Shown piece after piece: positions 1 to 64,000 of a DNA stretch of 64,000 nt (positions within the stretch are counted from its first letter, which is position 1; each line of letters starts with the position of its first letter). A program made the position numbers and the translations under genes. Location of the stretch: contig OMYB01000002.1 in assembly GCA_900315155.1 (NCBI GenBank), forward strand, positions 186,001-250,000. The letters are read 5' to 3'. Under the pieces are notes generated by a model. It made no database searches, was not told the DNA's origin, and worked only from the letters and a program-made list of their open reading frames with translations. The stretch comes from an uncultured Selenomonadales bacterium. Lineage in GTDB: Bacteria; Bacillota; Negativicutes; Selenomonadales; Selenomonadaceae.

Positions 1-1122
1 CTTGCCCCGCATATCGTAGCGGAGTTCGCCGTCGCCGCGCGAGGAAAGCGCGTGCCGGACGCCGAGCTGCCAGTCCCAGTCCACATCCTGCGGATAGACA
101 TCGAGCAGGGCGAAAAGCTCATCGCGGCTGCTCAGCATATGCCCGCCATGCAGGCGGAACATGAGATCGTGGTCGCTGTTGTCCTTCCGTCCTATATCGA
201 GCCATCCCGTGAGGCGCAGGCGGAAATACCGCGTATTCGAGCGGCACATGATGTGGAGCCGCTCGCCCGAGTCGATCGTGACCTGCGACTGCAGGCGGAT
301 CTGCCGCGAGTCGGGCAGGTCATCGAGGGAATGGGCGATGAGGCTTTCAAACGCCTCCTTGTGCCGCTCCACGAAAGCCACCGGCACGCCGACGAGAAGG
401 TCGGCCGTCTGCTGGACGCGTTCGCGGTGGCTCAGCAGCGTGAAATTCGGCACGGTATCGGAACGCATGGAAAGGTCCGTCGTGCGCACGACGGGGAGCC
501 GCGGGAACACCGTGAGATGCACATGCATGACACCGTCCCCGGCTGGCTCCAGGTCGAAATCCGCGCGGAACTCGGGCAGATGCGCAGCGAGCCAATCGTT
601 CAGATGATGTTTCAGGACACCATTCGTCCAATCCGTCGCCGCGACAGGCAGGCCGAGAAGCGCATCGTCAAAGACCGTCTCCACGCTCTGCAGGTCCTGC
701 CGCACGAGGGCCTCCACCTCCGGCGGCATGCCCTCGATGCGCGTATCGACGGCCACGCGGGAGACGGTATCATCCCATGGCAGGAGAGCAACGCTTACCG
801 CTGCTGCTTCGCCATCGGCATGAATGGAGACCGACTGGACCGTATAGCCGACGAGGACCTTATCGAATACCTCGTGGATGAGCTGTTCCTCCTGCGGATA
901 GCGGTCCGCGATTGGCCTGCCCATCACGACCTGCTCCGCGATGACCTGCACGCTGTCGCGCATGCGCTGCGCGACGAGCGGCGGGATCTGCCCGCCCTGC
1001 ACCTCTGCCGTCACCTGGGTGATGCGTCCGAATGCCGATGCCGGTGCAGCAGGCAGAAGCCCGATCATCAGGGCGGCAAGCAGGACGAGGAGGATTCTCC
1101 CATTCCTGCATCTTGTTTTCAT
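1..1122 (-). CDS. Exported protein of unknown function following bamA (C-terminus outside window)
   Basis: The frame is open from the ATG at 1122 to the left edge, giving 374 codons without a stop. It begins one base after the bamA stop codon, so it is probably translationally coupled to bamA. Residues 1-31 form a signal peptide (MKTRCRNGR, a hydrophobic core, then APASA before FGRIT). The mature part alternates short helices and strands, which could be POTRA-like modules. From about residue 300 there are alternating aromatic/aliphatic strands (for example RYFRLRLTGWLDIG) like those of an outer-membrane barrel. I do not recognise the family. Position suggests a periplasmic or outer-membrane partner of the BAM machinery; that is inference only. 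The export call is firmer than any function. Confidence 0.8.
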   Translation of the reverse strand, partial: MKTRCRNGRILLVLLAALMIGLLPAAPASAFGRITQVTAEVQGGQIPPLVAQRMRDSVQVIAEQVVMGRPIADRYPQEEQLIHEVFDKVLVGYTVQSVSIHADGEAAAVSVALLPWDDTVSRVAVDTRIEGMPPEVEALVRQDLQSVETVFDDALLGLPVAATDWTNGVLKHHLNDWLAAHLPEFRADFDLEPAGDGVMHVHLTVFPRLPVVRTTDLSMRSDTVPNFTLLSHRERVQQTADLLVGVPVAFVERHKEAFESLIAHSLDDLPDSRQIRLQSQVTIDSGERLHIMCRSNTRYFRLRLTGWLDIGRKDNSDHDLMFRLHGGHMLSSRDELFALLDVYPQDVDWDWQLGVRHALSSRGDGELRYDMRGK

Positions 1123-1123
1123 A

Positions 1124-3106
1124 TCAGAAGCTGCCGCCTACCGTGAAGTGGACGCGGCCGCCCTGGTCGCCGCGGCCATAGTCGAGGCGCAGCGGACCGA
1201 CCGGCGTATTCAGCGAAAGGCCGACGCCGACGCTGCCGTGGATATTATCCGCATCCGGCGTCCAGCCATCATACCATGCACCGCCCCAATCCGTGAAGAG
1301 CGCGCCCTGCACCTTCGAGATGATCGGGAAACGGTACTCGAGCGTGGCGAGGCCCATGCGCGTGCCGCGGAACTGGTTGTCGCGGTAACCGCGGATGCTG
1401 TCCTGGCCGCCGAGACGGTACTCATCGTAGTACGAGACATGCCCATGCGCACCGCCGGCCTCGAGACGGGTCGCGACGACCTGGGCATGGCCAACCTTGA
1501 AGTAACGCTTATCCTCGATGTTAACCTTCTGGAAATCGAAATCTCCGCCGAAGCTTGCCACCTCGCCGGACAGGCTGATGCGGCCGCCCGTCGTCGGCTG
1601 ATAGACGTTGTCGCGCGTATCCGTGATGTGCTCCAGCGTAATGCTGCGCGTCAGACCGAAGTTGCGTTTACGCCAATCTGCATAGTGGTCGCCGCTACGA
1701 CCTCTATAATGCCAATACCCATCGGCATCTTGATAATCATCCTCATGGAATGTCGTGCTTTCATCTTCTTCATCGAAGTTGTCATACTTATCCTTGCGGT
1801 TGCGCAGCGTGACATAGTTCGTCGAATACTCGCTGACCGGACGACCCAGCGTGATCTCGCCGCCAGTATATTTGCGCATGAACTCCTCCAGGAGGTCGCC
1901 GTCGTCGTTGTAGTCGCTGTATTCATAGACGCGGTCGTAGATTTTCAGCGTACCGACCGTCTCTTTCGCGTCGATCCACGGATGACGCCACGAGAACGTA
2001 TAGCCGTGTGCATCGGAGTCATCACCGCTGACCTCGTAGCTGATGCTCACCGCATCGCCCGTGCCGCGGAAGTTCGAATCCGAGACGCTCAGCATGCCGA
2101 CGACGCCGTCCTCGCTCGAGTAGCCGGCGCCAATGCCGAACGAGCCCGTGCGTTTCTCCTTGACGTCGACTTCCATGACGACGGCATTCGGTGCGACGCC
2201 CGGATTCATCTTGATGTTGACATCCTCGAAGAAGCCGAGGTTATAGACGCGCTGCATGCTGCGGCGGGCCAGCTTCGAGTTGAACGGCTCGCCTTTCTTC
2301 TGGCGCATCTCGCGGAGGATGACGTAATTCTTCGTCTTCGTGTTGCCCTTGACCTTGAAGTCCTCGATCACGCCCTCGTTGATCTTGACCGTGAGGTTGC
2401 CCGCCTTGTCGATATTGAGGTCGGTGATCTTCGCGAGGATGTAGCCATCCTTGCGGTACTGGCTCTGGATCGCCTGTACGTTCTCATGCAGCGTGCGGCT
2501 GTTGAGGATCTGCCCCGGCTTCACCTCGATGAGTTTCATGAGATCATCCGTCTTCTCCACCGTATTGCCCGTGATGGCGACGCTCTTCAGCACCGGGTTC
2601 TCGAGTACGTGATACGTGAGCACGATGCCCTCGGGCACCTGCTCCGCCGTCGGATAGAGATCGTAGAAATAGCCCGTTGCGTAGATGGCCTCGCGGTCCT
2701 TGTTCATGCCGTTCGTCGTGAACATGTCACCCGTATGCATGGAAAGCGCTGCCTTGGCATCTTTGCTCGTGATATCCGTCGTACCATCGAAAACGGTATC
2801 GACGATGGTCTGCCCCTCGAACTGCTTCATGGCGTTCGTGACGACGTCCTCGGCCGGGCGCGATTTCACCCAATCCGCTGTGTGCTGATCCGTTTCCGAC
2901 TTGACGCCAGACTTTGCCTCGGCATCTTCTTTGACTTTCTCCGCCGATGCCTCGGCAATCGCGCTGGCCGACGTATCCCCGCTCACGGCAGCCGTGCTGG
3001 CTGGAGCCGCTTCCGGTTCTGCGGCGTACGTCATGCCCGGCAGGGCAGCAAAACTGGTGGCCAATGCCACAGCATAGGCCAGCGATCTGTATTTTCTGCT
3101 ATTCAA
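1124..3106 (-). CDS. bamA: BamA/Omp85 outer-membrane protein assembly factor
   Basis: Protein of 660 residues that folds and inserts beta-barrel proteins into the outer membrane. A signal peptide covers about residues 1-28 (ends GMTYA), followed by an Ala/Ser/Glu-rich linker to about 75. About three POTRA-like repeats span roughly 80-320, and a C-terminal beta-barrel ends in a terminal Phe (VGGSF). The loop-6 motif appears as SIRGYRDNQFRG, matching the VRGF/Y hallmark. It is shorter than the roughly 800-residue five-POTRA proteobacterial protein. The start is TTG at 3106 with AGGAGG eight bases upstream; no closer ATG has a ribosome site. It is the penultimate visible gene of the outer-membrane cluster and has its own promoter. 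Confidence 0.96.
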   Translation of the reverse strand: MNSRKYRSLAYAVALATSFAALPGMTYAAEPEAAPASTAAVSGDTSASAIAEASAEKVKEDAEAKSGVKSETDQHTADWVKSRPAEDVVTNAMKQFEGQTIVDTVFDGTTDITSKDAKAALSMHTGDMFTTNGMNKDREAIYATGYFYDLYPTAEQVPEGIVLTYHVLENPVLKSVAITGNTVEKTDDLMKLIEVKPGQILNSRTLHENVQAIQSQYRKDGYILAKITDLNIDKAGNLTVKINEGVIEDFKVKGNTKTKNYVILREMRQKKGEPFNSKLARRSMQRVYNLGFFEDVNIKMNPGVAPNAVVMEVDVKEKRTGSFGIGAGYSSEDGVVGMLSVSDSNFRGTGDAVSISYEVSGDDSDAHGYTFSWRHPWIDAKETVGTLKIYDRVYEYSDYNDDGDLLEEFMRKYTGGEITLGRPVSEYSTNYVTLRNRKDKYDNFDEEDESTTFHEDDYQDADGYWHYRGRSGDHYADWRKRNFGLTRSITLEHITDTRDNVYQPTTGGRISLSGEVASFGGDFDFQKVNIEDKRYFKVGHAQVVATRLEAGGAHGHVSYYDEYRLGGQDSIRGYRDNQFRGTRMGLATLEYRFPIISKVQGALFTDWGGAWYDGWTPDADNIHGSVGVGLSLNTPVGPLRLDYGRGDQGGRVHFTVGGSF

Positions 3107-3165
3107 GGAACAAACCTCCTAAACTTGTTTTCCTTTCTGCGTTGAAACAACTTCATGCTCATACT

Positions 3166-3194
3166 ATCTTATAGGGAATTCCTTCATCTTGCAA
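3166..3194 (-). promoter_or_regulatory. Promoter for bamA
   Basis: On the minus strand a TTGCAA -35 (3189-3194) and TAAGAT -10 (3166-3171) are separated by 17 bases, about 60 bases upstream of the TTG start of bamA. This would give bamA and the downstream exported gene transcription independent of the upstream cluster. Confidence 0.55.
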
Positions 3195-3243
3195 GTCCTG
3201 CCTGCCGGATAATCGGCAAATCCCTGGAAAAGCATAGAAAAGA

Positions 3244-3831
3244 TTACCGTGCCCGCAGGGCCTGTCCGGCCGTCTGCATGAGTTTCTGCTTCTGCGCATC
3301 CGGCACACGCGGCGAGGATGCGGATTCGGGAACAGGTATCTCCGCTGACGGTTTCTCCTGTACCATCTGGCGTTCAGCTGGTGGTTCCTGTGCCGGAGTG
3401 GCAGCAGGCACAGCCGCCTCAGCGGGAGCCGCCGGTGCGGCATCGGCAGCCGGTGCATCCGCAGCCGCCTGCTTCTGCGTTTGTGGAGCAGCAGGCGCGG
3501 CCGGCGGAAGTGGTTTCGGCATATCCGGCCGGTTTGCGCCGCCGGCATCCGCCGACGTGGCTGGCGTATCTGACATGTGGCTGATGCTTTGCCATCCGGC
3601 AAAGCCGGCCGCCGTGATGCAGACGGCCGCAGCGAGCGGTGCCATCCGGCGAAACCAGCGTTTCACGGCCTGCGTCTGCTCCCCTTCATGGACCTGGGAA
3701 AGCTCTGCCTTTGCCAGCATGACTTTGAGATCTCCGCGGATTTCATCGTCCTGGTCGAGCGAATGCTCCGCATCGCCCAGCCAATCCCGCGCCGCACGGA
3801 TATGATCCTTGGATTTTTGGTTGTCCTTCAT
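3244..3831 (-). CDS. Single-pass membrane protein with Pro/Ala-rich periplasmic tail; possible anti-sigma partner
   Basis: Protein of 195 residues without a family I recognise. Residues 1-65 are charged, helical and probably cytoplasmic. Residues about 66-85 form one membrane segment (MAPLAAAVCITAAGFAGW) preceded by KRWFRR, which fits an N-in orientation. The rest is Pro/Ala/Gln-rich and would lie in the periplasm. It sits directly downstream of a sigma-70 family gene and upstream of bamA. This topology and position resemble membrane anti-sigma factors, but no zinc-finger HxxxCxxC motif is present, so the role is inference. The Shine-Dalgarno sequence lies inside a long hairpin (3834-3883), so translation may be controlled. 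Confidence 0.8.
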   Translation of the reverse strand: MKDNQKSKDHIRAARDWLGDAEHSLDQDDEIRGDLKVMLAKAELSQVHEGEQTQAVKRWFRRMAPLAAAVCITAAGFAGWQSISHMSDTPATSADAGGANRPDMPKPLPPAAPAAPQTQKQAAADAPAADAAPAAPAEAAVPAATPAQEPPAERQMVQEKPSAEIPVPESASSPRVPDAQKQKLMQTAGQALRAR

Positions 3832-3833
3832 GC

Positions 3834-3883
3834 CATGCCCCTCCTTCCGAAGCTCATATTGCTATATTCGGAGGAGGGGCATG
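3834..3883 (-). promoter_or_regulatory. Long hairpin occluding a ribosome binding site
   Basis: Arms 3834-3851 and 3867-3883 are complementary over 17 base pairs with one bulged base and a 15-base loop. In the minus-strand transcript the start-proximal arm contains AAGGAGGGG, the only ribosome site for the gene starting at 3831. The opposite arm contains CCCCTCCTCC. The stem ends two bases before the ATG and is not followed by a U-tract, so it is not a terminator. It probably controls translation of the downstream membrane protein. Confidence 0.75.
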
Positions 3884-3926
3884 TTTCCTCACAGGGCGAT
3901 TTTCATCGTTATCCCCGTTTGTGTGC

Positions 3927-3955
3927 GATATATTCTTTTTTTCAGCCTCTTTCAA
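3927..3955 (-). promoter_or_regulatory. Promoter for the small membrane protein gene
   Basis: TTGAAA (3950-3955), a 17-base spacer and TATATC (3927-3932) on the minus strand lie between the sigma-factor stop and the downstream gene. A transcript starting near 3920 would carry an about 90-base leader containing the occluding hairpin. Confidence 0.45.
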
Positions 3956-3980
3956 AGCCATATAGCCTATTACCTAAGGA

Positions 3981-4625
3981 TTACTCCCAATAATGCATGA
4001 ATTTGGATAACATGCCTCGCACGCGGCGGATCCCCGTCTTTTGCAGGCGGTAAATATGCGCCGGCGTGACCTGCAGGTCGGCTGCGATATCCTTCGCGTC
4101 GGCACTTTGCAGATACATGCTCTCGAGCACCGTTTTCTCCTTGCCCGGCAGGCGATCCATGGCCTGATGCAGTTTATCGCAGAGCACATGATGCTCAGCC
4201 TGCTCGGCGACGGGCACTCCGGTATCGGGGATCTGGTCCTTCCAGGCGATTGCATGCTCATCCTCTCCCGGGCGCATCGCCTCGAGGCACGGCGCATCGA
4301 CGCTGCCTTCCTTGCGCAGGAAGTCGATCATGCGGCCGCGGATGCGGTGCACGGCAAAGAGACTGAAGGCTACGCCTCTCTGATGATCATAGCGCTCAAC
4401 GGCCTCGATGAGGCCGATGGTCCCTTCCTGCACGATATCCATGACACTCTGATACTGCCGGTATGGCAGCGCCTGCTTGAATACGAGAGGCTGATAGGAC
4501 TCGATGAGCCTGCGCCGTGCCGACGCATCCCCGTTTTCCTTGTACGCCTGCCAAAGAGCCCGCTCCTCCGCAGGTTCGAGGACCTGCACATGCGAGAGTT
4601 CCGCCATATACTGCTCAAAGCGCAT
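3981..4625 (-). CDS. Sigma-70 family RNA polymerase sigma factor (SigB/FliA-like group)
   Basis: Protein of 214 residues that would direct RNA polymerase to a special promoter set. Region 2 is visible around residues 45-110, with the core-binding and -10 recognition signature DIVQEGTIGLIEAVERYD and FSLFAVHRIRGRMIDFLR. Region 4 is around 155-210 (RLPGKEKTVLESMYL, then a helix-turn-helix DIAADLQVTPAHIYRLQK). There is no region 1.1, so it is an alternative factor and not the housekeeping one. The start has GGAGG upstream at good spacing. It lies 26 bases downstream of tamB and upstream of a membrane protein and bamA, which suggests a role in envelope gene control. The target regulon cannot be read from this window. 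Confidence 0.9.
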   Translation of the reverse strand: MRFEQYMAELSHVQVLEPAEERALWQAYKENGDASARRRLIESYQPLVFKQALPYRQYQSVMDIVQEGTIGLIEAVERYDHQRGVAFSLFAVHRIRGRMIDFLRKEGSVDAPCLEAMRPGEDEHAIAWKDQIPDTGVPVAEQAEHHVLCDKLHQAMDRLPGKEKTVLESMYLQSADAKDIAADLQVTPAHIYRLQKTGIRRVRGMLSKFMHYWE

Positions 4626-4651
4626 CCTACCGCCTCCTTTCTATCCCTTTC

Positions 4652-7600
4652 TCAGAATTTGAACTGCATGAGGCCGCCGACGAAGCCCGAGCCATCCTCA
4701 TTGCCCACGATGAAACCATAGTGGTCATTCATATCATACTGCAGGCCGACGCGGTTCATTTCCTTTCCGCCGCCAAAATCGCGCGTGTACTTGATCATGA
4801 CCTTGTCGCTGATATACTTGCCCATCTCGACGTTATAGACATCTTCGTCCTCATTCGAGGATTCGCGGTCGTGCGAGTCGAGGATGGCGCCGCTGCCGCG
4901 TGCCAGGGTAAAGTCATCGAGCCAGAGCATCTTCCGCATGACATCCTCGACCTCCGAGAGCACGCTCATCTGCAGGCCGACATTGAGGATGTCCATCGCA
5001 TTCATCTGCTTGCCCGCTTTATAGGCATTGCGCAGCGTGAGGAGCTGGATAATCTCCGTCTGGCTCATCTCCGGGCTGGATGTCAGCGAAATGTTCATCG
5101 CATCCAATGGCCCATCGAGGTTCAGATAGACGCGCGCCTGCGTGAGCCGCGTGGCCGCATGGAACGTGATACTCGGCAGGAACGAATCGACCTGATTGAA
5201 ATAGGCCGCGCCTTCCGTGATGTTGAACACCGTCTTGAGGTAGTTCACCTTGCCGCCGCGCTTGACCGACAGCGACCCGGACGTCTTCGGATGACGGGTG
5301 GTGCCGCCGAAATGAACCTGTCCCGTGAGATACATATCGTAGAGCGCGGAACTGTAGAAATGGACCTTATCGCGGACATTGACCTGTACATCAAGCAGGA
5401 TGTGCGGCAGCTCACCATCCGAATCCGGGATGGCCGGAACGGAAACCATACAATCGTGGAAATCGATCTGGCCGGAAACCTTCGGCATCTTATGCCCGAA
5501 GACCTCGCCTTCTCCGATATGCACTTCCCCATTCAGAGGCCCGCGGAAGAAATCACTCTGGATATCGAGCTTATCCGTCTTGACATCCAGGCTGTAATTC
5601 TTTAGAGCCAGTCCATCCAGCTCGGCATGGCCGCTGCCCTGAAGGGAACCATCGCCCATTTTAGCAGAGAACTCTTTCAGGTCCATTGCCGTGCCATTAA
5701 AATCGGCTTCCACACGCAAATTTGTAAAAGGCTTCTCGAGCAGCTTGAGTTTCACGCCGCCATCCGGAACGAGAATCTGTCCTTTGATCTGCGGATTCGC
5801 CGCCGTGCCGGTGATTGTGAGATTGCCCTTCGTCGCACCGACCGCCCAGTCCACCTGATTCGAGAGCATCGGCAGCAGGGAAAGGTCCGCGTTATCGAGG
5901 GAGATGTTGAGCATAATCTGCTCGATGTTATTCGCCTGAGACGGGTCTTTGACCTGCAGGGCACTCAGCGGAACCACGCCGCCTGCCGTGAGCTGATAGG
6001 ACTTTCCGTTCAGTTCTTTCTGCACATTCAGCGAATCGATATCGATCTGGCCATTCTTCAGATGCAGCACGCTCGTCAGCGTATCGAACGTCGCGCCGCG
6101 CACGCCGCCATCCTTGCCGCGGATCGTTGCATCAATCGTGGGGTTATGGACATAACCGCCCAGCGCTGCCTCGATATCCGCCGTTCCGACGACCTCCGTC
6201 GTCACGCCTCCCAATCCCGTGAACATGCCGAGGGCGATGTCCTGAGCCGAGAGATTGCCCTCGAGAGGACCGTCGAGCGAGCCGCTGCCCTTGAAGGAAA
6301 GGCGACCTTTGTCACCCTGCTTTGCCTCGAGCTGATCCACATAGAGGGTTCGATCCAGCAGGTGGAGCTGAAGTGTGACATCGTGCACATCGTAGCCGGC
6401 AACCGTGCCCTTTTCCATGCTGCCGTGCAGGATAGCATAGGGATTATCCAGGGTGCCGCTGACATCGATACCGCTCGTGAGGCGCCCCTGGACCTTATCG
6501 TTGCGGAAATTGCAGATGGCCGCAACGGCATTGACATCGGCATTCTGCACAACAGCCGTGCCCTTGATACTGCGCGTCGCCTGATTGGCCGAGAACTCCA
6601 TGTCATAGGTTCCCTCATTCTGCACAAAGCCGAAGTTGCGCACGGCGAATTCATCATTCATATACTCCACGAAGCCGTGGACCTGCTGGACCTCCTGCCC
6701 GTTGAGGACGAGAGAAGGCGCATCGAGCACGCCGTGAAACCGCGGGGCATCGATCGTGCCATCGAGCAGGCCATCGAACGTGCCATGACCGCTGACCGGA
6801 TAGGGCATCTTTGCCTGCACGCGGCTCATATCGAGATCCGCTGCCTTGACGTGCATGTCCAGCTGTTTCTCCTTGTTGAGCGTGCCATTAAGCACCGCAT
6901 CCACCATCGGGCTGAACAGATGGAAATCCTGCAGGCGCATGACGCCATCATCGATGAAGTAATCGCCATCCATACCGGAGAGCAGGACGCCGGCATAGCT
7001 GCCGCGGTAGAAATGGACATAGCCGACGGCCTTCGGGTTGTCGAGTGTGCCCGTGAACTGGATGACGTTATCGACATTACCGGTGAGCGGCTGATCCGGC
7101 GCAACGAGAGCCATGATGTCCTCCATGCGCGCGCCCTTCGTGTCGATACGCATATCGATTTTCCGCTCGCCCGTGAGACCGACCGTGCCCTGTACGAACC
7201 AGGTCTGCTGGCCGTCTTTCTCGAGCAGGAAGTCGTCGACATGGACCTCGTCGAGGCTGCCGCCCGCCGTGATCTTCAGCGAGTCATACGGCTGCTTGAA
7301 GAATTTGCCGTGCGAAGCGGAGAACTTGAACTCGACCTGCGGATTGGCGATATTGCCCTGGACCGTGCCCTCAAAATCCCCGATGCCCGTGATGTCGGCA
7401 TCCGGCACGAGAGTCTGGAGGAGCGACAGGTCCGTATGCCCCGCATAGAGCGCCAGGTCGAGATCCTGTCCTTCTTTTACCGTACCCTCGAGGCCCAGAC
7501 TGGTGCGGTTTGGCAGCGTGGCCGAGAGGTAGTCGATCGTGACATCGCGTCCCGCGACATCGAAAGATGTCGAGAGATCCTCTATGGGCAGCCCCTGATA

Positions 7601-9019
7601 CGAGCCCTGCTTCATGCTCGCGCTGCCGTAGGCACGCACACTGATGAGATCGGTGCCTTTGCCCGAGAAACCGGCATCCGCCGAGATGCGGCCCGATGCG
7701 CCGATGGCAGCGATCTGCGGCACAGAAACGCCTGCCGCATCGAGGTCGAGGGCATCGGCGCGCAGATGACCGGTATAGGCGAGCGTATCCGCCGCGAGTT
7801 CCGCCTCGCCAGACACCTGCCCGCCAAACAGAGCCGCATGGAGAACCTGCACATAGAGATGCTGCTCACGGAAGCGGATTTTCGCCGAAGCATCCGCAAA
7901 CGGGATATCCGACACATAGCCATTCGCCACCTGCACGCTTCCCTCGACGACCGGGTCTTTGACCGGGCCTGTGATATGCGCCGTAAAGGCGGCCGCTCCG
8001 CGATACGGGATGTCCGTCAGCACGAGCGAGGGATCGAACGAATCCGACACTGCATCGAGGTCCAGATACGGCGTATCCGTATCCCAGCGCACCTTGCCGT
8101 GCGCGTGGACCGTCTGACCGGCGGCCTCGGCATCCGTCTGCAGCAGTACATCCTTCTGCGTGAACGACGCAAAACCGTGGATGTTGTCCACCTCCGTGCC
8201 AAGCACGTTCACGGCGATATTTTCATACTCCGCCTGCCCCATGAGGGAAAGCGGCGCACCCGTGCGTTTGTACACCGTCGCCTTTGCCTTCGGCACCCGA
8301 CCGCCGCAGATCTCGATGCCATCCGGCAGCGTACCCTCGGGCAGATAGCCCAGATAATGAGCAAGATCCACGTCTGCGACTTCGACGTTCAGGATCTTTT
8401 TATCCTCGCTCAGGCGCCCCTCCGCTTGGATGGGCATGCCTTCATGATTTGCCGTGGCCTCCACCCGGATGGATGGGTAATCGGCAAAATCCAACGTTGC
8501 CTCGACCTGTTCCAGTGCCGTATCGACCCCGTAGGCAGGCACCTTGGCATGCACGATAGCGTCGTGAACGGTGACGAGACCATGGAACTGTGTCTCGCCG
8601 CTGCTGGAAGAGGAAAGATCCTCGAAATTCCACGTGCCATCCTCGCGCTGCGAGAGATTTGCCTCGACACCCGTGAGCTCGACCGCCTGGATGGCGTCGG
8701 CCGGCTGGCTGAGGAGTTCCTTTGCCTGGAACGCAGAAAGCAGGCGGAAGGACACCTGCGCCTCATCGGCCCTGGCTATGACTTCCGCCTGCTTATCATA
8801 GATAGCAAGATCCCGGATTTCGATTTCATGCAGGGATTTGACCTGGATATCCCCGACCTCTACGGGAACGCCGAGGGAATCCGATGCCTTTGTTGCGGCC
8901 GTCTGCGCGACCTGTCCCAGGATGTCCTGGCTGCGCGCAGTCAGGTAGAGCCCTGCTGCCACGAGCAGCAGGACAGCAAACAGACATCCGGCAGTGATTC
9001 CCAGCGTTCTCTTCTTCAT
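4652..9019 (-). CDS. tamB: TamB-family (AsmA-like) envelope lipid/protein transport protein
   Basis: Protein of 1455 residues with one N-terminal membrane anchor (residues about 5-28) and a very long periplasmic body of repeated beta-rich segments. The C-terminal TamB (DUF490) domain ends in FKF. Motifs such as GRLTSGIDVSGTLDNP and ITGTAANPQIKGQI are the repeated 'xGTxxNPxxxGxx' units typical of TamB and AsmA-like bridging proteins. The family spans the periplasm and is now linked to phospholipid transport to the outer membrane; earlier work linked it to autotransporter assembly with TamA. It lies between tolC and the sigma factor in one minus-strand run, and its stop is 26 bases before the sigma gene. 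No separate TamA is seen; the adjacent BamA may serve as partner. Confidence 0.93.
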   Translation of the reverse strand: MKKRTLGITAGCLFAVLLLVAAGLYLTARSQDILGQVAQTAATKASDSLGVPVEVGDIQVKSLHEIEIRDLAIYDKQAEVIARADEAQVSFRLLSAFQAKELLSQPADAIQAVELTGVEANLSQREDGTWNFEDLSSSSSGETQFHGLVTVHDAIVHAKVPAYGVDTALEQVEATLDFADYPSIRVEATANHEGMPIQAEGRLSEDKKILNVEVADVDLAHYLGYLPEGTLPDGIEICGGRVPKAKATVYKRTGAPLSLMGQAEYENIAVNVLGTEVDNIHGFASFTQKDVLLQTDAEAAGQTVHAHGKVRWDTDTPYLDLDAVSDSFDPSLVLTDIPYRGAAAFTAHITGPVKDPVVEGSVQVANGYVSDIPFADASAKIRFREQHLYVQVLHAALFGGQVSGEAELAADTLAYTGHLRADALDLDAAGVSVPQIAAIGASGRISADAGFSGKGTDLISVRAYGSASMKQGSYQGLPIEDLSTSFDVAGRDVTIDYLSATLPNRTSLGLEGTVKEGQDLDLALYAGHTDLSLLQTLVPDADITGIGDFEGTVQGNIANPQVEFKFSASHGKFFKQPYDSLKITAGGSLDEVHVDDFLLEKDGQQTWFVQGTVGLTGERKIDMRIDTKGARMEDIMALVAPDQPLTGNVDNVIQFTGTLDNPKAVGYVHFYRGSYAGVLLSGMDGDYFIDDGVMRLQDFHLFSPMVDAVLNGTLNKEKQLDMHVKAADLDMSRVQAKMPYPVSGHGTFDGLLDGTIDAPRFHGVLDAPSLVLNGQEVQQVHGFVEYMNDEFAVRNFGFVQNEGTYDMEFSANQATRSIKGTAVVQNADVNAVAAICNFRNDKVQGRLTSGIDVSGTLDNPYAILHGSMEKGTVAGYDVHDVTLQLHLLDRTLYVDQLEAKQGDKGRLSFKGSGSLDGPLEGNLSAQDIALGMFTGLGGVTTEVVGTADIEAALGGYVHNPTIDATIRGKDGGVRGATFDTLTSVLHLKNGQIDIDSLNVQKELNGKSYQLTAGGVVPLSALQVKDPSQANNIEQIMLNISLDNADLSLLPMLSNQVDWAVGATKGNLTITGTAANPQIKGQILVPDGGVKLKLLEKPFTNLRVEADFNGTAMDLKEFSAKMGDGSLQGSGHAELDGLALKNYSLDVKTDKLDIQSDFFRGPLNGEVHIGEGEVFGHKMPKVSGQIDFHDCMVSVPAIPDSDGELPHILLDVQVNVRDKVHFYSSALYDMYLTGQVHFGGTTRHPKTSGSLSVKRGGKVNYLKTVFNITEGAAYFNQVDSFLPSITFHAATRLTQARVYLNLDGPLDAMNISLTSSPEMSQTEIIQLLTLRNAYKAGKQMNAMDILNVGLQMSVLSEVEDVMRKMLWLDDFTLARGSGAILDSHDRESSNEDEDVYNVEMGKYISDKVMIKYTRDFGGGKEMNRVGLQYDMNDHYGFIVGNEDGSGFVGGLMQFKF

Positions 9020-9062
9020 CGTCTATCCCAGCATTTCCCTGCGAAGAGCCTCGCTCCCCGGT

Positions 9063-10670
9063 TTATTTTGCGATTTCCGCTGCGACGTCGGCTGCTGTCT
9101 GAGCCTTTGGCTGAGCACTGGCCGTCTGGGCTGCCTTTGTCTCCGTCTTGGCAGCAGACTTCTCCGCTTTTTCCGCCTTCTTCGCAGCCTTCTTATCGGC
9201 TTTCTTGGCCTTCTTATCCGTTTTAGCCTGTTCTGCCTTCGCCTTCGGCGTCTCGAAGAGTGCCTTGTCGTTCAGGCGGCCTGCTTCACGGGCCTCCACC
9301 GCCGACTTGCCAGCCTGCTGTGCCTCCATGTACTTCGTGACATCGAGGTCGACCGGGATCCCCATGGCCTTGTCGAGCGAAGCCTTGCTCGTGTTGTAGT
9401 TATAGAGCGCCGTATAGTAGTTCGTACGGGCGGACGTGAGTTTCTCCTCGGCATCCATGACGTCGAGGTTCGTGCCGACACCCGCGCTGTAGCGGACCTG
9501 CGCGATCTTATAGTCCTCCTGCGCACGCATCACCGCAACCTCCGTCGTGTGGATGTTGCGCTCGGCAGCGCGGAGGTTCAGCAGTGCCGTGCGGACATCG
9601 AGCTGGATGGCCTCATCCGTCTGAGCCGAAGCTTCCTTCGCCTTCGTCACAGCTGCCTCAGCCGCATGCGTGTTGGCAGCGGTAACACCGTTATCGAAGA
9701 TATCCCAGGATGCGCTCATGCCAGCCGTCCAGTTGTTGCTGCTGTCGTGATTTGCACGGAATGGCTCCTCACCACCAATGGTACGGGCCGCCGCTGCATT
9801 GACGGTTGGCAGATTGCCCGCCTTGGCCGCTTTGACGCCCTGCTCCGCCTGCTTCACGGCATAGACGGCTGCGGCGCCATCCGCGCGGTTCGCGAGTGCA
9901 TAGCGCGTGCAGTCGTCGAGCGTGAGGTCGTATTTCGTGTATTTCAGCTGATCGTGGATCGAGAGCGTCGTATTCGTCGGCAGGCCGATGATGTTATTGA
10001 GCGTCGACATCGCGACGTCGTAGTTGTTCTGCGCCGACACGAGCTCCTGCTGCGCATTCGCGAGCTGGACCTGGGAGGCGAGGACGTCGGACTTCGCGAC
10101 CGTCCCGGCGCGGTACTGCGCGTTGACGTTGTCGAGATGCTCCTGCAGCGTATTCACGGCATCCTGCGAGACGTCGATGAGATTGCGGCACTGCAGGATC
10201 TGATAGTACGTCGAGGTCGTCTGCAGACGGATGGCCTGCTTCGTATTCTCCAGCGTGAGGTCTGCTCCATTCAGGGCAAGTTTTGAAGCCTCTACCTGCT
10301 GGCGGAGCGGCTCATTATAGAGCGGTATACCTACCTGAAGCGTATTCCCGTAGTTCCACTCATAATCCGGATTTCCGCCCGACTGGTGGAGCTTTGCCAG
10401 CTTGAAGCTTTCGCCACCCGTACGCATACCTGTAGCACTCCAGCTCAGTGCCGGACCGAATTTGCGGCGCGACTGCGAGATGGCCCATTTTGCCGTATCG
10501 ACATCGGCGAGCGACTCTTTGATCGTGCGGTTGTTCTCGAGTGCCATCTGGATGCTGTCCTCGAGGCCGAGCTCAACGGTATTGGCCGCCATGGCCGTGC
10601 TCGTCATCGCTGCCATGAGTCCGGAGACGACCAGTGCCGTCAGTTTTTTATAGAAAAATTTGCTTTTCAA
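9063..10670 (-). CDS. tolC: TolC-family outer-membrane efflux protein with Lys/Ala-rich tail
   Basis: Protein of 535 residues with a signal peptide (residues 1-29, ends TAMA) and two outer-membrane efflux protein repeats at about 32-230 and 240-435. Each is built of long amphipathic helices and short strand pairs that form the trimeric tunnel. It would couple inner-membrane exporters to the outside. After residue about 455 there is an unusual low-complexity tail rich in Lys, Ala and Glu (KKAKKADKKAAKKAEKAEK). The start is TTG at 10670, supported by GAGGAGG nine bases upstream. No exporter or membrane-fusion gene lies next to it; it sits between mlaD and tamB. Confidence 0.93.
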   Translation of the reverse strand: MKSKFFYKKLTALVVSGLMAAMTSTAMAANTVELGLEDSIQMALENNRTIKESLADVDTAKWAISQSRRKFGPALSWSATGMRTGGESFKLAKLHQSGGNPDYEWNYGNTLQVGIPLYNEPLRQQVEASKLALNGADLTLENTKQAIRLQTTSTYYQILQCRNLIDVSQDAVNTLQEHLDNVNAQYRAGTVAKSDVLASQVQLANAQQELVSAQNNYDVAMSTLNNIIGLPTNTTLSIHDQLKYTKYDLTLDDCTRYALANRADGAAAVYAVKQAEQGVKAAKAGNLPTVNAAAARTIGGEEPFRANHDSSNNWTAGMSASWDIFDNGVTAANTHAAEAAVTKAKEASAQTDEAIQLDVRTALLNLRAAERNIHTTEVAVMRAQEDYKIAQVRYSAGVGTNLDVMDAEEKLTSARTNYYTALYNYNTSKASLDKAMGIPVDLDVTKYMEAQQAGKSAVEAREAGRLNDKALFETPKAKAEQAKTDKKAKKADKKAAKKAEKAEKSAAKTETKAAQTASAQPKAQTAADVAAEIAK

Positions 10671-10765
10671 GGTGTGTACCTCCTCAAAAACCCTGCTTTA
10701 TCTCCATGTCATAGAATACACATTGGGGTTAGTATATCCCAAAGACATTAAAAACACCATTAAGA

Positions 10766-12052
10766 TTAGAATTCCTGGCGGATACCGAAATATGCCGTGC
10801 GGTCGTGATGGTCACGGACGTTGTCCCATCTTCCCATGAGATACGTGCCACCACCCGTCAGGTCATACTGCCCTGTGAGGCGCAGGTTCGTATCATCGAA
10901 ATCATAGGCATCCGCGCTGAAGCGGAACCGCCCGGCATAGGCGTCCAAGCCGAGGCCCGGGTCGCCGGCGATGACGCCCGCGCGCGCGCCGAGTGAGCCG
11001 AACCGCGTACCCAGCTGCGCGTTGAGGTCATTGCCCTCGCCGATATCCTCCATGCCGAGACGCACGAACGGCTTGCCCTCACCCGTGGAAAGGTCGAGGT
11101 TCGCATCGGTCGTCCAGTCACTGCGCTGGCCGCTGTAGAGGACGTCCACGGACGGCTTAGCCTGGATGGCATCGACCTTATCCATGAGGTTATGCGCACG
11201 TACGGAAACGTTGCGCGCATGGTGGATGGTCTCCGTGAGTTCCTTGGACGTCTCCGGGTCGCCGAGCGACTTGTCGAGATTCGTCGCCATGTGCTCGATG
11301 CGGCTGCTCGCGTCCGCGATATTCGAAAGCGTGAGGCGCAGGTTCTCCGCCGTCTGCGGGTCTGCACCGACGGTCTCGAGATTCGCCATGACGGCTTCTG
11401 CGGAGTTCACCGTACGCTCGAGGCTCGCCGACATGGCATTGAAGTTCGCCATCATCTGGCTGATGTTGCCCTGATTCTGCTGCATCGTCGACTCGAGCGC
11501 TGCCACGAGGCCACTGATATGGGCCGTGGCATCGCGCATGTTCGCCGTCATCTGGATGATATTGCTCTGGAATTTCGGATCGCCGAGAACCTTATTCATC
11601 GAGTCGAGCAGGCTCTGCGCCTGTGTCACGACCTGACTCAGCCCGGTGAAAAGCTGATCCATACCGGCCTCATCTTCACCGATGAGGTAGTCGCCGTTGG
11701 CGAGGTAATCGCCGCTGTCCTTGGCGGGCAGGATATTGATGAACTTATCGCCCATGACGCCCGGGGAGCCGACCGTCACATGCGAGCCGCGCGGGATCTT
11801 CGTCTTTCCCTGGATATCGAGGCTGACCGTGACGCCGCCGCCCTCATTGCTGACGGATTTCACCGTGCCGACCGGCACGCCTGAGAGGCAGACCTGCGCC
11901 TGCGGCTGGATGCCGTTCACCTGATTGAAGCCGGCGTACAGGGTGTAGCCCTTGCTGCCGCCGAAGGAAAAGTTTCCGAGCAGCATCACCACCGCGACGA
12001 GCAGGATGATGCCCGCCACGGTGAACCCGCCTACTTTCGCTTCTGTCGTCAT
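10766..12052 (-). CDS. mlaD: MlaD-like MCE protein with predicted C-terminal outer-membrane barrel
   Basis: Protein of 428 residues. One membrane anchor lies at about 8-30, an MCE domain at about 36-118 (YTLYAGFNQVNGIQPQAQV, then GSPGVMGDKFINI), and a long helical or coiled section at about 125-290. The last about 135 residues are glycine- and aromatic-rich with alternating strands (RLTGQYDLTGGGTYLMGRW) and end in Phe (IRQEF), as in an outer-membrane barrel. Classical MlaD (about 180 residues) lacks this part. Known biology: in Veillonella an MlaD of this layout has been described as a trans-envelope bridge for phospholipids. The start overlaps the mlaF stop by four bases. No mlaB, mlaC or mlaA gene is nearby, which fits a one-protein bridge. 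Confidence 0.92.
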   Translation of the reverse strand: MTTEAKVGGFTVAGIILLVAVVMLLGNFSFGGSKGYTLYAGFNQVNGIQPQAQVCLSGVPVGTVKSVSNEGGGVTVSLDIQGKTKIPRGSHVTVGSPGVMGDKFINILPAKDSGDYLANGDYLIGEDEAGMDQLFTGLSQVVTQAQSLLDSMNKVLGDPKFQSNIIQMTANMRDATAHISGLVAALESTMQQNQGNISQMMANFNAMSASLERTVNSAEAVMANLETVGADPQTAENLRLTLSNIADASSRIEHMATNLDKSLGDPETSKELTETIHHARNVSVRAHNLMDKVDAIQAKPSVDVLYSGQRSDWTTDANLDLSTGEGKPFVRLGMEDIGEGNDLNAQLGTRFGSLGARAGVIAGDPGLGLDAYAGRFRFSADAYDFDDTNLRLTGQYDLTGGGTYLMGRWDNVRDHHDRTAYFGIRQEF

Positions 12053-12795
12053 GCTTCGTCCTCCTTTACCGTGCGCAGCGTATGGAAAAACGCCTGCACG
12101 CGCTTATCCTTAAGCTTCTTGAACTCCTCTACGGGTGCCACGGCGATGAGCTCGCCCTCGTAGATCATCGCTATGCGGTCCGCAATGCGGCACGCGCTCG
12201 CCATATCATGCGTGACAACGATACTCGTGACATGCAGTTCCCGCTGCGTATGGATGATGAGCTGGTCGATTTTTTCCGACATGATTGGGTCCAGGCCCGA
12301 GCTCGGCTCATCGTAGAGAATGATCTCCGGCTCAATAGCAATAGCCCTCGCGAGGCTCACGCGCTTCTGCATGCCGCCCGAGAGCTCCGGCGGCATCCTA
12401 TTCTCGACGCCGTCGAGCCCCACGATGTGGAGCTTCTCCTTCACGATGGCGCGGATTTCCTCTTCGCTCTTTTTCGTGTGCTCCCTCAGGCCGAACGCGA
12501 CATTGTCGCCGACCGTCATCGAGTCGAAAAGCGCCGAGTACTGGAATACCATGCCCATGCGCAGGCGCACGCGGTCGAGCTCATGCTCGTCGAGATGCGT
12601 GATTTCCTCATCGTTCACCCAGATTTTCCCATAGGAGGGCCGGATAAGGCCAATGAGCAGGCGCAGCAGCGTACTCTTGCCGGAACCCGAGCCGCCGATG
12701 ATGGCCAGCGTCTCCCCGTCCTCAATGTTGAGATGGATATGCTTCAGGACCTCTTTGCCATCATAGACCTTGCCAACATCTTCTATCTTGATCAT
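12049..12795 (-). CDS. mlaF: MlaF-like phospholipid-transport ABC ATPase
   Basis: ATP-binding subunit of 248 residues that would power lipid movement through MlaE and the MlaD bridge. Walker A is GGSGSGKSTLLRLL (about residue 34), the signature is LSGGMQKRVSLARA, Walker B is IILYDEPSSGLD, and the switch His is in IVVTHDM. The gene lies between mlaE (18-base gap) and mlaD (overlapping by four bases), so the three form one operon. Confidence 0.95.
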   Translation of the reverse strand: MIKIEDVGKVYDGKEVLKHIHLNIEDGETLAIIGGSGSGKSTLLRLLIGLIRPSYGKIWVNDEEITHLDEHELDRVRLRMGMVFQYSALFDSMTVGDNVAFGLREHTKKSEEEIRAIVKEKLHIVGLDGVENRMPPELSGGMQKRVSLARAIAIEPEIILYDEPSSGLDPIMSEKIDQLIIHTQRELHVTSIVVTHDMASACRIADRIAMIYEGELIAVAPVEEFKKLKDKRVQAFFHTLRTVKEDEA

Positions 12796-12813
12796 GGAAT
12801 CTCCTGCTATCTC

Positions 12814-13584
12814 TTAGAAAAGGATCAGCGTCAACAGGGCGTTCAGGATGAAAATCACGATGATGGATGCCACGACCGTGCGCGTCGTCGCGCGTCCGAC
12901 ACCCTCAGCGCCATCCGGGCTGTTCAGGCCGTAGTAGCAGCCGAGCACCGCGATGATATTGCCGAAAAAGATCGCCTTGATGAGGCCGCCCGTGAAATCG
13001 TAGACATCCACATACGTATGGATGGAATTCATGAACGTCATCGAGCTGATGCCCGAATAATACACGGCGATGAGATAGCCGCCCACGACGCCGATCACGT
13101 CGCCGAAAATCGTGAGAATCGGCACGACGAACATGCACGCGAGCATGCGCGGCACAATGAGGTAATCCGCCGGGCTCACAGCCATGACGCGCAGCGCGTC
13201 GATCTGTTCCGTGACCTTCATCGTCGAAATCTCCGCCGTGATCGCGGAGCCGACGCGGCCCGCGCAGACGACGGCGACGAGCACAGGGCCGAGCTCGCGG
13301 CCTATGCCGATGGAGATGATGGCACCGACCGTGCTCTGCGCGCCGTATTTGATGAGCTCATCCGCCGTCTGCAGCGTGAGCACGATCCCCGTGAACGCGA
13401 GTGTCAGGCTCACGATGAGCAGGGAGTCCACGCCGAGGTGCGACATCTGATAGAGGATGGATCGGATGCGCGCATGATGGCACATCTGGCGGATGGTCTC
13501 CACATAGAGCAGGACCATGCGGCCGAACTCCTCGAAACGATGGATGACGAATCCGCCGATTGCCTCCAGTATCTTCGTGAGCAT
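12814..13584 (-). CDS. mlaE: MlaE-like phospholipid-transport ABC permease
   Basis: Inner-membrane permease of 256 residues with about five to six hydrophobic segments. It has the conserved MlaE core around LALTGIVLTLQTADEL, GRELGPVLVAVVCAGRVGS and ITAEISTMKVTEQIDALRVM. It would extract or deliver phospholipids at the inner membrane together with MlaF and MlaD. I place the start at the ATG at 13584, which has AAGGAGAG eight bases upstream; an in-frame ATG 15 codons earlier lacks a ribosome site. First gene of the mla operon, with a promoter directly upstream. Confidence 0.94.
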   Translation of the reverse strand: MLTKILEAIGGFVIHRFEEFGRMVLLYVETIRQMCHHARIRSILYQMSHLGVDSLLIVSLTLAFTGIVLTLQTADELIKYGAQSTVGAIISIGIGRELGPVLVAVVCAGRVGSAITAEISTMKVTEQIDALRVMAVSPADYLIVPRMLACMFVVPILTIFGDVIGVVGGYLIAVYYSGISSMTFMNSIHTYVDVYDFTGGLIKAIFFGNIIAVLGCYYGLNSPDGAEGVGRATTRTVVASIIVIFILNALLTLILF

Positions 13585-13634
13585 CGTATCTCTCCTTCCC
13601 CTTATTTTCTGCATCTGCTTGGAATACATCTAGC

Positions 13635-13664
13635 ATTGTACCATATTTCACGCGAAATAGTAAA
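13635..13664 (-). promoter_or_regulatory. Promoter of the mlaEFD operon
   Basis: TTTACT -35 (13659-13664), an 18-base spacer and TACAAT -10 (13635-13640) lie on the minus strand, 51 bases upstream of mlaE. The spacer contains the short inverted repeat ATTTC-N4-GAAAT (13646-13659), a possible regulator site. Confidence 0.5.
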
Positions 13665-13752
13665 TTATTGTTGACTATTTTTTCTCCCATTGCAGAAAAT
13701 CTTTTTCCCGTGCTAGAATGATAGCAAAGAAAAACAAAAACGGAGGAACATC

Positions 13753-14475
13753 ATGGTGGAAAAGAAACCAAAAGTCTACGCCGTACGGCAGGGCCGTGCA
13801 TGCGGCATCTTCACAAGCTGGGACGAGTGCCGGAAACAGGTCGACGGGTACGCAGGCGCCCGTTACAAGAGCTTCACGGACGTGCGCGAAGCCCTGCTCT
13901 GGCTCAACGGCGATGCGCCGAGGCCTGCTGCTCCCGCTGCGGCATCCACCACAGGCGCGCACCGTGCCGGGGTCAAACGCCGTCCCGCCGGCAGCACGGC
14001 ATCCGCAGCGCCGGCCATGCCGGATACCGAGCAGGACTACATCATCTATACCGACGGCTCCTGCCTGCGCAATCCCGACGGTCCCGGCGGCTGGGCCGCC
14101 GTTGTCCGCAACGTCGCGACGGGCGAAGTCACAGAGCTCCACGACGGCACGCCGAGCACGACGAACAACCGCATGGAGCTCACCGCCGCCATCCAGGGGC
14201 TTTCCTTTCCCGATCATCCGGCGAAGATCGCGCTCTACACGGACAGCCAGTATCTCAAGAACGGCTTTACGCGCCACTGGGTAGAATCATGGAAGCGCCG
14301 TGGCTGGAAAAAAGCCGATGGCCAGCCCGTGCTCAACCAGCCGCTCTGGAGAGCACTCGACGAACTCGTTCAGAAACATCAGGTGACGTTCCACTGGGTC
14401 AAGGGCCATGTCGGCGTCGCCCTCAACGAGCGCTGTGACGAGCTCGCACGCGGCGAAGCCATGCGGCATCGCTGA
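13753..14475 (+). CDS. rnhA: Ribonuclease HI with N-terminal hybrid-binding domain
   Basis: Protein of 240 residues that degrades the RNA strand of RNA-DNA hybrids. Residues 2-45 (KVYAVRQGRACGIFTSWDEC) form the viroplasmin-like hybrid-binding domain found at the start of eukaryotic-type RNase H1. A Pro/Ala-rich linker spans about 55-92. The catalytic domain from about 95 shows IYTDGSCL (Asp), NNRMELTA (Glu), LYTDSQYL (Asp) and a final NERCDELA (Asp). A GGAGG-containing ribosome site precedes the ATG. The gene is divergent from the mla operon and is followed by a strong terminator shared with serS. Confidence 0.96.
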   Translation: MVEKKPKVYAVRQGRACGIFTSWDECRKQVDGYAGARYKSFTDVREALLWLNGDAPRPAAPAAASTTGAHRAGVKRRPAGSTASAAPAMPDTEQDYIIYTDGSCLRNPDGPGGWAAVVRNVATGEVTELHDGTPSTTNNRMELTAAIQGLSFPDHPAKIALYTDSQYLKNGFTRHWVESWKRRGWKKADGQPVLNQPLWRALDELVQKHQVTFHWVKGHVGVALNERCDELARGEAMRHR

Positions 14476-14493
14476 CGCCGCACCAAAGTGCCG

Positions 14494-14532
14494 AAAAGGG
14501 ACTGCCTTTCTGTCCGGGCAGTCCCTTTTAAT
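14494..14532. terminator. Bidirectional terminator between rnhA and serS
   Basis: A perfect 13-bp stem (AAAAGGGACTGCC at 14494-14506 with GGCAGTCCCTTTT at 14517-14529) has A- and T-runs on both flanks. It can end both the plus-strand rnhA and the minus-strand serS transcripts. Confidence 0.9.
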
Positions 14533-14541
14533 TATCAGAAA

Positions 14542-15822
14542 TTATTCTGGCTTCTTGATGACCTCGACGCCGCCCATGTACGGGACGAGCGCCTTCGGGA
14601 TGACGACGGAGCCGTCCTCCTGCTGATAGTTCTCGAGGATGGCGGCGACCGTGCGGCCGACAGCGAGACCCGAGCCATTCAGCGTATGGACGAACTCCGG
14701 CTTGCTCTTCGCATCGCGGCGGAACTTGATGTTCGCACGGCGCGCCTGGTAATCCGTGCAGTTCGAGCAGGAGGAAATCTCGCGGTACTTGTTCTGTGCC
14801 GGGAACCAGACCTCCAGGTCGTACGTCGTAGCAGACGTGAAGCTCATATCACCCGTGCAGAGCTTGACGACATGATACGGGAGCTCCAGGATGCGCAGGA
14901 CATCCTCGGCGTTATCGACCATCTTTTCGAGCTCGTCCCAGCTCGTCTCCGGCGTAACGAACTTGATCATCTCGACCTTGTTGAACTGGTGCTGACGGAT
15001 GAGTCCGCGCGTATCGCGACCGGCGCTGCCAGCCTCAGCGCGGAAGCATGCCGTATAGCAGCTGTAGTACTCCGGCAGCTTGCTGCCATCCAGGATCTCA
15101 TCGCGATGATAGTTCGTCATCGGGACTTCTGCCGTCGGGACGAGGTAGTAGTCCATGCCCTCGAGCTTGTACATATCCTCGGCGAACTTCGGCAGCTGGC
15201 CCGTGCCGATCATGCTGTCCCTGTTCGCGATGTACGGTGCGAGCATCTCCGTGTAGCCGTGCTTGTTCGCATGCAGATCCATCATGAACGCGATGCAGGC
15301 GCGCTCGAGGCGGGCACCGAGGCCTTTATAGAACGTAAAGCGCGCGGCCGTGACTTTTGCTGCGCGATCCGCATCCAGGATATCGAGCTCCGTGCCGAGA
15401 TCCCAGTGCGCTTTCGGTTCGAAATCAAATTTACGCGGCTCGCCCCATTTGCGGACTTCCGGATTCTGCGTATCGTCCTTGCCGATCGGCACGTCCTCAC
15501 GCGGCATATTCGGGATATGCAGCATGATATCGCGGAGCTTTGCCTCCACTTCCTTGAGGTCACCATCGAGTGCCGAAATCTTCTGGCCGACTTCGCGCAT
15601 CGCCGCGATCTTCTCCGATGCGTCCTCCTTGTTCTTCTTCATGACGCTGATTTCCTTGGAGACCGCATTGCGCTGGCTTTTCAGGCCCTCGGACTCCTGC
15701 AGGAGCTCGCGGCGCTTCTTGTCCAGCTCCTCGAAATCATCCAGCTTCAGGGAATTGTTGCGGTTCTTCAGCATCTGACGAACCTCGTCCAGGTGCTCAC
15801 GTACGAATTTGATGTCTAGCAC
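14542..15822 (-). CDS. serS: Seryl-tRNA synthetase
   Basis: Class II aminoacyl-tRNA synthetase of 426 residues that charges tRNA-Ser (and tRNA-Sec where present). Residues about 1-110 form the long coiled-coil arm that grips the variable arm of tRNA-Ser. Motif 2 ([13 protein letters not shown]) and motif 3 ([14 protein letters not shown]) are intact, and the active-site region [10 protein letters not shown] is visible. The start is GTG at 15822 behind GGAGAGG. A near-consensus promoter lies upstream; no T-box leader fits in the short upstream gap. Confidence 0.98.
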
Positions 15823-15886
15823 AAAAACCTCTCCTTACTTATCTCAGCGCGGACCCCACGCAGAAAAATCTTGTTACATCTATCCT

Positions 15887-15916
15887 ATTATACGCGCACA
15901 GAGAAAACCCTGTCAA
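15887..15916 (-). promoter_or_regulatory. serS promoter
   Basis: TTGACA (15911-15916), an 18-base spacer and TATAAT (15887-15892) on the minus strand: both hexamers match consensus, about 65 bases upstream of serS. Confidence 0.8.
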
Positions 15917-15928
15917 CGGTTTCCGCCC

Positions 15929-16639
15929 TCATACCTTGACCTCAAAATGGCCGTCCTCGCGTTCGGGCATCGGGCGTTTCACGATGCGGGTCTTTTCCTC
16001 CGGCACATCGCTGGGCTTTTTCGCAGCACTCTCCTCTGCGGAAATCGCGCGCAGCACCTCGTCCGCCGTCATGCCCGCATAGGCTTTCGACGGCGGTGTC
16101 ACGTCGCCTGCGATATCCTCGATGCCGAGTTCGCCCTTGCGTTTTTTCTTCCTGAGGAACGTCCGCAGAAAAACAAAGGCGAGAACCATCATGACCGCGA
16201 TGCTCCCAATCCAGAACGCCGCGCCGTAGCCGCTGCCGTACATACCGGGCTTTAGCGGCTGCACCTGCTGCGTCTGTGTATTCTGCTGAGCCTGGCCCTG
16301 CTGCCCATTCTGCTGCAGGAGGGCGGCGGTCTGCGGATCGAGTGCAGCCCCATTCTGCGTGCTCTGCGTCTCCGAGCCTCCCGCCTGTGCCTGGTTCTGT
16401 GCCGGTTTCTGCGTCTGAGCATCTTTCGCCTGCGGCTTCGAGCGCGTAGTCTTCTGCAGGGCGCCATCGCCATTTGCGACGGCCTGCCGCGCCTGTGCCT
16501 CGTTCGCCTCGTCCCCCGTCCGGGACTGGTAGGCAGGCGGTGCTGTGCTCTCCTGCACCGAGCCGCCATCCTGCAGCGTCACCTGCGGCACAGTCGGCGG
16601 TGTCGGTGGCGTCGGTGCCGTCGGCGGTGTAACAGCCAT
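15929..16639 (-). CDS. Low-complexity membrane protein of unknown function
   Basis: Protein of 236 residues with a Pro/Thr-rich start (TPPTAPTPPTPPTVP), a Gln/Thr/Ala-rich region to about 130, one membrane segment at about 140-160 (AFWIGSIAVMMVLAFVFL), a basic stop-transfer patch (RKKKRKG) and a charged, probably cytoplasmic C-terminus. No signal peptide is seen, so the N-terminal part would be outside (N-out) if the basic patch stays inside. I do not recognise the family. A ribosome site (AAGGAGG) precedes the ATG, but a strong terminator from the upstream gene ends only about 20 bases before the start, so expression may rely on readthrough. Confidence 0.75.
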   Translation of the reverse strand: MAVTPPTAPTPPTPPTVPQVTLQDGGSVQESTAPPAYQSRTGDEANEAQARQAVANGDGALQKTTRSKPQAKDAQTQKPAQNQAQAGGSETQSTQNGAALDPQTAALLQQNGQQGQAQQNTQTQQVQPLKPGMYGSGYGAAFWIGSIAVMMVLAFVFLRTFLRKKKRKGELGIEDIAGDVTPPSKAYAGMTADEVLRAISAEESAAKKPSDVPEEKTRIVKRPMPEREDGHFEVKV

Positions 16640-16660
16640 ATTCCTGCCTCCTTTCCCTAC

Positions 16661-16689
16661 GAAAAAGGAGGCTGCCCCCAGGCAGCCTC
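16661..16689 (-). terminator. Intrinsic terminator after the 104-residue gene
   Basis: Minus-strand stem GAGGCTGCC/GGCAGCCTC (16681-16689 with 16668-16676), a four-base loop, then CTTTTTC. It lies just upstream of the ribosome site of the next gene, so it may act as an attenuator between the two. Confidence 0.8.
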
Positions 16690-16699
16690 AGGTTCTTTC

Positions 16700-17014
16700 T
16701 CAGTAATGTGGATTTTGCTTCACGTACTCGACCGGCCTGGACCAGTCGACGGACACCTGCGTGTTGTTCCACAGGCGCGTGAGCGCGAGCTTGAAGCTCT
16801 CGACATCGGCCAGCGGATCCACGGTCTCCGGCGTGAAATCCATAAGCGTCTCGTGTGGCACGTTGATCTCGTGCTTGTGGTTGAGCCAATCCTCCGTCAG
16901 CTTCCTGCCCTCGTCGTTGGCAAGGTGAACTTCGGCGGTCTTCGTATCGCCATCATAATCGATCCAGCCCAGGTCTTTCTGGTAGCTGATTGCGACACTA
17001 TAGGTATTTGCCAT
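16700..17014 (-). CDS. Conserved small protein of unknown function
   Basis: Soluble-looking protein of 104 residues without signal peptide or membrane segment. It is acidic, with the recognisable blocks KDLGWIDYDGDTKTAEVHLA and FKLALTRLWNNTQVSVDWSR. I cannot assign a named family. AGGAGA sits at correct distance from the ATG at 17014 and a good promoter lies 50 bases upstream. It is transcribed away from the 6S RNA candidate. Confidence 0.8.
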   Translation of the reverse strand: MANTYSVAISYQKDLGWIDYDGDTKTAEVHLANDEGRKLTEDWLNHKHEINVPHETLMDFTPETVDPLADVESFKLALTRLWNNTQVSVDWSRPVEYVKQNPHY

Positions 17015-17063
17015 CGCAAAAATCTCCTCTCGGATAGGAATAATTTTCTGAATCCATTGTTCT

Positions 17064-17093
17064 ATTATAATCTATATTCCACTTTGCTGGCAA
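17064..17093 (-). promoter_or_regulatory. Promoter of the 104-residue gene
   Basis: TTGCCA (17088-17093), an 18-base spacer and TATAAT (17064-17069) on the minus strand. Confidence 0.6.
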
Positions 17094-17152
17094 GTATAAA
17101 TGAATTTTGTCAGATTTTTTGTGAAATGCACCGAAACAATATTTGTCAAGAC

Positions 17153-17184
17153 TTGTCACGAAAAAAAATTTATGCTAATATAAT
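17153..17184 (+). promoter_or_regulatory. Promoter of the 6S RNA candidate
   Basis: TTGTCA (17153-17158) is followed by overlapping -10 candidates TAATAT (17176-17181, 17-base spacer) and TATAAT (17179-17184). Initiation would fall at about 17189-17192, the predicted RNA 5' end. Confidence 0.6.
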
Positions 17185-17188
17185 AGCC

Positions 17189-17373
17189 AAAGAAGGACAA
17201 GCCTCGGATGTGCGTTAGCTTTAACAGTGTCTAACCTACATTTTACCTAGGGAGCCCGATTTGATTCCGGCGGACATTCGCCTCGGCGAAAATGGAGTCC
17301 GGACTTAAGGCACCCACCTGCGAGTCGCAGGTTTTAGGCATATAAAGCGACCGGCACCTTAGACCCCTGCTTT
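17189..17373 (+). ncRNA. ssrS: 6S RNA candidate
   Basis: About 185 bases, the usual 6S length, with a promoter before and a terminator after. The ends pair: AAAGAAGG (17189-17196) with CCTGCTTT (17366-17373), one mismatch. Inner pairs GTGC (17210-17213) with GCAC (17354-17357) and GCTTT (17218-17222) with AAAGC (17344-17348) continue the closing stem. The 3' half has the typical small hairpin ACCTGCGAGTCGCAGGT, as in the E. coli 6S right arm, and a long central hairpin lies between. 6S RNA mimics an open promoter and holds housekeeping RNA polymerase in stationary phase. tmRNA is excluded: there is no tRNA-like end or tag frame. Confidence 0.78.
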
Positions 17374-17414
17374 GAAACGGGATTACTGCTCTGCGGTAGT
17401 CCCGTTTCGTCTCT
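17374..17414 (+). terminator. Terminator of the 6S RNA candidate
   Basis: A 13-bp stem GAAACGGGATTAC (17374-17386) with GTAGTCCCGTTTC (17396-17408), closed by one G-U pair and followed by a pyrimidine-rich stretch. Confidence 0.75.
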
Positions 17415-17426
17415 TTCCATGCAAAA

Positions 17427-17475
17427 CAAAACGAGTGCAGCTCTTCCCGTCAAGGAAGACTCGCACTCGTTTTTC
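17427..17475 (-). terminator. Terminator of the GntR regulator gene
   Basis: Minus-strand stem with outer arms AACGAGTGC and GCACTCGTT (about 17430-17438 and 17463-17471), an inner imperfect stem and a T-rich flank. It lies about 15 bases after the regulator stop codon. Confidence 0.75.
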
Positions 17476-17488
17476 TTTTTGAAAGGAT

Positions 17489-18184
17489 TCAATTCTCGCG
17501 GCGGAAATAGTGCGGATACTGAACGAGCAGGCTCTGGAGGTTCGGCATGACCGTGCCGATGTGCCCGGCGATAGCGCGGGCTCCGTCTTCCGGATCGTGC
17601 GCGAGGATGGCACGCAGGATATCGCGATGCTGGTGCAGCAGGCGATCGACGTTATGCCGTCCATTCATGAGATTCAGCATACGCACGCGGTTGTAGTCCT
17701 GTCCCATCTGCATGATCATCTGCCAGACATGCGGCTTGCCGCAGCCCTCGAACAAGCTGCCGTGGAACTGGGCATCCAGCGTGTAGAACCCATCGATGTC
17801 GTCATTTGCCAGGCACGTTTCCTGCTGACGGTAATTGTCGCGCATCGCGCCGAGAATATCCTGTGGAAACGAGGCACAGGCCAGATCCATAACGGCCCGC
17901 TCCATCGTCTCCCGCAGGAAAACAGACTCCTTGACGCGTGAGATATCGATCCGTGCCACATACGTCCCGCGCTGCGGCAGAACGATGACCATATCCCCAC
18001 GCGACAGCTGGATGAACGCCTCGCGCACCGGCGTGCGGCTGAGGTTCAGCTTCCCGCCGACCTCATTTTCCGAGAGAAATTCCCCCGGGCGAAGCTGCAG
18101 GCGGGCGATAGCCCGGCTGAGCACGCGGAGCGCATAATCACTGGCATTTTCTTTTTCTTCCCTGGCGATGGGCGTCAATTCCAT
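17489..18184 (-). CDS. GntR-family regulator, FadR/FCD subgroup
   Basis: DNA-binding regulator of 231 residues. The winged helix is at about 12-78 (ENEVGGKLNLSRTPVREAF, then LPQRGTYVARID). The helical FCD ligand domain spans about 88-215, with the usual acidic and histidine metal/ligand residues in LDAQFHGSLFE, HQHRDILRAI and AIAGHIGTV. FCD proteins typically sense small organic acids or sugar acids; the effector here cannot be told. I use the ATG at 18184; a TTG one codon earlier is less likely. Three CCTGA repeats in the upstream leader may be its own binding site. Confidence 0.9.
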   Translation of the reverse strand: MELTPIAREEKENASDYALRVLSRAIARLQLRPGEFLSENEVGGKLNLSRTPVREAFIQLSRGDMVIVLPQRGTYVARIDISRVKESVFLRETMERAVMDLACASFPQDILGAMRDNYRQQETCLANDDIDGFYTLDAQFHGSLFEGCGKPHVWQMIMQMGQDYNRVRMLNLMNGRHNVDRLLHQHRDILRAILAHDPEDGARAIAGHIGTVMPNLQSLLVQYPHYFRREN

Positions 18185-18212
18185 CAAAAATCACATCCAA
18201 TTACTCAATATT

Positions 18213-18245
18213 CCTGACTCTATGCCTGATGCTTTTCCTGATGCT
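18213..18245. repeat. Three CCTGA iterons with 12-bp period
   Basis: CCTGA occurs at 18213, 18225 and 18237, exactly 12 bases apart; the last two extend to CCTGATGCT. They lie between the GntR gene start and its likely promoter (a TATAAT on the minus strand near 18255-18260), on one face of the helix, so a regulator-binding array is plausible. Confidence 0.45.
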
Positions 18246-18299
18246 GCATAGCTGATTATATCCCTTACTATACCAAAAAAACTTGCTTCTATCAAATTT

Positions 18300-21200
18300 T
18301 TATCGCCTGTTTCCGGCGTATTGTTCCCAATGGAACAGACTGCGGATTTCCTCGTCGCTGAGCTTCGACAGGAAACTGCCGCCCGGCTGGATCATCTGGT
18401 CGATCATGCTCTTCTTCTTTTCCTGCAGCGCGTAGATTTTCTCCTCGACCGTGTCCTTCGTGATGAGTTTCACGACCTGCACATTTCTCTGCTGGCCGAG
18501 CCGGTACGCGCGGTCGGTTGCCTGATCCTCGACGGCCGGATTCCACCAGGGATCGAAATGGATGACCATGTCCGCGCCCGTGAGATTCAGTCCCGTGCCG
18601 CCCGCTTTGAGTGAGATGAGGAAAACGGGAATGGTGCCCTGATTGAACGATTCGACAAGCTCCATGCGCTCAAGCGCCGACGTCGAACCATCGAGGTAGC
18701 TGCACGGCACGCGCCGCGCCGTGAGCCGCTGGCGGATGCGGGCGAGCATCTGCGTAAACTGCGAGAAGATGAGCATGCGATGGCCGCTCTCGATGGCATC
18801 GAGCACGATTTCCTCGAGCTGGTCGAGCTTGCCCGAGCCTCCCTCCCAGCTCTCTAGGAACAGCGAGGGATCGCAGGCAATCTGCCGCAAGCGCGTGAGG
18901 ATGGCGAGGACCTGGATATGGCTCTCGCCGAGACCGTGCTCTTTCAGCATCTTCGCGAATTTTTTCTGGCTTTGCAGGAAATAGGCCTGATAGACTTTCG
19001 CCTGTTTCGCTGTCATCTCGTTGACGAGCACGCGCTCCACCTTGTCCGGGAGTTCCGTGAGCACATCCCGCTTGAGACGGCGCAGGATAAACGGATGGAT
19101 GCGGCGCCGCAGGTCGATGAGCGCACGCTGGGCATGCTCCTCCGCCTCCGAGCCCGTTCCCTTCTCCTTCTCGCGTTCGCGCACGATGGGAATCTCATAA
19201 TGCTGCTTGAACTGGCGATGCGTGCCGAGATAGCCCGGCATGAGGAAGTCGAAGATCGACCAGAGCTCCGTGAGCGTATTCTCGATTGGCGTACCCGTGA
19301 GCGCAAACCAGCCATCCGCATGCAGCTTCTTGACGGCACGCGCATTCTGCGTCTCGGGGTTCTTGATATGCTGTGCCTCATCGAGGAAGACATAGTGGAA
19401 CACACGCGCCTCGTAGGACCCGATGTCGCGCTTCAGCATGTTGTACGTCGTAAGGATCACATCCGCGTGTACGGCAAAAGCCTGCTCCAGCCCCTCGCTG
19501 CGCTCCTTCTTCGTTCCCGCCACGACAACAGCCTGCAGGCCGGGCGTAAAGCGCTGAATCTCCGCGAACCAGTTGTAGACGAGCGACGTCGGCGCGACGA
19601 CGAGAGACGGCGCCATGTTCTCCCCCGCCTGCTGTGCCCGTTCTTTCTGCGCGAGCAGGAACGCCATGACCTGCAGCGTCTTGCCCAGGCCCATATCGTC
19701 GGCGAGGATACCGCCGAAATGGTAGGCAGAAAGCGTCGAGAGCCAGTTGAACCCCGTCACCTGATAACTGCGCAGGACACCTCTGAGGCTCTTCGGCACC
19801 TCGACGTGCAGCAGCCCAGGATGCTCGACCTCGTGCACGATGGAGCGGAATTTCGCACTCCGCTCCAGATGCAGGCGCTCATCCTCTGCCGCAAGCTCGT
19901 CGAGGTACATCGCACGCGACAACGGCAGTTCTGCCTTGCCGTCTTTCAGATTTTCTGCGCGAACGCCGGCCTTTTCTGCAAAATCCGACACCGCGGCGAG
20001 CTGCTGGTCGCCGAGCGTCAGGAACGTGCCGTCCTTCAGGCGGTGATAGCGCCGTTTCTGACGATAGGACGCCAGGATGTCCATGAGCTCGTTGATGTCG
20101 AGGTTCCTCGTATCAAACGTAATCTCGAGCAGGTTCATATCGTTGATGCTGACACCCATCTCAATACGCGGCATCGGGCGCACGGGACGGCTCTGGATCG
20201 CATCCGCATAGAACACGGCGATATTCTCGGGAAGCGACGCGATGCCTTCCGTGAGAAATGCGTAAGTTTTGTCCTCATCGGGCTGGACGAACTGGTCGTT
20301 CTTCGCCACGAAGCCATAGGTGAGGAACAGATTCTGTACCTCTGCCTCGCGCCGGCTGTCGCGGATGAGCTGGCGGTCTGCAGGCGGCTGCGGCGCTTCA
20401 CGGAGCGGGTTGAACGTCAGCTCGTCATAGCGGAACACGGGCTTCACGGCGATACCGTCTTTGTAATAGTCGATATAGAGCTCCACGGCAAGCGGCACGA
20501 GCAGGAACTGCTCGCGGAATTTCCGATCGACAGCAACATCCGCCGCATCTTCGACGGCGGGCAGCACCTCGCCGAAGAACCGCGCCATATCGCTTTGGTT
20601 CAGGCGGATGCGCGACGTATGCACGAAGGCCTGCAGCAGCGGCTTCGCCCGGCGCGAAAATGCCTCGTCAGCCGCATAGATCGCATCCCCCTGATAGAAA
20701 TACCGGTACGCATCATCCAGGGCGATCACAGGCTCCGAACGCAGGACGAGCCGCCCGCCGCCATCGCGCTCCTCCACGGCGACATCGAGCTCCGGATTGC
20801 CATGGACGACATGCACATCGCCCACCTCATCGCCATCGACGCGCATATCAAAGCTGGTCTCATCCATGATAGACAGGAACTGGCGGAAATTCGCCGGCGT
20901 GAGCTTGAATGCCTTGTGGTCGAAGATATAGCTCTTGTTCAGGGCGTGGTAGTACTGGAACGATGCACTGTAGGACAGCAGGCTCGCCTCCGCCTCCCAG
21001 GCCTCTTTCATCATATCCCAGAGCGCGCGGGAGGCCGCATCGGCAAAGACCATGCGCCGCGTATCGAGCATCGCCGTGCGCCCGAGCGTCCACGGCTCGC
21101 CGCGCTTGACCGTGCGCAGGAAATCCTGCAAATTCTGCAGGACATAGTTTCGCCCGTAGTTGAGTCGGAACTCCAGCCATTTCGTCACCTTGCCGTACTC

Positions 21201-21608
21201 CTGCTGGACCTGCAGCCGCGGCAGCAGATAGACAGGCTGTGGAGCACCGGCCGGCTTCTCTACCGATGCACGGAACAAGGCAAAAAGCCGGCTGCCCGAT
21301 TCATTCACTTCCTCATCCTGCAGGTCGATGATCGCTTTCATGAGCGCCACGGTATGCCGGCAGGCACCGAGGTAGCGTTTGGACTCCTGGCAATGGCAGT
21401 GGTACCGGTCGACATTGCTGCCATCCTGCGAAAGCCGCACGTTCACGCTATAGCTGACACCATCCGCCGCATCGCGGACCTTTCCCTCGTATACGGGGGG
21501 ATTTTTCCCTGCCTGCTGGCAGAATACCCGGGCACTGCTGTAGAGGCGGCATCCCTGCTCATACGCCGCATCACTGGACATGGAACGGATCACGATATCT
21601 TTCAGCAC
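18300..21608 (-). CDS. SWIM zinc-finger SNF2/Rad54-like helicase
   Basis: Protein of 1102 residues with a SWIM zinc-finger near the start (C-x-C then C-x-H in YHCHCQESKRYLGACRHTV, about residues 68-86). A middle region of unknown fold follows, then a SNF2 ATPase in the C-terminal half with Walker A DDMGLGKTLQV, a DEAQ box (FLDEAQHIKN), and motifs V and VI (LISLKAGGTGLNL, QATDRAYRLGQ). Such proteins move along double-stranded DNA and displace bound proteins; the specific role in Firmicutes is not settled. I place the start at GTG 21608, which has GGAAGGA seven bases upstream; the frame extends seven codons further without a ribosome site. It stands alone, divergent from the glycosyltransferase. 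Confidence 0.93.
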   Translation of the reverse strand: MLKDIVIRSMSSDAAYEQGCRLYSSARVFCQQAGKNPPVYEGKVRDAADGVSYSVNVRLSQDGSNVDRYHCHCQESKRYLGACRHTVALMKAIIDLQDEEVNESGSRLFALFRASVEKPAGAPQPVYLLPRLQVQQEYGKVTKWLEFRLNYGRNYVLQNLQDFLRTVKRGEPWTLGRTAMLDTRRMVFADAASRALWDMMKEAWEAEASLLSYSASFQYYHALNKSYIFDHKAFKLTPANFRQFLSIMDETSFDMRVDGDEVGDVHVVHGNPELDVAVEERDGGGRLVLRSEPVIALDDAYRYFYQGDAIYAADEAFSRRAKPLLQAFVHTSRIRLNQSDMARFFGEVLPAVEDAADVAVDRKFREQFLLVPLAVELYIDYYKDGIAVKPVFRYDELTFNPLREAPQPPADRQLIRDSRREAEVQNLFLTYGFVAKNDQFVQPDEDKTYAFLTEGIASLPENIAVFYADAIQSRPVRPMPRIEMGVSINDMNLLEITFDTRNLDINELMDILASYRQKRRYHRLKDGTFLTLGDQQLAAVSDFAEKAGVRAENLKDGKAELPLSRAMYLDELAAEDERLHLERSAKFRSIVHEVEHPGLLHVEVPKSLRGVLRSYQVTGFNWLSTLSAYHFGGILADDMGLGKTLQVMAFLLAQKERAQQAGENMAPSLVVAPTSLVYNWFAEIQRFTPGLQAVVVAGTKKERSEGLEQAFAVHADVILTTYNMLKRDIGSYEARVFHYVFLDEAQHIKNPETQNARAVKKLHADGWFALTGTPIENTLTELWSIFDFLMPGYLGTHRQFKQHYEIPIVREREKEKGTGSEAEEHAQRALIDLRRRIHPFILRRLKRDVLTELPDKVERVLVNEMTAKQAKVYQAYFLQSQKKFAKMLKEHGLGESHIQVLAILTRLRQIACDPSLFLESWEGGSGKLDQLEEIVLDAIESGHRMLIFSQFTQMLARIRQRLTARRVPCSYLDGSTSALERMELVESFNQGTIPVFLISLKAGGTGLNLTGADMVIHFDPWWNPAVEDQATDRAYRLGQQRNVQVVKLITKDTVEEKIYALQEKKKSMIDQMIQPGGSFLSKLSDEEIRSLFHWEQYAGNRR

Positions 21609-21720
21609 GCCGCTATCCTTCCTTTCCACGAAAATCTATGCTAAACTAAAAGTAATTCGTATCTGGCCCTATCCTTCTATTGTATCATGGATTGAGCCAG
21701 AAGAAAGGAAAAACGTTCCA

Positions 21721-22779
21721 ATGACACGTATCCTGATCGTCCGCCTCTCGGCCATCGGCGACGTTCTCCATGCGACGACCGTCGTGCATAACCTGCGCAA
21801 ACTCCTGCCCGATGCCGAGCTCACCTGGCTCGTGAGCCCGCCCGCTGCCGGCATGCTCAAGCATAACCCAGACATCGACCGCCTGCTCGTCTGGGACCGC
21901 CGCCCGATCGACCGCGTAGGATTCAAACATCCCATCACGGCCTGGCGAGAGCTCCAAAAGGCGAAAAAGCTCCTTGCGCCCTACACGTTCGATATCGCGC
22001 TCGACATCCAGGGGCTTTTCCTCACGGGCCTACTCACGAAGATGAGCGGCGCACCACGTCGCATCGGCATCCATGAACGCCACGAGGGCAATCCCTTTTT
22101 CATGACAGAAATGGCCCCCGATATCGAAAGCCGCCACAAGATCAAGCGCTACATGACGGCGCTCCTGCCCCTCGGCTTCGATGGGAAGGACTTCGAGCCC
22201 GGCATCATCCTGCCGCTCGGGGAGGAACTCGAGGACTTTGCGGGGAAGTTCTGGCCCGCACACGGCATCAATCCGTCCAAACCGATCCTCCTCGTCAACA
22301 CGCGCACGACGTGGCCGGACAAGAACTGGGAGCCCGCGTTCTTTGGTGAGGCGCTGAAAGACCTCCCGCCGGACGTGCAGATCGTCTTTTCCGGCGCGCC
22401 GGGTGACGCACCGTACATCGCCGAGGCACGCAGGGCGCTCGGCGACACAGCAAACACGGTCATAAGCATCGCCGGCGAGACGAGCCTCATGGAGCTCGCT
22501 GCCCTCATGCGCTCCGCCACGCTGCTGCTCACCGGCGACACCGGCCCCCTCTACATCGCCGAAGGCGTCGGCCTCCCCACACTCTCGCTCTGGGGCCCGA
22601 CCCACCCCGATATCTACGGCCCCCTCACGGAGGGCCACACCTTCATCCTCAGCCCGCACCCCTGCACCGCCTGCTGCAAGACGCACTGCCAGCACCACAC
22701 GAACGCCTGCATGCGCGCCATCCAGCCCAGCACCGTGCACGAAAAACTCTGCGAGCTGCTGAAGCAACGAAACAAATAA
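21721..22779 (+). CDS. Glycosyltransferase family 9 (heptosyltransferase-like)
   Basis: Cytoplasmic sugar transferase of 352 residues, probably for the lipopolysaccharide core. The N-terminal Rossmann motif is RLSAIGDVLHATTVV; the donor-binding site is LLTGDTGPLYIAEGVGLPT followed by LWGPTHP. Near the C-terminus a Cys-rich block (CTACCKTHCQ) is seen, as in many family 9 members outside the Enterobacteria. The ATG at 21721 has AGAAAGGA upstream; the open frame runs further back but without a site. It is monocistronic, closed by a terminator. Donor and acceptor cannot be told. Confidence 0.92.
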   Translation: MTRILIVRLSAIGDVLHATTVVHNLRKLLPDAELTWLVSPPAAGMLKHNPDIDRLLVWDRRPIDRVGFKHPITAWRELQKAKKLLAPYTFDIALDIQGLFLTGLLTKMSGAPRRIGIHERHEGNPFFMTEMAPDIESRHKIKRYMTALLPLGFDGKDFEPGIILPLGEELEDFAGKFWPAHGINPSKPILLVNTRTTWPDKNWEPAFFGEALKDLPPDVQIVFSGAPGDAPYIAEARRALGDTANTVISIAGETSLMELAALMRSATLLLTGDTGPLYIAEGVGLPTLSLWGPTHPDIYGPLTEGHTFILSPHPCTACCKTHCQHHTNACMRAIQPSTVHEKLCELLKQRNK

Positions 22780-22796
22780 AAATCGCAAACAAAAAA

Positions 22797-22823
22797 AGCA
22801 GGCCTCACGTGCCTGCTATTTTA
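22797..22823 (+). terminator. Terminator of the glycosyltransferase gene
   Basis: Stem AGCAGGC (22797-22803) with GCCTGCT (22811-22817), then ATTTTAT. The A-run before it may let it also serve the minus-strand toxin gene. Confidence 0.7.
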
Positions 22824-22866
22824 TATCCCCACCTCAGATTGCGGGTCGATATTTTGTGTTGGTATA

Positions 22867-23139
22867 TCAGAATAAATCGCTGTGGGTACCTGTCCGAGCG
22901 GCGGTCAGCACTAGTCTGTCCTGCTGTACCGCATAAATCAGGAGCCAGTTCGGTAAAACATGGCATTCTCTGAAGCCACCATAGTCACCAATCAAAGGGT
23001 GGTCTTTGCAGCGCTCTGGCAATGGTTCTTCACGGAGCAGTATGTTGATGATGTCTTGTAACAAAGACATATCCAGCCCCCGCTTTTTGCAAAGCTTGTA
23101 ATCCTTGCGGAATTTGGTCGTCATTTCCAACCTTAGCAC
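22867..23139 (-). CDS. yafQ: YafQ-family mRNA interferase toxin (module 1)
   Basis: RelE/YafQ toxin of 90 residues that cuts mRNA on the ribosome. The basic start (FRKDYKLCKKRG) and the core DHPLIGDYGGFRECHVLPNW and RTGTHSDLF match the family. Of the E. coli catalytic set, the His in KDHPL, the His in RECHV, the Trp in PNW, and the His and Phe in THSDLF are present. The Asp normally before Trp is Asn here. The start is GTG 23139, overlapping the antitoxin stop by seven bases; an ATG five codons in (23124) is an alternative with AAGG upstream. A homologous module lies at 46929-47475. Confidence 0.92.
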   Translation of the reverse strand: MLRLEMTTKFRKDYKLCKKRGLDMSLLQDIINILLREEPLPERCKDHPLIGDYGGFRECHVLPNWLLIYAVQQDRLVLTAARTGTHSDLF

Positions 23140-23411
23140 TCTGCATCCATCTCCTCAAAGGCTTCTTCGGCTGAGGCATAGCTCTTGACCTGTTTGCGCC
23201 CTGACATAATATCCCTGGCCTCCTGCAACGCAGCCTCAGTCTCTGCGTTATACCTAGGCTGCTTTATCTCAAAGGGAAAACCACCGTGTATCAGTGCCTG
23301 ACGCAAAAAAATATTAATTGCTGTCGTCATATCCACCCCCAACGAGCGGAACAGTTCCTGCGATGCCAACTTGATATCGGAATCCATTCTGATGGTCATG
23401 CTCGTATTCAT
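23133..23411 (-). CDS. dinJ: RelB/DinJ-family antitoxin (module 1)
   Basis: Antitoxin of 92 residues. The N-terminal ribbon-helix-helix (MTIRMDSDIKLASQELFRSL, then GVDMTTAINIFLRQAL) binds the operator, and the C-terminal part from about 60 would wrap the toxin. The ATG at 23411 is nine bases after AGGAG; an ATG three codons earlier touches that site and is unlikely. It overlaps the toxin gene, giving coupled translation. Confidence 0.92.
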   Translation of the reverse strand: MNTSMTIRMDSDIKLASQELFRSLGVDMTTAINIFLRQALIHGGFPFEIKQPRYNAETEAALQEARDIMSGRKQVKSYASAEEAFEEMDAEC

Positions 23412-23435
23412 CACTACCATCTCCTTTCTGTTTCA

Positions 23436-23463
23436 ATTATAGCATTTAACTATCCAGTGTCAA
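23436..23463 (-). promoter_or_regulatory. Promoter of dinJ-yafQ module 1
   Basis: TTGACA (23458-23463), a 16-base spacer and TATAAT (23436-23441) on the minus strand, about 25 bases upstream of the antitoxin start. Confidence 0.7.
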
Positions 23464-23504
23464 TACAATGACCATCATCTAAATCTATCTTTTGTGAGTC
23501 CATA

Positions 23505-23541
23505 GGTAAAAAAACCGTGGCACATGTTGATGCCACGGTTT
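23505..23541 (-). terminator. Orphan intrinsic terminator
   Basis: Minus-strand stem AAACCGTGGCA/TGCCACGGTTT (23531-23541 with 23512-23522), followed by a T-run. No intact gene ends here; it lies directly after a probable gene remnant. Confidence 0.8.
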
Positions 23542-23655
23542 AGAGAGTACGAGGGCCTGCACATGCACCGTGAACGTGTCGTTATGATTTGAGGCGAACG
23601 TCGCGTTGAGTTTCGCCGTGCCCGTATCATTCTGATTGTTGCTGCCAAGCTACAA
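23542..23655 (-). pseudogene. Possible 3' remnant of an exported or surface protein gene
   Basis: One minus-strand frame reads LGSNNQNDTGTAKLNATF and then ASNHNDTFTVHVQALVL. This is an Asn/Thr-rich, strand-forming sequence like the end of a surface or Ig-like domain, and it runs straight into the orphan terminator. There is no start codon with a ribosome site, the fragment is under 40 codons, and the nearest stop is out of frame. I read it as a decayed gene end. The 23412-23720 stretch holds otherwise only the promoter of the antitoxin, this remnant and the leader of the next gene. Confidence 0.35.
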
Positions 23656-23720
23656 ATGATTGCCTTTTGCCGAACAAATGTATAAAATATAAGGAAAGAA
23701 ACAGAGGAGGCAGGTAAACT

Positions 23721-24131
23721 ATGGAAACATTCCAATTCCAGCCTATCGGCTACGTTCATTCCCCTTTTCCAGACCGCAATAGCGCGCCGAAATTCTACAC
23801 GGAGAGTGGTGATATCACGGCTACCTTGGAGATCCTGCCAGAATACGCAGACGGCCTGCTCGGCGTCGAGCCTGGCATGAAACTCCTGATGCTTTTCGTC
23901 TTCAACCAGAGTACGAACCACAGCCTGCAGGTCAAGAAACGTGGAACCGGCCCCGTAACGGGCGTATTCGCATGCCGCAGTTCGCGCCGTCCCAATCTCA
24001 TCGGTGCATCCGTCATCGATGTGGTTGCCGTAGACGGGACCACCATAACATTCAAGGGCGTAGATACGCTGGACGGCACACCAGTTCTTGATCTCAAGCT
24101 GGAAAGGGAACACTACAGCTCAGAAAAATAA
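23721..24131 (+). CDS. TsaA/TrmO-domain protein (SAM-dependent tRNA t6A37 methyltransferase-like)
   Basis: Protein of 136 residues in the TsaA (YaeB/TrmO) family: start FQPIGYVHSPF, then LEILPEYADGLLGVEPG, the core TGVFACRSSRRPNLIGASV and VDTLDGTPVLDLK. TrmO adds a methyl group to t6A at tRNA position 37. E. coli TrmO is about 235 residues; this one keeps the N-terminal catalytic domain only, as do many Firmicute and archaeal homologues, so substrate identity is less sure. GAGGAGGC precedes the ATG. Monocistronic, with a terminator after it. Confidence 0.85.
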   Translation: METFQFQPIGYVHSPFPDRNSAPKFYTESGDITATLEILPEYADGLLGVEPGMKLLMLFVFNQSTNHSLQVKKRGTGPVTGVFACRSSRRPNLIGASVIDVVAVDGTTITFKGVDTLDGTPVLDLKLEREHYSSEK

Positions 24132-24159
24132 CCCTCTGCCCAACAATAAGCAGGCAAGC

Positions 24160-24200
24160 AAAAAGCGCATTGCACAAAACGGCAACGCGCTTTTTATTTT
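24160..24200 (+). terminator. Terminator after the TrmO-like gene
   Basis: Arms AAAAAGCGCATTGC (24160-24173) and GCAACGCGCTTTTT (24182-24195) pair with one mismatch, followed by ATTTTG. The A-rich left flank could also serve the minus-strand rhamnosidase gene. Confidence 0.8.
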
Positions 24201-24255
24201 GTGAGAGTTTTCCTTTTTTCTGTATCCAAAAGCACCATTCATCTGGGAATGTGAG

Positions 24256-26898
24256 TCATGACTTTTTCTGCACAGGCAAGGTGAACGGAACGCGCCACTC
24301 GCCGGAACCAAAGGCCGCAGAACGACCGTCCTGGATCTGCAGGCCGACGTCTGCCGACACCTGCGCGCCTGCTGGCAGCTGCAGCACGGCTTCGCTGTTT
24401 GGTGGCACGGTCATGATCACCGTATACGTGTCCTGCTCACGCTCCCAGCGGATGGCTGCGCGGCCGTATGGCGTCTCATGCTCTGCCTCGGCAAAGCTCA
24501 GGCCTCCGCCCGGGCAGGGGTGGAACAGGATGCGCTGGTAGCCTGGGGCCGATGCGTCGTAGTCCAGTCCTGCCGCGTAGCGGTAGAGCCAGTCGCCGAC
24601 GGCGCCGTAGGCGTAATGGTTGAACGAATTCATATCCGGGCTGCAGAAACTGCCATCGGGGCGGCGTCCGTCCCAGTGCTCCCAGATCGTCGTCGCTCCC
24701 TGCTTGACGGGATAAAGCCAGCCGGGGAAGTCCTCATGCAGCAGGAGCTCCCACGCGGCCTCGGCCTGTCCGTTCTCCGAGAGGGCGCGCAGCAGGCACG
24801 GCGTCCCCATGAAGCCCGTCACGAGATGGCCGTCTTTTTGGAGCAGGTTCACCAGCTCTGCCGCGGCCTGCGCGCGGTGCTCCTCCGGCAGCAGGTCGTA
24901 GGCCAGTGCCATTGCATAGGCCGTCTGCGTATGCACGGTGAGCTCGCCATCCTGCAGGTAGTTCTGGCGGAAGTGTCCGAGCAGGTTTTCTGCGCGGCGC
25001 TCGAAAATCGAGGCTTCGACGGCGTTGCCGAGGATCCTGGCCGTACGCGCCATGATACGCGTCGAAACGATGGAATAAACGGAGCATGTATACGGCGTCG
25101 GCGTCGCGCCCAAAGGCGTCTTGCCGTCGCCATCCAAAGCCAGCCAGTCACCGAATTGCATCTTGTAGGTAAAGCGGCCTTTCTCATCCGTATGCGCAGC
25201 CATGAAATCGACCCATGCGCGCATCGAGGTGTACTGCTGCGCGAGGATCCGGCGGTCTCCCGTCGCGCAGTACAGTTCCCACGGCACGATTGTTGCGGCA
25301 TCGGCCCAGCCGGATGCGCCGTCCATGCCCATGTGGTCGATCATATCCTGCGTCGCCGTCGGCGTGAGGATGTCCGGCACGACATGCGGCACAGCACCGT
25401 CCTGCGCCTGCGAGGACGCGAGGTCGAGCAGCCATTTGCGATAGAACGCCTGCGTATTCACGAGGAAGTTCGCCGTGCTGCAGAAAATCTCCGCATCACC
25501 CGTCCAGCCGAGGCGTTCGTCGCGCTGCGGGCAGTCCGTCGGCACCTCGACGAAATTGCTGCGCAGGCCCCAGACGATGTTATGCTGCAGCTGGTTCACG
25601 AGCGGATTCGAACAATGGAAAGAACCCGCCTCCGGCATATCGGAGTAAAGCACATGTGCCGTGAAATCCTCTGCCTTTGCATCGTCCGGCCACTGCTCGA
25701 GCCAGGCGTACTGGAATCCCTGATACGTGAAGCGCGGGCAGAACGTTTCCTCCTCATCGCTTTTCTTCGTATACGTGATGGTCTCCTTCGCCTCACGCAG
25801 GTTCTCGAGGTACACATTCCCCTCAGCGTCCAGCACCTCAAAGCAATGCAGCTTCACCTGCGTGCCCGCCTTGCCGCGTACGCGGAACGAGACGACGCCC
25901 GCCATATTCTGCCCGAAATCGAGGACGCGCTCGCCCTTCGGCGTCATCAACAGTGACTTTACGGGCAGTGTGCCCATGTCGCGGACGAGCGATGCCGTCT
26001 GCGGGACGAGCGTATTCTCATCCCACTTCACGGTCTCCACCGGACGCCATGCCGAATCATCAAAACCAGCCGTGCACCAGCCAGGCTGCTCCAGGCGCGC
26101 ATCGTAGGTCTCGCCATCGTAGATCTCCGCAAACGTCGTCGGGCTGTCCGCACCCCTCCAGGAAGTATCCGTGCCGAAAACCGCCGTCGTCCCATCGACG
26201 TAGCGCACGTGGAGCTCCAGGAAGAAAGCCGTGCGCTTGCCGTAGAAATTGCGCTGATGCTCAAACGTCATGAGGCCTTTGAACCAGCCTGCGCCGAGCT
26301 CGGCACCGAGAGCATTTTCCCCTTCGTGCAGGAGGCTGGTCACATCGTACGTCTGATAGGAGAGGCGCTGCGGATAGACCGTCCAGCCCGGCGTGAGGGC
26401 ATCCCGGCCGACGCGCTGCCCATTGATGGAGCATACGTAGAGCCCGAGCGCCGTCGTATAGGCATAAGCCTCCGCGACAGGCTTTGTCAGGGAAATCTCC
26501 CCACGCACGTACGTGCCTTTCGAGTCCGCTGCATCGGCCTCCGTCTCCGCAGAGACAAAGCCCGCCTGCCAATGCCGCTCGACATTGCCTGAGACAAACG
26601 AGGCAGGCTCAGACCATGCGCACCAGCGATCTCCTGCCTGAGCACGCACGCGCACGAAATAACGGCATGCCGTCTCGAGGGAGACGGGCAGGGAGACGTT
26701 GGCCGAGGCATTGGACGCGGTCTCACCACTCGTATAGACGAGCGCGCCAAAATCGTCCGTCCGGGACACCTGCACCTCATAAGCCGTCTGACGGAAGCCT
26801 CGCTCATCCGTATCGAACTTCCACGTCAATGTCGGGAAACGGATGGCTCCATCCGCCTCTTTCATGCCATCCAGCAGGATTTCCTTGATCGTAAACAT
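24256..26898 (-). CDS. Alpha-L-rhamnosidase, glycoside hydrolase family 78
   Basis: Enzyme of 880 residues that removes terminal alpha-L-rhamnose from glycosides. N-terminal beta-sandwich domains are followed by the (alpha/alpha)6 catalytic barrel and a C-terminal sandwich. The family signature VPTDCPQRDERLGWTGDAE holds the catalytic acidic residues. There is no signal peptide, so it acts in the cytoplasm on imported rhamnosides. The ATG at 26898 follows GGAG; the open frame runs 20 codons further upstream without a site. Last gene of the glycoside operon, 52 bases after pgmB. Confidence 0.94.
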   Translation of the reverse strand: MFTIKEILLDGMKEADGAIRFPTLTWKFDTDERGFRQTAYEVQVSRTDDFGALVYTSGETASNASANVSLPVSLETACRYFVRVRAQAGDRWCAWSEPASFVSGNVERHWQAGFVSAETEADAADSKGTYVRGEISLTKPVAEAYAYTTALGLYVCSINGQRVGRDALTPGWTVYPQRLSYQTYDVTSLLHEGENALGAELGAGWFKGLMTFEHQRNFYGKRTAFFLELHVRYVDGTTAVFGTDTSWRGADSPTTFAEIYDGETYDARLEQPGWCTAGFDDSAWRPVETVKWDENTLVPQTASLVRDMGTLPVKSLLMTPKGERVLDFGQNMAGVVSFRVRGKAGTQVKLHCFEVLDAEGNVYLENLREAKETITYTKKSDEEETFCPRFTYQGFQYAWLEQWPDDAKAEDFTAHVLYSDMPEAGSFHCSNPLVNQLQHNIVWGLRSNFVEVPTDCPQRDERLGWTGDAEIFCSTANFLVNTQAFYRKWLLDLASSQAQDGAVPHVVPDILTPTATQDMIDHMGMDGASGWADAATIVPWELYCATGDRRILAQQYTSMRAWVDFMAAHTDEKGRFTYKMQFGDWLALDGDGKTPLGATPTPYTCSVYSIVSTRIMARTARILGNAVEASIFERRAENLLGHFRQNYLQDGELTVHTQTAYAMALAYDLLPEEHRAQAAAELVNLLQKDGHLVTGFMGTPCLLRALSENGQAEAAWELLLHEDFPGWLYPVKQGATTIWEHWDGRRPDGSFCSPDMNSFNHYAYGAVGDWLYRYAAGLDYDASAPGYQRILFHPCPGGGLSFAEAEHETPYGRAAIRWEREQDTYTVIMTVPPNSEAVLQLPAGAQVSADVGLQIQDGRSAAFGSGEWRVPFTLPVQKKS

Positions 26899-26950
26899 CG
26901 TTAACTCCACTCTCCCCGTCTCTGATTCCGAAATACGAAAGCCTTCCCGT

Positions 26951-27580
26951 TCAGGCAATCTGCAGCAGCTCGCCGATACCGTGCAGCGGATAGTCCGCGA
27001 CCGATGCCGCTTCGCCGATGCCCGCCGTCTTCATGCCGCCGCGATGACCGGCCTCGATACCGGCTTTTGCGTCCTCGACGACGAGACAGTCTGAAGGTGC
27101 CGCGCCGATTTTTTCCGCAGCCAGGAGGAATACCTCCGGATCCGGCTTGCTGTGCGTGATCTCCGTGCCATCGGCAATGGCATCGAACGCATCGGTCATG
27201 CCGAGCTGGGCGAGGATCGTCATCGTGTTGCGGCTCGACGAGCCCACGGCGATTTTGACGCCCTGCTTTCTGAGCGAGGCCAGCGTCTCGCGCACGCCCG
27301 GCAGCGTGTCCTCCGCCTGCAGATTTTTCAGGCTTTCCCGATAATATGTATTCTTCTTCGCGGCCAGCGCTTCCTTTTCCTCCTGCGAGTACGTGCGCCC
27401 TGCTTTCTGCAGGATAATCTCGAGACTGGCCATGCGTGAGATGCCGCGCAGCTTGTTGTTCGTCTCGCGGTCGAATGGGATATGTTCCTCGTCGGCAATG
27501 CGCTTCCATGCCTGGTAATGGTATTCATCGGTCGAGACGAGCACTCCATCGAGATCGAAAATGACGTTCTGATATTTCAT
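26951..27580 (-). CDS. pgmB: Beta-phosphoglucomutase (HAD superfamily)
   Basis: Enzyme of 209 residues converting beta-glucose 1-phosphate to glucose 6-phosphate. The HAD motif 1 is FDLDGVLVSTDEYHYQAW (nucleophile and acid/base Asp), motif 2 is VGSSSRN, and motif 3/4 are KPDPEVFL and VVEDAKAGIEA. The cap-domain substrate loop LRGISRMASLEIIL matches beta-PGM. The ATG at 27580 has GGGAGGAT upstream; a longer open frame before it has no site. Beta-PGM normally works after an inverting phosphorylase; none is encoded in this locus. Confidence 0.94.
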   Translation of the reverse strand: MKYQNVIFDLDGVLVSTDEYHYQAWKRIADEEHIPFDRETNNKLRGISRMASLEIILQKAGRTYSQEEKEALAAKKNTYYRESLKNLQAEDTLPGVRETLASLRKQGVKIAVGSSSRNTMTILAQLGMTDAFDAIADGTEITHSKPDPEVFLLAAEKIGAAPSDCLVVEDAKAGIEAGHRGGMKTAGIGEAASVADYPLHGIGELLQIA

Positions 27581-27609
27581 CTGGATATCCTCCCAAAAAT
27601 CCTGCCGGT

Positions 27610-29319
27610 TCAAAGTTTCGCGAGCCACTGCCCGGCGAACGGATCCACCGGGCTCTTGCCGCAGAATGCGCTCCTGCCCGTGAGTTTTTCGACGATGGCC
27701 TTCTGCACGAATGCATTCGCCGAGTACCCGTTTATGACGGTCTTCAGAAGCGGCATATCTTTGAGCAGGTACGGCGTGCCGACGGAAATGCCGATCGTCG
27801 GCACATCCTGCAGGAACCAAGGCATATCGGATGCCATGGGCTTGTTCCACTCCACGCGCAGCGTCGATTTGTTGCTCGCCGGCTCCACGTTGACATAGTA
27901 GAGGACGGCATCGTACTGCTTCACGAAATCTTCGAGGCGGATATCGATATAGGCGAAGCGCATCTTGTCCTTGTCAAAGACGTCGACCACAAAGCCGGCT
28001 TCCTCCAGGAGTTCCTTGAAATGCGGCGCACTGTCGCTGCCGAAATAGCCCCATTCGTCACCGAATACATACAGGAGGATATGGCTTTGCTTCGACGGGT
28101 TGAGCGGAAGGGCATGCTGCGTATCCTTGACGAGCGTCACGGCTGCATCGGCGGCCTCCTGCGCCCATTTGGCATACTCCGGACGGGCGAGTTCCGTCTC
28201 GATGGCGGACTCTGGCGGCACGAGTGTACCCTCAGCCTTTTCTTTCGGCAGGTTCATATGCGCCTTGACCGCGAGGATGCGCGTCACCGCCTCGTCGACG
28301 CGTTCCTCCGTGAGGATGCCGCGCGCGATGCCGTCTTTCATGAACTGGAAATCCTCCGCCATGTTGCGGTTGAAGAGGAACATATCGCAGCCTGCGGCGA
28401 TGGCCATCGGCACGGCATCGCGGCGGCTCATCATGCCCGTGAAGCCGCCCATCGGCGTCGCGTCCGTGACGATGAGGCCGTTGAAGCCGAGCCGCCCGCG
28501 CAGGAGTCCCTGCAGGAGTTCCGGCGAAAGCGTGGCCGGCTTCAGGTCTTCGAACTTCAGCGCAGGATTCAGCCGCATCTGCCAGGCCGGCTGGAGGATA
28601 TGGCCGACCATGACCGTCTCCGCGCCGTCCTCGATCATCGCGCGGTAAATCTTACCATAAGTCGCATCCCATTCCTCCGCCGTGCACGAATTGATTGTCG
28701 GGTGCAGGTGCTGGTCGCGGTCATCCATGCCGTCGCCCGGGAAATGCTTGATGGAAACGACCATCTCATGCTCGCGCACGCCTTTGGTGAACGCCTTCGC
28801 CATGCGGATGATGCGCTCGGGATCGTCGCCGTAGGTGCGCACGTTCGTGATCGGGTTCAGCGGATTGCGGTTGATATCGAGAATCGGGGAAAACGCCCAG
28901 TTGCAGCCCGTCACGCGCCCCTCTGCCGCCGCGACCTTGCCGAGATGATAGGCATGGATCTCGTCATCCGTCGCCGCCATCTCCATCGGATAGCCGAAAT
29001 ACGTGCCATCCGTCGTCGTACCGTTGCCGCCGGCTTCGAGATTCGCCGCGAGCAGCAGCGGGATGCGCGATTTCTGCTGCAGATAACGCTGGGCATCCTG
29101 GATGGTCTTCGCGTCCATCGCGCGGAACAGCATGCCGCCCGGATGCAGGGTATCCAGGACTGTATCGAGCTGCCCCGGCTCCGGACCGAGCGCGATTGGG
29201 CAGAACAACTGGCCGATCTTTTCGTCGAGCGTCATGCCCGCCAGCGTCTCCTCCACCCACTGAATCTGGGCCTCGTCCAAGGCAAACGGCTTTGCCTGCA
29301 AATCGATATGTTTCGTCAT
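27610..29319 (-). CDS. Glycoside hydrolase family 3 (beta-glucosidase / beta-N-acetylhexosaminidase type)
   Basis: Enzyme of 569 residues with the GH3 TIM barrel at about 15-360 and a second alpha/beta domain to the end. The motif KHFPGDGMDDRDQH resembles the NagZ-type loop with its Asp-His acid/base pair, and VTDATPMGGF carries the probable nucleophile Asp. No signal peptide is seen, so hydrolysis is cytoplasmic. The ATG at 29319 is used; an ATG eight codons earlier is possible. In an operon with GH1 and GH78, so removal of glucose or an amino sugar from imported glycosides is likely. Exact specificity cannot be read. Confidence 0.9.
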   Translation of the reverse strand: MTKHIDLQAKPFALDEAQIQWVEETLAGMTLDEKIGQLFCPIALGPEPGQLDTVLDTLHPGGMLFRAMDAKTIQDAQRYLQQKSRIPLLLAANLEAGGNGTTTDGTYFGYPMEMAATDDEIHAYHLGKVAAAEGRVTGCNWAFSPILDINRNPLNPITNVRTYGDDPERIIRMAKAFTKGVREHEMVVSIKHFPGDGMDDRDQHLHPTINSCTAEEWDATYGKIYRAMIEDGAETVMVGHILQPAWQMRLNPALKFEDLKPATLSPELLQGLLRGRLGFNGLIVTDATPMGGFTGMMSRRDAVPMAIAAGCDMFLFNRNMAEDFQFMKDGIARGILTEERVDEAVTRILAVKAHMNLPKEKAEGTLVPPESAIETELARPEYAKWAQEAADAAVTLVKDTQHALPLNPSKQSHILLYVFGDEWGYFGSDSAPHFKELLEEAGFVVDVFDKDKMRFAYIDIRLEDFVKQYDAVLYYVNVEPASNKSTLRVEWNKPMASDMPWFLQDVPTIGISVGTPYLLKDMPLLKTVINGYSANAFVQKAIVEKLTGRSAFCGKSPVDPFAGQWLAKL

Positions 29320-29350
29320 GGATATCCCGTCTTTCTTTACCATATATATC

Positions 29351-30619
29351 TCAATCTACCAGGGCATTTGCCTGCGCGATGCGGCCCAGGTAACGGCCGC
29401 TCGGCTTCACCGTGCGGCGCATCGTCTCGCGGTCGACCGCGATGAGGCCGAAGTGCTTGCTGTAGCCCATGGCCCATTCGAAATTGTCCATCGTGCTCCA
29501 ATACGTGTAGCCGAGCACGGGCACGCCATCCTCAATGGCCTCATGGATGCCCGTGAGAGCCTCGCGGATAAAGTCGATGCGGCGCGCATCATCCTGCGTC
29601 GCGATGCCGTTCTCCGTGATGAGCACGGGCATGCCCGTCTCCGCATGGACGCGGCGCACCACGGCGCTGACGGCCTGCGGGCAGTACGGATAGCCGCACT
29701 CCGTGAGCTCCGTGCCTACCGGTGGCTGCACACGCCCATCCGCATCGTAGATCTCGCGCTCATAGTTCTGCACGGCAGCGAAATCCGCGTTCATCACGAT
29801 GTCTTTGTACTGCCCGAAATAACTCTGCCAAACGTCTGCGGCGCGCTTCTCACCGCCCGGCTCCGCGCAGACATCGGACAGGGCCAGGCTCACGCCGACC
29901 TTTGCCTGCGGGGCAAACTCGCGCGCTGCCTTTACGGCCTCCGCATGCGCCTGCCGGATGACATCGATGTCCTCCGGCTCAGAGGCTGTATGGATTGTCG
30001 CATAATGCTCGATATCCGTGCCGCATGCCTCCGCCGCTTTCTGGCGCCACTCCGGTGCCGTCCAGCCCTCTGCGGCCATGCCGATCGGCGGGACGAACTG
30101 CCAGTCGGAAAACAGCTTCTTGAGCATTGTCGCGATGTTGATCTCATTCATCGTCACGATGTAGGGCATATGCGTGCCGAGTGCGCGGAGCACATAGCGG
30201 GCATAGCGGCCAAAATATTTCGCCGTCACCGGATTTTTCCAGCCGCCCTTGCGCATGAGCCAGCGCGGGCTCGTGAAATGGTGCAGCGTCACGATCGGCG
30301 TGAGTCCATGCTCCTCGCAGGCCGCAATCATATCCGCATAGTGCGCGAGCTCCGCTGCGTCAAAGCGCCCCTCCTCCGGCTCGATGCGCGCCCACTCGAT
30401 GGAGAAGCGGTATGCCGTGAGGCCGAGACCCGCGACGAGAGCGATATCCTCGCGGTATCGGCGGTAATGATCGCAAGCCGCATCCGAACGGTCCGGATAA
30501 ATCGAGCCCTCAACGTGCTCCTCTGCCCAAAGATCGCAATTCGTATTCCAGCCCTCAACCTGATGCGCAGCCGTCGCACTGCCCCACAGAAAATCTTGTG
30601 GAAAGTTCACATCTTTCAT
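29351..30619 (-). CDS. Glycoside hydrolase family 1 beta-glycosidase
   Basis: Enzyme of 422 residues with the GH1 start FPQDFLWGSATAAHQVEG, an acid/base site TMNEIN (the usual TxNEP has Ile instead of Pro), and a nucleophile site LITENG. YWSTMDNFEWAMGY forms the aglycone/glucose-binding region near the end. The Phe/Glu in NFEW fits an unphosphorylated glucoside rather than the Ser/Lys signature of 6-phospho enzymes. No signal peptide. AGGTGATAGG precedes the ATG. Works with GH3 and GH78 on imported glycosides. Confidence 0.94.
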   Translation of the reverse strand: MKDVNFPQDFLWGSATAAHQVEGWNTNCDLWAEEHVEGSIYPDRSDAACDHYRRYREDIALVAGLGLTAYRFSIEWARIEPEEGRFDAAELAHYADMIAACEEHGLTPIVTLHHFTSPRWLMRKGGWKNPVTAKYFGRYARYVLRALGTHMPYIVTMNEINIATMLKKLFSDWQFVPPIGMAAEGWTAPEWRQKAAEACGTDIEHYATIHTASEPEDIDVIRQAHAEAVKAAREFAPQAKVGVSLALSDVCAEPGGEKRAADVWQSYFGQYKDIVMNADFAAVQNYEREIYDADGRVQPPVGTELTECGYPYCPQAVSAVVRRVHAETGMPVLITENGIATQDDARRIDFIREALTGIHEAIEDGVPVLGYTYWSTMDNFEWAMGYSKHFGLIAVDRETMRRTVKPSGRYLGRIAQANALVD

Positions 30620-30656
30620 CCTATCACCTATTCATACTTTCATGCATCATTGTCAG

Positions 30657-32135
30657 TTAAAACAGGAACGCGAAGTCCGCGCGGAAAATCTTCTTTGTCG
30701 TGCCCGGCTTCACATAACCACCCGGCCACGGCCGCGACTCTGTCACCGTCTCACCGTACATGTAGAAGACGTCGAACAGCGTGTTGTTGATCGGCGAGCA
30801 CTGATAGCCGATGACCGGACCGCGGTAGCCTTCGCCGAGCATATCGATATAGTCACCGATCATGCTGCCGGAGCTGCCAAGGATATTCGCCGGACTCGGC
30901 AGGTAGTACCATGCCACCGTGAATCCCTCATGCCCCTTGAGCGGTGGCCACGGATTGCCAAAGAGCAGCTCGGCCTTGAAGCCATCGTTCTGGCTCGCGG
31001 CGTTCGAGTGCACCCAGTCGACCGTCAGCGTCGTCTTGTGGCCGATCTTGCGATCAAAGCCGAGCTCGCCAAAATGGCTGGCCTTACTGATCTGGTTGCG
31101 CGCCCCACCCAAAGCCTGGATGTTCGCCGGCAGGCTCGCCTCATCCGATGGAATGAAATTTGTCGTATCCGGCTTCGTCTGGTAGACAAATTTCATATTC
31201 GTCTTTTGGTCAAAGCTGTAATCCAGTTCCGCGGCCAGGACCTTCTTGTTCATGAGCGCCGCGTGGATATCCGTTGAGGACAGCGTATTCTCGAGCGCAT
31301 CGTCCGTCGAGGCCTCGATGGAGGTCGGTGGTGCATATTTGCCGTAGATGAACGTCGCATCGAGCTTGCCGAAACGCTGCTGTGCGCGCATGCCCTGCAT
31401 CTTTCCATCGTAGTACAGGAGGCCGTAGCCCATGTTCTGCCCCCAGCGGCCGAAGCGCAGCCGCGTGCCCTTGTTTGTGTAGTCCACCCACTGCAGCGTG
31501 CCGAGATTCGTGAAATCGTCCTGCACGGATTTGAAGCTGCGGTTGAACGTGTGGTTCGACGTGAGCATGATATGGTCGTTGAAATGATACTGGATATCAA
31601 AGGAAAGCTGTGTCGCTTTTTTCATGACCGGGTCGGTCTTGGCCGTACCTTTGACGTAGTCGTAGCGCGCGCCCATGTAGCCGTGGATCTGCCAGCGGTC
31701 GATTTTCTTGTTGAGCTCGGCAATCTGTCCACAGATGCTCGTAAGCTCCTTATTGTACTCGTCCTTGAGCGCCTCGATGATGATTTTCTGCGAATCATTC
31801 GCCGTCTGCTCCTTTTTCGCAGCGCGTGCGATGATCACAGCCATCTCATAGCGCGTGAGCGGGCGGTCGCCTTCAAACAGGCCATCCGTAACGCCCTCGA
31901 CGAGGCCCTCCTCCGTCAGTTTCTTGACGGCTTCATACGACCAGTGCCCAGCCGAGACATCATTTGGGACTTTATTGGAGCGTGCCTTCCGGTCCGCAAC
32001 AGCCTTCTCATTCTGTGCCTGTGCGAGGTCTATGGCCTCATCGTGCAGGCGATCCGCCCAGACATTGCCCGTCAGTCCCGCGCAGAGCAGCAGCGTGATG
32101 CCTGCGACGGCAGATTTCTTCAGTTTCATGCTCAT
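30657..32135 (-). CDS. SLH-domain outer-membrane porin
   Basis: Protein of 492 residues with a signal peptide (residues 1-27, ends NVWA), one S-layer homology domain at about 55-110 (VSAGHWSYEAVKKLTEEGLV, then RPLTRYEMAVIIARA), a short coiled coil at about 112-145, and a beta-barrel to the end (FRADFAFLF, terminal Phe). In Negativicutes such porins bind peptidoglycan-linked polyamines through the SLH domain and form outer-membrane channels. Its place between the MFS carrier and the glycosidases suggests a channel dedicated to glycosides. Confidence 0.9.
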   Translation of the reverse strand: MSMKLKKSAVAGITLLLCAGLTGNVWADRLHDEAIDLAQAQNEKAVADRKARSNKVPNDVSAGHWSYEAVKKLTEEGLVEGVTDGLFEGDRPLTRYEMAVIIARAAKKEQTANDSQKIIIEALKDEYNKELTSICGQIAELNKKIDRWQIHGYMGARYDYVKGTAKTDPVMKKATQLSFDIQYHFNDHIMLTSNHTFNRSFKSVQDDFTNLGTLQWVDYTNKGTRLRFGRWGQNMGYGLLYYDGKMQGMRAQQRFGKLDATFIYGKYAPPTSIEASTDDALENTLSSTDIHAALMNKKVLAAELDYSFDQKTNMKFVYQTKPDTTNFIPSDEASLPANIQALGGARNQISKASHFGELGFDRKIGHKTTLTVDWVHSNAASQNDGFKAELLFGNPWPPLKGHEGFTVAWYYLPSPANILGSSGSMIGDYIDMLGEGYRGPVIGYQCSPINNTLFDVFYMYGETVTESRPWPGGYVKPGTTKKIFRADFAFLF

Positions 32136-32203
32136 GGTATATTTCCCCTATATTGTTCTCCGCCATCCCCACGGCGGTTTTCCCTTATCTTCAGGCCTTC
32201 TTT

Positions 32204-33592
32204 TCAGGCTTTCTTCAGTTCCACGCATTGGGACATATGACGGTCCGATAATTCTTCATTGACCTGGCTCGCAGCCTGCACCGGCTCATGCTCATCGCTC
32301 TCATCGAGGGCCCGGGCGAACGGTGCCTTGCCGACCTCCGGAATGGGGATGACGGCGAGGAACGAAGCGACAGAGCAGAACGAAAGCAGGATGAAGAACA
32401 ACGTGTAACCATCATCGCCCATCACGCTCACGCCGAGGGCGATGATCGCCGGTGCGACGAAATTGACGAGCGACGAAGCGAGATTCGTCGTGATGTTCAT
32501 GATAGCGATATCCTTGCCGGCGTTTTCCTTGCTCGGCAGGATGCGGTTCACCAGCGCGTTATCCACGGCGTTGTACAGGCCAAAGCCGAAGTTGAAGATG
32601 AAATAGCCGACAACGACGGACCAAATATTGTAGGAAAACGCGAAGAAGATGAGGCAGACGCCCGTGATGAGCGAAGCGCCCATAACGAACGGCTTCTGTT
32701 TCTGGAAATGATCCGACAACCAGCCGCCGGCAACACCGGCAATGACCATGAGAAGGATCGAGGCGCCCGTATAGGAACCGATCTGGAAGACCTCCGCCTC
32801 CGAAAGACGGAAGCGCGCGACGTAGAACAGCGTCAGCATCGTGAGGCCGGCATTCGAGAAATTGATAAACAGCTTCGTGAGCAGCGCCCAGGTGTAGGAT
32901 GGATATTTTTTGAAGCTAGGATAGAAATTGCGGAGCCCTGTCTTGAAAGGATTCACCCCGTCGTCCTTCTTTGGGAGCAGGGCCGGATCGATGTAGGTAT
33001 CGCGGACCATGAGGGCAGCGGCGATACCGCAGGCCAGCTGCACGGCGCAGACCACGGCGATTTTCAGATCCACCGGCGTATCGGCATAGACGCCCATGAG
33101 GATGGAGCCCGTCATGACGAAAATCGGTGCTGCGGCACTCACGAGACCCGATGCCCGGCCGAACCGTGACTGCTCGACCTGCTCTGGGATCATCGCGTAG
33201 CAGGACAGCGAGACGAGACCGTAGAAGAACTGGGCGATACACCAGAAGAAGATGAGCGATGCCATCGACGTCGCATAGGCCAGCCCCATCATGCAGGCGA
33301 AACCGCCGATCGAACCCGCGATCATCCAGAACCGGCGGCGTCCGAAACGCACATGCGTCTTATCAGCGATCATGCCGCCGAGCGGCGAAAGCACGACGAT
33401 GGCAACGCTCGCGATACCCGCGGCCATACCGAAGGAGCTCGTGACCGCATCCGGGCCGACAATGCTCATGATCTTGAACTGGATCAGCCCGAACATCAGC
33501 AGCACGAGCGGTGCGATCGATGTTCCTACGCCCAGCAGCATCGCTGCCATGAGGCGATAGAACGGCGTTTTGTTCCAAACGATTCTCTCCAT
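32204..33592 (-). CDS. MFS glycoside/sugar transporter (GPH/MFS_2-like)
   Basis: Inner-membrane carrier of 462 residues with about 12 membrane segments. The cytoplasmic loop GGMIADKTHVRFGRRRFW matches the sugar-cation symporter type (D-R-T and GRRRPW-like motif). The C-terminal 45 residues are polar. The ATG at 33592 is used with AGGGGG upstream; the frame is open 12 codons further. First gene of the glycoside operon, divergent from the AraC regulator, so it probably imports the intact glycoside. Confidence 0.9.
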   Translation of the reverse strand: MERIVWNKTPFYRLMAAMLLGVGTSIAPLVLLMFGLIQFKIMSIVGPDAVTSSFGMAAGIASVAIVVLSPLGGMIADKTHVRFGRRRFWMIAGSIGGFACMMGLAYATSMASLIFFWCIAQFFYGLVSLSCYAMIPEQVEQSRFGRASGLVSAAAPIFVMTGSILMGVYADTPVDLKIAVVCAVQLACGIAAALMVRDTYIDPALLPKKDDGVNPFKTGLRNFYPSFKKYPSYTWALLTKLFINFSNAGLTMLTLFYVARFRLSEAEVFQIGSYTGASILLMVIAGVAGGWLSDHFQKQKPFVMGASLITGVCLIFFAFSYNIWSVVVGYFIFNFGFGLYNAVDNALVNRILPSKENAGKDIAIMNITTNLASSLVNFVAPAIIALGVSVMGDDGYTLFFILLSFCSVASFLAVIPIPEVGKAPFARALDESDEHEPVQAASQVNEELSDRHMSQCVELKKA

Positions 33593-33671
33593 AACTTTTA
33601 CCCCCTGTGTGAAAACGGCAATTGGCAATCCTTGAAATTGTCTGTCTTTTCTTTTCCCTTTCGATAGTTAA

Positions 33672-33712
33672 ATTGTAGCACGCAGGCCCCTGCTGCTCCA
33701 TGTTCCCATGTT
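33672..33712 (-). promoter_or_regulatory. Operon promoter region with CCATGTT direct repeats
   Basis: A TACAAT -10 (33672-33677) on the minus strand lacks a good -35. Just upstream are two direct repeats, CCATGTT (33698-33704) and CCATGTT (33706-33712), eight bases apart. Direct-repeat half-sites at the -35 position are typical for AraC-type activators. The whole gap 33593-33871 holds this and the leader of the AraC gene with a TATAAT near 33767. Confidence 0.45.
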
Positions 33713-33871
33713 ATATACTTCCGACATATTTTTAGGTGTATCGTTTTTTTCGAGGACTTTTTCTGATATAATACGATTGTATCCGATGGCTTGTTTCTAC
33801 CAACATCTCCGTGAGGATTCCTCTGTTTTCTTTTTGGTTCCGCAAAATCCGGGAAGGAGTAAACGAAAAAA

Positions 33872-34999
33872 ATGGCCTATTACACCACGGTCGGCGCCGT
33901 CCAGGCGGAGCTCGCCAAAGGCTTCCACGAACTGCACCGCCATTTCAGCGTCCCGCAGGCGCTCTACCATATCTATCAGTCCGGCAAATTTTTGGAGAAG
34001 AAACCACACGTTCCGACCGAAGAGCTTTGGAGCCGGTACGACGATGACGAGTTCATCCGACGCGTCAACGAACTGCCCATCGGCCTCGATCTCATCATGA
34101 AGAACGAGGACAATATCCAGAACCAGGACAACCCGATCGGCGAGAACCTGCTCTTTGCCCTGAACAGCGACGTCATCGTCTTCCGCGCGTTCAACTATAT
34201 CAACAACGATGTCCACCGCCATGACTTCTTCGAGATGGGCTACCTGCTGCGCGGCCAGCTGCAGATGCAGGTCGAAAAGGAAATGCTGAACTTGCACGAA
34301 GGCCAGTTCTACATCATCGGGCCGAATGCCCGCCATGCCATCACGATGGACGATGATACCTCCGTGCTCATCTGCATCGACATCCGCAAGAGCACATTTG
34401 AAAACTCCTTTTTCAACCTCATGGCCACGGAGGATCTCCTCTCCTATTTCTTCCAGTCCATCCTCGCACGACCGGATTATCCGAATTACATGCTCTTCAC
34501 CACACAGAATGAGGAACACGTCCGCAGCCTCATCAAGACGCTCACGATGGAAAACTACATTGCCGATTCCTACTATAACATCTGCTGCATCAGCCTCATC
34601 AACCTGCTCATGAGCGTCATCCTGCGCAACTACAGCGACACGATCCAGTTCTACAGCTACGATTTTCTCTCCGCTCGGTTCCCACTCATCATGCGCTATA
34701 TCCAGAACCACTACCAGACCGTCACCTTGCGCGAACTGGCGCAGCAGTTCCATTATAATGAAACGTATCTCTCCACGCTCATCCGCAAGAATGCCGGCAT
34801 GAGTTTCTCCACGCTGCTCAACAAGCTCAAGACCGGCCGCGCCAAAAACTATCTCGAGACCAGTGCCATGAGTATCCAGGACATCAGCGAGGCGGTGGGA
34901 TATAGCTCTGCTGACCACTTCTCCCGCACGTTCAAGAAGTTCTACCACTGCTCTCCGCGCGACTACCGCCTGAACCTCCAAAACAGCGTCCATGGATAG
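33872..34999 (+). CDS. AraC-family regulator with cupin sensor domain
   Basis: Protein of 375 residues. A cupin-like ligand pocket lies at about 105-180 (VHRHDFFEMGYLLRGQLQM, then HEGQFYIIGPNARHAI), and two helix-turn-helix motifs lie at about 275-370 (TLRELAQQFHYNETYLSTLI, and ISEAVGYSSADHFSRTFKKF). GGAAGGAG precedes the ATG. It is divergent from the MFS-porin-glycosidase operon, so it is the likely activator that senses the imported sugar. A strong terminator follows. Confidence 0.93.
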   Translation: MAYYTTVGAVQAELAKGFHELHRHFSVPQALYHIYQSGKFLEKKPHVPTEELWSRYDDDEFIRRVNELPIGLDLIMKNEDNIQNQDNPIGENLLFALNSDVIVFRAFNYINNDVHRHDFFEMGYLLRGQLQMQVEKEMLNLHEGQFYIIGPNARHAITMDDDTSVLICIDIRKSTFENSFFNLMATEDLLSYFFQSILARPDYPNYMLFTTQNEEHVRSLIKTLTMENYIADSYYNICCISLINLLMSVILRNYSDTIQFYSYDFLSARFPLIMRYIQNHYQTVTLRELAQQFHYNETYLSTLIRKNAGMSFSTLLNKLKTGRAKNYLETSAMSIQDISEAVGYSSADHFSRTFKKFYHCSPRDYRLNLQNSVHG

Positions 35000-35004
35000 C
35001 AATA

Positions 35005-35048
35005 AAAAAGACCGCTCGCCTGCATCTGCAGGTAAGCGGTCTTTTTAT
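35005..35048. terminator. Bidirectional terminator between the AraC gene and rpmF
   Basis: Outer arms AAAAAGACCGCT (35005-35016) and AGCGGTCTTTTT (35035-35046) with an inner stem CCTGC/GCAGG; A- and T-runs on both sides. Confidence 0.9.
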
Positions 35049-35063
35049 CCGTAAAGCAGAGAA

Positions 35064-35243
35064 TTACTCTGCGGCCTTGACGACCTCTTTGCCGTCATAG
35101 TAGCCACACTCCGGGCATACATGATGCGGCATCTTCGGCTCGTGGCACTGCGGGCATGCAACATAGCCCGGCGCCTCGAGTTTCCAGTTGGCACGGCGCT
35201 GATCGCGGCGGGCCTTGGACATCTTACGCTTTGGTACTGCCAT
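35064..35243 (-). CDS. rpmF: 50S ribosomal protein L32
   Basis: Protein of 59 residues beginning [20 protein letters not shown], with the zinc-ribbon cysteines in ACPQCHE and [15 protein letters not shown] (four Cys, zinc-binding form). GGAGGTGAA precedes the ATG. It usually follows yceD (DUF177) and precedes fatty-acid genes; here it stands alone between two terminator/promoter units. Confidence 0.97.
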
Positions 35244-35283
35244 CGGATATTCACCTCCATCGATTTCGTGGTATCACCACAGG

Positions 35284-35322
35284 TGAAATCAATGCCATTG
35301 GGTTGATGCTGAATTGATTTCA
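35284..35322. repeat. 10-bp inverted repeat in the rpmF leader
   Basis: TGAAATCAAT (35284-35293) and ATTGATTTCA (35313-35322) are perfect inverse copies with a 19-base gap, between the rpmF promoter and its ribosome site. It could be an RNA stem or a regulator site; I see no known motif. Confidence 0.5.
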
Positions 35323-35340
35323 TCGTTGACACATGTCTCT

Positions 35341-35369
35341 ATGATACATGTTTTGCCCGTTGAATGCAA
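35341..35369 (-). promoter_or_regulatory. rpmF promoter
   Basis: TTGCAT (35364-35369), a 17-base spacer and TATCAT (35341-35346) on the minus strand, about 100 bases upstream of rpmF. Confidence 0.6.
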
Positions 35370-35413
35370 GGAAAATCTGCTCCGATGGACAGAAATTTTC
35401 TAAATCAGCGGTA

Positions 35414-38089
35414 TCAGTGGTGATCCGGCGGCGTCGGCATGCCGGGAATATGGGGAACCGGCTTCTGCTGCGGCGTCGATGGCGGACGGCTGATGCCGAA
35501 GCGCGCGAACGGAGAAACGTGCTCCGTCTGCGGCTGCGGTTTCGGTTCCGGCTGCTGTGGCGGCTCAGGCTGCGGCTTCGGTGCTTCATGGCGCATCCAG
35601 GAAAAATGTGGACGCTCCTGAGGCCTTGCGGGATTCGCCGCGCCGGCGTTGATGGCGGACAATGTCGGTACGCCGGTAATGCCGCCTGCCGGTTTCCCCA
35701 TCACCGGCGTTTCTACCGGCGTTTCCACCGGCTGCGGTTCCTCTCCCGGCAGGACGACATGCGTGGGCTGCGGCGGCTGTGGTGGCTGCGGCGGCTCGAT
35801 CGGCGTGAACTCGATTTCAAGGTTATCGCCGTTCTTGATGGGCGCCGTGAAATCGACCGGCTGCCCATTGACGCGGATTTCGAATTTCATGCGGCTCGTC
35901 GCTGCGGGCGGCTGGAAATCCACGGCGACGAGGGCATCGCTGACCGTCGTGGCGCGGCGCTCCGACCGATGGAACGTGACCTCAGCGCCCTCATCGATGA
36001 TTGTCCCCGCACTCGCGCGGCGGCCGTTGACGAGGAGCTCGAAGCTGGCCGAAGGAATCTGGTACTCGGCATTGTTATAGTAGATCGTGATTTCCGTCTT
36101 CGTATCGGACAAGGAGAGCACATCGCCGAGTTTCGGTGCGTCATCTACGCTGTACTCGACATGGTCGCCCTCGTGGATCGGCATGGATATCGAAGCCGGC
36201 ATATCGTTGAGCAGGATTTCCGGCGAGCAGGCATAGGTCGTATCGTTCCCGTTCAGAACATAGTGGATGTGGCGGCCCGTCGGCGGATAGCCCGCCGCAT
36301 TCAGAGCCTCACCCAGGCTGTGGAACTCGCGGCTCTCGACGACATCGCCATCCTGCAGGAGATAATCGCCCGGCTGCTTCTCTCCATTGACCGTGGCGAA
36401 CTGGTTGAGGATCTTCTCGCGTCCGTTGATATAAAGCACGAATTCTCCCGTATCGCCGGCAACATCGGACAGGTGAACCTCCGGCACCTGTCCATCCTCG
36501 CCGCGCGTGATCGTGATGCGGCTGCCGTCGTGGACAATGCTGTCGAGATCCGCCTCCTCGCCATCGAGCGTGATCTTCGCGAGTGTCCCCATCGTGCCGG
36601 GGAACATCTTGCGCTCGCCTCCGACGTTGACCATCAGGCCGAGGCCCGGACGCCCGTTGAAGTCGCGCAGGCTGAGCCCGGCATTGAGCAGGGCATCGCT
36701 GACCGTGAGGTCGCGGAAATTGAACAGGCTTGTCTCCTCATCGTTGACATAGACCGAAAGGAAATGCAGCGTATTCAGTGAGGCGATCTTCAGGATGCCG
36801 AGCGGCGTGACGGCATCCGGGCTATGCAGCTCCTCCGGGATATCGGCGACGCCATCGACCTGATCCGGACGGCGCACAGCGACGCGGTTCTCCGGCATGC
36901 CGAGCGCACCGGCGACCGATTCCTGCAGATGCGGCGTCAGCGAGCCGCCGCCGACGAGCATGACGGCCTGTGGGGCATCTCCATTCAGCTCAAGAATCTG
37001 CTTCGAGATGGCCGCAGCGAGATTCTCGATATTCGGCATGATCGGCCCGATGACCTCGGATGCCTTGAGGCTGTATTCCTGGCCGAGGATATCGGAGAAC
37101 GTCACGTCCTCGCCCTGGCTCGCCTGCCGTTTGATCCGCTCAGCCACATTGAAGTCGAGCAGGAATTTCTGCGAAATGGCCTCCGTAATCTCATCGCCTG
37201 CGAGCGGCACCATGCCGTAGGCGATGACCGAGCCGTTCTTCGTGATGGCGACATCGGACGTGCCCGCGCCGATATCGACGAGCACGAGATTCAGGTGACG
37301 CATCGTCGGCGGGATGAGCACGTTGATCGCCGCAATCGGCTCGAGCGTCAGGGCGCGCATCTCGAGTTTCGTGAAATGCAGGGCCGACTGCATGGAGTCG
37401 ATGACCTGCCGCGGCAGGAACGTCGTAATGACGACCGCCTTCGCCTTATGCCCGCGCTGGCCCACGAGGCTCTTCAGCGGGATATCATCGAGCACGTAGC
37501 GGATCGTGCTGTAACCGACGCAGTAGTAGCGCGTCGGGTCATCGACAGCATGGGAGGTCGACAGCTTCGCCTGCGCGGCCTGCACGCCGGCAAAATCGAG
37601 GTTGCGCTGCATCTCCGCTGTGATGAGGCCATTGACATCCATCTCCGCCTCGGCCGTCATCGTATAGAGCGCACGGCCTGCGGCTGCGACAGCGGCATCG
37701 TGCAGCGGCCCCGTATCCTTGACGAGCGCATCCTTGACGTTCTTGATGACCTCCGCGACCTGCGGCACATCGTGGATCTGGCCATCGAGCATGGCACGCG
37801 TCTTATGCTCCTGCCGCTCCGTCGCCACGATATGCAACAGGCCATCGGACTCTTTCTCCGCAACGATACCGATGACGCTGCGCGTGCCGATATCGAGCGC
37901 AAAGAGGCGGTCTTTGTGCTCGCGCACCGCCTTCGTTTTTGTCTCTTTCGCGGCCTTGGGCGCGGTCTTGCGCGGGGTTGTCTTTTTGCGCGTGGCTGTC
38001 CCTTCCGTCTTGCGCGGACGCCCCGGGCCGCGCTTCGGCTTCGTCGCTGCTGTGCTATTGGCGTTATTGGCTTTAGTGGTTTCAGGCAT
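35414..38089 (-). CDS. Long FtsA-like actin-fold protein with AT-hook tail
   Basis: Protein of 891 residues. Residues 1-57 are Lys/Thr/Ala-rich with the AT-hook KRGPGRPRKTEG, a minor-groove DNA-binding motif. The FtsA/actin ATPase fold spans about 58-410 (FALDIGTRSVIGIV, DIGAGTSDVAI, VMLVGGGSLTPHL). From about 410 to 740 there are repeated beta-rich units with 'VNG...DGD/EGA..V' motifs, then a Pro/Gln-rich tail of about 150 residues. FtsA tethers FtsZ to the membrane in division; the typical C-terminal membrane helix is absent. The ATG at 38089 has AAGGAG upstream. Likely a division or DNA-segregation factor, not the canonical FtsA. Confidence 0.85.
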   Translation of the reverse strand: MPETTKANNANSTAATKPKRGPGRPRKTEGTATRKKTTPRKTAPKAAKETKTKAVREHKDRLFALDIGTRSVIGIVAEKESDGLLHIVATERQEHKTRAMLDGQIHDVPQVAEVIKNVKDALVKDTGPLHDAAVAAAGRALYTMTAEAEMDVNGLITAEMQRNLDFAGVQAAQAKLSTSHAVDDPTRYYCVGYSTIRYVLDDIPLKSLVGQRGHKAKAVVITTFLPRQVIDSMQSALHFTKLEMRALTLEPIAAINVLIPPTMRHLNLVLVDIGAGTSDVAITKNGSVIAYGMVPLAGDEITEAISQKFLLDFNVAERIKRQASQGEDVTFSDILGQEYSLKASEVIGPIMPNIENLAAAISKQILELNGDAPQAVMLVGGGSLTPHLQESVAGALGMPENRVAVRRPDQVDGVADIPEELHSPDAVTPLGILKIASLNTLHFLSVYVNDEETSLFNFRDLTVSDALLNAGLSLRDFNGRPGLGLMVNVGGERKMFPGTMGTLAKITLDGEEADLDSIVHDGSRITITRGEDGQVPEVHLSDVAGDTGEFVLYINGREKILNQFATVNGEKQPGDYLLQDGDVVESREFHSLGEALNAAGYPPTGRHIHYVLNGNDTTYACSPEILLNDMPASISMPIHEGDHVEYSVDDAPKLGDVLSLSDTKTEITIYYNNAEYQIPSASFELLVNGRRASAGTIIDEGAEVTFHRSERRATTVSDALVAVDFQPPAATSRMKFEIRVNGQPVDFTAPIKNGDNLEIEFTPIEPPQPPQPPQPTHVVLPGEEPQPVETPVETPVMGKPAGGITGVPTLSAINAGAANPARPQERPHFSWMRHEAPKPQPEPPQQPEPKPQPQTEHVSPFARFGISRPPSTPQQKPVPHIPGMPTPPDHH

Positions 38090-38219
38090 AAAAAACTCCT
38101 TACTTTCCGTAATTTCCATAATAATTAAAGGTTATTTGTATTCTTTCGCGAAATATATAGTAGAATCCTGTTTTTGGCGAAAGAAAAACAGGAAGAATTT
38201 CAGAAACAGGTGATTTCGT

Positions 38220-39476
38220 ATGAAAGAACAGAATCGGGAAGTCATTACCGGCAGCGATTTCAAGCGCATGGTCGGCGGCGCCTACAGTGAGCTCCTGCTG
38301 GAATATGAACATATCAACGAGATGAAAGGAGCCGGTCATCTGCCGGGTACGCATATCCTGCGCACGATCGGTGCGGCCGTCATGATGCTCAATGAAGTCA
38401 AGGACGACAGCATCGGCGGACTTTCGCGCCGTGCAGCGACGGGCGCCGTCTTCGGTGCACGCGGCAACGCAGGCGTCGTGCTTGCACAAATGTTCCGCGG
38501 TCTCGGCAAGGGCCTGCTCGGCAAACAGGACGCCACCTCGTCGGAATTCGGCAAGGCGTTCCAGTACGGCATCCTCTACGCCCAGCGCGTCATCCCGGAA
38601 AACACGGAAAGACCGTTTATCCGCGTGGCCCGCGAGGTCGCGAAAGGCGCCTACCATGCCGTCCGCGCCAACAAGCCGATCACGGAAATCCTGCAGGCTG
38701 CCGTGGATTCCGGCAAAGCCTCCCTGCAGCCTGGCGACGAAAACGAAGCTGGCGCTCAGGTCATGCTGAGCTTCCTCACGGGCTGCCTCAAAGGCCTCGA
38801 CGGCAACTTCGTTTCGCCGGCCATCAGCCTGCAGCTGGGGCTCAGTGCCCGTCAGCCCGGTCTCCCAAATCCGGTCGACGACCTGGTCCGCCCTTGGTGC
38901 GTGCGCCTGCTCGTGCGCAATCCCAAGCTCAACGTCCCGCAGCTCGAAAAACAGCTGCATGAGTTCTCCTCATTCGCTCTCGTCGAGCGCGAGGATCGCT
39001 ATATCAGCATCCATGTCCACACGGATCACGTCGGCCAGCTCCTCGAGAAAGCCGTCGGCTGGGGGCCGCTGCGCGACGTCCATATCACGAACATGAGTGA
39101 GAGCCACGCCCTTGGTGTCCACGATGCCCTCATGCCCGTCGGCCTGCTCGCCATAGCTGAAAACAAGGTCCAGGCCAAGGAACTCGAAGAAGACGGCCTG
39201 AACCTCATCGTAAACGGCAGCGAGGAAAGCAGTCCCTCCGTCGCGGAGCTCATCAACGCCGCCCACAGCGACCTCGCCGAAACCTACGTCATGGTCGCCT
39301 GGAGCCGCGAGTTCTGGCTCGTGTTCCGGCAGGCCAAGCGCCTCCTCGGCGGCCGCGTCGAGCTCGTCCTCTGCGAGAACAAGAACCAGCAGGCCGCTGC
39401 ACTCAAGGCGTTCGACCCGCAGAAGACCGCTGCGGAAAACGCGCACGACATGACGCTTGCCGCGCGGATGAAATAA
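38220..39476 (+). CDS. DAK2/FakA-like protein lacking the nucleotide-binding aspartates
   Basis: Protein of 418 residues related to fatty-acid kinase FakA. The DAK2 N-terminal fold is clear: ITGSDFKRMVGGAYSELL, and GAVFGARGNAGVVLAQMFRG, which matches the ARGNSGVILSQ box. The ADP-magnesium loop, normally 'PVPDGDTGTNM', reads GAGHLPGTHILRT here, so the three coordinating Asp residues are missing. A FakA-like middle/C-terminal part follows but is shorter than usual (about 550 residues in FakA). It may be a non-catalytic paralogue. No FakB/DegV gene is nearby. Divergent from the FtsA-like gene. Confidence 0.8.
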   Translation: MKEQNREVITGSDFKRMVGGAYSELLLEYEHINEMKGAGHLPGTHILRTIGAAVMMLNEVKDDSIGGLSRRAATGAVFGARGNAGVVLAQMFRGLGKGLLGKQDATSSEFGKAFQYGILYAQRVIPENTERPFIRVAREVAKGAYHAVRANKPITEILQAAVDSGKASLQPGDENEAGAQVMLSFLTGCLKGLDGNFVSPAISLQLGLSARQPGLPNPVDDLVRPWCVRLLVRNPKLNVPQLEKQLHEFSSFALVEREDRYISIHVHTDHVGQLLEKAVGWGPLRDVHITNMSESHALGVHDALMPVGLLAIAENKVQAKELEEDGLNLIVNGSEESSPSVAELINAAHSDLAETYVMVAWSREFWLVFRQAKRLLGGRVELVLCENKNQQAAALKAFDPQKTAAENAHDMTLAARMK

Positions 39477-39618
39477 CCGACTTTATCTGGAAAGTATACC
39501 AAAAGGTACCGCGAAAAATCCCAGGAAATCCTTGATTTTCTGCACCGGGGTATTATAATAGGACTTAATTTTTCACCGATATTTTTCACCTTGTATCTTT
39601 TAGAAAGAAGTCCTCATT

Positions 39619-41022
39619 ATGGCATTAACCCCGGTGCAAATCATGCTCATCACGCTGACCATCGTCCTCGCCCTCGGCGGCGGCATCTACGCAGCCCGCT
39701 CCGTGCATTCCGCGGAGGGCTACAGCCTCGGCGGGCGGTCAGCCGGTGTGCCCATGGTAGCAGGTACCATCGCCGGCACCTGCATCGGCGGCGGCGCGAC
39801 CGTCGGTACGGCGCAGCTCGCCGGCACGATTGGCCTCTCCGCGTGGTGGTTCACCATCGGGACGGGACTCGCGCTCATCGTCATGGGGCTTTTCTACGCG
39901 CGCCCACTGCGCGGCACAGCGCTGGAGACCATCACCCAGTACCTCGTACTGAATTATGGCAAAGGTGCCGGGCATTTCACGACTGTCGTCTCCTCGTTCG
40001 GCATCTTCTTCAGCGCCGTTGCGAGCTGCCTGCCCGGCATCGCGATTTTCGCAGCCCTGACCGGCATGCCGGCATGGCTGGCCGCGCTGCTGTTCACAGG
40101 ACTCGTCGCATGCTACGGCTTCTTCGGCGGACTGAAAAGCACCGGCGTCGGCGGCATGATCAAGGCCGCCATCCTCTGGTGCAGCCTCTCCGTCGCCGGC
40201 GGTCTCGCCTGGAACGGCATCACCTCCCAGCCGGAAACGGCTGCCCTGCTGCCTGCCTTTCCATGGTTCAGCCTACTCGGGAACGGCCTGCAAAATGCGC
40301 TCGTGAGCGTCTTCTCCCTGTTGGTTGGTATGATCTGCACGCAGAGCTATATCCAGGCGATCTTCTCTGCCTCCAACCCGCGCACGGCATCCGTCGGCGC
40401 GTTTACGGCGGCGCTCATCACGATCCCCGTCGGCCTGCCCTGTGCGATGATTGGCATGTACATGCACGCCGCGCACCCGGAGGTCGCTCCTCTGCTCGCT
40501 CTCCCCACCTATCTGTTGACGGAAACGCCCACGGTACTCGGTTCCATCGCCATGGGCGGCATCCTGCTCTCGCTCATCGGCTCGGTAGCGGGTCTCTCCC
40601 TCGGCATCGGCACGATGCTCACGCGGGATATCTTTGCCCGGCTGTTCCACGTGTCCGGTGACGCCTCCATGCTGCGGCTCAGCCGCCTGGTCGTGCTCGG
40701 CGTCATCCTCGCGGCCTGCGGCTTTGCACTGGCCAACGAGGGCTCGCAGGTGCTCTTTTGGAACTATCTCTCCATGGCGCTGCGCGGCGGCGGCATCTTC
40801 CTGCCGCTGACCATCGCCGTGTTCCGCCCGCAGGCCGTCGCGCCGCACCTCGCCCTCTTCTCCATGCTGGTCTCGACAGGCGCAGCGGTCGCGGCTGCCG
40901 GCATGCACACGAGCATCAGCCCGCTCTTCATCGGCCTCGGCATCAGCGCCATCATCCTGCTGCCAGCCCTGTTCACGCACAACGATCCGGACGATGGCGA
41001 ACCCATCCCCGTGGAGCAATAA
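39619..41022 (+). CDS. Sodium:solute symporter family transporter
   Basis: Inner-membrane carrier of 467 residues with about 13 hydrophobic segments. The family core is seen in SLGGRSAGVPMVAGTIAG and CIGGGATVGTAQLAG, with FGGLKSTGVGGMIKA typical of the SSS (pantothenate/proline/solute) group. GAAAGAAG precedes the ATG. It is monocistronic with a terminator shared with tatA. Substrate cannot be inferred from context. Confidence 0.9.
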   Translation: MALTPVQIMLITLTIVLALGGGIYAARSVHSAEGYSLGGRSAGVPMVAGTIAGTCIGGGATVGTAQLAGTIGLSAWWFTIGTGLALIVMGLFYARPLRGTALETITQYLVLNYGKGAGHFTTVVSSFGIFFSAVASCLPGIAIFAALTGMPAWLAALLFTGLVACYGFFGGLKSTGVGGMIKAAILWCSLSVAGGLAWNGITSQPETAALLPAFPWFSLLGNGLQNALVSVFSLLVGMICTQSYIQAIFSASNPRTASVGAFTAALITIPVGLPCAMIGMYMHAAHPEVAPLLALPTYLLTETPTVLGSIAMGGILLSLIGSVAGLSLGIGTMLTRDIFARLFHVSGDASMLRLSRLVVLGVILAACGFALANEGSQVLFWNYLSMALRGGGIFLPLTIAVFRPQAVAPHLALFSMLVSTGAAVAAAGMHTSISPLFIGLGISAIILLPALFTHNDPDDGEPIPVEQ

Positions 41023-41037
41023 ACAAGAACCGCAACG

Positions 41038-41075
41038 AAAAAGCCCGGCACACCGAAGCGTGCTGGGCTTTTTGC
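41038..41075. terminator. Bidirectional terminator between the symporter gene and tatA
   Basis: Arms AAAAAGCCCGGCAC (41038-41051) and GTGCTGGGCTTTTT (41060-41073) pair with a single G-T mismatch. Confidence 0.88.
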
Positions 41076-41087
41076 TTGCACTGACAC

Positions 41088-41288
41088 TCATGAATTTTTC
41101 CTGGACTCCTGCGGCCGGTCTGCCTGTTCCAGCTGACGGGAAGCAGACTGCTCGCCCGCCGAAGCATGCTTGAACTCGCGGATGCTCCTGCCCAGCGCCT
41201 TGCCAACGCCGGGCAGCTTACCCGGGCCGAACACGACCAGCCCAACGAGTAAAATAAGACCCAACTCTGGGACACCGATACCTGCCAT
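41088..41288 (-). CDS. tatA: Twin-arginine translocase subunit TatA/E
   Basis: Protein of 66 residues with the TatA layout: a short N-terminus, a membrane helix at about 5-20 (VPELGLILLVGLVVF), the hinge FGPGKLPGVGKALG, then an amphipathic helix (RSIREFKHA) and a polar tail. It forms the pore for folded proteins carrying twin-arginine signals. No tatC is adjacent. Confidence 0.93.
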   Translation of the reverse strand: MAGIGVPELGLILLVGLVVFGPGKLPGVGKALGRSIREFKHASAGEQSASRQLEQADRPQESRKNS

Positions 41289-41348
41289 AATCTCACCCTT
41301 CTTGCTTTCATTTGCTTTTTCCGTTATGATTATAGCATCCGTATGACG

Positions 41349-41376
41349 ATATAGAAAATATATTTAATATCTATAT
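41349..41376. promoter_or_regulatory. Candidate LysR operator between tatA and the LysR gene
   Basis: An inverted repeat ATATAGA (41349-41355) and TCTATAT (41370-41376) with a 14-base AT-rich gap lies 35 bases upstream of the LysR start. Dyad symmetry of this size fits a LysR autoregulatory site; AT-richness makes chance occurrence possible. Confidence 0.4.
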
Positions 41377-41410
41377 ACCATACACGGTGAGTATGAAGAA
41401 GGAGACACAC

Positions 41411-42274
41411 ATGGATCTGAAACAACTGCACTATTTCCTGGCCATCGTCGAGGAAGAGCAGATCACGGCCGCGGCTCGCAAACTGCATATCGCGCAGCCG
41501 CCGCTGAGCCATCAGATGAAACTGCTGGAAGAAGAACTCCAGGTCAAACTGTTCGAGCGCGGGCCGCATCGCATACGGCTCACGGAGGCGGGCACGGTGC
41601 TCGCCCGCCACGCCCGCACACTCCTGGAACAGGCCGACACAGCGCGCCGCGCTGTAGCCGACTGCCGCGCCGGCCTGCGCGGTACGCTCACGCTCGGCAT
41701 GGTCTCCTCCTCGGGCGGCCTTCTGCTGCAGCCAGCCATGCAGACATTCTGCCGCACCCATCCCGATGTCCACTTTGCCATCCACGATGCGAACACCTAT
41801 CAGCTCATCGAGATGCTGGACAGCGGCCGCATCGACCTGGGCATCGTGCGCACACCATTTCGCAACAGCCGATTTCACTGCCGCTACCTCGCACCCGAGC
41901 CCATGACGGCCTCCATGACGAAGGCGCTGGACTGGTGCCCCGAGCGCCAGACAATCGACCTGGCAGAGCTATCGGGGCGGCCGCTTATCCTGTACCGCCG
42001 TTTCCAGCAGCTGCTCGAAGACGCGTTTGCCGCGTCTGCCATCACGCCCAATATCTATTGCCTGAATGACGATGCGCGCACGAGCATCCTCTGGGCCAAT
42101 GCCGGCCTGGGTATCGCCATCACACCCGCCTCCGCCGTGCCGCTCGCCGACCACGCGCACCTGCACGTCAAAACGATCAACGACACCGCACTCCACACCC
42201 GGCTCGCCTGTATCTGGCGCAAAGACCGCGCTCTGTCGCAACTGGCCAGCAACTTCCTGCAGACTTTTTCCTAA
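41411..42274 (+). CDS. LysR-family transcriptional regulator
   Basis: Protein of 287 residues. The N-terminal winged helix is LKQLHYFLAIVEEEQITAA with AARKLHIAQPPLSHQMKLLE, and the effector-binding domain spans about 90-285. The ATG at 41411 has AGAAGGAG upstream; an ATG eight codons earlier lacks a site. An MFS gene follows 57 bases later on the same strand and may be its target. Confidence 0.93.
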   Translation: MDLKQLHYFLAIVEEEQITAAARKLHIAQPPLSHQMKLLEEELQVKLFERGPHRIRLTEAGTVLARHARTLLEQADTARRAVADCRAGLRGTLTLGMVSSSGGLLLQPAMQTFCRTHPDVHFAIHDANTYQLIEMLDSGRIDLGIVRTPFRNSRFHCRYLAPEPMTASMTKALDWCPERQTIDLAELSGRPLILYRRFQQLLEDAFAASAITPNIYCLNDDARTSILWANAGLGIAITPASAVPLADHAHLHVKTINDTALHTRLACIWRKDRALSQLASNFLQTFS

Positions 42275-42331
42275 CGGATACTGGCCTGCCAGGGGCGCTC
42301 ATAAGACAAGCAAAAGGAGGAACCCTATTCC

Positions 42332-43516
42332 ATGCATCCGGAAGACTTAACGAATCCCCAGATCCCTGAAACCGAACGCCAGCGCCGTATCCGCGCGGCT
42401 GAGTGGGCTGGCTGGGCCATTTTCTTTATCGGAGGGTTTGGCACGGCCTCGTGGGCACCGCTCATCCCTGTGCTGCGCGAGAGGCTCGCCATCGATGACG
42501 GAACGCTCGGCCTGCTGCTGTTCTGCGTGGGGTGCGGCTCGCTCGTGACGCTGCCGTTCTCCGGAAAGGCCGCCGCGCTCTGGGGCTGCCGCCGCGTACT
42601 CGTGACGGCGGCCATCGGCTTTGCGCTCATCCTGTTCGGCCTGTCGCAGGTCGAAAGCCTGTGGCTGGCCGCCGTGCTCGTGCTGGCCTTCGGCGCCTGC
42701 ATGGGCAGCATCGACACCTGCATCAACATCCAGGCCGTCATCATCGAGCAGGCGGCACGGCGCCTCATCATGAGCCGCATGCAGGCATTCTGGAGCATCG
42801 GTGGTTTCACAGGTGCCGGCGTCTCAGCAATCTGGATGAAGGGGCTCGGCCTCTCGCCCACCGTCTCCACGCTCATCGCGAGCGCCACCATGCTGCTCCT
42901 GCTGCTCATGAGTTACCGCTACTACCTCCCGTATGGCGGCGACGGCAGTGGCAAGCTCTTTGCCCTGCCGCGCGGCGTCGTCATCCTGCTCGGCCTCGTC
43001 ACGCTCATCGCCTTCCTCATGGAGGGCGCGATGATGGACTGGAGCGGCGTGTTCCTCACGACGGCACGCGGCTTTGATCTCTCGCTCGCAGGCACGGCAT
43101 TTGCCGTGTTCTCAGCCGCGATGCTCGTCATGCGCTTTACGGGCGACGCGCTCATCATGCGCCTTGGCCAGCGCCGCGTCATCTACGCGGGCGCCGTGCT
43201 CGCCTTTATCGGCTTCCTCGCCATTATCTTCGCGCCGCAGCTGCCGCTCCTCTACGCAGGCTTCTTCCTCGTCGGCGTCGGCTGCGCGAACGTCGTGCCC
43301 GTCTTTTACTCTATGATGGGCAGGCAAAAAGTCATGCCCGTCAACGAGGCCGTGCCCGCCGTGAGTACGATGGGCTACCTCGGCGTACTCATGGGACCGG
43401 CGTTCATCGGCTTCATCGTGCAGGCCACGAGCATCACCTCTGCCTTCGCCTTTCTCGCCAGCCTGCTCCTCGTAGAAATCGTCCTCGCCTACATCATCTT
43501 CCGCCAGCAGAACTAA
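42332..43516 (+). CDS. MFS transporter (YbjJ-like)
   Basis: Carrier of 394 residues with 12 predicted membrane segments: WAIFFIGGFGTASWAPLIPV at the start and a second half beginning near VVILLGLVTLIAFLMEGAMM. The EGAMMDWSGVFL segment is typical of the YbjJ/FucP-like group. AAAGGAGG lies upstream at a rather long spacing. The stop overlaps the convergent dut stop by four bases. Probably controlled by the LysR gene upstream; substrate unknown. Confidence 0.9.
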   Translation: MHPEDLTNPQIPETERQRRIRAAEWAGWAIFFIGGFGTASWAPLIPVLRERLAIDDGTLGLLLFCVGCGSLVTLPFSGKAAALWGCRRVLVTAAIGFALILFGLSQVESLWLAAVLVLAFGACMGSIDTCINIQAVIIEQAARRLIMSRMQAFWSIGGFTGAGVSAIWMKGLGLSPTVSTLIASATMLLLLLMSYRYYLPYGGDGSGKLFALPRGVVILLGLVTLIAFLMEGAMMDWSGVFLTTARGFDLSLAGTAFAVFSAAMLVMRFTGDALIMRLGQRRVIYAGAVLAFIGFLAIIFAPQLPLLYAGFFLVGVGCANVVPVFYSMMGRQKVMPVNEAVPAVSTMGYLGVLMGPAFIGFIVQATSITSAFAFLASLLLVEIVLAYIIFRQQN

Positions 43517-43986
43517 AAAAGCTCCCCTGCAGATGTGCGGCCGGTTGAGCCCCAGCCCCCTCGGCGCAGAGCACCCTCGCCGGCGGTATCGCCATCTACC
43601 GTGAGGTACTTCTGAAACACAGCCTGCGCAATGCGCTCGCCCTTGGCGATCGTCACGGGCGATGTGCCGCGGTTCATGAGTGCCACGAAAATCTGCCCCT
43701 CGCTATCCGGGTTGTTGTAGTAGTCCGCGTCGATGACGCCGACACTGTTCGTGAGCACGAGGCCACGTTTCACGGCCATGCTGGAACGGATATGCACGTA
43801 AAGCACCTCATCGGGCTGCATGTACGCCTTGACGCCCGTCGGCACAAGCACGCTCGCGCCCGGCGCAATGGTGACGGCCTCCCCCGCCGCGAGATCATAC
43901 CCCGCACTCGACGCCGTCGCCCGCCGCGGCAGGCTGACGCCCCTCTGCTCCCAGCCAGTCACAAACTCAAATCCTCTTTGTCTCAT
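43513..43986 (-). CDS. dut: dUTP diphosphatase
   Basis: Trimeric dUTPase of 157 residues that removes dUTP from the nucleotide pool and makes dUMP. Motifs in order: ASSAGYDLAAGE (1), HIRSSMAVKRGL (2), SVGVIDADYYNNPDSEGQIF (3), GERIAQAVF (4), RRGGWGSTG (5). The ATG at 43986 follows GGAGG; seven further codons upstream are open without a site. It is convergent with the MFS gene. Confidence 0.95.
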   Translation of the reverse strand: MRQRGFEFVTGWEQRGVSLPRRATASSAGYDLAAGEAVTIAPGASVLVPTGVKAYMQPDEVLYVHIRSSMAVKRGLVLTNSVGVIDADYYNNPDSEGQIFVALMNRGTSPVTIAKGERIAQAVFQKYLTVDGDTAGEGALRRGGWGSTGRTSAGELF

Positions 43987-44121
43987 CTTTGACCTCCGCA
44001 ATCGCACCTTTTTGTTTTTTCTGCTTTTGATGTTATTATTGTAGCGATTTTACAAAGGAAAAACAAGAAAAGGATGGCCTGGCCTTCTGCGATAAACCGG
44101 ATAGCGATGCACGGAAATGCG

Positions 44122-44170
44122 AATGACCCCGCACCAACCGTGAGTAGATTGGTGCGGGGTCATTTTTTGT
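44122..44170. terminator. Strong hairpin terminator between dut and ttdB
   Basis: A perfect 16-bp stem, AATGACCCCGCACCAA (44122-44137) with TTGGTGCGGGGTCATT (44149-44164), 11-base loop, T-run on the plus side. It is best in plus orientation but also lies 8 bases after the ttdB stop on the minus strand. Confidence 0.85.
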
Positions 44171-44177
44171 CAGGGAA

Positions 44178-44789
44178 TCATTTGATGAATTTCACGTGCT
44201 TGCAGATTTCTTCGTAAACTTTGTCTTTACGCTCGTTGAAGATGACTTTATTCTGCTCGAAAAGGTTGTTGCCGTGCGTGTCGATGGAGACGATGAGAGG
44301 TCCAAACTCCTTGACTTTCGAGGTCCAAAGTGTCTCCGGCATGCCGAGGTCTTTCCAGTTTGCCGAGATGATTTCCTCCACGCAGGTGGCGGCGACGACG
44401 GCACAGCCGGCGGGGAATACGCAATGCAGGGCCTTGTGATCGCGGCAACCACGCATCGTGCCCTCACTCATGCCGCCTTTGCCGATGATGAGGCGGACGC
44501 CGGTCTTCGCGATAAACTCCTCCTCGAACTTCTCCATGCGCATGGAGGTCGTCGGGCCGACCGTGACCATCTCGTATTTCTCCTCGCCGAGCGGGCGGAT
44601 GATCGGACCAGCATGGAGGATAGCTCCGTCCTTGATATCGACGGGCAGGTCGCGCCCTTCCTCGATGACGCGGCGGTGGGCCACATCGCGGCAGGTCGTC
44701 AGCAGTCCCGTCAGGTAGATGACGTCGCCGACATGGATATCTTCGAGATCTTCTGCGCTGATTGGCGTCGTAAGTACTTTCTTTGCCAT
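44178..44789 (-). CDS. ttdB: L(+)-tartrate dehydratase, beta subunit
   Basis: Protein of 203 residues, colinear with E. coli Ttd[51 protein letters not shown] and [19 protein letters not shown]. With TtdA it converts L-tartrate to oxaloacetate. Class I fumarases share this fold, so fumarase activity remains possible, but the two-subunit split and the sequence favour tartrate dehydratase. Overlaps the ttdA stop by one base. Confidence 0.9.
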
Positions 44790-45688
44790 TAGAAGTCCAC
44801 CTCCGAATGCGAATCGATCGTGTAGTTCAGGTCTTTGTCAAAAACGATGTGTCCGCGGCGATGCGACCAGCAGCCGACGCTCACGCCGACGCCGATAACG
44901 GACGGATGGCGCGCCGAATTGATGATGTTGACGCCCATGACGGAGTTCTTGCCGCGCAGTCCCTGAGGACCGAGGCCAATCTTATTGATGCCATCCTCGA
45001 GAAGGCGTTCCATCTCAGCCGCCTTCGGGTTCGGGTTATGCGAGCCGATTGGGCGGAGCAGGGCCTCTTTCGAATGCAGCGCAGCGACCTCGACGGACGT
45101 ACCGATGCCGACGCCGACGAGCAGCGGTGGGCAGGCGTTGAGGCCGTAGCTCGTCATGCAGTCGAGCACGAACTTCGTCACGCCCTCGTAGCCCTCGCCC
45201 GGCATGAGGACCTTCGCGCGGCCCGGCAGCGAGCACCCGCCGCCGGCCATATACGTGTAGATTTCGCAGTCATCGCGGCCCGGGACAATCTTCCAGAACA
45301 GGGACGGGATACCGAGCGCTACGTTCTTGCCCGTGTTGTACTCGTCAAACGTCTCGACGGCATTGTGGCGGAGCGGCGCATCCTTCGTCGCCTGGATGAC
45401 GGCGTTGCGCAGCAGTTCCGGCAGCTCGGCCATATACGGGAAGTTCGAGCCGCATTTGATGAAGAACTGCACGGCACCCGTGTCCTGGCAGCTCGGGCGG
45501 TTCAGCTTCTGTGCGAGCTCCTGATTCTTGTCCATCGTTGCGTAGATGGCTTTTGCCAGAGGCTCTTCCTCCTGCGCAGCGAGCTCCTTGATCTTTTTCC
45601 GGACATCATCCGGCAGACGCTTGCCTGTGAAGGCAACGAATTTGGCGACGGTATCCGTCATGCGGGATACAGCTTCTTCTTTCGTCAT
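44789..45688 (-). CDS. ttdA: L(+)-tartrate dehydratase, alpha subunit (4Fe-4S)
   Basis: Protein of 299 residues matching Ttd[17 protein letters not shown] (first cluster Cys), [20 protein letters not shown] (Cys), [17 protein letters not shown], and [10 protein letters not shown] (Cys). These supply the ligands of the labile 4Fe-4S cluster. I use the ATG at 45688, nine bases after AGAGAGG; an ATG three codons earlier abuts that site. Regulated by the divergent LysR gene, with a clear operator in the gap. Confidence 0.9.
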
Positions 45689-45750
45689 GACTTCCATCCT
45701 CTCTATCGATTCCCTATAGCGCGGTTTATCTCTGCGTTCTTTCTATTGTC

Positions 45751-45804
45751 ATTGTATCGCGCTTCCTTCTATAAGTCTAATATGAATCTATCTATAATTC
45801 ATAT
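45751..45804 (-). promoter_or_regulatory. ttdAB promoter with LysR-type operator
   Basis: On the minus strand TAGACT (45774-45779), a 17-base spacer and TACAAT (45751-45756). Touching the -35 is a perfect inverted repeat ATATGAAT (45780-45787) / ATTCATAT (45797-45804) with a 9-base gap that contains a T-N11-A core. This is the expected place for a LysR activator. Confidence 0.65.
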
Positions 45805-45888
45805 AAAGAAAAACTTATCACATAAAATCCATGCCTGCGTTATACTGTAAGAAAGGATAAAAAGACAGCAACCAGAAGGAGGTTCCCT

Positions 45889-46830
45889 ATGGAATTCCGT
45901 CAGTTTCACTATATCCGCACCATCGCCCTGGAAGGCTCGATGTCCCGCGCCGCGCAGAAACTCTTTGTTTCCCAGCCTTCGCTTTCCCAGCTCGTCGCCA
46001 GCGTCGAAAAGAAGCTCGGCGCACCGCTTTTCGACCGCAGCACGAATCCGCTCCAGCCAACGGAAATCGGGAAACTTTACCTCGAAAACGCCCGGCATAT
46101 CCTCGAGCTCGATGAAGAGTTTCATCAGCACGTCGATGACATGCTGCATCTCGACCGGGGAATCGTGACCATCGGCAGTTCCCCATTCCGCAGTGCCTAT
46201 CTTCTCGCACCGTTTTTGCCGCGCTTTCAGCAGGCACACCCGCAGATCGAGCTGCGCCTGCGCGAGCATAACACGCTCCAGCTCGAGACGATGGCCCAAA
46301 ACGGTGAGGTCGATGCCGCGATCTCCCTCGATCCCATCGACCACCGCCGCTTCGAAAGCCGGCCGCTCTTCGAGGAAGAAGTCCTCGCCGTACTGCCCGC
46401 GACGCATCCTCTCACTGCTGCCTGCCGCCTGCCGGATCAGGTAACGGACCCGCTCCCCGCCATCGAGCTCGGGGAACTGGCCCACACCCCATTCATCCAG
46501 ATCAGCCCGGAGCAGAAAATGCACCAGATCATCCTCGATCTCTGCACCGAAGCCGGATTCACGCCCGATGTGCGCATGTCGACGAGTAGCATGGAAGCCG
46601 CCCTTGCCCTCGCCGGAGCGGGTCTCGGTGCCGCCCTGCTGCCCATCACGCAATGCATCGGGCGTCCGCCCGGACCAGCCCCGCATTTCGCCGCACTCCG
46701 CACGCACCCCCTGCGCCGCGTCAACATCATCTGGCGCCGCCACCGCTACCTCTCCCACGCCGCCCGCGCCTTCATCGAATCTCTCGCCACATTCTGTGCC
46801 AAGCAGGATTCCTTTTCAGGAACATATTGA
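45889..46830 (+). CDS. LysR-family regulator of ttdAB
   Basis: Protein of 313 residues: winged helix FRQFHYIRTIALEGSMSRAA and KLFVSQPSLSQLVASVEKKL, effector domain about 90-300. AAGGAGG precedes the ATG. It is divergent from ttdAB with a shared operator, so it is the likely tartrate (or related dicarboxylate) sensor; TtdR of E. coli is the analogous activator, also LysR-type. Confidence 0.9.
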   Translation: MEFRQFHYIRTIALEGSMSRAAQKLFVSQPSLSQLVASVEKKLGAPLFDRSTNPLQPTEIGKLYLENARHILELDEEFHQHVDDMLHLDRGIVTIGSSPFRSAYLLAPFLPRFQQAHPQIELRLREHNTLQLETMAQNGEVDAAISLDPIDHRRFESRPLFEEEVLAVLPATHPLTAACRLPDQVTDPLPAIELGELAHTPFIQISPEQKMHQIILDLCTEAGFTPDVRMSTSSMEAALALAGAGLGAALLPITQCIGRPPGPAPHFAALRTHPLRRVNIIWRRHRYLSHAARAFIESLATFCAKQDSFSGTY

Positions 46831-46863
46831 TGTGCCTTAATGAAAGGAACGTCACTCTTTATA

Positions 46864-46892
46864 TTGACAATGTGTGTAAATCTATTTACAAT
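46864..46892 (+). promoter_or_regulatory. Promoter and palindromic operator of dinJ-yafQ module 2
   Basis: TTGACA (46864-46869), a 17-base spacer and TACAAT (46887-46892). A dyad TGTAAA (46875-46880) / TTTACA (46885-46890) sits in the spacer and overlaps the -10, as expected for antitoxin autorepression. Confidence 0.75.
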
Positions 46893-46928
46893 GAAGACAA
46901 AGACATCGATACAAAAGGAGGAAGCATC

Positions 46929-47210
46929 ATGCCCAGTGCAAATGTCAATATCCGTATGGATTCCGACCTCAAGAATCAGTTTGAAGACTTTTGCAAGGAC
47001 GTTGGATTGACGATGACCGCCGCATTTAACGTATTTGCCAAGAAAGCAGTATCCGAACAGAGAATTCCGTTCTCCATCGGCAGAGACCTGCCGAACCAGG
47101 AAACACTCAAAGCCCTGGCTGAGGTCAAGCGGATGAAGACAGATCCGAACTACGGCAAACGCTATAAAGACGTTGATGCCATGATGAAGGAGCTGCTGTC
47201 CGATGTATGA
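46929..47210 (+). CDS. dinJ: RelB/DinJ-family antitoxin (module 2)
   Basis: Antitoxin of 93 residues with a ribbon-helix-helix start (ANVNIRMDSDLKNQFEDFC, GLTMTAAFNVFAKKAV) and a charged toxin-binding end. AAAGGAGG precedes the ATG at 46929; the open frame upstream overlaps the LysR gene and has no start site. Overlaps yafQ by eight bases. Paralogous to module 1 at 23133-23411. Confidence 0.93.
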   Translation: MPSANVNIRMDSDLKNQFEDFCKDVGLTMTAAFNVFAKKAVSEQRIPFSIGRDLPNQETLKALAEVKRMKTDPNYGKRYKDVDAMMKELLSDV

Positions 47211-47475
47211 TATCCGTCCGACCACGCGTTTTCAGAAAGACCTGAAGCGCGCAAAGAAGCGGGGATATGACATCGACCTGCTCACTGACATCATCAAGAA
47301 GCTGGCCAAAGATGAACCACTGCCAGCGAAAAACCGTGACCATGACCTATCCGGCAACTTCGCTGGCTGCCGGGAATGCCATATCACACCGGACTGGCTA
47401 CTCATTTACGAAAAGGTCGATCAAGATCTTATCCTATATCTGACCAGAACGGGAAGCCACAGCGATTTATTCTGA
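47203..47475 (+). CDS. yafQ: YafQ-family mRNA interferase toxin (module 2)
   Basis: Toxin of 90 residues with the full set of YafQ catalytic residues visible: His in RDHDL, His in ECHIT, Asp-Trp in TPDW, His and Phe in GSHSDLF. It aligns end to end with the module 1 toxin (shared KKRG, EPLP, RECH, WLLIY, RTG.HSDLF). It would cleave mRNA at the ribosome when freed from the antitoxin. Confidence 0.93.
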   Translation: MYDIRPTTRFQKDLKRAKKRGYDIDLLTDIIKKLAKDEPLPAKNRDHDLSGNFAGCRECHITPDWLLIYEKVDQDLILYLTRTGSHSDLF

Positions 47476-47496
47476 CAACAATATACGATAATTGCA

Positions 47497-47895
47497 ATGA
47501 TATTCGATCTGCCAATCGGACGTGTGGTTGGCCTTGCCCTTGGATGGCGTATGACATTTCTCTGCATCGCTGCCATCACGGGACTGGCGATTCTCTATCT
47601 GTGGCGATGCTTCCCCAAAATCGCTTCGGGAGATACTTCGTTCTCGCCAAAGGATTTGCCGGCCCTGTTCCACTCATCAATGGCACGCGGCGTATTCCTG
47701 CTTTCCCTTGCTTTCGCGACGGCGTATTTCACGCTCGGCATTGACAGTGGAACATTCCTTGGCGGCGTCACGACGTCATCCGGTTATCTCTCGCTAATCG
47801 GTCTGAGTGCTTCTGTCATCGCAGCGATTTCCGCAATTTACTGCGTGGCAGTCTATCTGCCTGCGCTGAAACGTTCGGGAAGGAAAGAAGCATGA
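47497..47895 (+). pseudogene. Truncated MFS transporter remnant
   Basis: The 132-codon frame begins inside an MFS fold: LPIGRVVGLALGWRMTFLCI is the fourth-to-fifth membrane region of AraJ/YdhP-like drug or sugar exporters. After about 45 codons it jumps to a late region (FATAYFTLGIDSGTFLGGVT, then the last two helices). The first four helices and the middle are missing. No promoter or ribosome site lies before its ATG. It lies 21 bases after the toxin gene and overlaps the Nudix start by four bases. I read it as a decayed gene whose front was lost near the toxin-antitoxin insertion. Confidence 0.7.
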
Positions 47896-48368
47896 AGAAA
47901 AAAAGTAATCTCACAACCCTCTGCTATGTAGAGAAAGATGGCAAGTACCTGATGATGCACCGCGTCAAGAAAGAGCACGATATCAATAAAGATAAATGGG
48001 TCGGCATCGGCGGTCACTTTGAGGTGGACGAATCCCCTGAGGAATGCCTGCTGCGGGAGGCATGGGAGGAGACGGGTCTCATCCTGGACGAATACCGCCT
48101 GCGCGGCGTCATCACATTCCAATCCGACCGCTGGCAGACGGAGTACATGTTCCTCTATACAGCGACCAAATTCCATGGAGAGCTACATGGCTGCAACGAA
48201 GGAACACTGGAATGGATCGACAAAAAAGCTGTCTACGACCTGCCCATCTGGGAAGGAGACAAGATCTTTTTCCAATTCATGGAAGAGGAAAGGCCATTCT
48301 TCTCCCTCAAGTTGCGGTATGAAGGAGATAACTTAATTGAAAAGGTCCTTGATGGGCAGAAATTTTGA
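47892..48368 (+). CDS. Nudix hydrolase (MutT/8-oxo-dGTP diphosphatase-like)
   Basis: Protein of 158 residues with a full Nudix box GHFEVDESPEECLLREAWEE then TGL. The start TTLCYVEKDGKYLMMHRVKK and WVGIGG resemble MutT-like 8-oxo-dGTP diphosphatases of Firmicutes. GGAAGGAAAG precedes the ATG, which overlaps the MFS remnant. Substrate is not certain. Confidence 0.92.
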   Translation: MKKKSNLTTLCYVEKDGKYLMMHRVKKEHDINKDKWVGIGGHFEVDESPEECLLREAWEETGLILDEYRLRGVITFQSDRWQTEYMFLYTATKFHGELHGCNEGTLEWIDKKAVYDLPIWEGDKIFFQFMEEERPFFSLKLRYEGDNLIEKVLDGQKF

Positions 48369-48397
48369 AATGAGGAAAAGCATGGAAGAGATTCAGC

Positions 48398-48748
48398 TCA
48401 AGGATTATGACGATACCGGAACTGCAGGAACATGTGGTGCAGTGTGAGCAGTGGGTGGTAAAACAGCATGCGAGGGCCTGCGTAGCGCATCGCCTGGCGG
48501 ATTTCCTCGCGGCGCTCCGGGGAATAGCAGTGAATCGGACAAACGCTACAGAAGGTCTTTACCGCCATGCGCGGGCAGCGTTCCAGCCGTTCCAGGGCAT
48601 AATCGAGCAGGGATTGGCAGGAGGGACAGAGCGTCCCCCGGGGAGTTGCAGCATGCTTTCCCCGGCAATAGATATGCATCATGAGTGTTACCGTCTTCTT
48701 CTCCCGTTCCCGCTTCTCTGCCGTCTTTTTATCGTCCTGCTGTACCAT
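48398..48748 (-). CDS. ygbA: YgbA-family (nitrous oxide-stimulated promoter) protein
   Basis: Cys-rich protein of 116 residues. The family pattern is clear: MMHIYCRGKH, LCPSCQSLLDYALERLERCP, CSVCPIHCYSPERREEIR and MLFYHPLLTLHHM. In E. coli ygbA belongs to the NsrR nitric-oxide regulon and helps recovery from nitrosative stress; its biochemical activity is unclear and the cysteines suggest metal binding. GGAGGTTGAAGG precedes the ATG. The upstream gap contains a candidate small RNA and a Fur-like box. Confidence 0.88.
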   Translation of the reverse strand: MVQQDDKKTAEKREREKKTVTLMMHIYCRGKHAATPRGTLCPSCQSLLDYALERLERCPRMAVKTFCSVCPIHCYSPERREEIRQAMRYAGPRMLFYHPLLTLHHMFLQFRYRHNP

Positions 48749-48825
48749 CCTTCAACCTCCAAGAAATGTTTTCTCTCCCATCCAATATATCATACCCTTT
48801 GACGATTGCCTAAGGATTATGTCAC

Positions 48826-48923
48826 AAAAAGCCCTCGCGCATGAGCAGTACGCGAGGGTTCTTTGCTGTGTATTATATTTTAGGAGAGCTTTGAGATGTG
48901 TCCTCACATCCCTTTCGAAAGCC
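48826..48923 (-). ncRNA. Candidate Fur-regulated small RNA with anti-Shine-Dalgarno segment
   Basis: The cysN-ygbA gap holds a complete small transcription unit on the minus strand. The -35 TTGATA (48953-48958), 17-base spacer and -10 TATATT (48930-48935) predict a start near 48923. The RNA would have a 5' hairpin (GATGTG 48895-48900 with CACATC 48905-48910, supported by GGCTTT/AAAGC), a single-stranded CUCUCCUAAAAUAUAAU region (48889 downward), then an intrinsic terminator (CCCTCGCG/CGCGAGGG, 48832-48858, U5). Length is about 98 bases. No open frame fits. It could instead be an attenuated leader of ygbA. Confidence 0.55.
48832..48858. terminator. Terminator after cysN / of the candidate small RNA
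   Basis: Perfect 8-bp GC-rich stem (48832-48839 with 48851-48858), 11-base loop. On the minus strand it is followed by C and five Ts (48826-48830). It would also stop cysDN transcripts before ygbA. Confidence 0.85.
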
Positions 48924-48929
48924 AAATAT

Positions 48930-48960
48930 AATATACCATATCTGCGAATGATTATCAATA
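48930..48960 (-). promoter_or_regulatory. Promoter with Fur-box-like operator
   Basis: TTGATA (48953-48958), 17 bases, TATATT (48930-48935) on the minus strand. The plus strand at 48947-48960 reads AATGATTATCAATA, 12 of 14 like the centre of the Fur consensus (AATGATAATCATTA), and it covers the -35. Binding would block initiation when iron is sufficient. Confidence 0.6.
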
Positions 48961-48998
48961 GTATTTGCGAAATTTTTTCAAGAATTTTTTTCGAGCCA

Positions 48999-50633
48999 TC
49001 AGATAACCCAGTTATCCGGCTCGATGAGGCTCGTGACCATCGTCTCGTGCAGAACTGCGTCGGCAATCGCGGATGCGGTATTGTCGCGGTCCTTGCGCAG
49101 GCTGCTCCAGTTTCTGGCCTCACTGAGGACCCCCTGCGGCTCGAAGCCTTCCTCCAATACGAGCAGGACAATGAGACCGGCCTGTACGAGATGATGGGCA
49201 ACGAGCGCATAGTCCTCGCCTTTCGCCGGATGGTAAAGGTAGGTATGACGGCTCGCGCGTACGAGGAGGTTCTCGGCCTCGCCGATCATCTCAAGCGTCG
49301 TTCCATCCTCCTGTGGCTGGAACGTCACGATGCCGGATGCCTGCCAGTTGAGTGCGCTGCGCATCTGACGCGTCGCGCCCGGCTGCTTCTTCGCGCCGCT
49401 CTGCAGTTCGCGGACGACGCCGCAGGCCGCGGTCATGTTGCTGATGCGGTCGATGAGGATGAGCTCGCCCTGCGTGCGGTGGCGGTCAAACGTATCGATG
49501 ACGATGGGTTCCGTCACGGCGATCTCACACAGCGCAATCTCGTTCTTGTGCAGGTTCTCTGCCGCCTGCCTGGCGCCCGTATTGATGTCGATGCGCGAGG
49601 CGATGCGCGTGAGGATGCCTGGGATCTTCTTCGTACCGAGGCGCACCATGAAGTTCTTACCCGGCACGAGTTCCGCATCGTCCATACAGAGGATTTCTGC
49701 CGTAAAGGTATCGGCAAGTTTCAGGCCGCTCCCTGCCTCCAGCACGCAGCCACGCGAGACATCGACCTCGCGGCTCAGCTGGATCGTCACGGGCTGTCCC
49801 GTCACGGCCTCCTGCGCCTCGTGGTCCGCTACGAGGATGCTGCGCACCTGTGCCTGCTCGCCGCTCGGCAGCGAAGTGACGGTATCGCCGACATGGATCG
49901 AGCCGCTCTCGACCTGGCCCTGGAAACCGCGGAACTCGTGGTTCGGACGGCAGACGCGCTGCACGGGGAGGTAGAAACCCTCCTCTTTGACCGCCTCGAC
50001 GTCAACCTGCTCGAGATACGGCAGGAGCACCGGACCGTCATACCAGGAAAGATTGTCCGAGCGCTTCGTGATGTTGTCGCCCTCGGTCGCGGAGACCGGG
50101 ATGCTCACGACATGCTCGAGGCCGAGTTCCTGCTTGAGCTCAGCGATCTGCTGCCCGATTTCGCGGAAGCGCTTTTCGTCATACTGCACAAGGTCCATCT
50201 TGTTGACGGCAAAGACGAAATAGCGGATGCCCATGAGTGCGCAGATGCGGGCATGGCGGCGCGTCTGCGTGAGCACGCCCTGCGTCGCATCGATAAGGAT
50301 GATGGCGAGGTCGGCAAACGAAGCACCGCAGGCCATGTTGCGCGTGTACTCCTCATGCCCCGGCGTGTCCGCGCAGATAAAGCTGCGGTTGTCCGTCGTG
50401 AAATAGCGGTAAGCCACATCGATCGTGATGCCCTGCTCGCGCTCGGCGATGAGGCCGTCCAGGAGCAGCGAGTAGTCGATAGCCCCGCCGCGGCTGCCGA
50501 CTTTCGAGTCGAGCATGAGAGCTTCTTTCTGGTCGGCATAGAGCAGTTTCGCATCGTAGAGCAGATGCCCGATGAGCGTAGATTTGCCATCGTCGACACT
50601 GCCGCAGGTAATGAATTTCAGTAAACCGTTCAT
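48999..50633 (-). CDS. cysN: Sulfate adenylyltransferase subunit 1 (GTPase) with C-terminal extension
   Basis: GTP-driven subunit of ATP sulfurylase, 544 residues; with CysD it activates sulfate to APS. GTPase motifs: GSVDDGKST (G1), DTPGHEEYTRNM (G3), NKMDLV (G4). EF-Tu-like beta-barrel domains run to about 430. The last about 110 residues (from about SGAKKQPGATRQ) go beyond the E. coli protein (475 residues) and carry no P-loop, so this is not the CysNC fusion with APS kinase. The ATG at 50633 is one base after the cysD stop; the frame is open 44 codons upstream inside cysD. Confidence 0.94.
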   Translation of the reverse strand: MNGLLKFITCGSVDDGKSTLIGHLLYDAKLLYADQKEALMLDSKVGSRGGAIDYSLLLDGLIAEREQGITIDVAYRYFTTDNRSFICADTPGHEEYTRNMACGASFADLAIILIDATQGVLTQTRRHARICALMGIRYFVFAVNKMDLVQYDEKRFREIGQQIAELKQELGLEHVVSIPVSATEGDNITKRSDNLSWYDGPVLLPYLEQVDVEAVKEEGFYLPVQRVCRPNHEFRGFQGQVESGSIHVGDTVTSLPSGEQAQVRSILVADHEAQEAVTGQPVTIQLSREVDVSRGCVLEAGSGLKLADTFTAEILCMDDAELVPGKNFMVRLGTKKIPGILTRIASRIDINTGARQAAENLHKNEIALCEIAVTEPIVIDTFDRHRTQGELILIDRISNMTAACGVVRELQSGAKKQPGATRQMRSALNWQASGIVTFQPQEDGTTLEMIGEAENLLVRASRHTYLYHPAKGEDYALVAHHLVQAGLIVLLVLEEGFEPQGVLSEARNWSSLRKDRDNTASAIADAVLHETMVTSLIEPDNWVI

Positions 50634-50634
50634 A

Positions 50635-51546
50635 TCAGAAATACCCCTCCCGTTTGCGTTTCTCCATGCTGCCCGCGCCGCCATCGTGGTCGATGACACG
50701 GCTCGTCCGCTCCGACTCGACGGCGCCGAGCGTCTCCTGCACGATGGCATCGAGCGTATCGGCATCCGACTCCACGCCGCCCGTCAGCGGGTAGCAGCCG
50801 AGCGTGCGGAACCGGATTTTCCTGTGCTGGATATCCTCGGGCTTCAGGTGCAGCTTCTCGACGATGCGGTTATCGTCGATCATGATGATGTTGCCATCGC
50901 GCTCGATGCACGGGCGCTCCTTCGCGAAATAGAGTGAGACGATATCGATGTTCTCGCGGCGGATATACTGCCAGATATCTTTCTCCGTCCAGTTCGAGAT
51001 CGGGAACACGCGCATGCTCTCCCCCGGATGAATCTGTGTGTTGTAGAGCTTCCACATCTCCGGGCGCTGATTCTTTGGGTCCCAGGCCTGCGCGGCATTG
51101 CGGAAGGAGAAGATACGCTCCTTCGCGCGGGATTTCTCCTCATCGCGGCGCCCGCCGCCGAACGCTGCCGTAAAACCGTATTTCGTCAGTGCCTGCTTCA
51201 GCGCCTGCGTCTTCATGATATCGGTATAGGACGAGCCATGATCGAACGGATTGATGCCGTTCTGGATGCCTTCCTCATTCTTGTACTCGATCATCTCCAG
51301 CCCGTACTTCTCGGCCTGCGCGTCGCGGAACTCGATCATCTCATGGAACTTCCACGTCGTATTGACATGCAGGAAAGGAAACGGCGGTTTCTCCGGATAA
51401 AAAGCCTTCAGCGCCAGATGCAGCATGACCGAGCTGTCCTTGCCGATGGAATACAGCATGACCGGCTTCTCACACTCCGCTGCGACTTCGCGGATGATAT
51501 AGATGGCCTCCGCCTCCAACGCATCCAGATGCGATAAATTGCCCAT
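50635..51546 (-). CDS. cysD: Sulfate adenylyltransferase subunit 2
   Basis: Catalytic subunit of ATP sulfurylase, 303 residues, of the PP-loop family: [19 protein letters not shown] is the PP-loop, and the conserved [27 protein letters not shown] and [11 protein letters not shown] follow. Makes APS from ATP and sulfate. AAAGGGGCGAGG precedes the ATG. It leads the cysDN operon; no cysC, cysH or sulfate permease is nearby. Confidence 0.96.
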
Positions 51547-51606
51547 AGCTTACCTCGCCCCTTTAATTCATACTTTATAGATATGTTTACTTTACTTGTT
51601 GGAAAC

Positions 51607-51635
51607 ATTATACACCGTGCCTTCTTGGAATGCAA
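51607..51635 (-). promoter_or_regulatory. cysDN promoter
   Basis: TTGCAT (51630-51635), a 17-base spacer and a consensus TATAAT (51607-51612) on the minus strand, about 60 bases before cysD. The rest of the gap 51547-51782 is AT-rich and holds only the tRNA terminator. Confidence 0.75.
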
Positions 51636-51740
51636 CAAAAAAGTTTGATTTTGTGATAAAAATCCTTGTAAATGTAAAAATAAGTATATTTTGAAGAATA
51701 AGTGTCTATACATATTTTAGGGCAGTCCGTTTGCGGGCAT

Positions 51741-51772
51741 GAAAAAAGAGCCTGTGAAAACTCACAGACTCT
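51741..51772 (-). terminator. Terminator of tRNA-Ser
   Basis: Minus-strand stem AGAGTCTGTGA / TCACAGGCTCT (51762-51772 with 51747-51757, one mismatch) followed by six Ts, 11 bases after the tRNA 3' end. Confidence 0.85.
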
Positions 51773-51782
51773 GTAATTTCAA

Positions 51783-51871
51783 TGGCAGAGAGGGTGGGAT
51801 TCGAACCCACGGTGGCTCATCACCACACTTGATTTCGAGTCAAGCACCTTCGACCACTCGGACACCTCTCC
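51783..51871 (-). tRNA. tRNA-Ser (anticodon CGA)
   Basis: An 89-base minus-strand cloverleaf with encoded CCA. The acceptor arm GGAGAGG pairs with CCTCTCT (one G-T pair). The anticodon stem CTTGA/TCAAG closes the loop CTCGAAA with anticodon CGA, which reads UCG. The long variable arm (TGTGGTGATGAGCCACC region) is typical of Ser, and the T loop is GGTTCGAATCC. Not selenocysteine: the anticodon is not TCA. Confidence 0.96.
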
Positions 51872-51902
51872 ATGTTCCTTATGCTTTTGAAGAACAGAAA
51901 TT

Positions 51903-51931
51903 ATTATAGCAGAATACGCGTCAAAAAGCAA
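51903..51931 (-). promoter_or_regulatory. Promoter of tRNA-Ser
   Basis: TTGCTT (51926-51931), a 17-base spacer and TATAAT (51903-51908) on the minus strand, 32 bases before the tRNA. Confidence 0.6.
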
Positions 51932-52010
51932 GGGTTGTGTTATAATATAGGCATATTTTTTGAACTTCCATATTTCTATAGATTTGGCATAACGCCGGAA
52001 AGGAATTTTC

Positions 52011-52262
52011 ATGATTACGAAAGAACTCATCGCCCGCATCAACGAGCTGTCCCGCAAGCAGCGCAGCGTCGGCCTCACGGCGGAGGAAAAGGCAGAGCAG
52101 GCCCGCGTCCGCCGCGAATATCTCGACGGCATCCGCGGGCAGCTCAAGGGCATGCTCGATAACATCGAGATCGTTGATGCTCCGCAGGCCGCCGCGCCGA
52201 ACATTTCGCGCACGGATGAAGTCTACTTCTCCCTGCGCCAAAACAAAACGCTGAGACACTGA
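52011..52262 (+). CDS. DUF896 (YnzC/UPF0291) family protein
   Basis: Small helical protein of 83 residues: ELIARINELSRKQRSVGLTA, then EEKAEQARVRREYLDGIRGQ, the family's helix-turn-helix pair, and a variable tail. Widespread in Firmicutes; YnzC-type proteins have been linked to the SOS operon in Bacillus (yneA-yneB-ynzC), but no SOS gene lies here and function is unknown. GGAAAGGAA precedes the ATG. Probably cotranscribed with the exporter gene 12 bases downstream. Confidence 0.9.
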   Translation: MITKELIARINELSRKQRSVGLTAEEKAEQARVRREYLDGIRGQLKGMLDNIEIVDAPQAAAPNISRTDEVYFSLRQNKTLRH

Positions 52263-52274
52263 GGAGGTGCCGTG

Positions 52275-53033
52275 ATGCTATTTGCTTCCATGCTGGCGCT
52301 CGGCGCCATCATCGGCTTTGTCGGAGCCGGCGGCGCGGGGGTGACGATTGCCCTGCTCACCGTCGGGTTTAACGTCCCCATCCATACGGCGCTCGGCGTG
52401 GCTCTTGCCGCCATGTTTTTCACGATGATCTCCGGCACGATCAGTCATTTCCGGCAGAACGAGGTGCTCGTCAAGACGGGCGCCATCATCGGTCTCGGCG
52501 GCGTCATCGGCGCCTGGGTGGGAGCCTCCGTATCGAATGTCATGGCCGGGCCTCTGCTCACGAACATGACGGCCATCATGCTGCTCTCAAGCGCTATCCT
52601 GCTCTACATCAAAGTCTACCAGGGAGATTGGCTGAAACACCACTTCCCTGTGCGGGAAACGCTGCTGACCGGCAGAAAGCTCTGGATCTACGGCATCATC
52701 GCCGGCATCATCAACGGCTTTTTGTCCGGTGCGTTCGGCATCGGTGCCGCGGCTTTTATCCAGCTCACGCTCATGGTCGTGTTCGGCGTACCGCTGCTGC
52801 AGACCATCGGCACGTGCATGATGATCGTGCTGCCGATCTCCGCCTCGGGCGGCCTCGGCTATCTCTTCAACGGTCATCTGGATTTCAGCATCTTCATCCA
52901 GACACTGCTCGGCCTCATGATCGGCGCCTGGTTCGGCGCAAAGGGCACGCATCTTGCCCCGCGTCCCATCCTCAAATTCTTCATCGTCGCCCTGCCGACA
53001 ACCGGCGCCCTCACGATGATCCTCAATCACTGA
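52275..53033 (+). CDS. TauE/SafE-family sulfite/organosulfonate exporter
   Basis: Inner-membrane protein of 252 residues with about eight membrane segments in two repeats: GAIIGFVGAGGAGVTIALL at the start and GIINGFLSGAFGIGAAAFIQ in the second half, the glycine-rich repeat of the family. I use the ATG at 52275 after GGAGG; a GTG one codon earlier is possible. Members export sulfite or sulfoacetate; the nearby cysDN genes make a sulfur role plausible, though specificity varies widely in this family. Confidence 0.88.
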   Translation: MLFASMLALGAIIGFVGAGGAGVTIALLTVGFNVPIHTALGVALAAMFFTMISGTISHFRQNEVLVKTGAIIGLGGVIGAWVGASVSNVMAGPLLTNMTAIMLLSSAILLYIKVYQGDWLKHHFPVRETLLTGRKLWIYGIIAGIINGFLSGAFGIGAAAFIQLTLMVVFGVPLLQTIGTCMMIVLPISASGGLGYLFNGHLDFSIFIQTLLGLMIGAWFGAKGTHLAPRPILKFFIVALPTTGALTMILNH

Positions 53034-53044
53034 TTTTTGATCAC

Positions 53045-53092
53045 AAAAAGCGCATGGAACCCAACAACTACGGTTTCCATGCGCTTTGTTTT
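53045..53092. terminator. Bidirectional terminator between the exporter and the DUF362 gene
   Basis: Arms AAAGCGCATGGAACC (53047-53061) and GGTTTCCATGCGCTTT (53072-53087) pair over 15 bp with one bulge, with A- and T-runs on the outer sides. Confidence 0.88.
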
Positions 53093-53107
53093 TCCTGCCT
53101 TTTGAAT

Positions 53108-54232
53108 TTACTTCAGTTTCACCAGTTCGTACGCACGCGTACCCATGCCGATCTTTTCGGCGTGCTCGAGGGTTTCCTTCCAATGAATGTTCGGATTGGA
53201 ATCCAGAAAATGGTCGTGATGCACGTGCCAATCCGGTTTCGCGAGGTTGTCGCTGAGCTGGCTGTTCGGCATCGGCGGAGCCTGCAGGCAGAGGTCAGCG
53301 CTGGCCTGGTCGAGGGCGACGGGATCGAACGAGGCGGCCATACCGATGTCCGGCAGGATGGCGGCGTCATTCTCACCATGGCAGTCGCAGTTCGGCGAGA
53401 TATCGCGCAGGATGTTGATGTGGAAGCACGGACGGCCATCGACGACAGCCTGTGCGTACTCCGCCATCTTGCGGTCGAGAAGCTCGCCGGCATCCCACTG
53501 CTCGTTGTAGATGGCATCGAATCCGCAAGCACCGATGCAACGGCCGCAGCCTTTGCAGAGATCCTCATGGATATGCGCCTTGTTGTTCTCGTAGGTGATG
53601 GCGTTCGAGCCGCACTCCTTTGCACACTTACGGCAGCCTTTACAAAGTTCCTCGTTGACTTTGCACTTGCCCGAGGAATGCTGTTCCATCTTGCCGGCGC
53701 GGCTGCCGCAGCCCATGCCGATGTTCTTGATGGCACCGCCGAACCCCGTCGCCTCATGCCCTTTGAAATTAGCAAGGCTGATAAGGACATCCGCATCCAT
53801 GATGGCGCGGCCGATCTTGGCGCTCTTGACATACTCACCATTGCGCACAGGCACTTCCACATCATCTGTGCCTTTCAGGCCATCGCCGATGATAATCTGG
53901 CAGCCCGTGGAGATGGGGTTGAACCCATTGAGGTTTGCGCAGTCCAGATGCTCAAGTGCATGCTTGCGGCTGCCCGGATAGAGTGTGTTGCAATCCGTGA
54001 GGAAAGGACGGCCACCCTGCTCCTTCGCGAGGTCTGCGATGCACTTCGCATACTGCGGGCGCAGATACGCGAGATTGCCAAGCTCACCAAAATGCATCTT
54101 GATGGCAACAAACTTATTCTCCATATCGATATCCTTGAACCCGGCCGCGAGGCAGAGACGGCGCAGCTTGTCCGTGATGCTCGTGCCAACTGGGCAGCGG
54201 AAATCCGTGAAATAAACTTTGGCTTTGCTCAT
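53108..54232 (-). CDS. DUF362 4Fe-4S ferredoxin-type protein
   Basis: Protein of 374 residues. A DUF362 domain covers most of the length (ENKFVAIKMHFGELGNLAYL, DADVLISLANFKGHEATGFG, GGAIKNIGMGCGSRAGK), with two inserted 4Fe-4S ferredoxin motifs (CKGCRKCAKEC and CKGCGRCIGAC, about residues 197-245). No signal peptide, so cytoplasmic. The family is common in anaerobes and its reaction is not known. Monocistronic and convergent with the exporter gene. Confidence 0.9.
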   Translation of the reverse strand: MSKAKVYFTDFRCPVGTSITDKLRRLCLAAGFKDIDMENKFVAIKMHFGELGNLAYLRPQYAKCIADLAKEQGGRPFLTDCNTLYPGSRKHALEHLDCANLNGFNPISTGCQIIIGDGLKGTDDVEVPVRNGEYVKSAKIGRAIMDADVLISLANFKGHEATGFGGAIKNIGMGCGSRAGKMEQHSSGKCKVNEELCKGCRKCAKECGSNAITYENNKAHIHEDLCKGCGRCIGACGFDAIYNEQWDAGELLDRKMAEYAQAVVDGRPCFHINILRDISPNCDCHGENDAAILPDIGMAASFDPVALDQASADLCLQAPPMPNSQLSDNLAKPDWHVHHDHFLDSNPNIHWKETLEHAEKIGMGTRAYELVKLK

Positions 54233-54397
54233 GAAGAAACTCCTCCTATTTTCCTGTTACACAATTCTATATTACCATAGAAACAAGCATATAGAAAATA
54301 GAATTTTCATATAAAGTCAACAGAAAGAATCCTGCTTTCCACCAACAACAAGAAAATGGTATAATATTATCAAAGCAGATGAAAGGAGTGTTTAACG

Positions 54398-54964
54398 ATG
54401 GACAATCTCGCCTTGAAAGAGCCACCCCGCGTGGAACGGATTGACGGCAAAATCGTCATGATGTCACCGCGTCCGCGTGTCAGTCACAACCGGGTTGTGC
54501 GAAATATCAGCCGCATTTTCAGTAATTACCTTTTGGGTAAACCTTGTGAATCCTTTTCCGATGGAGTTGACGTGCACCTCGATGACAAGAACTGGTTCAT
54601 CCCCGATGTCATGATTGTCTGCCATCCGGATATCATCAAAGAAGATGCGATTTACGGTGCTCCGGATCTCATCGTAGAGGTACTCTCTCCGTCCACGACG
54701 AAAAATGACCGTGGGCCAAAGATGCTCGCCTATGCCAGAGCAGGCGTCAAAGAATACTGGATCGTTTCCCCACTGGCTAAAACCGTTGAAGTCTACCTCA
54801 ACCACAATGGTAAGTTCGAGATAGACAATGCCTATGCGCAGTACTCCGAATGGGAACTCGAGCACATGAGCGACGAAGACCGCGCAGAAATACAGAATAC
54901 GATCAAAGTATCTCTGTACGATGACCTATTCGTCAACGTCGCAGACATCTTCTACAAACTCTGA
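54398..54964 (+). CDS. Uma2-family (DUF820) nuclease-fold protein
   Basis: Protein of 188 residues with the restriction-endonuclease fold of the Uma2 family: RIDGKIVMMSPRPRVSHNRV, IPDVMIVCHPD, GAPDLIVEVLSPSTTKNDRG and YARAGVKEYWIVSP. The PD..(E)VL pattern with the following Thr/Lys matches a PD-(D/E)XK active site. The family is abundant in cyanobacteria and scattered elsewhere; its biological role is unknown. AAAGGAG precedes the ATG. Flanked by a terminator. Confidence 0.9.
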   Translation: MDNLALKEPPRVERIDGKIVMMSPRPRVSHNRVVRNISRIFSNYLLGKPCESFSDGVDVHLDDKNWFIPDVMIVCHPDIIKEDAIYGAPDLIVEVLSPSTTKNDRGPKMLAYARAGVKEYWIVSPLAKTVEVYLNHNGKFEIDNAYAQYSEWELEHMSDEDRAEIQNTIKVSLYDDLFVNVADIFYKL

Positions 54965-55000
54965 ACCGATCGAACGATACATCCACAAGAAAGCACAAAC

Positions 55001-55043
55001 AAAAATCCCACGGATGCCTTTCCGGTATCCGTGGGATTTTCAT
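55001..55043. terminator. Bidirectional terminator between the Uma2 gene and the TRAP permease gene
   Basis: A perfect 14-bp stem AAAATCCCACGGAT (55002-55015) with ATCCGTGGGATTTT (55027-55040). Confidence 0.9.
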
Positions 55044-55063
55044 TGCTTCAAAATTTCATGGAC

Positions 55064-57019
55064 TTAATGTGCCAGAGCCTTCTGTGCCTTTTTCCGGCGG
55101 AGCTGGAAGAAAAGGATGCAGAGGAAGAGCACGAGGCCGACGGCGTCCGTCATGAGGCCCGGTTTGATGAGGAGCAGGCCGCCGGCGACGAGGATGATGC
55201 GCTCCACGATCGTGCAGTTATCGGCGAGGTAGCCGATCAGCGCCGAGGAGAGCGCGATCATGCCGACGATGGCCGTGAGTGTTGTACTGATGAGCGCGAA
55301 CGGCGTCGCATCGATCATGAGCAGGACCGGCGACAGCACGAACATGTACGGGATGATGAACGCCGCGATTGCGAGCTTCGATGCGTTGACGCCCGTCCAG
55401 AGCGGATTGCCGCCCGCGATGCCGGAGCCAGCGAACGCTGCAAGCGCGACCGGCGGCGTGACATCGGCGATGATGCCGAAGTAGAACACGAACATGTGCG
55501 CACAGAGCACGGGCACGCCCATCTGCACGAGGGCTGGCGCCGCAATCGTCGAGGTGATGACGTAGTTGGCCGTTGTCGGCACGCCCATGCCGAGGATGAT
55601 GGCCGTAATCATCGTGAAAAACATCGTCGGGAGCAGCAGTCCACCCGAGAGGTCGAGCAGACCGGAGGCCAGCTTCAGACCGACGCCCGTCTTCGTGACG
55701 ACGCCGATAACGATACCGGCTGCCGCGCAGGCGACGAGCACGGAGAGGACGTTGCGCGCGCCATTTTCCAAACCGCGTACGATCTCAATGGGCTTCATGC
55801 GCGTGGACTTGCGCAGAGCCGAGCAGAGAATGGAAAGAACGATGGCGACAAGTGCCGCACGCATCGGCGTATAGCCAGAGACGAGCAGGTAGACGATGAC
55901 GACAAGCGGCAGTGCCAGATGGCCGCGCTCCTTGAGGATGACCCAGACTTTCGGCAGCTGGTCGCGAGGAATACCCTTGAGGTTGCTGCGCTTTGCTTCG
56001 AAATGAACGCCAAGCCAGACACCCATAAAGTAAAGCAGCGCAGGGATGACGGCGGCTTTGACGATATCGATATACGGCACGCCGACGAACTCTGCCATGA
56101 GGAATGCCGCAGCGCCCATGACCGGCGGCATGAGCTGGCCACCCGTGGAGGCAGCCGCCTCAACGGCGCCCGCAAAGTTCTTGTGATAGCCGAGCTTCTT
56201 CATCATCGGGATGGTCAAAGAGCCTGTACCGACGACGTTTGCGACGGAGCTGCCGGAGACCGTGCCCATGAGGCCGGAGGACAGGACGGCGACTTTCGCC
56301 GGACCGCCGCTCGCCCATCCAGCGATGGCATTCGCGAGATCGATGAAGAACTTGCCGAGTCCCGTGGACTCCAGGTAGGCACCGAACAGAATGAACAGGA
56401 AGATGAACGTCGAGGAAACACCGAGCGGAATACCGAAAATGCCCTCCGTCGTAAAGTACAGATGGCTCACGAGCTGGTTGACCGTCAGGCCACGATGCGC
56501 GAGCACGCCCGGCATGTATGGTCCCACGAAGGCATACGCGAGAAACGCGAGCACGACGCAGACCATCGGCAGGCCGACGACGCGGCGCGTTGCCTCGATG
56601 ACGAGGACAATGCCCACGAGACCGACGGCGAGGTCCGTCGGCGTGACCATGCCCGAGCGGAGCACGAGGCTTTGATAGTCGAGCACGATATACGCGGGCG
56701 ACAATGCCGCGATGACGGCGAGGCCGACGTCGAACCAATGAATCTTATGCCGCGACCAGCTCGCCCGCGAGGGGTACAGCAGGTAGACGAGCGCCAGGCC
56801 GAAGCTCAGATGCACCGCGCGCTGCAGCTGGGCATCGAGGACGCCGAACGTCGCCGTGTAGAGCTGGAACACGGAGAACGCGATGCATATAGCCGCGACG
56901 ATCTTGCCCATGATGCCGGTGTAGACCATCGTATTGGAGTCTTTATCGTATTTCTTGAGGACCTCATCCGCCCTCTGTGCGGCGAGTTCCTTTTCTTTAT
57001 CGTTATCCTTGTCTGGCAT
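55064..57019 (-). CDS. TRAP transporter fused permease (TAXI type)
   Basis: Inner-membrane permease of 651 residues joining the small (4-helix) and large (12-helix) TRAP subunits. An N-terminal polar stretch (about 1-35) precedes the small subunit region; the large subunit shows IFGIPLGVSSTFIFLFILFG, SGSSVANVVGTGSLTIPMMK, GQLMPPVMGAAAFLMAEFVG and GMGVPTTANYVITS. Moves a solute with a sodium gradient, fed by the binding protein at 57627. The ATG at 57019 is chosen; an upstream TTG in frame is weaker. Operon: TAXI binding protein, DUF1850, permease. Confidence 0.94.
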   Translation of the reverse strand: MPDKDNDKEKELAAQRADEVLKKYDKDSNTMVYTGIMGKIVAAICIAFSVFQLYTATFGVLDAQLQRAVHLSFGLALVYLLYPSRASWSRHKIHWFDVGLAVIAALSPAYIVLDYQSLVLRSGMVTPTDLAVGLVGIVLVIEATRRVVGLPMVCVVLAFLAYAFVGPYMPGVLAHRGLTVNQLVSHLYFTTEGIFGIPLGVSSTFIFLFILFGAYLESTGLGKFFIDLANAIAGWASGGPAKVAVLSSGLMGTVSGSSVANVVGTGSLTIPMMKKLGYHKNFAGAVEAAASTGGQLMPPVMGAAAFLMAEFVGVPYIDIVKAAVIPALLYFMGVWLGVHFEAKRSNLKGIPRDQLPKVWVILKERGHLALPLVVIVYLLVSGYTPMRAALVAIVLSILCSALRKSTRMKPIEIVRGLENGARNVLSVLVACAAAGIVIGVVTKTGVGLKLASGLLDLSGGLLLPTMFFTMITAIILGMGVPTTANYVITSTIAAPALVQMGVPVLCAHMFVFYFGIIADVTPPVALAAFAGSGIAGGNPLWTGVNASKLAIAAFIIPYMFVLSPVLLMIDATPFALISTTLTAIVGMIALSSALIGYLADNCTIVERIILVAGGLLLIKPGLMTDAVGLVLFLCILFFQLRRKKAQKALAH

Positions 57020-57052
57020 AGCGATTTCAATCCTTTCCAAAAAGAGGTCGAT

Positions 57053-57553
57053 TTATTTGCCGAGCGGCCTGAGATGTACGAGCCGCCAGGCGGGCACGGT
57101 CATGAGATCGATGCGCGTGCCCGGGGGATAGTACTGATACAGGGGGATCGTCCGCTCCCCCACCGTGAGCGTCAGCTGCGTGCCGACGCCCGTGCGCAGC
57201 GTGAGCGTCCGGAAATGGCGGTCCATGTGGTCAAAGACGTAGCTCGTGCCCTCCATGTGGAAGTCGCCTTCACTTTCCAGGAACGGCAATCCCACGCCAA
57301 ATGACTGGTACTGTGTCGAAAGCAGCGTGATCGTACCATCCCGCTCCACCTGCAGATTCTCCAGCACCGGCGTTTTTTGCACGGAGTGGATAAAGTGGAT
57401 GGAAAAAGGAAGCTCAGCCTGCACCTCCTGCGTCACCAGGCGGTCGCCGTCCACGAGGACGACGAAGCACGGCCGCAGGAGAATGCTCGCGAGCGCCAGC
57501 GCGATGCCCAGCAGGCAGGCCACCGGCCACGGACGTTTCCACCAGAGTTCCAC
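57053..57553 (-). CDS. DUF1850 protein of the TAXI-TRAP operon
   Basis: Protein of 166 residues with one N-terminal membrane segment (PVACLLGIALALASILL) and a beta-rich extracytoplasmic domain (FSIHFIHSVQKTPVLENLQV, typical DUF1850). Regularly found between TAXI binding protein and fused permease genes, so an accessory role in the transporter is likely; its function is unknown. Confidence 0.88.
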   Translation of the reverse strand: MELWWKRPWPVACLLGIALALASILLRPCFVVLVDGDRLVTQEVQAELPFSIHFIHSVQKTPVLENLQVERDGTITLLSTQYQSFGVGLPFLESEGDFHMEGTSYVFDHMDRHFRTLTLRTGVGTQLTLTVGERTIPLYQYYPPGTRIDLMTVPAWRLVHLRPLGK

Positions 57554-57572
57554 GGCACTTCCTTCTTCCTAT

Positions 57573-57610
57573 CAAAAGAGCCTTCTCGCAAAGGGAAGGC
57601 TCTTTGTTGT
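57573..57610 (-). terminator. Attenuating terminator after the TAXI binding-protein gene
   Basis: Arms AAAGAGCCTTC (57575-57585) and GAAGGCTCTTT (57595-57605) form an 11-bp stem followed by a T-rich flank on the minus strand. It lies between the binding protein and DUF1850 genes, so it should lower permease expression relative to the binding protein. Confidence 0.8.
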
Positions 57611-57626
57611 TCCTTCAGGTTTTCGT

Positions 57627-58613
57627 TTACTTCTGCTCGTCGAAGAACTTCTTCGAACCAGCGTTGAGGTCGAGCGACATGCCCTTCTGTGCATTCTCAA
57701 CCGTGATGAACTTGCCGACGGCGTGCGCAGCCTGCAGGCGGTCGAGGTGCGTGAAGATCGCTTTCGTGATGTCATAACCGAGCTTGTCATCGACCGTCTT
57801 GCCGGCGACGAGCATGGACATGACGGAGATCGTCTTGACATCCTCGTCGAAGCCTGCATAGGAGCCAGCCGGGATGACCGTCTTCGTGTAGAACGGATAC
57901 TTGGCGATCAGGGCATCGGCCTTGTCGTCTTCTACCGGCAGCAGGCGGACTTTGTTCTGCGAAGCGATATCCTGGACGGAGGACGTCGGATAGCCCGCCG
58001 TGAGGAATGCTGCATCGACGTTGCCGTCCTTCAGGGCGCTGGCGCCCTCAGCGAAGGAGAGGTACTGGACTTCGATGTCGTTGTACGTGATGCCGTAAGC
58101 CTCGAGGATCTGACGGGCATTGGCCTCAGCACCGGAACCGGCGGCACCGACGGCGACACGCTTGCCTTTGAGATCCTTGATATTCTTGATGCCCGATGCA
58201 TCCAGCGTAACAAACTGGCACGTCTCCGGATAGAGAGAAGCGATGCCCTTGAGATCCGGAACCGGGTTATCCTTGAACATCTCCGTGCCATGCACCGCAT
58301 AGTATGTGATATCGTTCTGCACGATGGCGATATCGACGGAGCCATCCTTCAGCATGTTGATATTCGCGACCGATGCGCCCGTGCTCTGCGCGCTCGCGTT
58401 CATGCCCTCGATGTTGCCATTGAGGATCTCCGCGATCGCGCCGCCGATCGGGTAGTACGTACCCGCCGTGCCGCCCGTCGCGATGTTGACGAACTTCTTG
58501 CCGCCGCCTGCGTTATCTCCGCCACCGCCGCAGCCGACCAGCATGGCCGTGGCCGCCACGGCAACGAGGCCGGCAGTCAGGATTTTTTTCATGTTATGAA
58601 AAGATAATTTCAT
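57627..58613 (-). CDS. TAXI-family TRAP solute-binding lipoprotein
   Basis: Protein of 328 residues with a lipoprotein signal (lipobox LVGCGGG, about residues 22-28), then a Gly/Asn linker and the TAXI start KFVNIATGGTAGTYYPIGGA. The domain also shows QSTGASVANINMLKDGSVDI, and KRVAVGAAGSGAEANARQIL. TAXI proteins are thought to bind C4/C5 dicarboxylates or amino acids such as glutamate; the ligand here is unknown. GGAGGG precedes the ATG at 58613. Confidence 0.94.
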   Translation of the reverse strand: MKLSFHNMKKILTAGLVAVAATAMLVGCGGGGDNAGGGKKFVNIATGGTAGTYYPIGGAIAEILNGNIEGMNASAQSTGASVANINMLKDGSVDIAIVQNDITYYAVHGTEMFKDNPVPDLKGIASLYPETCQFVTLDASGIKNIKDLKGKRVAVGAAGSGAEANARQILEAYGITYNDIEVQYLSFAEGASALKDGNVDAAFLTAGYPTSSVQDIASQNKVRLLPVEDDKADALIAKYPFYTKTVIPAGSYAGFDEDVKTISVMSMLVAGKTVDDKLGYDITKAIFTHLDRLQAAHAVGKFITVENAQKGMSLDLNAGSKKFFDEQK

Positions 58614-58670
58614 GCTAATTCCCTCCGCTCTTCTCAACTGTTATTGCTTACTTTTTATATAACGTATATC

Positions 58671-58699
58671 ATTATATCATAGTGCGTATACATAGACAA
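58671..58699 (-). promoter_or_regulatory. Promoter of the TAXI-TRAP operon
   Basis: TTGTCT (58694-58699), a 17-base spacer and consensus TATAAT (58671-58676) on the minus strand. Two GTATAC hexamers lie in the gap 58614-58837, one of them in the spacer (about 58686) and one near 58742. Confidence 0.65.
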
Positions 58700-58762
58700 G
58701 ATAAATTCGGTAATATCGGCCCATTTTTGTAATGTTTATATGTATACACCGTACAATATAAC

Positions 58763-58800
58763 AAAAGGTGCCAGTTCCATTCCAAAACTAGCACCTTTGC
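58763..58800 (-). terminator. Terminator of the CBS-ACT gene
   Basis: Outer arms AAAGGTGC/GCACCTTT (58764-58771 with 58791-58798), inner AGTT/AACT, with a T-rich minus-strand flank. Confidence 0.75.
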
Positions 58801-58837
58801 TATAGTACAGAATATTCGATTGTTGACGTTCTCGCCA

Positions 58838-59482
58838 TCAGCCGATCTTAACGGTATGGATGACCTTGTATCCCTGCGCCTCGATCTTCCCCTTGATGAC
58901 ATCAACATCGGGGATATCCCCGCGGATGATGAGTTCATAGGAGCCATCTTCCTGGCGGCAGGTCACGAAGCTGTCGAGCGACACGCCATTCTCTTTGAAA
59001 ATCTGGGCGATATCGGCGATGACACCGACCTTGTTGTCCACCCGGACCGTGAGGCGCGTCTTGCCTTCCTGCAGCCCCATAACATCGACGAAGGATTTGA
59101 AGATATCCGTCTCCGTAATGACGCCGACCACGGCACCGACGCTCGACAGGACCGGCAATCCGCCGATCTTGTGCTTGTACATGATGAGCGCGGCTTCCTC
59201 GATGGTCGCATCTTCCGGCACCGTAACGACATCCTTGACCATGATGTCGCGGACCTTGAGCTGGTCAAGGAGCGTCCGCTCCTCATAGCGGGAGAGCGTC
59301 GTTGCCGGCGACGGGGCGACACGCATGAGATCCCTGTCACTGAAAAAACCGACGAGCTTACCGGCCTCGACGACCGGCAGGCGGCGGAAATGGCCTTTCT
59401 TCATCAGCGAAGCTGCGGTATCCAGCCCCTCATCCGGACCGACCGTAACCGGATTCTTCGCCATGCGGTTTGCTACGAACAT
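58838..59482 (-). CDS. CBS-pair and ACT domain regulator (AcuB-like)
   Basis: Protein of 214 residues. Two CBS motifs at about 1-60 and 75-130 (MAKNPVTVGPDEGLDTAASL; RDIMVKDVVTVPEDATIEEA) form an adenine-nucleotide binding Bateman module; an ACT domain at about 140-210 (RLTVRVDNKVGVIADIAQIF) would bind an amino acid. The ATG at 59482 is used; the frame is open 11 codons further without a better site. It follows the livHMGF genes on the same strand, which hints that it senses branched-chain amino acids. Confidence 0.9.
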   Translation of the reverse strand: MFVANRMAKNPVTVGPDEGLDTAASLMKKGHFRRLPVVEAGKLVGFFSDRDLMRVAPSPATTLSRYEERTLLDQLKVRDIMVKDVVTVPEDATIEEAALIMYKHKIGGLPVLSSVGAVVGVITETDIFKSFVDVMGLQEGKTRLTVRVDNKVGVIADIAQIFKENGVSLDSFVTCRQEDGSYELIIRGDIPDVDVIKGKIEAQGYKVIHTVKIG

Positions 59483-59592
59483 AGTATCAACGACCTTTCT
59501 TTCTGTTCTCTTCACCTGTTTTATTCGGTCTGATACGGGTAAAGTCCTCTAAAAGAATCGTGAAAAAATTTGCGTTCGCGACGATTTCCCAA

Positions 59593-60309
59593 TCAGCCGC
59601 CGAGGTAGGCCTTTCGCACATCCTCACTGGCCGCGAGCTTGTCGGCATCACCCGAAAGCGTGATGCGTCCCGTCTCGAGCACGTAGGCGCGGTTCGCGAT
59701 GGAGAGAGCCATGTTCGCGTTCTGCTCGACGAGCAGCACCGTCGTCCCCTGCTTGTTGATGTCGACGATGATCTTGAAGATTTCGCGGATAAGGATCGGC
59801 GCGAGGCCCATGGACGGCTCATCGAGCAGCAGCAGTTTCGGCCGGCTCATGAGCGCGCGCCCCATGGCGAGCATCTGCTGCTCGCCGCCCGACAGCGTGC
59901 CGGCGACCTGCGTGCGGCGCTCTTTCAGGCGTGGGAACAGCGAAAACACCATGTCGAGGTCATCGGCGATGCCCTTCTTGTCGGAACGCGTGAACGCACC
60001 GAGGTCGAGGTTCTCGTTGACCGTCATCTCCGCGAAGATGCGTCGGCCTTCCGGAACCTGTGAGATACCCTTGCGTACGATCTTGTGTGCGGGTATGCCT
60101 GCGATATTCTCGCCGAGGAACTGGATGCTGCCCGTCTTCGGCTTCAGCAGGCCGGAAATCGTACGCAGTGTCGTGGACTTTCCTGCGCCATTCGCGCCGA
60201 TGAGCGTGACGATCTCACCCTGCTTGACCTCGAGGCTGATGCCCTTGATGGCATGGATTGCGCCGTAGTATACGTTGATATCGTCGATTTTCAGCATCGT
60301 TTCTGCCAT
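59593..60309 (-). CDS. livF: Branched-chain amino acid ABC transporter ATPase LivF
   Basis: ATPase of 238 residues: Walker A GANGAGKSTTLRTIS, signature LSGGEQQMLAMGRAL, Walker B LLLLDEPSMGLAP. The LivF-type VPEGRRIFAEMTVNENL is present. Start overlaps the livG stop by one base. Works with LivG to drive uptake of leucine, isoleucine and valine. Confidence 0.95.
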   Translation of the reverse strand: MAETMLKIDDINVYYGAIHAIKGISLEVKQGEIVTLIGANGAGKSTTLRTISGLLKPKTGSIQFLGENIAGIPAHKIVRKGISQVPEGRRIFAEMTVNENLDLGAFTRSDKKGIADDLDMVFSLFPRLKERRTQVAGTLSGGEQQMLAMGRALMSRPKLLLLDEPSMGLAPILIREIFKIIVDINKQGTTVLLVEQNANMALSIANRAYVLETGRITLSGDADKLAASEDVRKAYLGG

Positions 60310-61079
60310 CAGTCCTCGCCTCCCAAATAAGCACGGATAACTTCCGGATTCTTCTGGATTTCTACCGGCGTTCCCTCTGCGATGATCATGCCGTACTCGA
60401 GCACGTAGATGCGCTCGCAGATGCCCATGACAAGGCTCATATCATGCTCGATAAGCAGGACCGTGAGGCCGAATTCCTTGCGGATCCACTGGATCATATC
60501 CATGAGTTCCTTCGTCTCCTGCGGGTTCATGCCGGCAGCCGGCTCATCGAGGAGCAGCAGTTTCGGCTTCGTCGCGAGCGCACGCGCGATCTCGAGGCGG
60601 CGCTGCGCACCATACGGCAGGTTCTTTGCCTGCTCGTCTGCCTTATCCTCCAGATGGAAGATTTTCAGCAGCTTGCGTGCCTCCTCCTCCGTCTCTTCCT
60701 CCTCGCGGAAATACCGGCCGATGCGGAAGACGGATTCGACAAGGTTGTACTTCAGGTTCGTGTGATAGGCAATCTTGACGTTGTCGAGCACAGAGAGCTC
60801 CGAGAACAGGCGGATATTCTGGAACGTGCGCGCGATGCCGCGTTTCGTGATCTGATACGGTTTCAGCCCGACGATGCTCTTGCCATCGAACGTGATGTCG
60901 CCCGTCGTCGGCATGTAGACGCCCGTGAACAAGTTGAACGCCGTCGTCTTGCCCGCACCGTTCGGCCCGATGAGGCCGACGAGCTCGCCGCGGTTGATAT
61001 AGAAATTGAAATCCGAGACGGCTTTCAGGCCGCCGAAGACCTCCGAGACATTCTCGGCTTTCAGCAATTCTGCCATCAT
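60309..61079 (-). CDS. livG: Branched-chain amino acid ABC transporter ATPase LivG
   Basis: ATPase of 256 residues: Walker A GPNGAGKTTAFNLFTGVY, the LivG insertion GIARTFQNIRLFSELSVLDN, signature LPYGAQRRLEIARAL, Walker B LLLLDEPAAGMNP. Overlaps livM by four bases; two adjacent ATG codons (61079 and 61076) are possible starts. Confidence 0.95.
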   Translation of the reverse strand: MMAELLKAENVSEVFGGLKAVSDFNFYINRGELVGLIGPNGAGKTTAFNLFTGVYMPTTGDITFDGKSIVGLKPYQITKRGIARTFQNIRLFSELSVLDNVKIAYHTNLKYNLVESVFRIGRYFREEEETEEEARKLLKIFHLEDKADEQAKNLPYGAQRRLEIARALATKPKLLLLDEPAAGMNPQETKELMDMIQWIRKEFGLTVLLIEHDMSLVMGICERIYVLEYGMIIAEGTPVEIQKNPEVIRAYLGGED

Positions 61080-62023
61080 GCACGCCCCCTTCTGAAGATC
61101 TTATCGAAGATGCTCGCGTTCGTAAGCTCCATGTAACCGAACAGGCCCTGCGGGCGCTTCATCATGAGCGCGATAAGCGCGAGCGCATAGATGATCATAC
61201 GGAACTCCGGCCAGGATGCCAGAGCCGCCGAGATGAACGTTACGACAAAAGCACCCGCGATGGAGCCCGTGATGGAGCCGAGGCCGCCGAGCACGACCAT
61301 GATGAGGTAGTTGAACGACTGCATGAACGTAAACGAGGATGGATTGATGATATAGAAGCAATGCGCGAAAAGGCCGCCCGCGACACCGGCGAAAGCCGCG
61401 CCGATCGTGAAGGCCATCACCTTGTACTTCGTCGTATTGACGCCCATCGCCTCCGCCGCGATCTCATTCTCGCGGATAGCGAGGCAGGCGCGGCCGTGAT
61501 TCGAGTTCACGAAGTTCTTGATGAAGAACAGGGCGAACAGCATGATGAAGAACACCCAGGCGAAGTTCGTGTTATGCGGGATGCCCTTGAAGCCCGCTGC
61601 ACCGCCGACATAGTCGATATTCATGATGACGATGCGGATGATCTCGCCGAGCCCCAGTGTGGCGATGGCGAGGTAATCGCCCTGCAGGCGCAGCGTCGGC
61701 AGACCGATGAGGAAACCGATGAAACCCGCAGCTGCGCCGCCCGCAAGCAGAGCCAGAAGGAATGGCACGTGGAAGTTCGCCGTACAGATGACGGCGATGT
61801 AGGCGCCGACAGCCATAAATCCGGCATGACCAAGCGAGAACTGACCGGTATAACCGTTGATGAGATTCAGCGAAACCGCCATGATGACGTTGATGCCGAC
61901 GATGAGCAGGTTGAACTGCCAGAATGCCGACAGGACGCGCCCCGTGATCAGTCCCTGCAGCACAGCGAACAGCACGAGGGCGAAAGCGAGCATAATGAGA
62001 TCATTTTTCCGTAAGAATTTCAT
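61076..62023 (-). CDS. livM: Branched-chain amino acid ABC permease LivM
   Basis: Permease of 315 residues with about nine to ten membrane segments. The core is NLINGYTGQFSLGHAGFMAV and GDYLAIATLGLGEIIRIVIM, with RENEIAAEAMGVNTTKYKVM as the coupling region. I choose the ATG at 62023 behind AGGTGAG; a GTG three codons earlier is possible. LivH ends 10 bases upstream. Confidence 0.95.
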   Translation of the reverse strand: MKFLRKNDLIMLAFALVLFAVLQGLITGRVLSAFWQFNLLIVGINVIMAVSLNLINGYTGQFSLGHAGFMAVGAYIAVICTANFHVPFLLALLAGGAAAGFIGFLIGLPTLRLQGDYLAIATLGLGEIIRIVIMNIDYVGGAAGFKGIPHNTNFAWVFFIMLFALFFIKNFVNSNHGRACLAIRENEIAAEAMGVNTTKYKVMAFTIGAAFAGVAGGLFAHCFYIINPSSFTFMQSFNYLIMVVLGGLGSITGSIAGAFVVTFISAALASWPEFRMIIYALALIALMMKRPQGLFGYMELTNASIFDKIFRRGRA

Positions 62024-62033
62024 AGCTCTCACC

Positions 62034-62921
62034 TCACACTTTCTCGCGCGTGTTCTTGCCGAAGATACCCGTCGGCTTGAACAGCAGGACCAGAATCAGG
62101 ATGGCGAACGCCGCCGCATCGCGGAACGTCGAGGAAATGAAGCCCGAAACGAGCGCTTCGACGACACCGAGGATGAGGCCGCCGACGACAGCGCCAGGCA
62201 GGATGCCGATACCGCCGAGCACGGCTGCGACGAAGGCCTTTACGCCCGGCATGATACCCATGAGCGGATCAATGGAGTTATAGTAGATACCGACGAGCAC
62301 GCCGGCTGCCGCAGCGAGTGCTGAGCCGATGCCGAACGTGAACGAAATGATGCGGTCTGAGTCGATACCCATGAGCTGGGCCGTCTCGACATCGAACGAT
62401 GCCGCACGCATGGCCTTGCCCGTCTTTGTCTTTTGGACGATATAGGTCAGGATAGCCATGAGCAGGATCGTGACCGTAAAGATGGCGACCTGCTGGCCGT
62501 TCACGACAAACGGGCCAATATTGAAGGCGACGTTATCGAACATATCCGGGAACGTGCGCGGCGTCGGCGTGACGAAATACATACTCGTGTATTCGAGGAA
62601 AAACGACACGCCGATAGCGGTGATGAGCACCGAGATACGCGGTGCGTGACGGAGCGGCTTATAGGCCAGTTTCTCGATGAGCATACCGAGAAGCCCCGTC
62701 GTGACCATCGAGATAAGCAGGGACGGAATCAGGCCGAGTCCTGCCTGCGTGATGGCAAAAAAGGCAATATAGGCACCAACCATATAAATATCGCCATGGG
62801 CGAAGTTGATGAGCTTGATGATGCCGTAAATCATGGTATAGCCAAGGGCAATCAGTGCATAGATACTTCCCAGGGAGATACCATTGATGAGCTGTTGGAC
62901 AAGCTGATGGGTAAAGTCCAT
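62034..62921 (-). CDS. livH: Branched-chain amino acid ABC permease LivH
   Basis: Permease of 295 residues with about eight membrane segments: SLGSIYALIALGYTMIYGII, LINFAHGDIYMVGAYIAFF and GSALAAAAGVLVGIYYNSID. Coupling region KAMRAASFDVETAQLMGID. GGGAGG precedes the ATG. Lies downstream of the binding protein gene behind an attenuator hairpin. Confidence 0.95.
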   Translation of the reverse strand: MDFTHQLVQQLINGISLGSIYALIALGYTMIYGIIKLINFAHGDIYMVGAYIAFFAITQAGLGLIPSLLISMVTTGLLGMLIEKLAYKPLRHAPRISVLITAIGVSFFLEYTSMYFVTPTPRTFPDMFDNVAFNIGPFVVNGQQVAIFTVTILLMAILTYIVQKTKTGKAMRAASFDVETAQLMGIDSDRIISFTFGIGSALAAAAGVLVGIYYNSIDPLMGIMPGVKAFVAAVLGGIGILPGAVVGGLILGVVEALVSGFISSTFRDAAAFAILILVLLFKPTGIFGKNTREKV

Positions 62922-62940
62922 CGTAACGCCTCCCTCGTAA

Positions 62941-62970
62941 AAGAAAGAGCCGCATTCCTGCGGCCCTCCC
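62941..62970 (-). terminator. Attenuator between livK and livH
   Basis: Minus-strand stem GCCGC-N6-GCGGC (62949-62964) followed by TCTTTCTTTT. A partial terminator here would give more binding protein than permease, a common arrangement. Confidence 0.75.
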
Positions 62971-62990
62971 CTATAACCTAAAAACCGGCA

Positions 62991-64000
62991 TCAGCCTTGC
63001 GGCTGTACTTTTGCTTTCAGAACCTTCTCACCGTTCTTCATCTCAAGGATGACAGCGCTCTTGATCGGGTTATGCGTAGCAGGATCCATCGTAATCTTGC
63101 CCGTGCCGACCTGCAGGTCCTTCGTCTCCTCCAGGGCCTTCGTGAGTTTCTCCGGATCCGTGCCGCCGGCGCGCTTGATGGCGTCGATCAGCATCTTGCC
63201 GGCATCATAGCCGAGGGCAGCGAAGACGTTCGGTGCATGGCCATATTCCTTCTGGAAGGATTCGATGAAGCCCTGGACCTCCTGGTCTTTCTCGAAATAG
63301 TGCGTGCTGAAATACGTGTTGTTCAGTGCATCGGCACCGGCGATATCGACGACTTTCGGGTCGTCCCAGCCATCCGTGCCGAGCATCGCGCTCTTGATGC
63401 CGAGCTCGCGGGCCTGCTTGACGATCTTGCCGACTTCCTCATAGTAAGCCGGGACAAAGATAACATCGGCGTTTGCCGTCTTGATTTTCGTCAGGGCTGC
63501 TTTGAAATCCTGATCCTTGGCGAGGAATGCTTCCTCCATGACGACCTTGCCGCCGGCGGCCTCAAACTTCTCCTTGAAGACCTTGCCGAGGCTCTTCGAG
63601 TAATCCGAGCTGGAATCGAGGTACAGGACAGCGGTCTTGGCCTTCAGTTCCTTGACGGCGAAGTTTGCCATGACATCGCCCTGCTGCGGGTCGATGAAGC
63701 AGCTGCGGAAGATATACGGCTTAACCTTGCCGTTCTCGACCGTGACATCCGGGTTCGTAGCGCACGGTCCGATGACCGGAACTTTGTTGTCCGTGGCGAC
63801 CTGGGACTCTGCCATGACGTTTGCCGTGACGGCCGGTCCGACGAGAACCTTGACGCCGTCATCCGAGATCAGCTTCGTCGCCGCATTGACGGCCTCCGAG
63901 GCCTCAGACTTCGTGTCGCCCTCCGTCAGGACGATCTTCTTGCCGTCGATACCACCGGCATCGTTGCACTCCTTGATGGCGAGTTTGAGGCCATCGCGCG
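62991..64000 (-). CDS. livK: Branched-chain amino acid binding protein (LivJ/LivK-like), N-terminus outside window
   Basis: At least 336 residues of a periplasmic-binding fold; the frame is open to the right edge and the signal peptide is not visible. It begins DGLKLAIKECNDAGGIDGKK, with EGDTKSEASEAVNAATKLIS, VLVGPAVTANVMAESQVATD and VPVIGPCATNPDVTV, and ends KVLKAKVQPQG. Delivers leucine, isoleucine or valine (or a related amino acid) to LivHMGF directly downstream. Confidence 0.94.
   Translation of the reverse strand, partial: RDGLKLAIKECNDAGGIDGKKIVLTEGDTKSEASEAVNAATKLISDDGVKVLVGPAVTANVMAESQVATDNKVPVIGPCATNPDVTVENGKVKPYIFRSCFIDPQQGDVMANFAVKELKAKTAVLYLDSSSDYSKSLGKVFKEKFEAAGGKVVMEEAFLAKDQDFKAALTKIKTANADVIFVPAYYEEVGKIVKQARELGIKSAMLGTDGWDDPKVVDIAGADALNNTYFSTHYFEKDQEVQGFIESFQKEYGHAPNVFAALGYDAGKMLIDAIKRAGGTDPEKLTKALEETKDLQVGTGKITMDPATHNPIKSAVILEMKNGEKVLKAKVQPQG

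Follow-up and report, generated by a model that had tools for sequence, protein, structure and literature searches.

In phage T4, the Shine-Dalgarno (SD) sequences of gene e and I-TevI are locked by a hairpin in a long RNA, and a short RNA that starts from a promoter within or beside the 5′ strand of that hairpin leaves them free (PMC3014915, PMC2988022). Read-through hairpins of the same type occur at I-TevII, I-TevIII and segB and at mobE in phage Aeh1 (PMC3014915, PMC2988022), and for T4 lysozyme synthesis the effect of the hairpin is approximately 100-fold (PMC3014915). By analogy, the hairpin preceding a small membrane protein gene, here termed gene X, on a Selenomonadaceae chromosome appears to resemble this established architecture: the SD of gene X is predicted to be locked on a long RNA, a conserved promoter-like element is placed so that its RNA would lack the 5′ strand, and a gene on the same strand lies upstream of X with no intrinsic terminator between the two. 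Unlike the T4 examples, gene X is a gene of a chromosomal bacterial operon and not a phage late gene, and it is known here from sequence and predicted folding.

Partial parallels exist outside phages. In IS10 and similar insertion sequences, a terminal inverted repeat sequesters the ribosome site of the transposase in RNA entering from outside. The hairpin of gene X would likewise be confined in its action to transcripts of an external promoter, but the IS10 hairpin protects a mobile element, whereas the gene X locus contains neither a transposase nor a repeat copy. Type I toxin mRNAs, such as aapA1 of Helicobacter pylori, are translationally inactive at full length and become active when shortened by processing. 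The pairing of a long inactive RNA with a shortened active one is common to aapA1 and the arrangement proposed here; the aapA1 RNA is shortened by processing, whereas for gene X we propose a second promoter.

Within the window (the whole stretch of 64,000 nucleotides that was analysed), gene X lies between a sigma factor gene and bamA, as a preliminary description of this DNA had stated, and the order on the minus strand is tamB, sigma factor, gene X, bamA:

9019-4652, minus strand: tamB, upstream of the sigma factor gene
4625-3981, minus strand: gene for a sigma-70-family sigma factor, upstream of gene X and the assumed source of read-through RNA
3831-3244, minus strand: gene X, encoding a small inner-membrane protein of 195 amino acids that belongs to no known family
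3106-1124, minus strand: bamA (Omp85 with POTRA domains), downstream of gene X

The stop codon of the sigma factor gene lies 149 nt before the start of X, and a search of the window found no intrinsic terminator between these two genes. In Veillonella, tamB and bamA bear the consecutive locus numbers Vpar_0526 and Vpar_0527 (PMC5491611). Homologues of X are encoded in 123 of 189 Selenomonadaceae genomes and also in other families of the class. The protein consists of a conserved N-terminal helix (invariant residues A13, A14, W17, L18, A21, L35, L39, A40, A42 and E43), one membrane helix, a linker rich in Pro and Ala, and a C-terminal helix conserved as MQKLMQxAGKxLR, and its structure model contains helices only. 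Comparison with Pfam returned no family and comparison with PDB folds no match; against NCBIfam there were only two matches, both far below the cut-off and probably due to composition. Because a membrane protein adjoining a sigma factor suggests such a role, protein X is possibly the anti-sigma factor of its neighbour.

The sequence preceding gene X forms, as previously noted, a hairpin of 17 pairs with one bulged base (3883-3834, minus strand) that fully encloses the sole SD of the gene:

3883-3867, minus strand: 5′ arm of the hairpin, CATGCCCCTCCTCCGAA, from sequence and fold
3851-3834, minus strand: 3′ arm of the hairpin, TTCGGAAGGAGGGGCATG, containing the SD, from sequence and fold
3846-3840, minus strand: SD AAGGAGG, within the 3′ arm, 8 nt 5′ of the gene X ATG at 3831
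3882-3862, minus strand: tiny open reading frame MPLLRI* across the 5′ arm, with its start codon within the stem; probably incidental

The 141-nt hairpin region folds at -45.5 kcal/mol (z -5.4), and none of 200 dinucleotide shuffles was as stable. In any RNA that carries both arms the SD is predicted to be sequestered. The computed cost of freeing it, 23.4 kcal/mol, ranks first among 37 gene starts scored in the window, where the next-highest value is 11.8 and the median 5.9 kcal/mol; none of 109 homologous starts equals it (median 6.7, maximum 17.8 kcal/mol). Several familiar classes of element were considered and rejected. The stem is not an intrinsic terminator: no U-run lies 3′ of it, in agreement with the preliminary description, and it is absent from the terminator scan. 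Nor is it a dispersed palindromic repeat, as both the 141-nt region and, with up to 3 mismatches allowed, the hairpin arm have a single match genome-wide. Comparison with Rfam gave no match to a riboswitch or other curated RNA family up to E=1 within 3000-5000. Translational coupling from the sigma factor gene was likewise rejected, the stop codon at 3981 being approximately 98 nt 5′ of the stem and too distant for a terminating ribosome. Heat, one of the openers that had been suggested, is excluded by energy: opening energies computed from 20 to 70 °C rule out an RNA thermometer, the SD costing 25.4 kcal/mol at 30 °C, 21.7 at 42 °C and still 14.2 at 70 °C.

An unsupervised search of the region before X, gathered from 110 loci, found a 10-base motif, TGGANTATA, and anchoring the sequences on it revealed a second conserved part approximately 15-30 bases upstream. 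The resulting two-part element, AWWTnnCnnGYnArAA followed after approximately 15 nt by TGGANTATA, is found upstream of gene X family-wide (window 3852-3907, minus strand; homologous sites L006-L129). Searches with motifs 16 and 20 bases wide yielded other AT-rich and coding patterns; a positioned element was obtained only by anchoring on the 10-base motif. In the window, the element extends into the 5′ arm and loop of the hairpin:

3904-3886, minus strand: upstream part of the conserved element, here AAAATCGCCCTGTGAGGAA (family consensus AWWTnnCnnGYnArAA), located by profile
3906-3889, minus strand: tiny open reading frame MKIAL, seen in the sequence, overlapping the conserved DNA element
3871-3862, minus strand: -10-like part, CCGAATATAG (family consensus TGGANTATA), running from the tip of the 5′ arm into the loop; a putative -10
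3857-3853, minus strand: transcription start expected from the -10-like motif, within the hairpin

A profile of the element was built from 46 non-redundant relatives, leaving out the genus of the window and a genus with TTGAAT/TATAAT promoters. Among 127,890 positions, its best site in the window is that at 3871 on the minus strand, which scores 21.5 versus 14.0 for the next; this site lay outside the training set but belonged to the loci that had first yielded the core motif. With the profile retrained on random halves of the relatives, the 3871 site ranked first in 48 of 50 trials. The training sequences were picked by their 10-base core score, so that conservation of the core is partly selected. 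The second-best site, at 54276-54320 (minus strand), lies 44 nt 5′ of a gene for 374 amino acids that starts at 54232 and is probably an ordinary promoter. Across loci the distance from element to ATG varies from 30 to 66 nt, which fits a promoter and not an element of the ribosome site, and in one genus a canonical TTGAAT-18-TATAAT stands 17-66 nt 5′ of X in all 13 loci. The motif of the window is imperfect (CCGAATATAG versus TGGANTATA) and its -35 part is weak. We infer from these features that the conserved element is the promoter of gene X; the adjacent sigma factor may read the element in an autoregulatory loop.

The position of this candidate promoter bears directly on the hairpin, since an RNA polymerase that starts there should produce a gene X mRNA that begins past the 5′ arm and needs no opening. 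Computed SD accessibility depends steeply on the 5′ end of the RNA. For nearly all tested ends between 3854 and 3871 opening costs 5.7-6.4 kcal/mol (4.2 for 3851); it then rises to 11.5 at 3874, 17.3 at 3877 and 20.7 kcal/mol at 3881, and reaches 23-25 kcal/mol for ends at 3886 or further upstream. An RNA begun near 3855 has the 3′ arm only, and its SD therefore opens at approximately 6 kcal/mol. The hairpin should thus probably lock only the read-through mRNA from the sigma factor gene. The mechanism that we propose, and judge a little better than evenly balanced, is that gene X has its own promoter within the DNA that encodes the hairpin and that the hairpin silences X on read-through RNA only. 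RNA polymerase starting at the inner promoter would make a short mRNA whose leader of approximately 23 nt contains the SD and lacks the 5′ arm, and this mRNA would be freely translated. RNA running in from the sigma factor gene, and perhaps from tamB, would carry both arms and form the 17-bp stem, hiding the SD, and no X would be made from it. The level of X would then be set by the gene's own promoter, shielded from transcription of the sigma factor operon, and the hairpin may have been selected for this effect.

The locus had been described initially as a dedicated leader that is transcribed from a promoter 40 bases upstream and requires an opening event, plausibly as a stress switch. In that account, transcription starts near 3920 and the hairpin belongs to the normal leader of X, to be opened by a protein, a small RNA or another signal. 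A promoter-like sequence is indeed present there, with a 9/12 match to the consensus (TTGAAA at 3955-3950, 17 nt, TATATC at 3932-3927), and the sole SD is blocked by the hairpin; the 3955-3927 sequence, however, is outside the list of the promoter scan and unconserved in three congeners, whereas the promoter-like element inside the hairpin DNA is conserved across the family and overlaps the 5′ arm and loop. The high opening cost at 42 °C, the lack of an Rfam family and the lack of a conserved leader structure in congeners also count against a regulated leader, which we regard as improbable, and the need for an opening event was probably wrongly assigned. Scarcely credible is a variant in which ribosomes on the MKIAL or MPLLRI reading frame unfold the stem and so bring about coupled translation of X. 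Both reading frames exist, and the latter runs across the 5′ arm, but its start codon is buried in the stem, and the MKIAL frame overlaps the conserved DNA element, whose conservation explains the sequence without translation. The dyad could also act as DNA, as an operator bound by a dimeric repressor or activator overlapping the promoter, and it does overlap the -10-like motif and the expected start; yet relatives retain the asymmetric element and not the dyad, and the arm sequence is single-copy in the genome, which makes this very improbable.

The strongest alternative is that the palindrome is neutral, a mutational by-product in free spacer with no regulatory role, formed for example by a template switch that copied the SD region into the promoter spacer; the mRNA from X's own promoter would be unaffected and read-through RNA would be rare or irrelevant. 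We consider it unlikely, though less so than the other alternatives, and comparison with relatives speaks on both sides. The 17-bp stem is present only in the window species and absent from its three sequenced congeners, which are distant from it (sigma factor identity 60-74%). Absence of the hairpin from close relatives, named beforehand as an outcome that would count against a regulatory hairpin, is thus largely what is seen at this distance: two congeners (L003 and L005) have no SD hairpin of note, and the third (L004) forms a much weaker hairpin, ACCTCC/GGAGGT, at the corresponding position. Most of the 5′ arm falls within promoter spacer that is not conserved, where a palindrome would carry no cost; the remainder of the arm is the beginning of the -10-like motif. 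Compensatory changes, the other comparison that had been suggested, gave no help to the hairpin: RNAalifold on one related genus group found no supported consensus helix at the SD. Partner swapping between spacers and SDs across the family revealed no pair-specific coevolution either, the own pair being better in 27 of 61 cases (Wilcoxon p 0.6) in what is a weak test, as the SDs are all alike. With the swap test negative and no consensus structure within the genus, selection for pairing is not proven.

Against a neutral origin, sequestration of the SD is in excess at gene X. Judged against dinucleotide-preserving shuffles of the upstream stretch, sequestration in read-through RNA was significant (p<=0.04) at 19 of 87 non-redundant X starts, the window's excluded, where approximately 3.5 were expected. 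At the same loci the excess is weaker at the sigma factor gene (4 of 40 starts) and absent at bamA (1 of 44). The partner strand also recurs in the same place, which suggests more than accident. Including the window, a clear motif accompanies 16 of the 20 significant X starts, and for 15 of those 16 the strand that pairs with the SD lies upstream of the expected transcription start (wholly in 14 and mostly in 1); the 75% identity filter removes relatedness only partly, and short-range pairing favours this position in any case.

Relatives may also insulate X by other means. In 11 of 102 loci (L003, L009, L016, L025, L065, L070, L091, L100, L110, L116 and L121), against a rate of 0.4% in shuffled sequence, an intrinsic terminator separates the sigma factor gene from X and could represent such an alternative. 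The two genes are directly adjacent in 8 of 110 loci, so insulation of X is not universal; the window locus has neither a terminator between the genes nor direct adjacency. A broader reading would have X kept silent on read-through RNA throughout the Selenomonadaceae by hairpins that change in sequence and retain their promoter-overlapping position. A terminator would replace the hairpin in some relatives, and an isoform switch of the T4 type would serve as standing insulation. We regard this family-wide extension as doubtful.

Should the proposed mechanism hold at the window locus, the mRNA isoform, and not an opening signal, would decide translation of the envelope protein X, and the message of the sigma factor would bear a silent copy of gene X. 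A timing device of phages would then be present at a conserved chromosomal locus for outer-membrane biogenesis. Such an arrangement would also mislead automatic searches for RNA switches, in which a strong SD hairpin with a promoter inside it would be taken for a leader structure that it is not. Elsewhere in the window, at 44122-44164, lies a perfect inverted repeat, AATGACCCCGCACCAA, of 16 bp around a loop of 11 nt.
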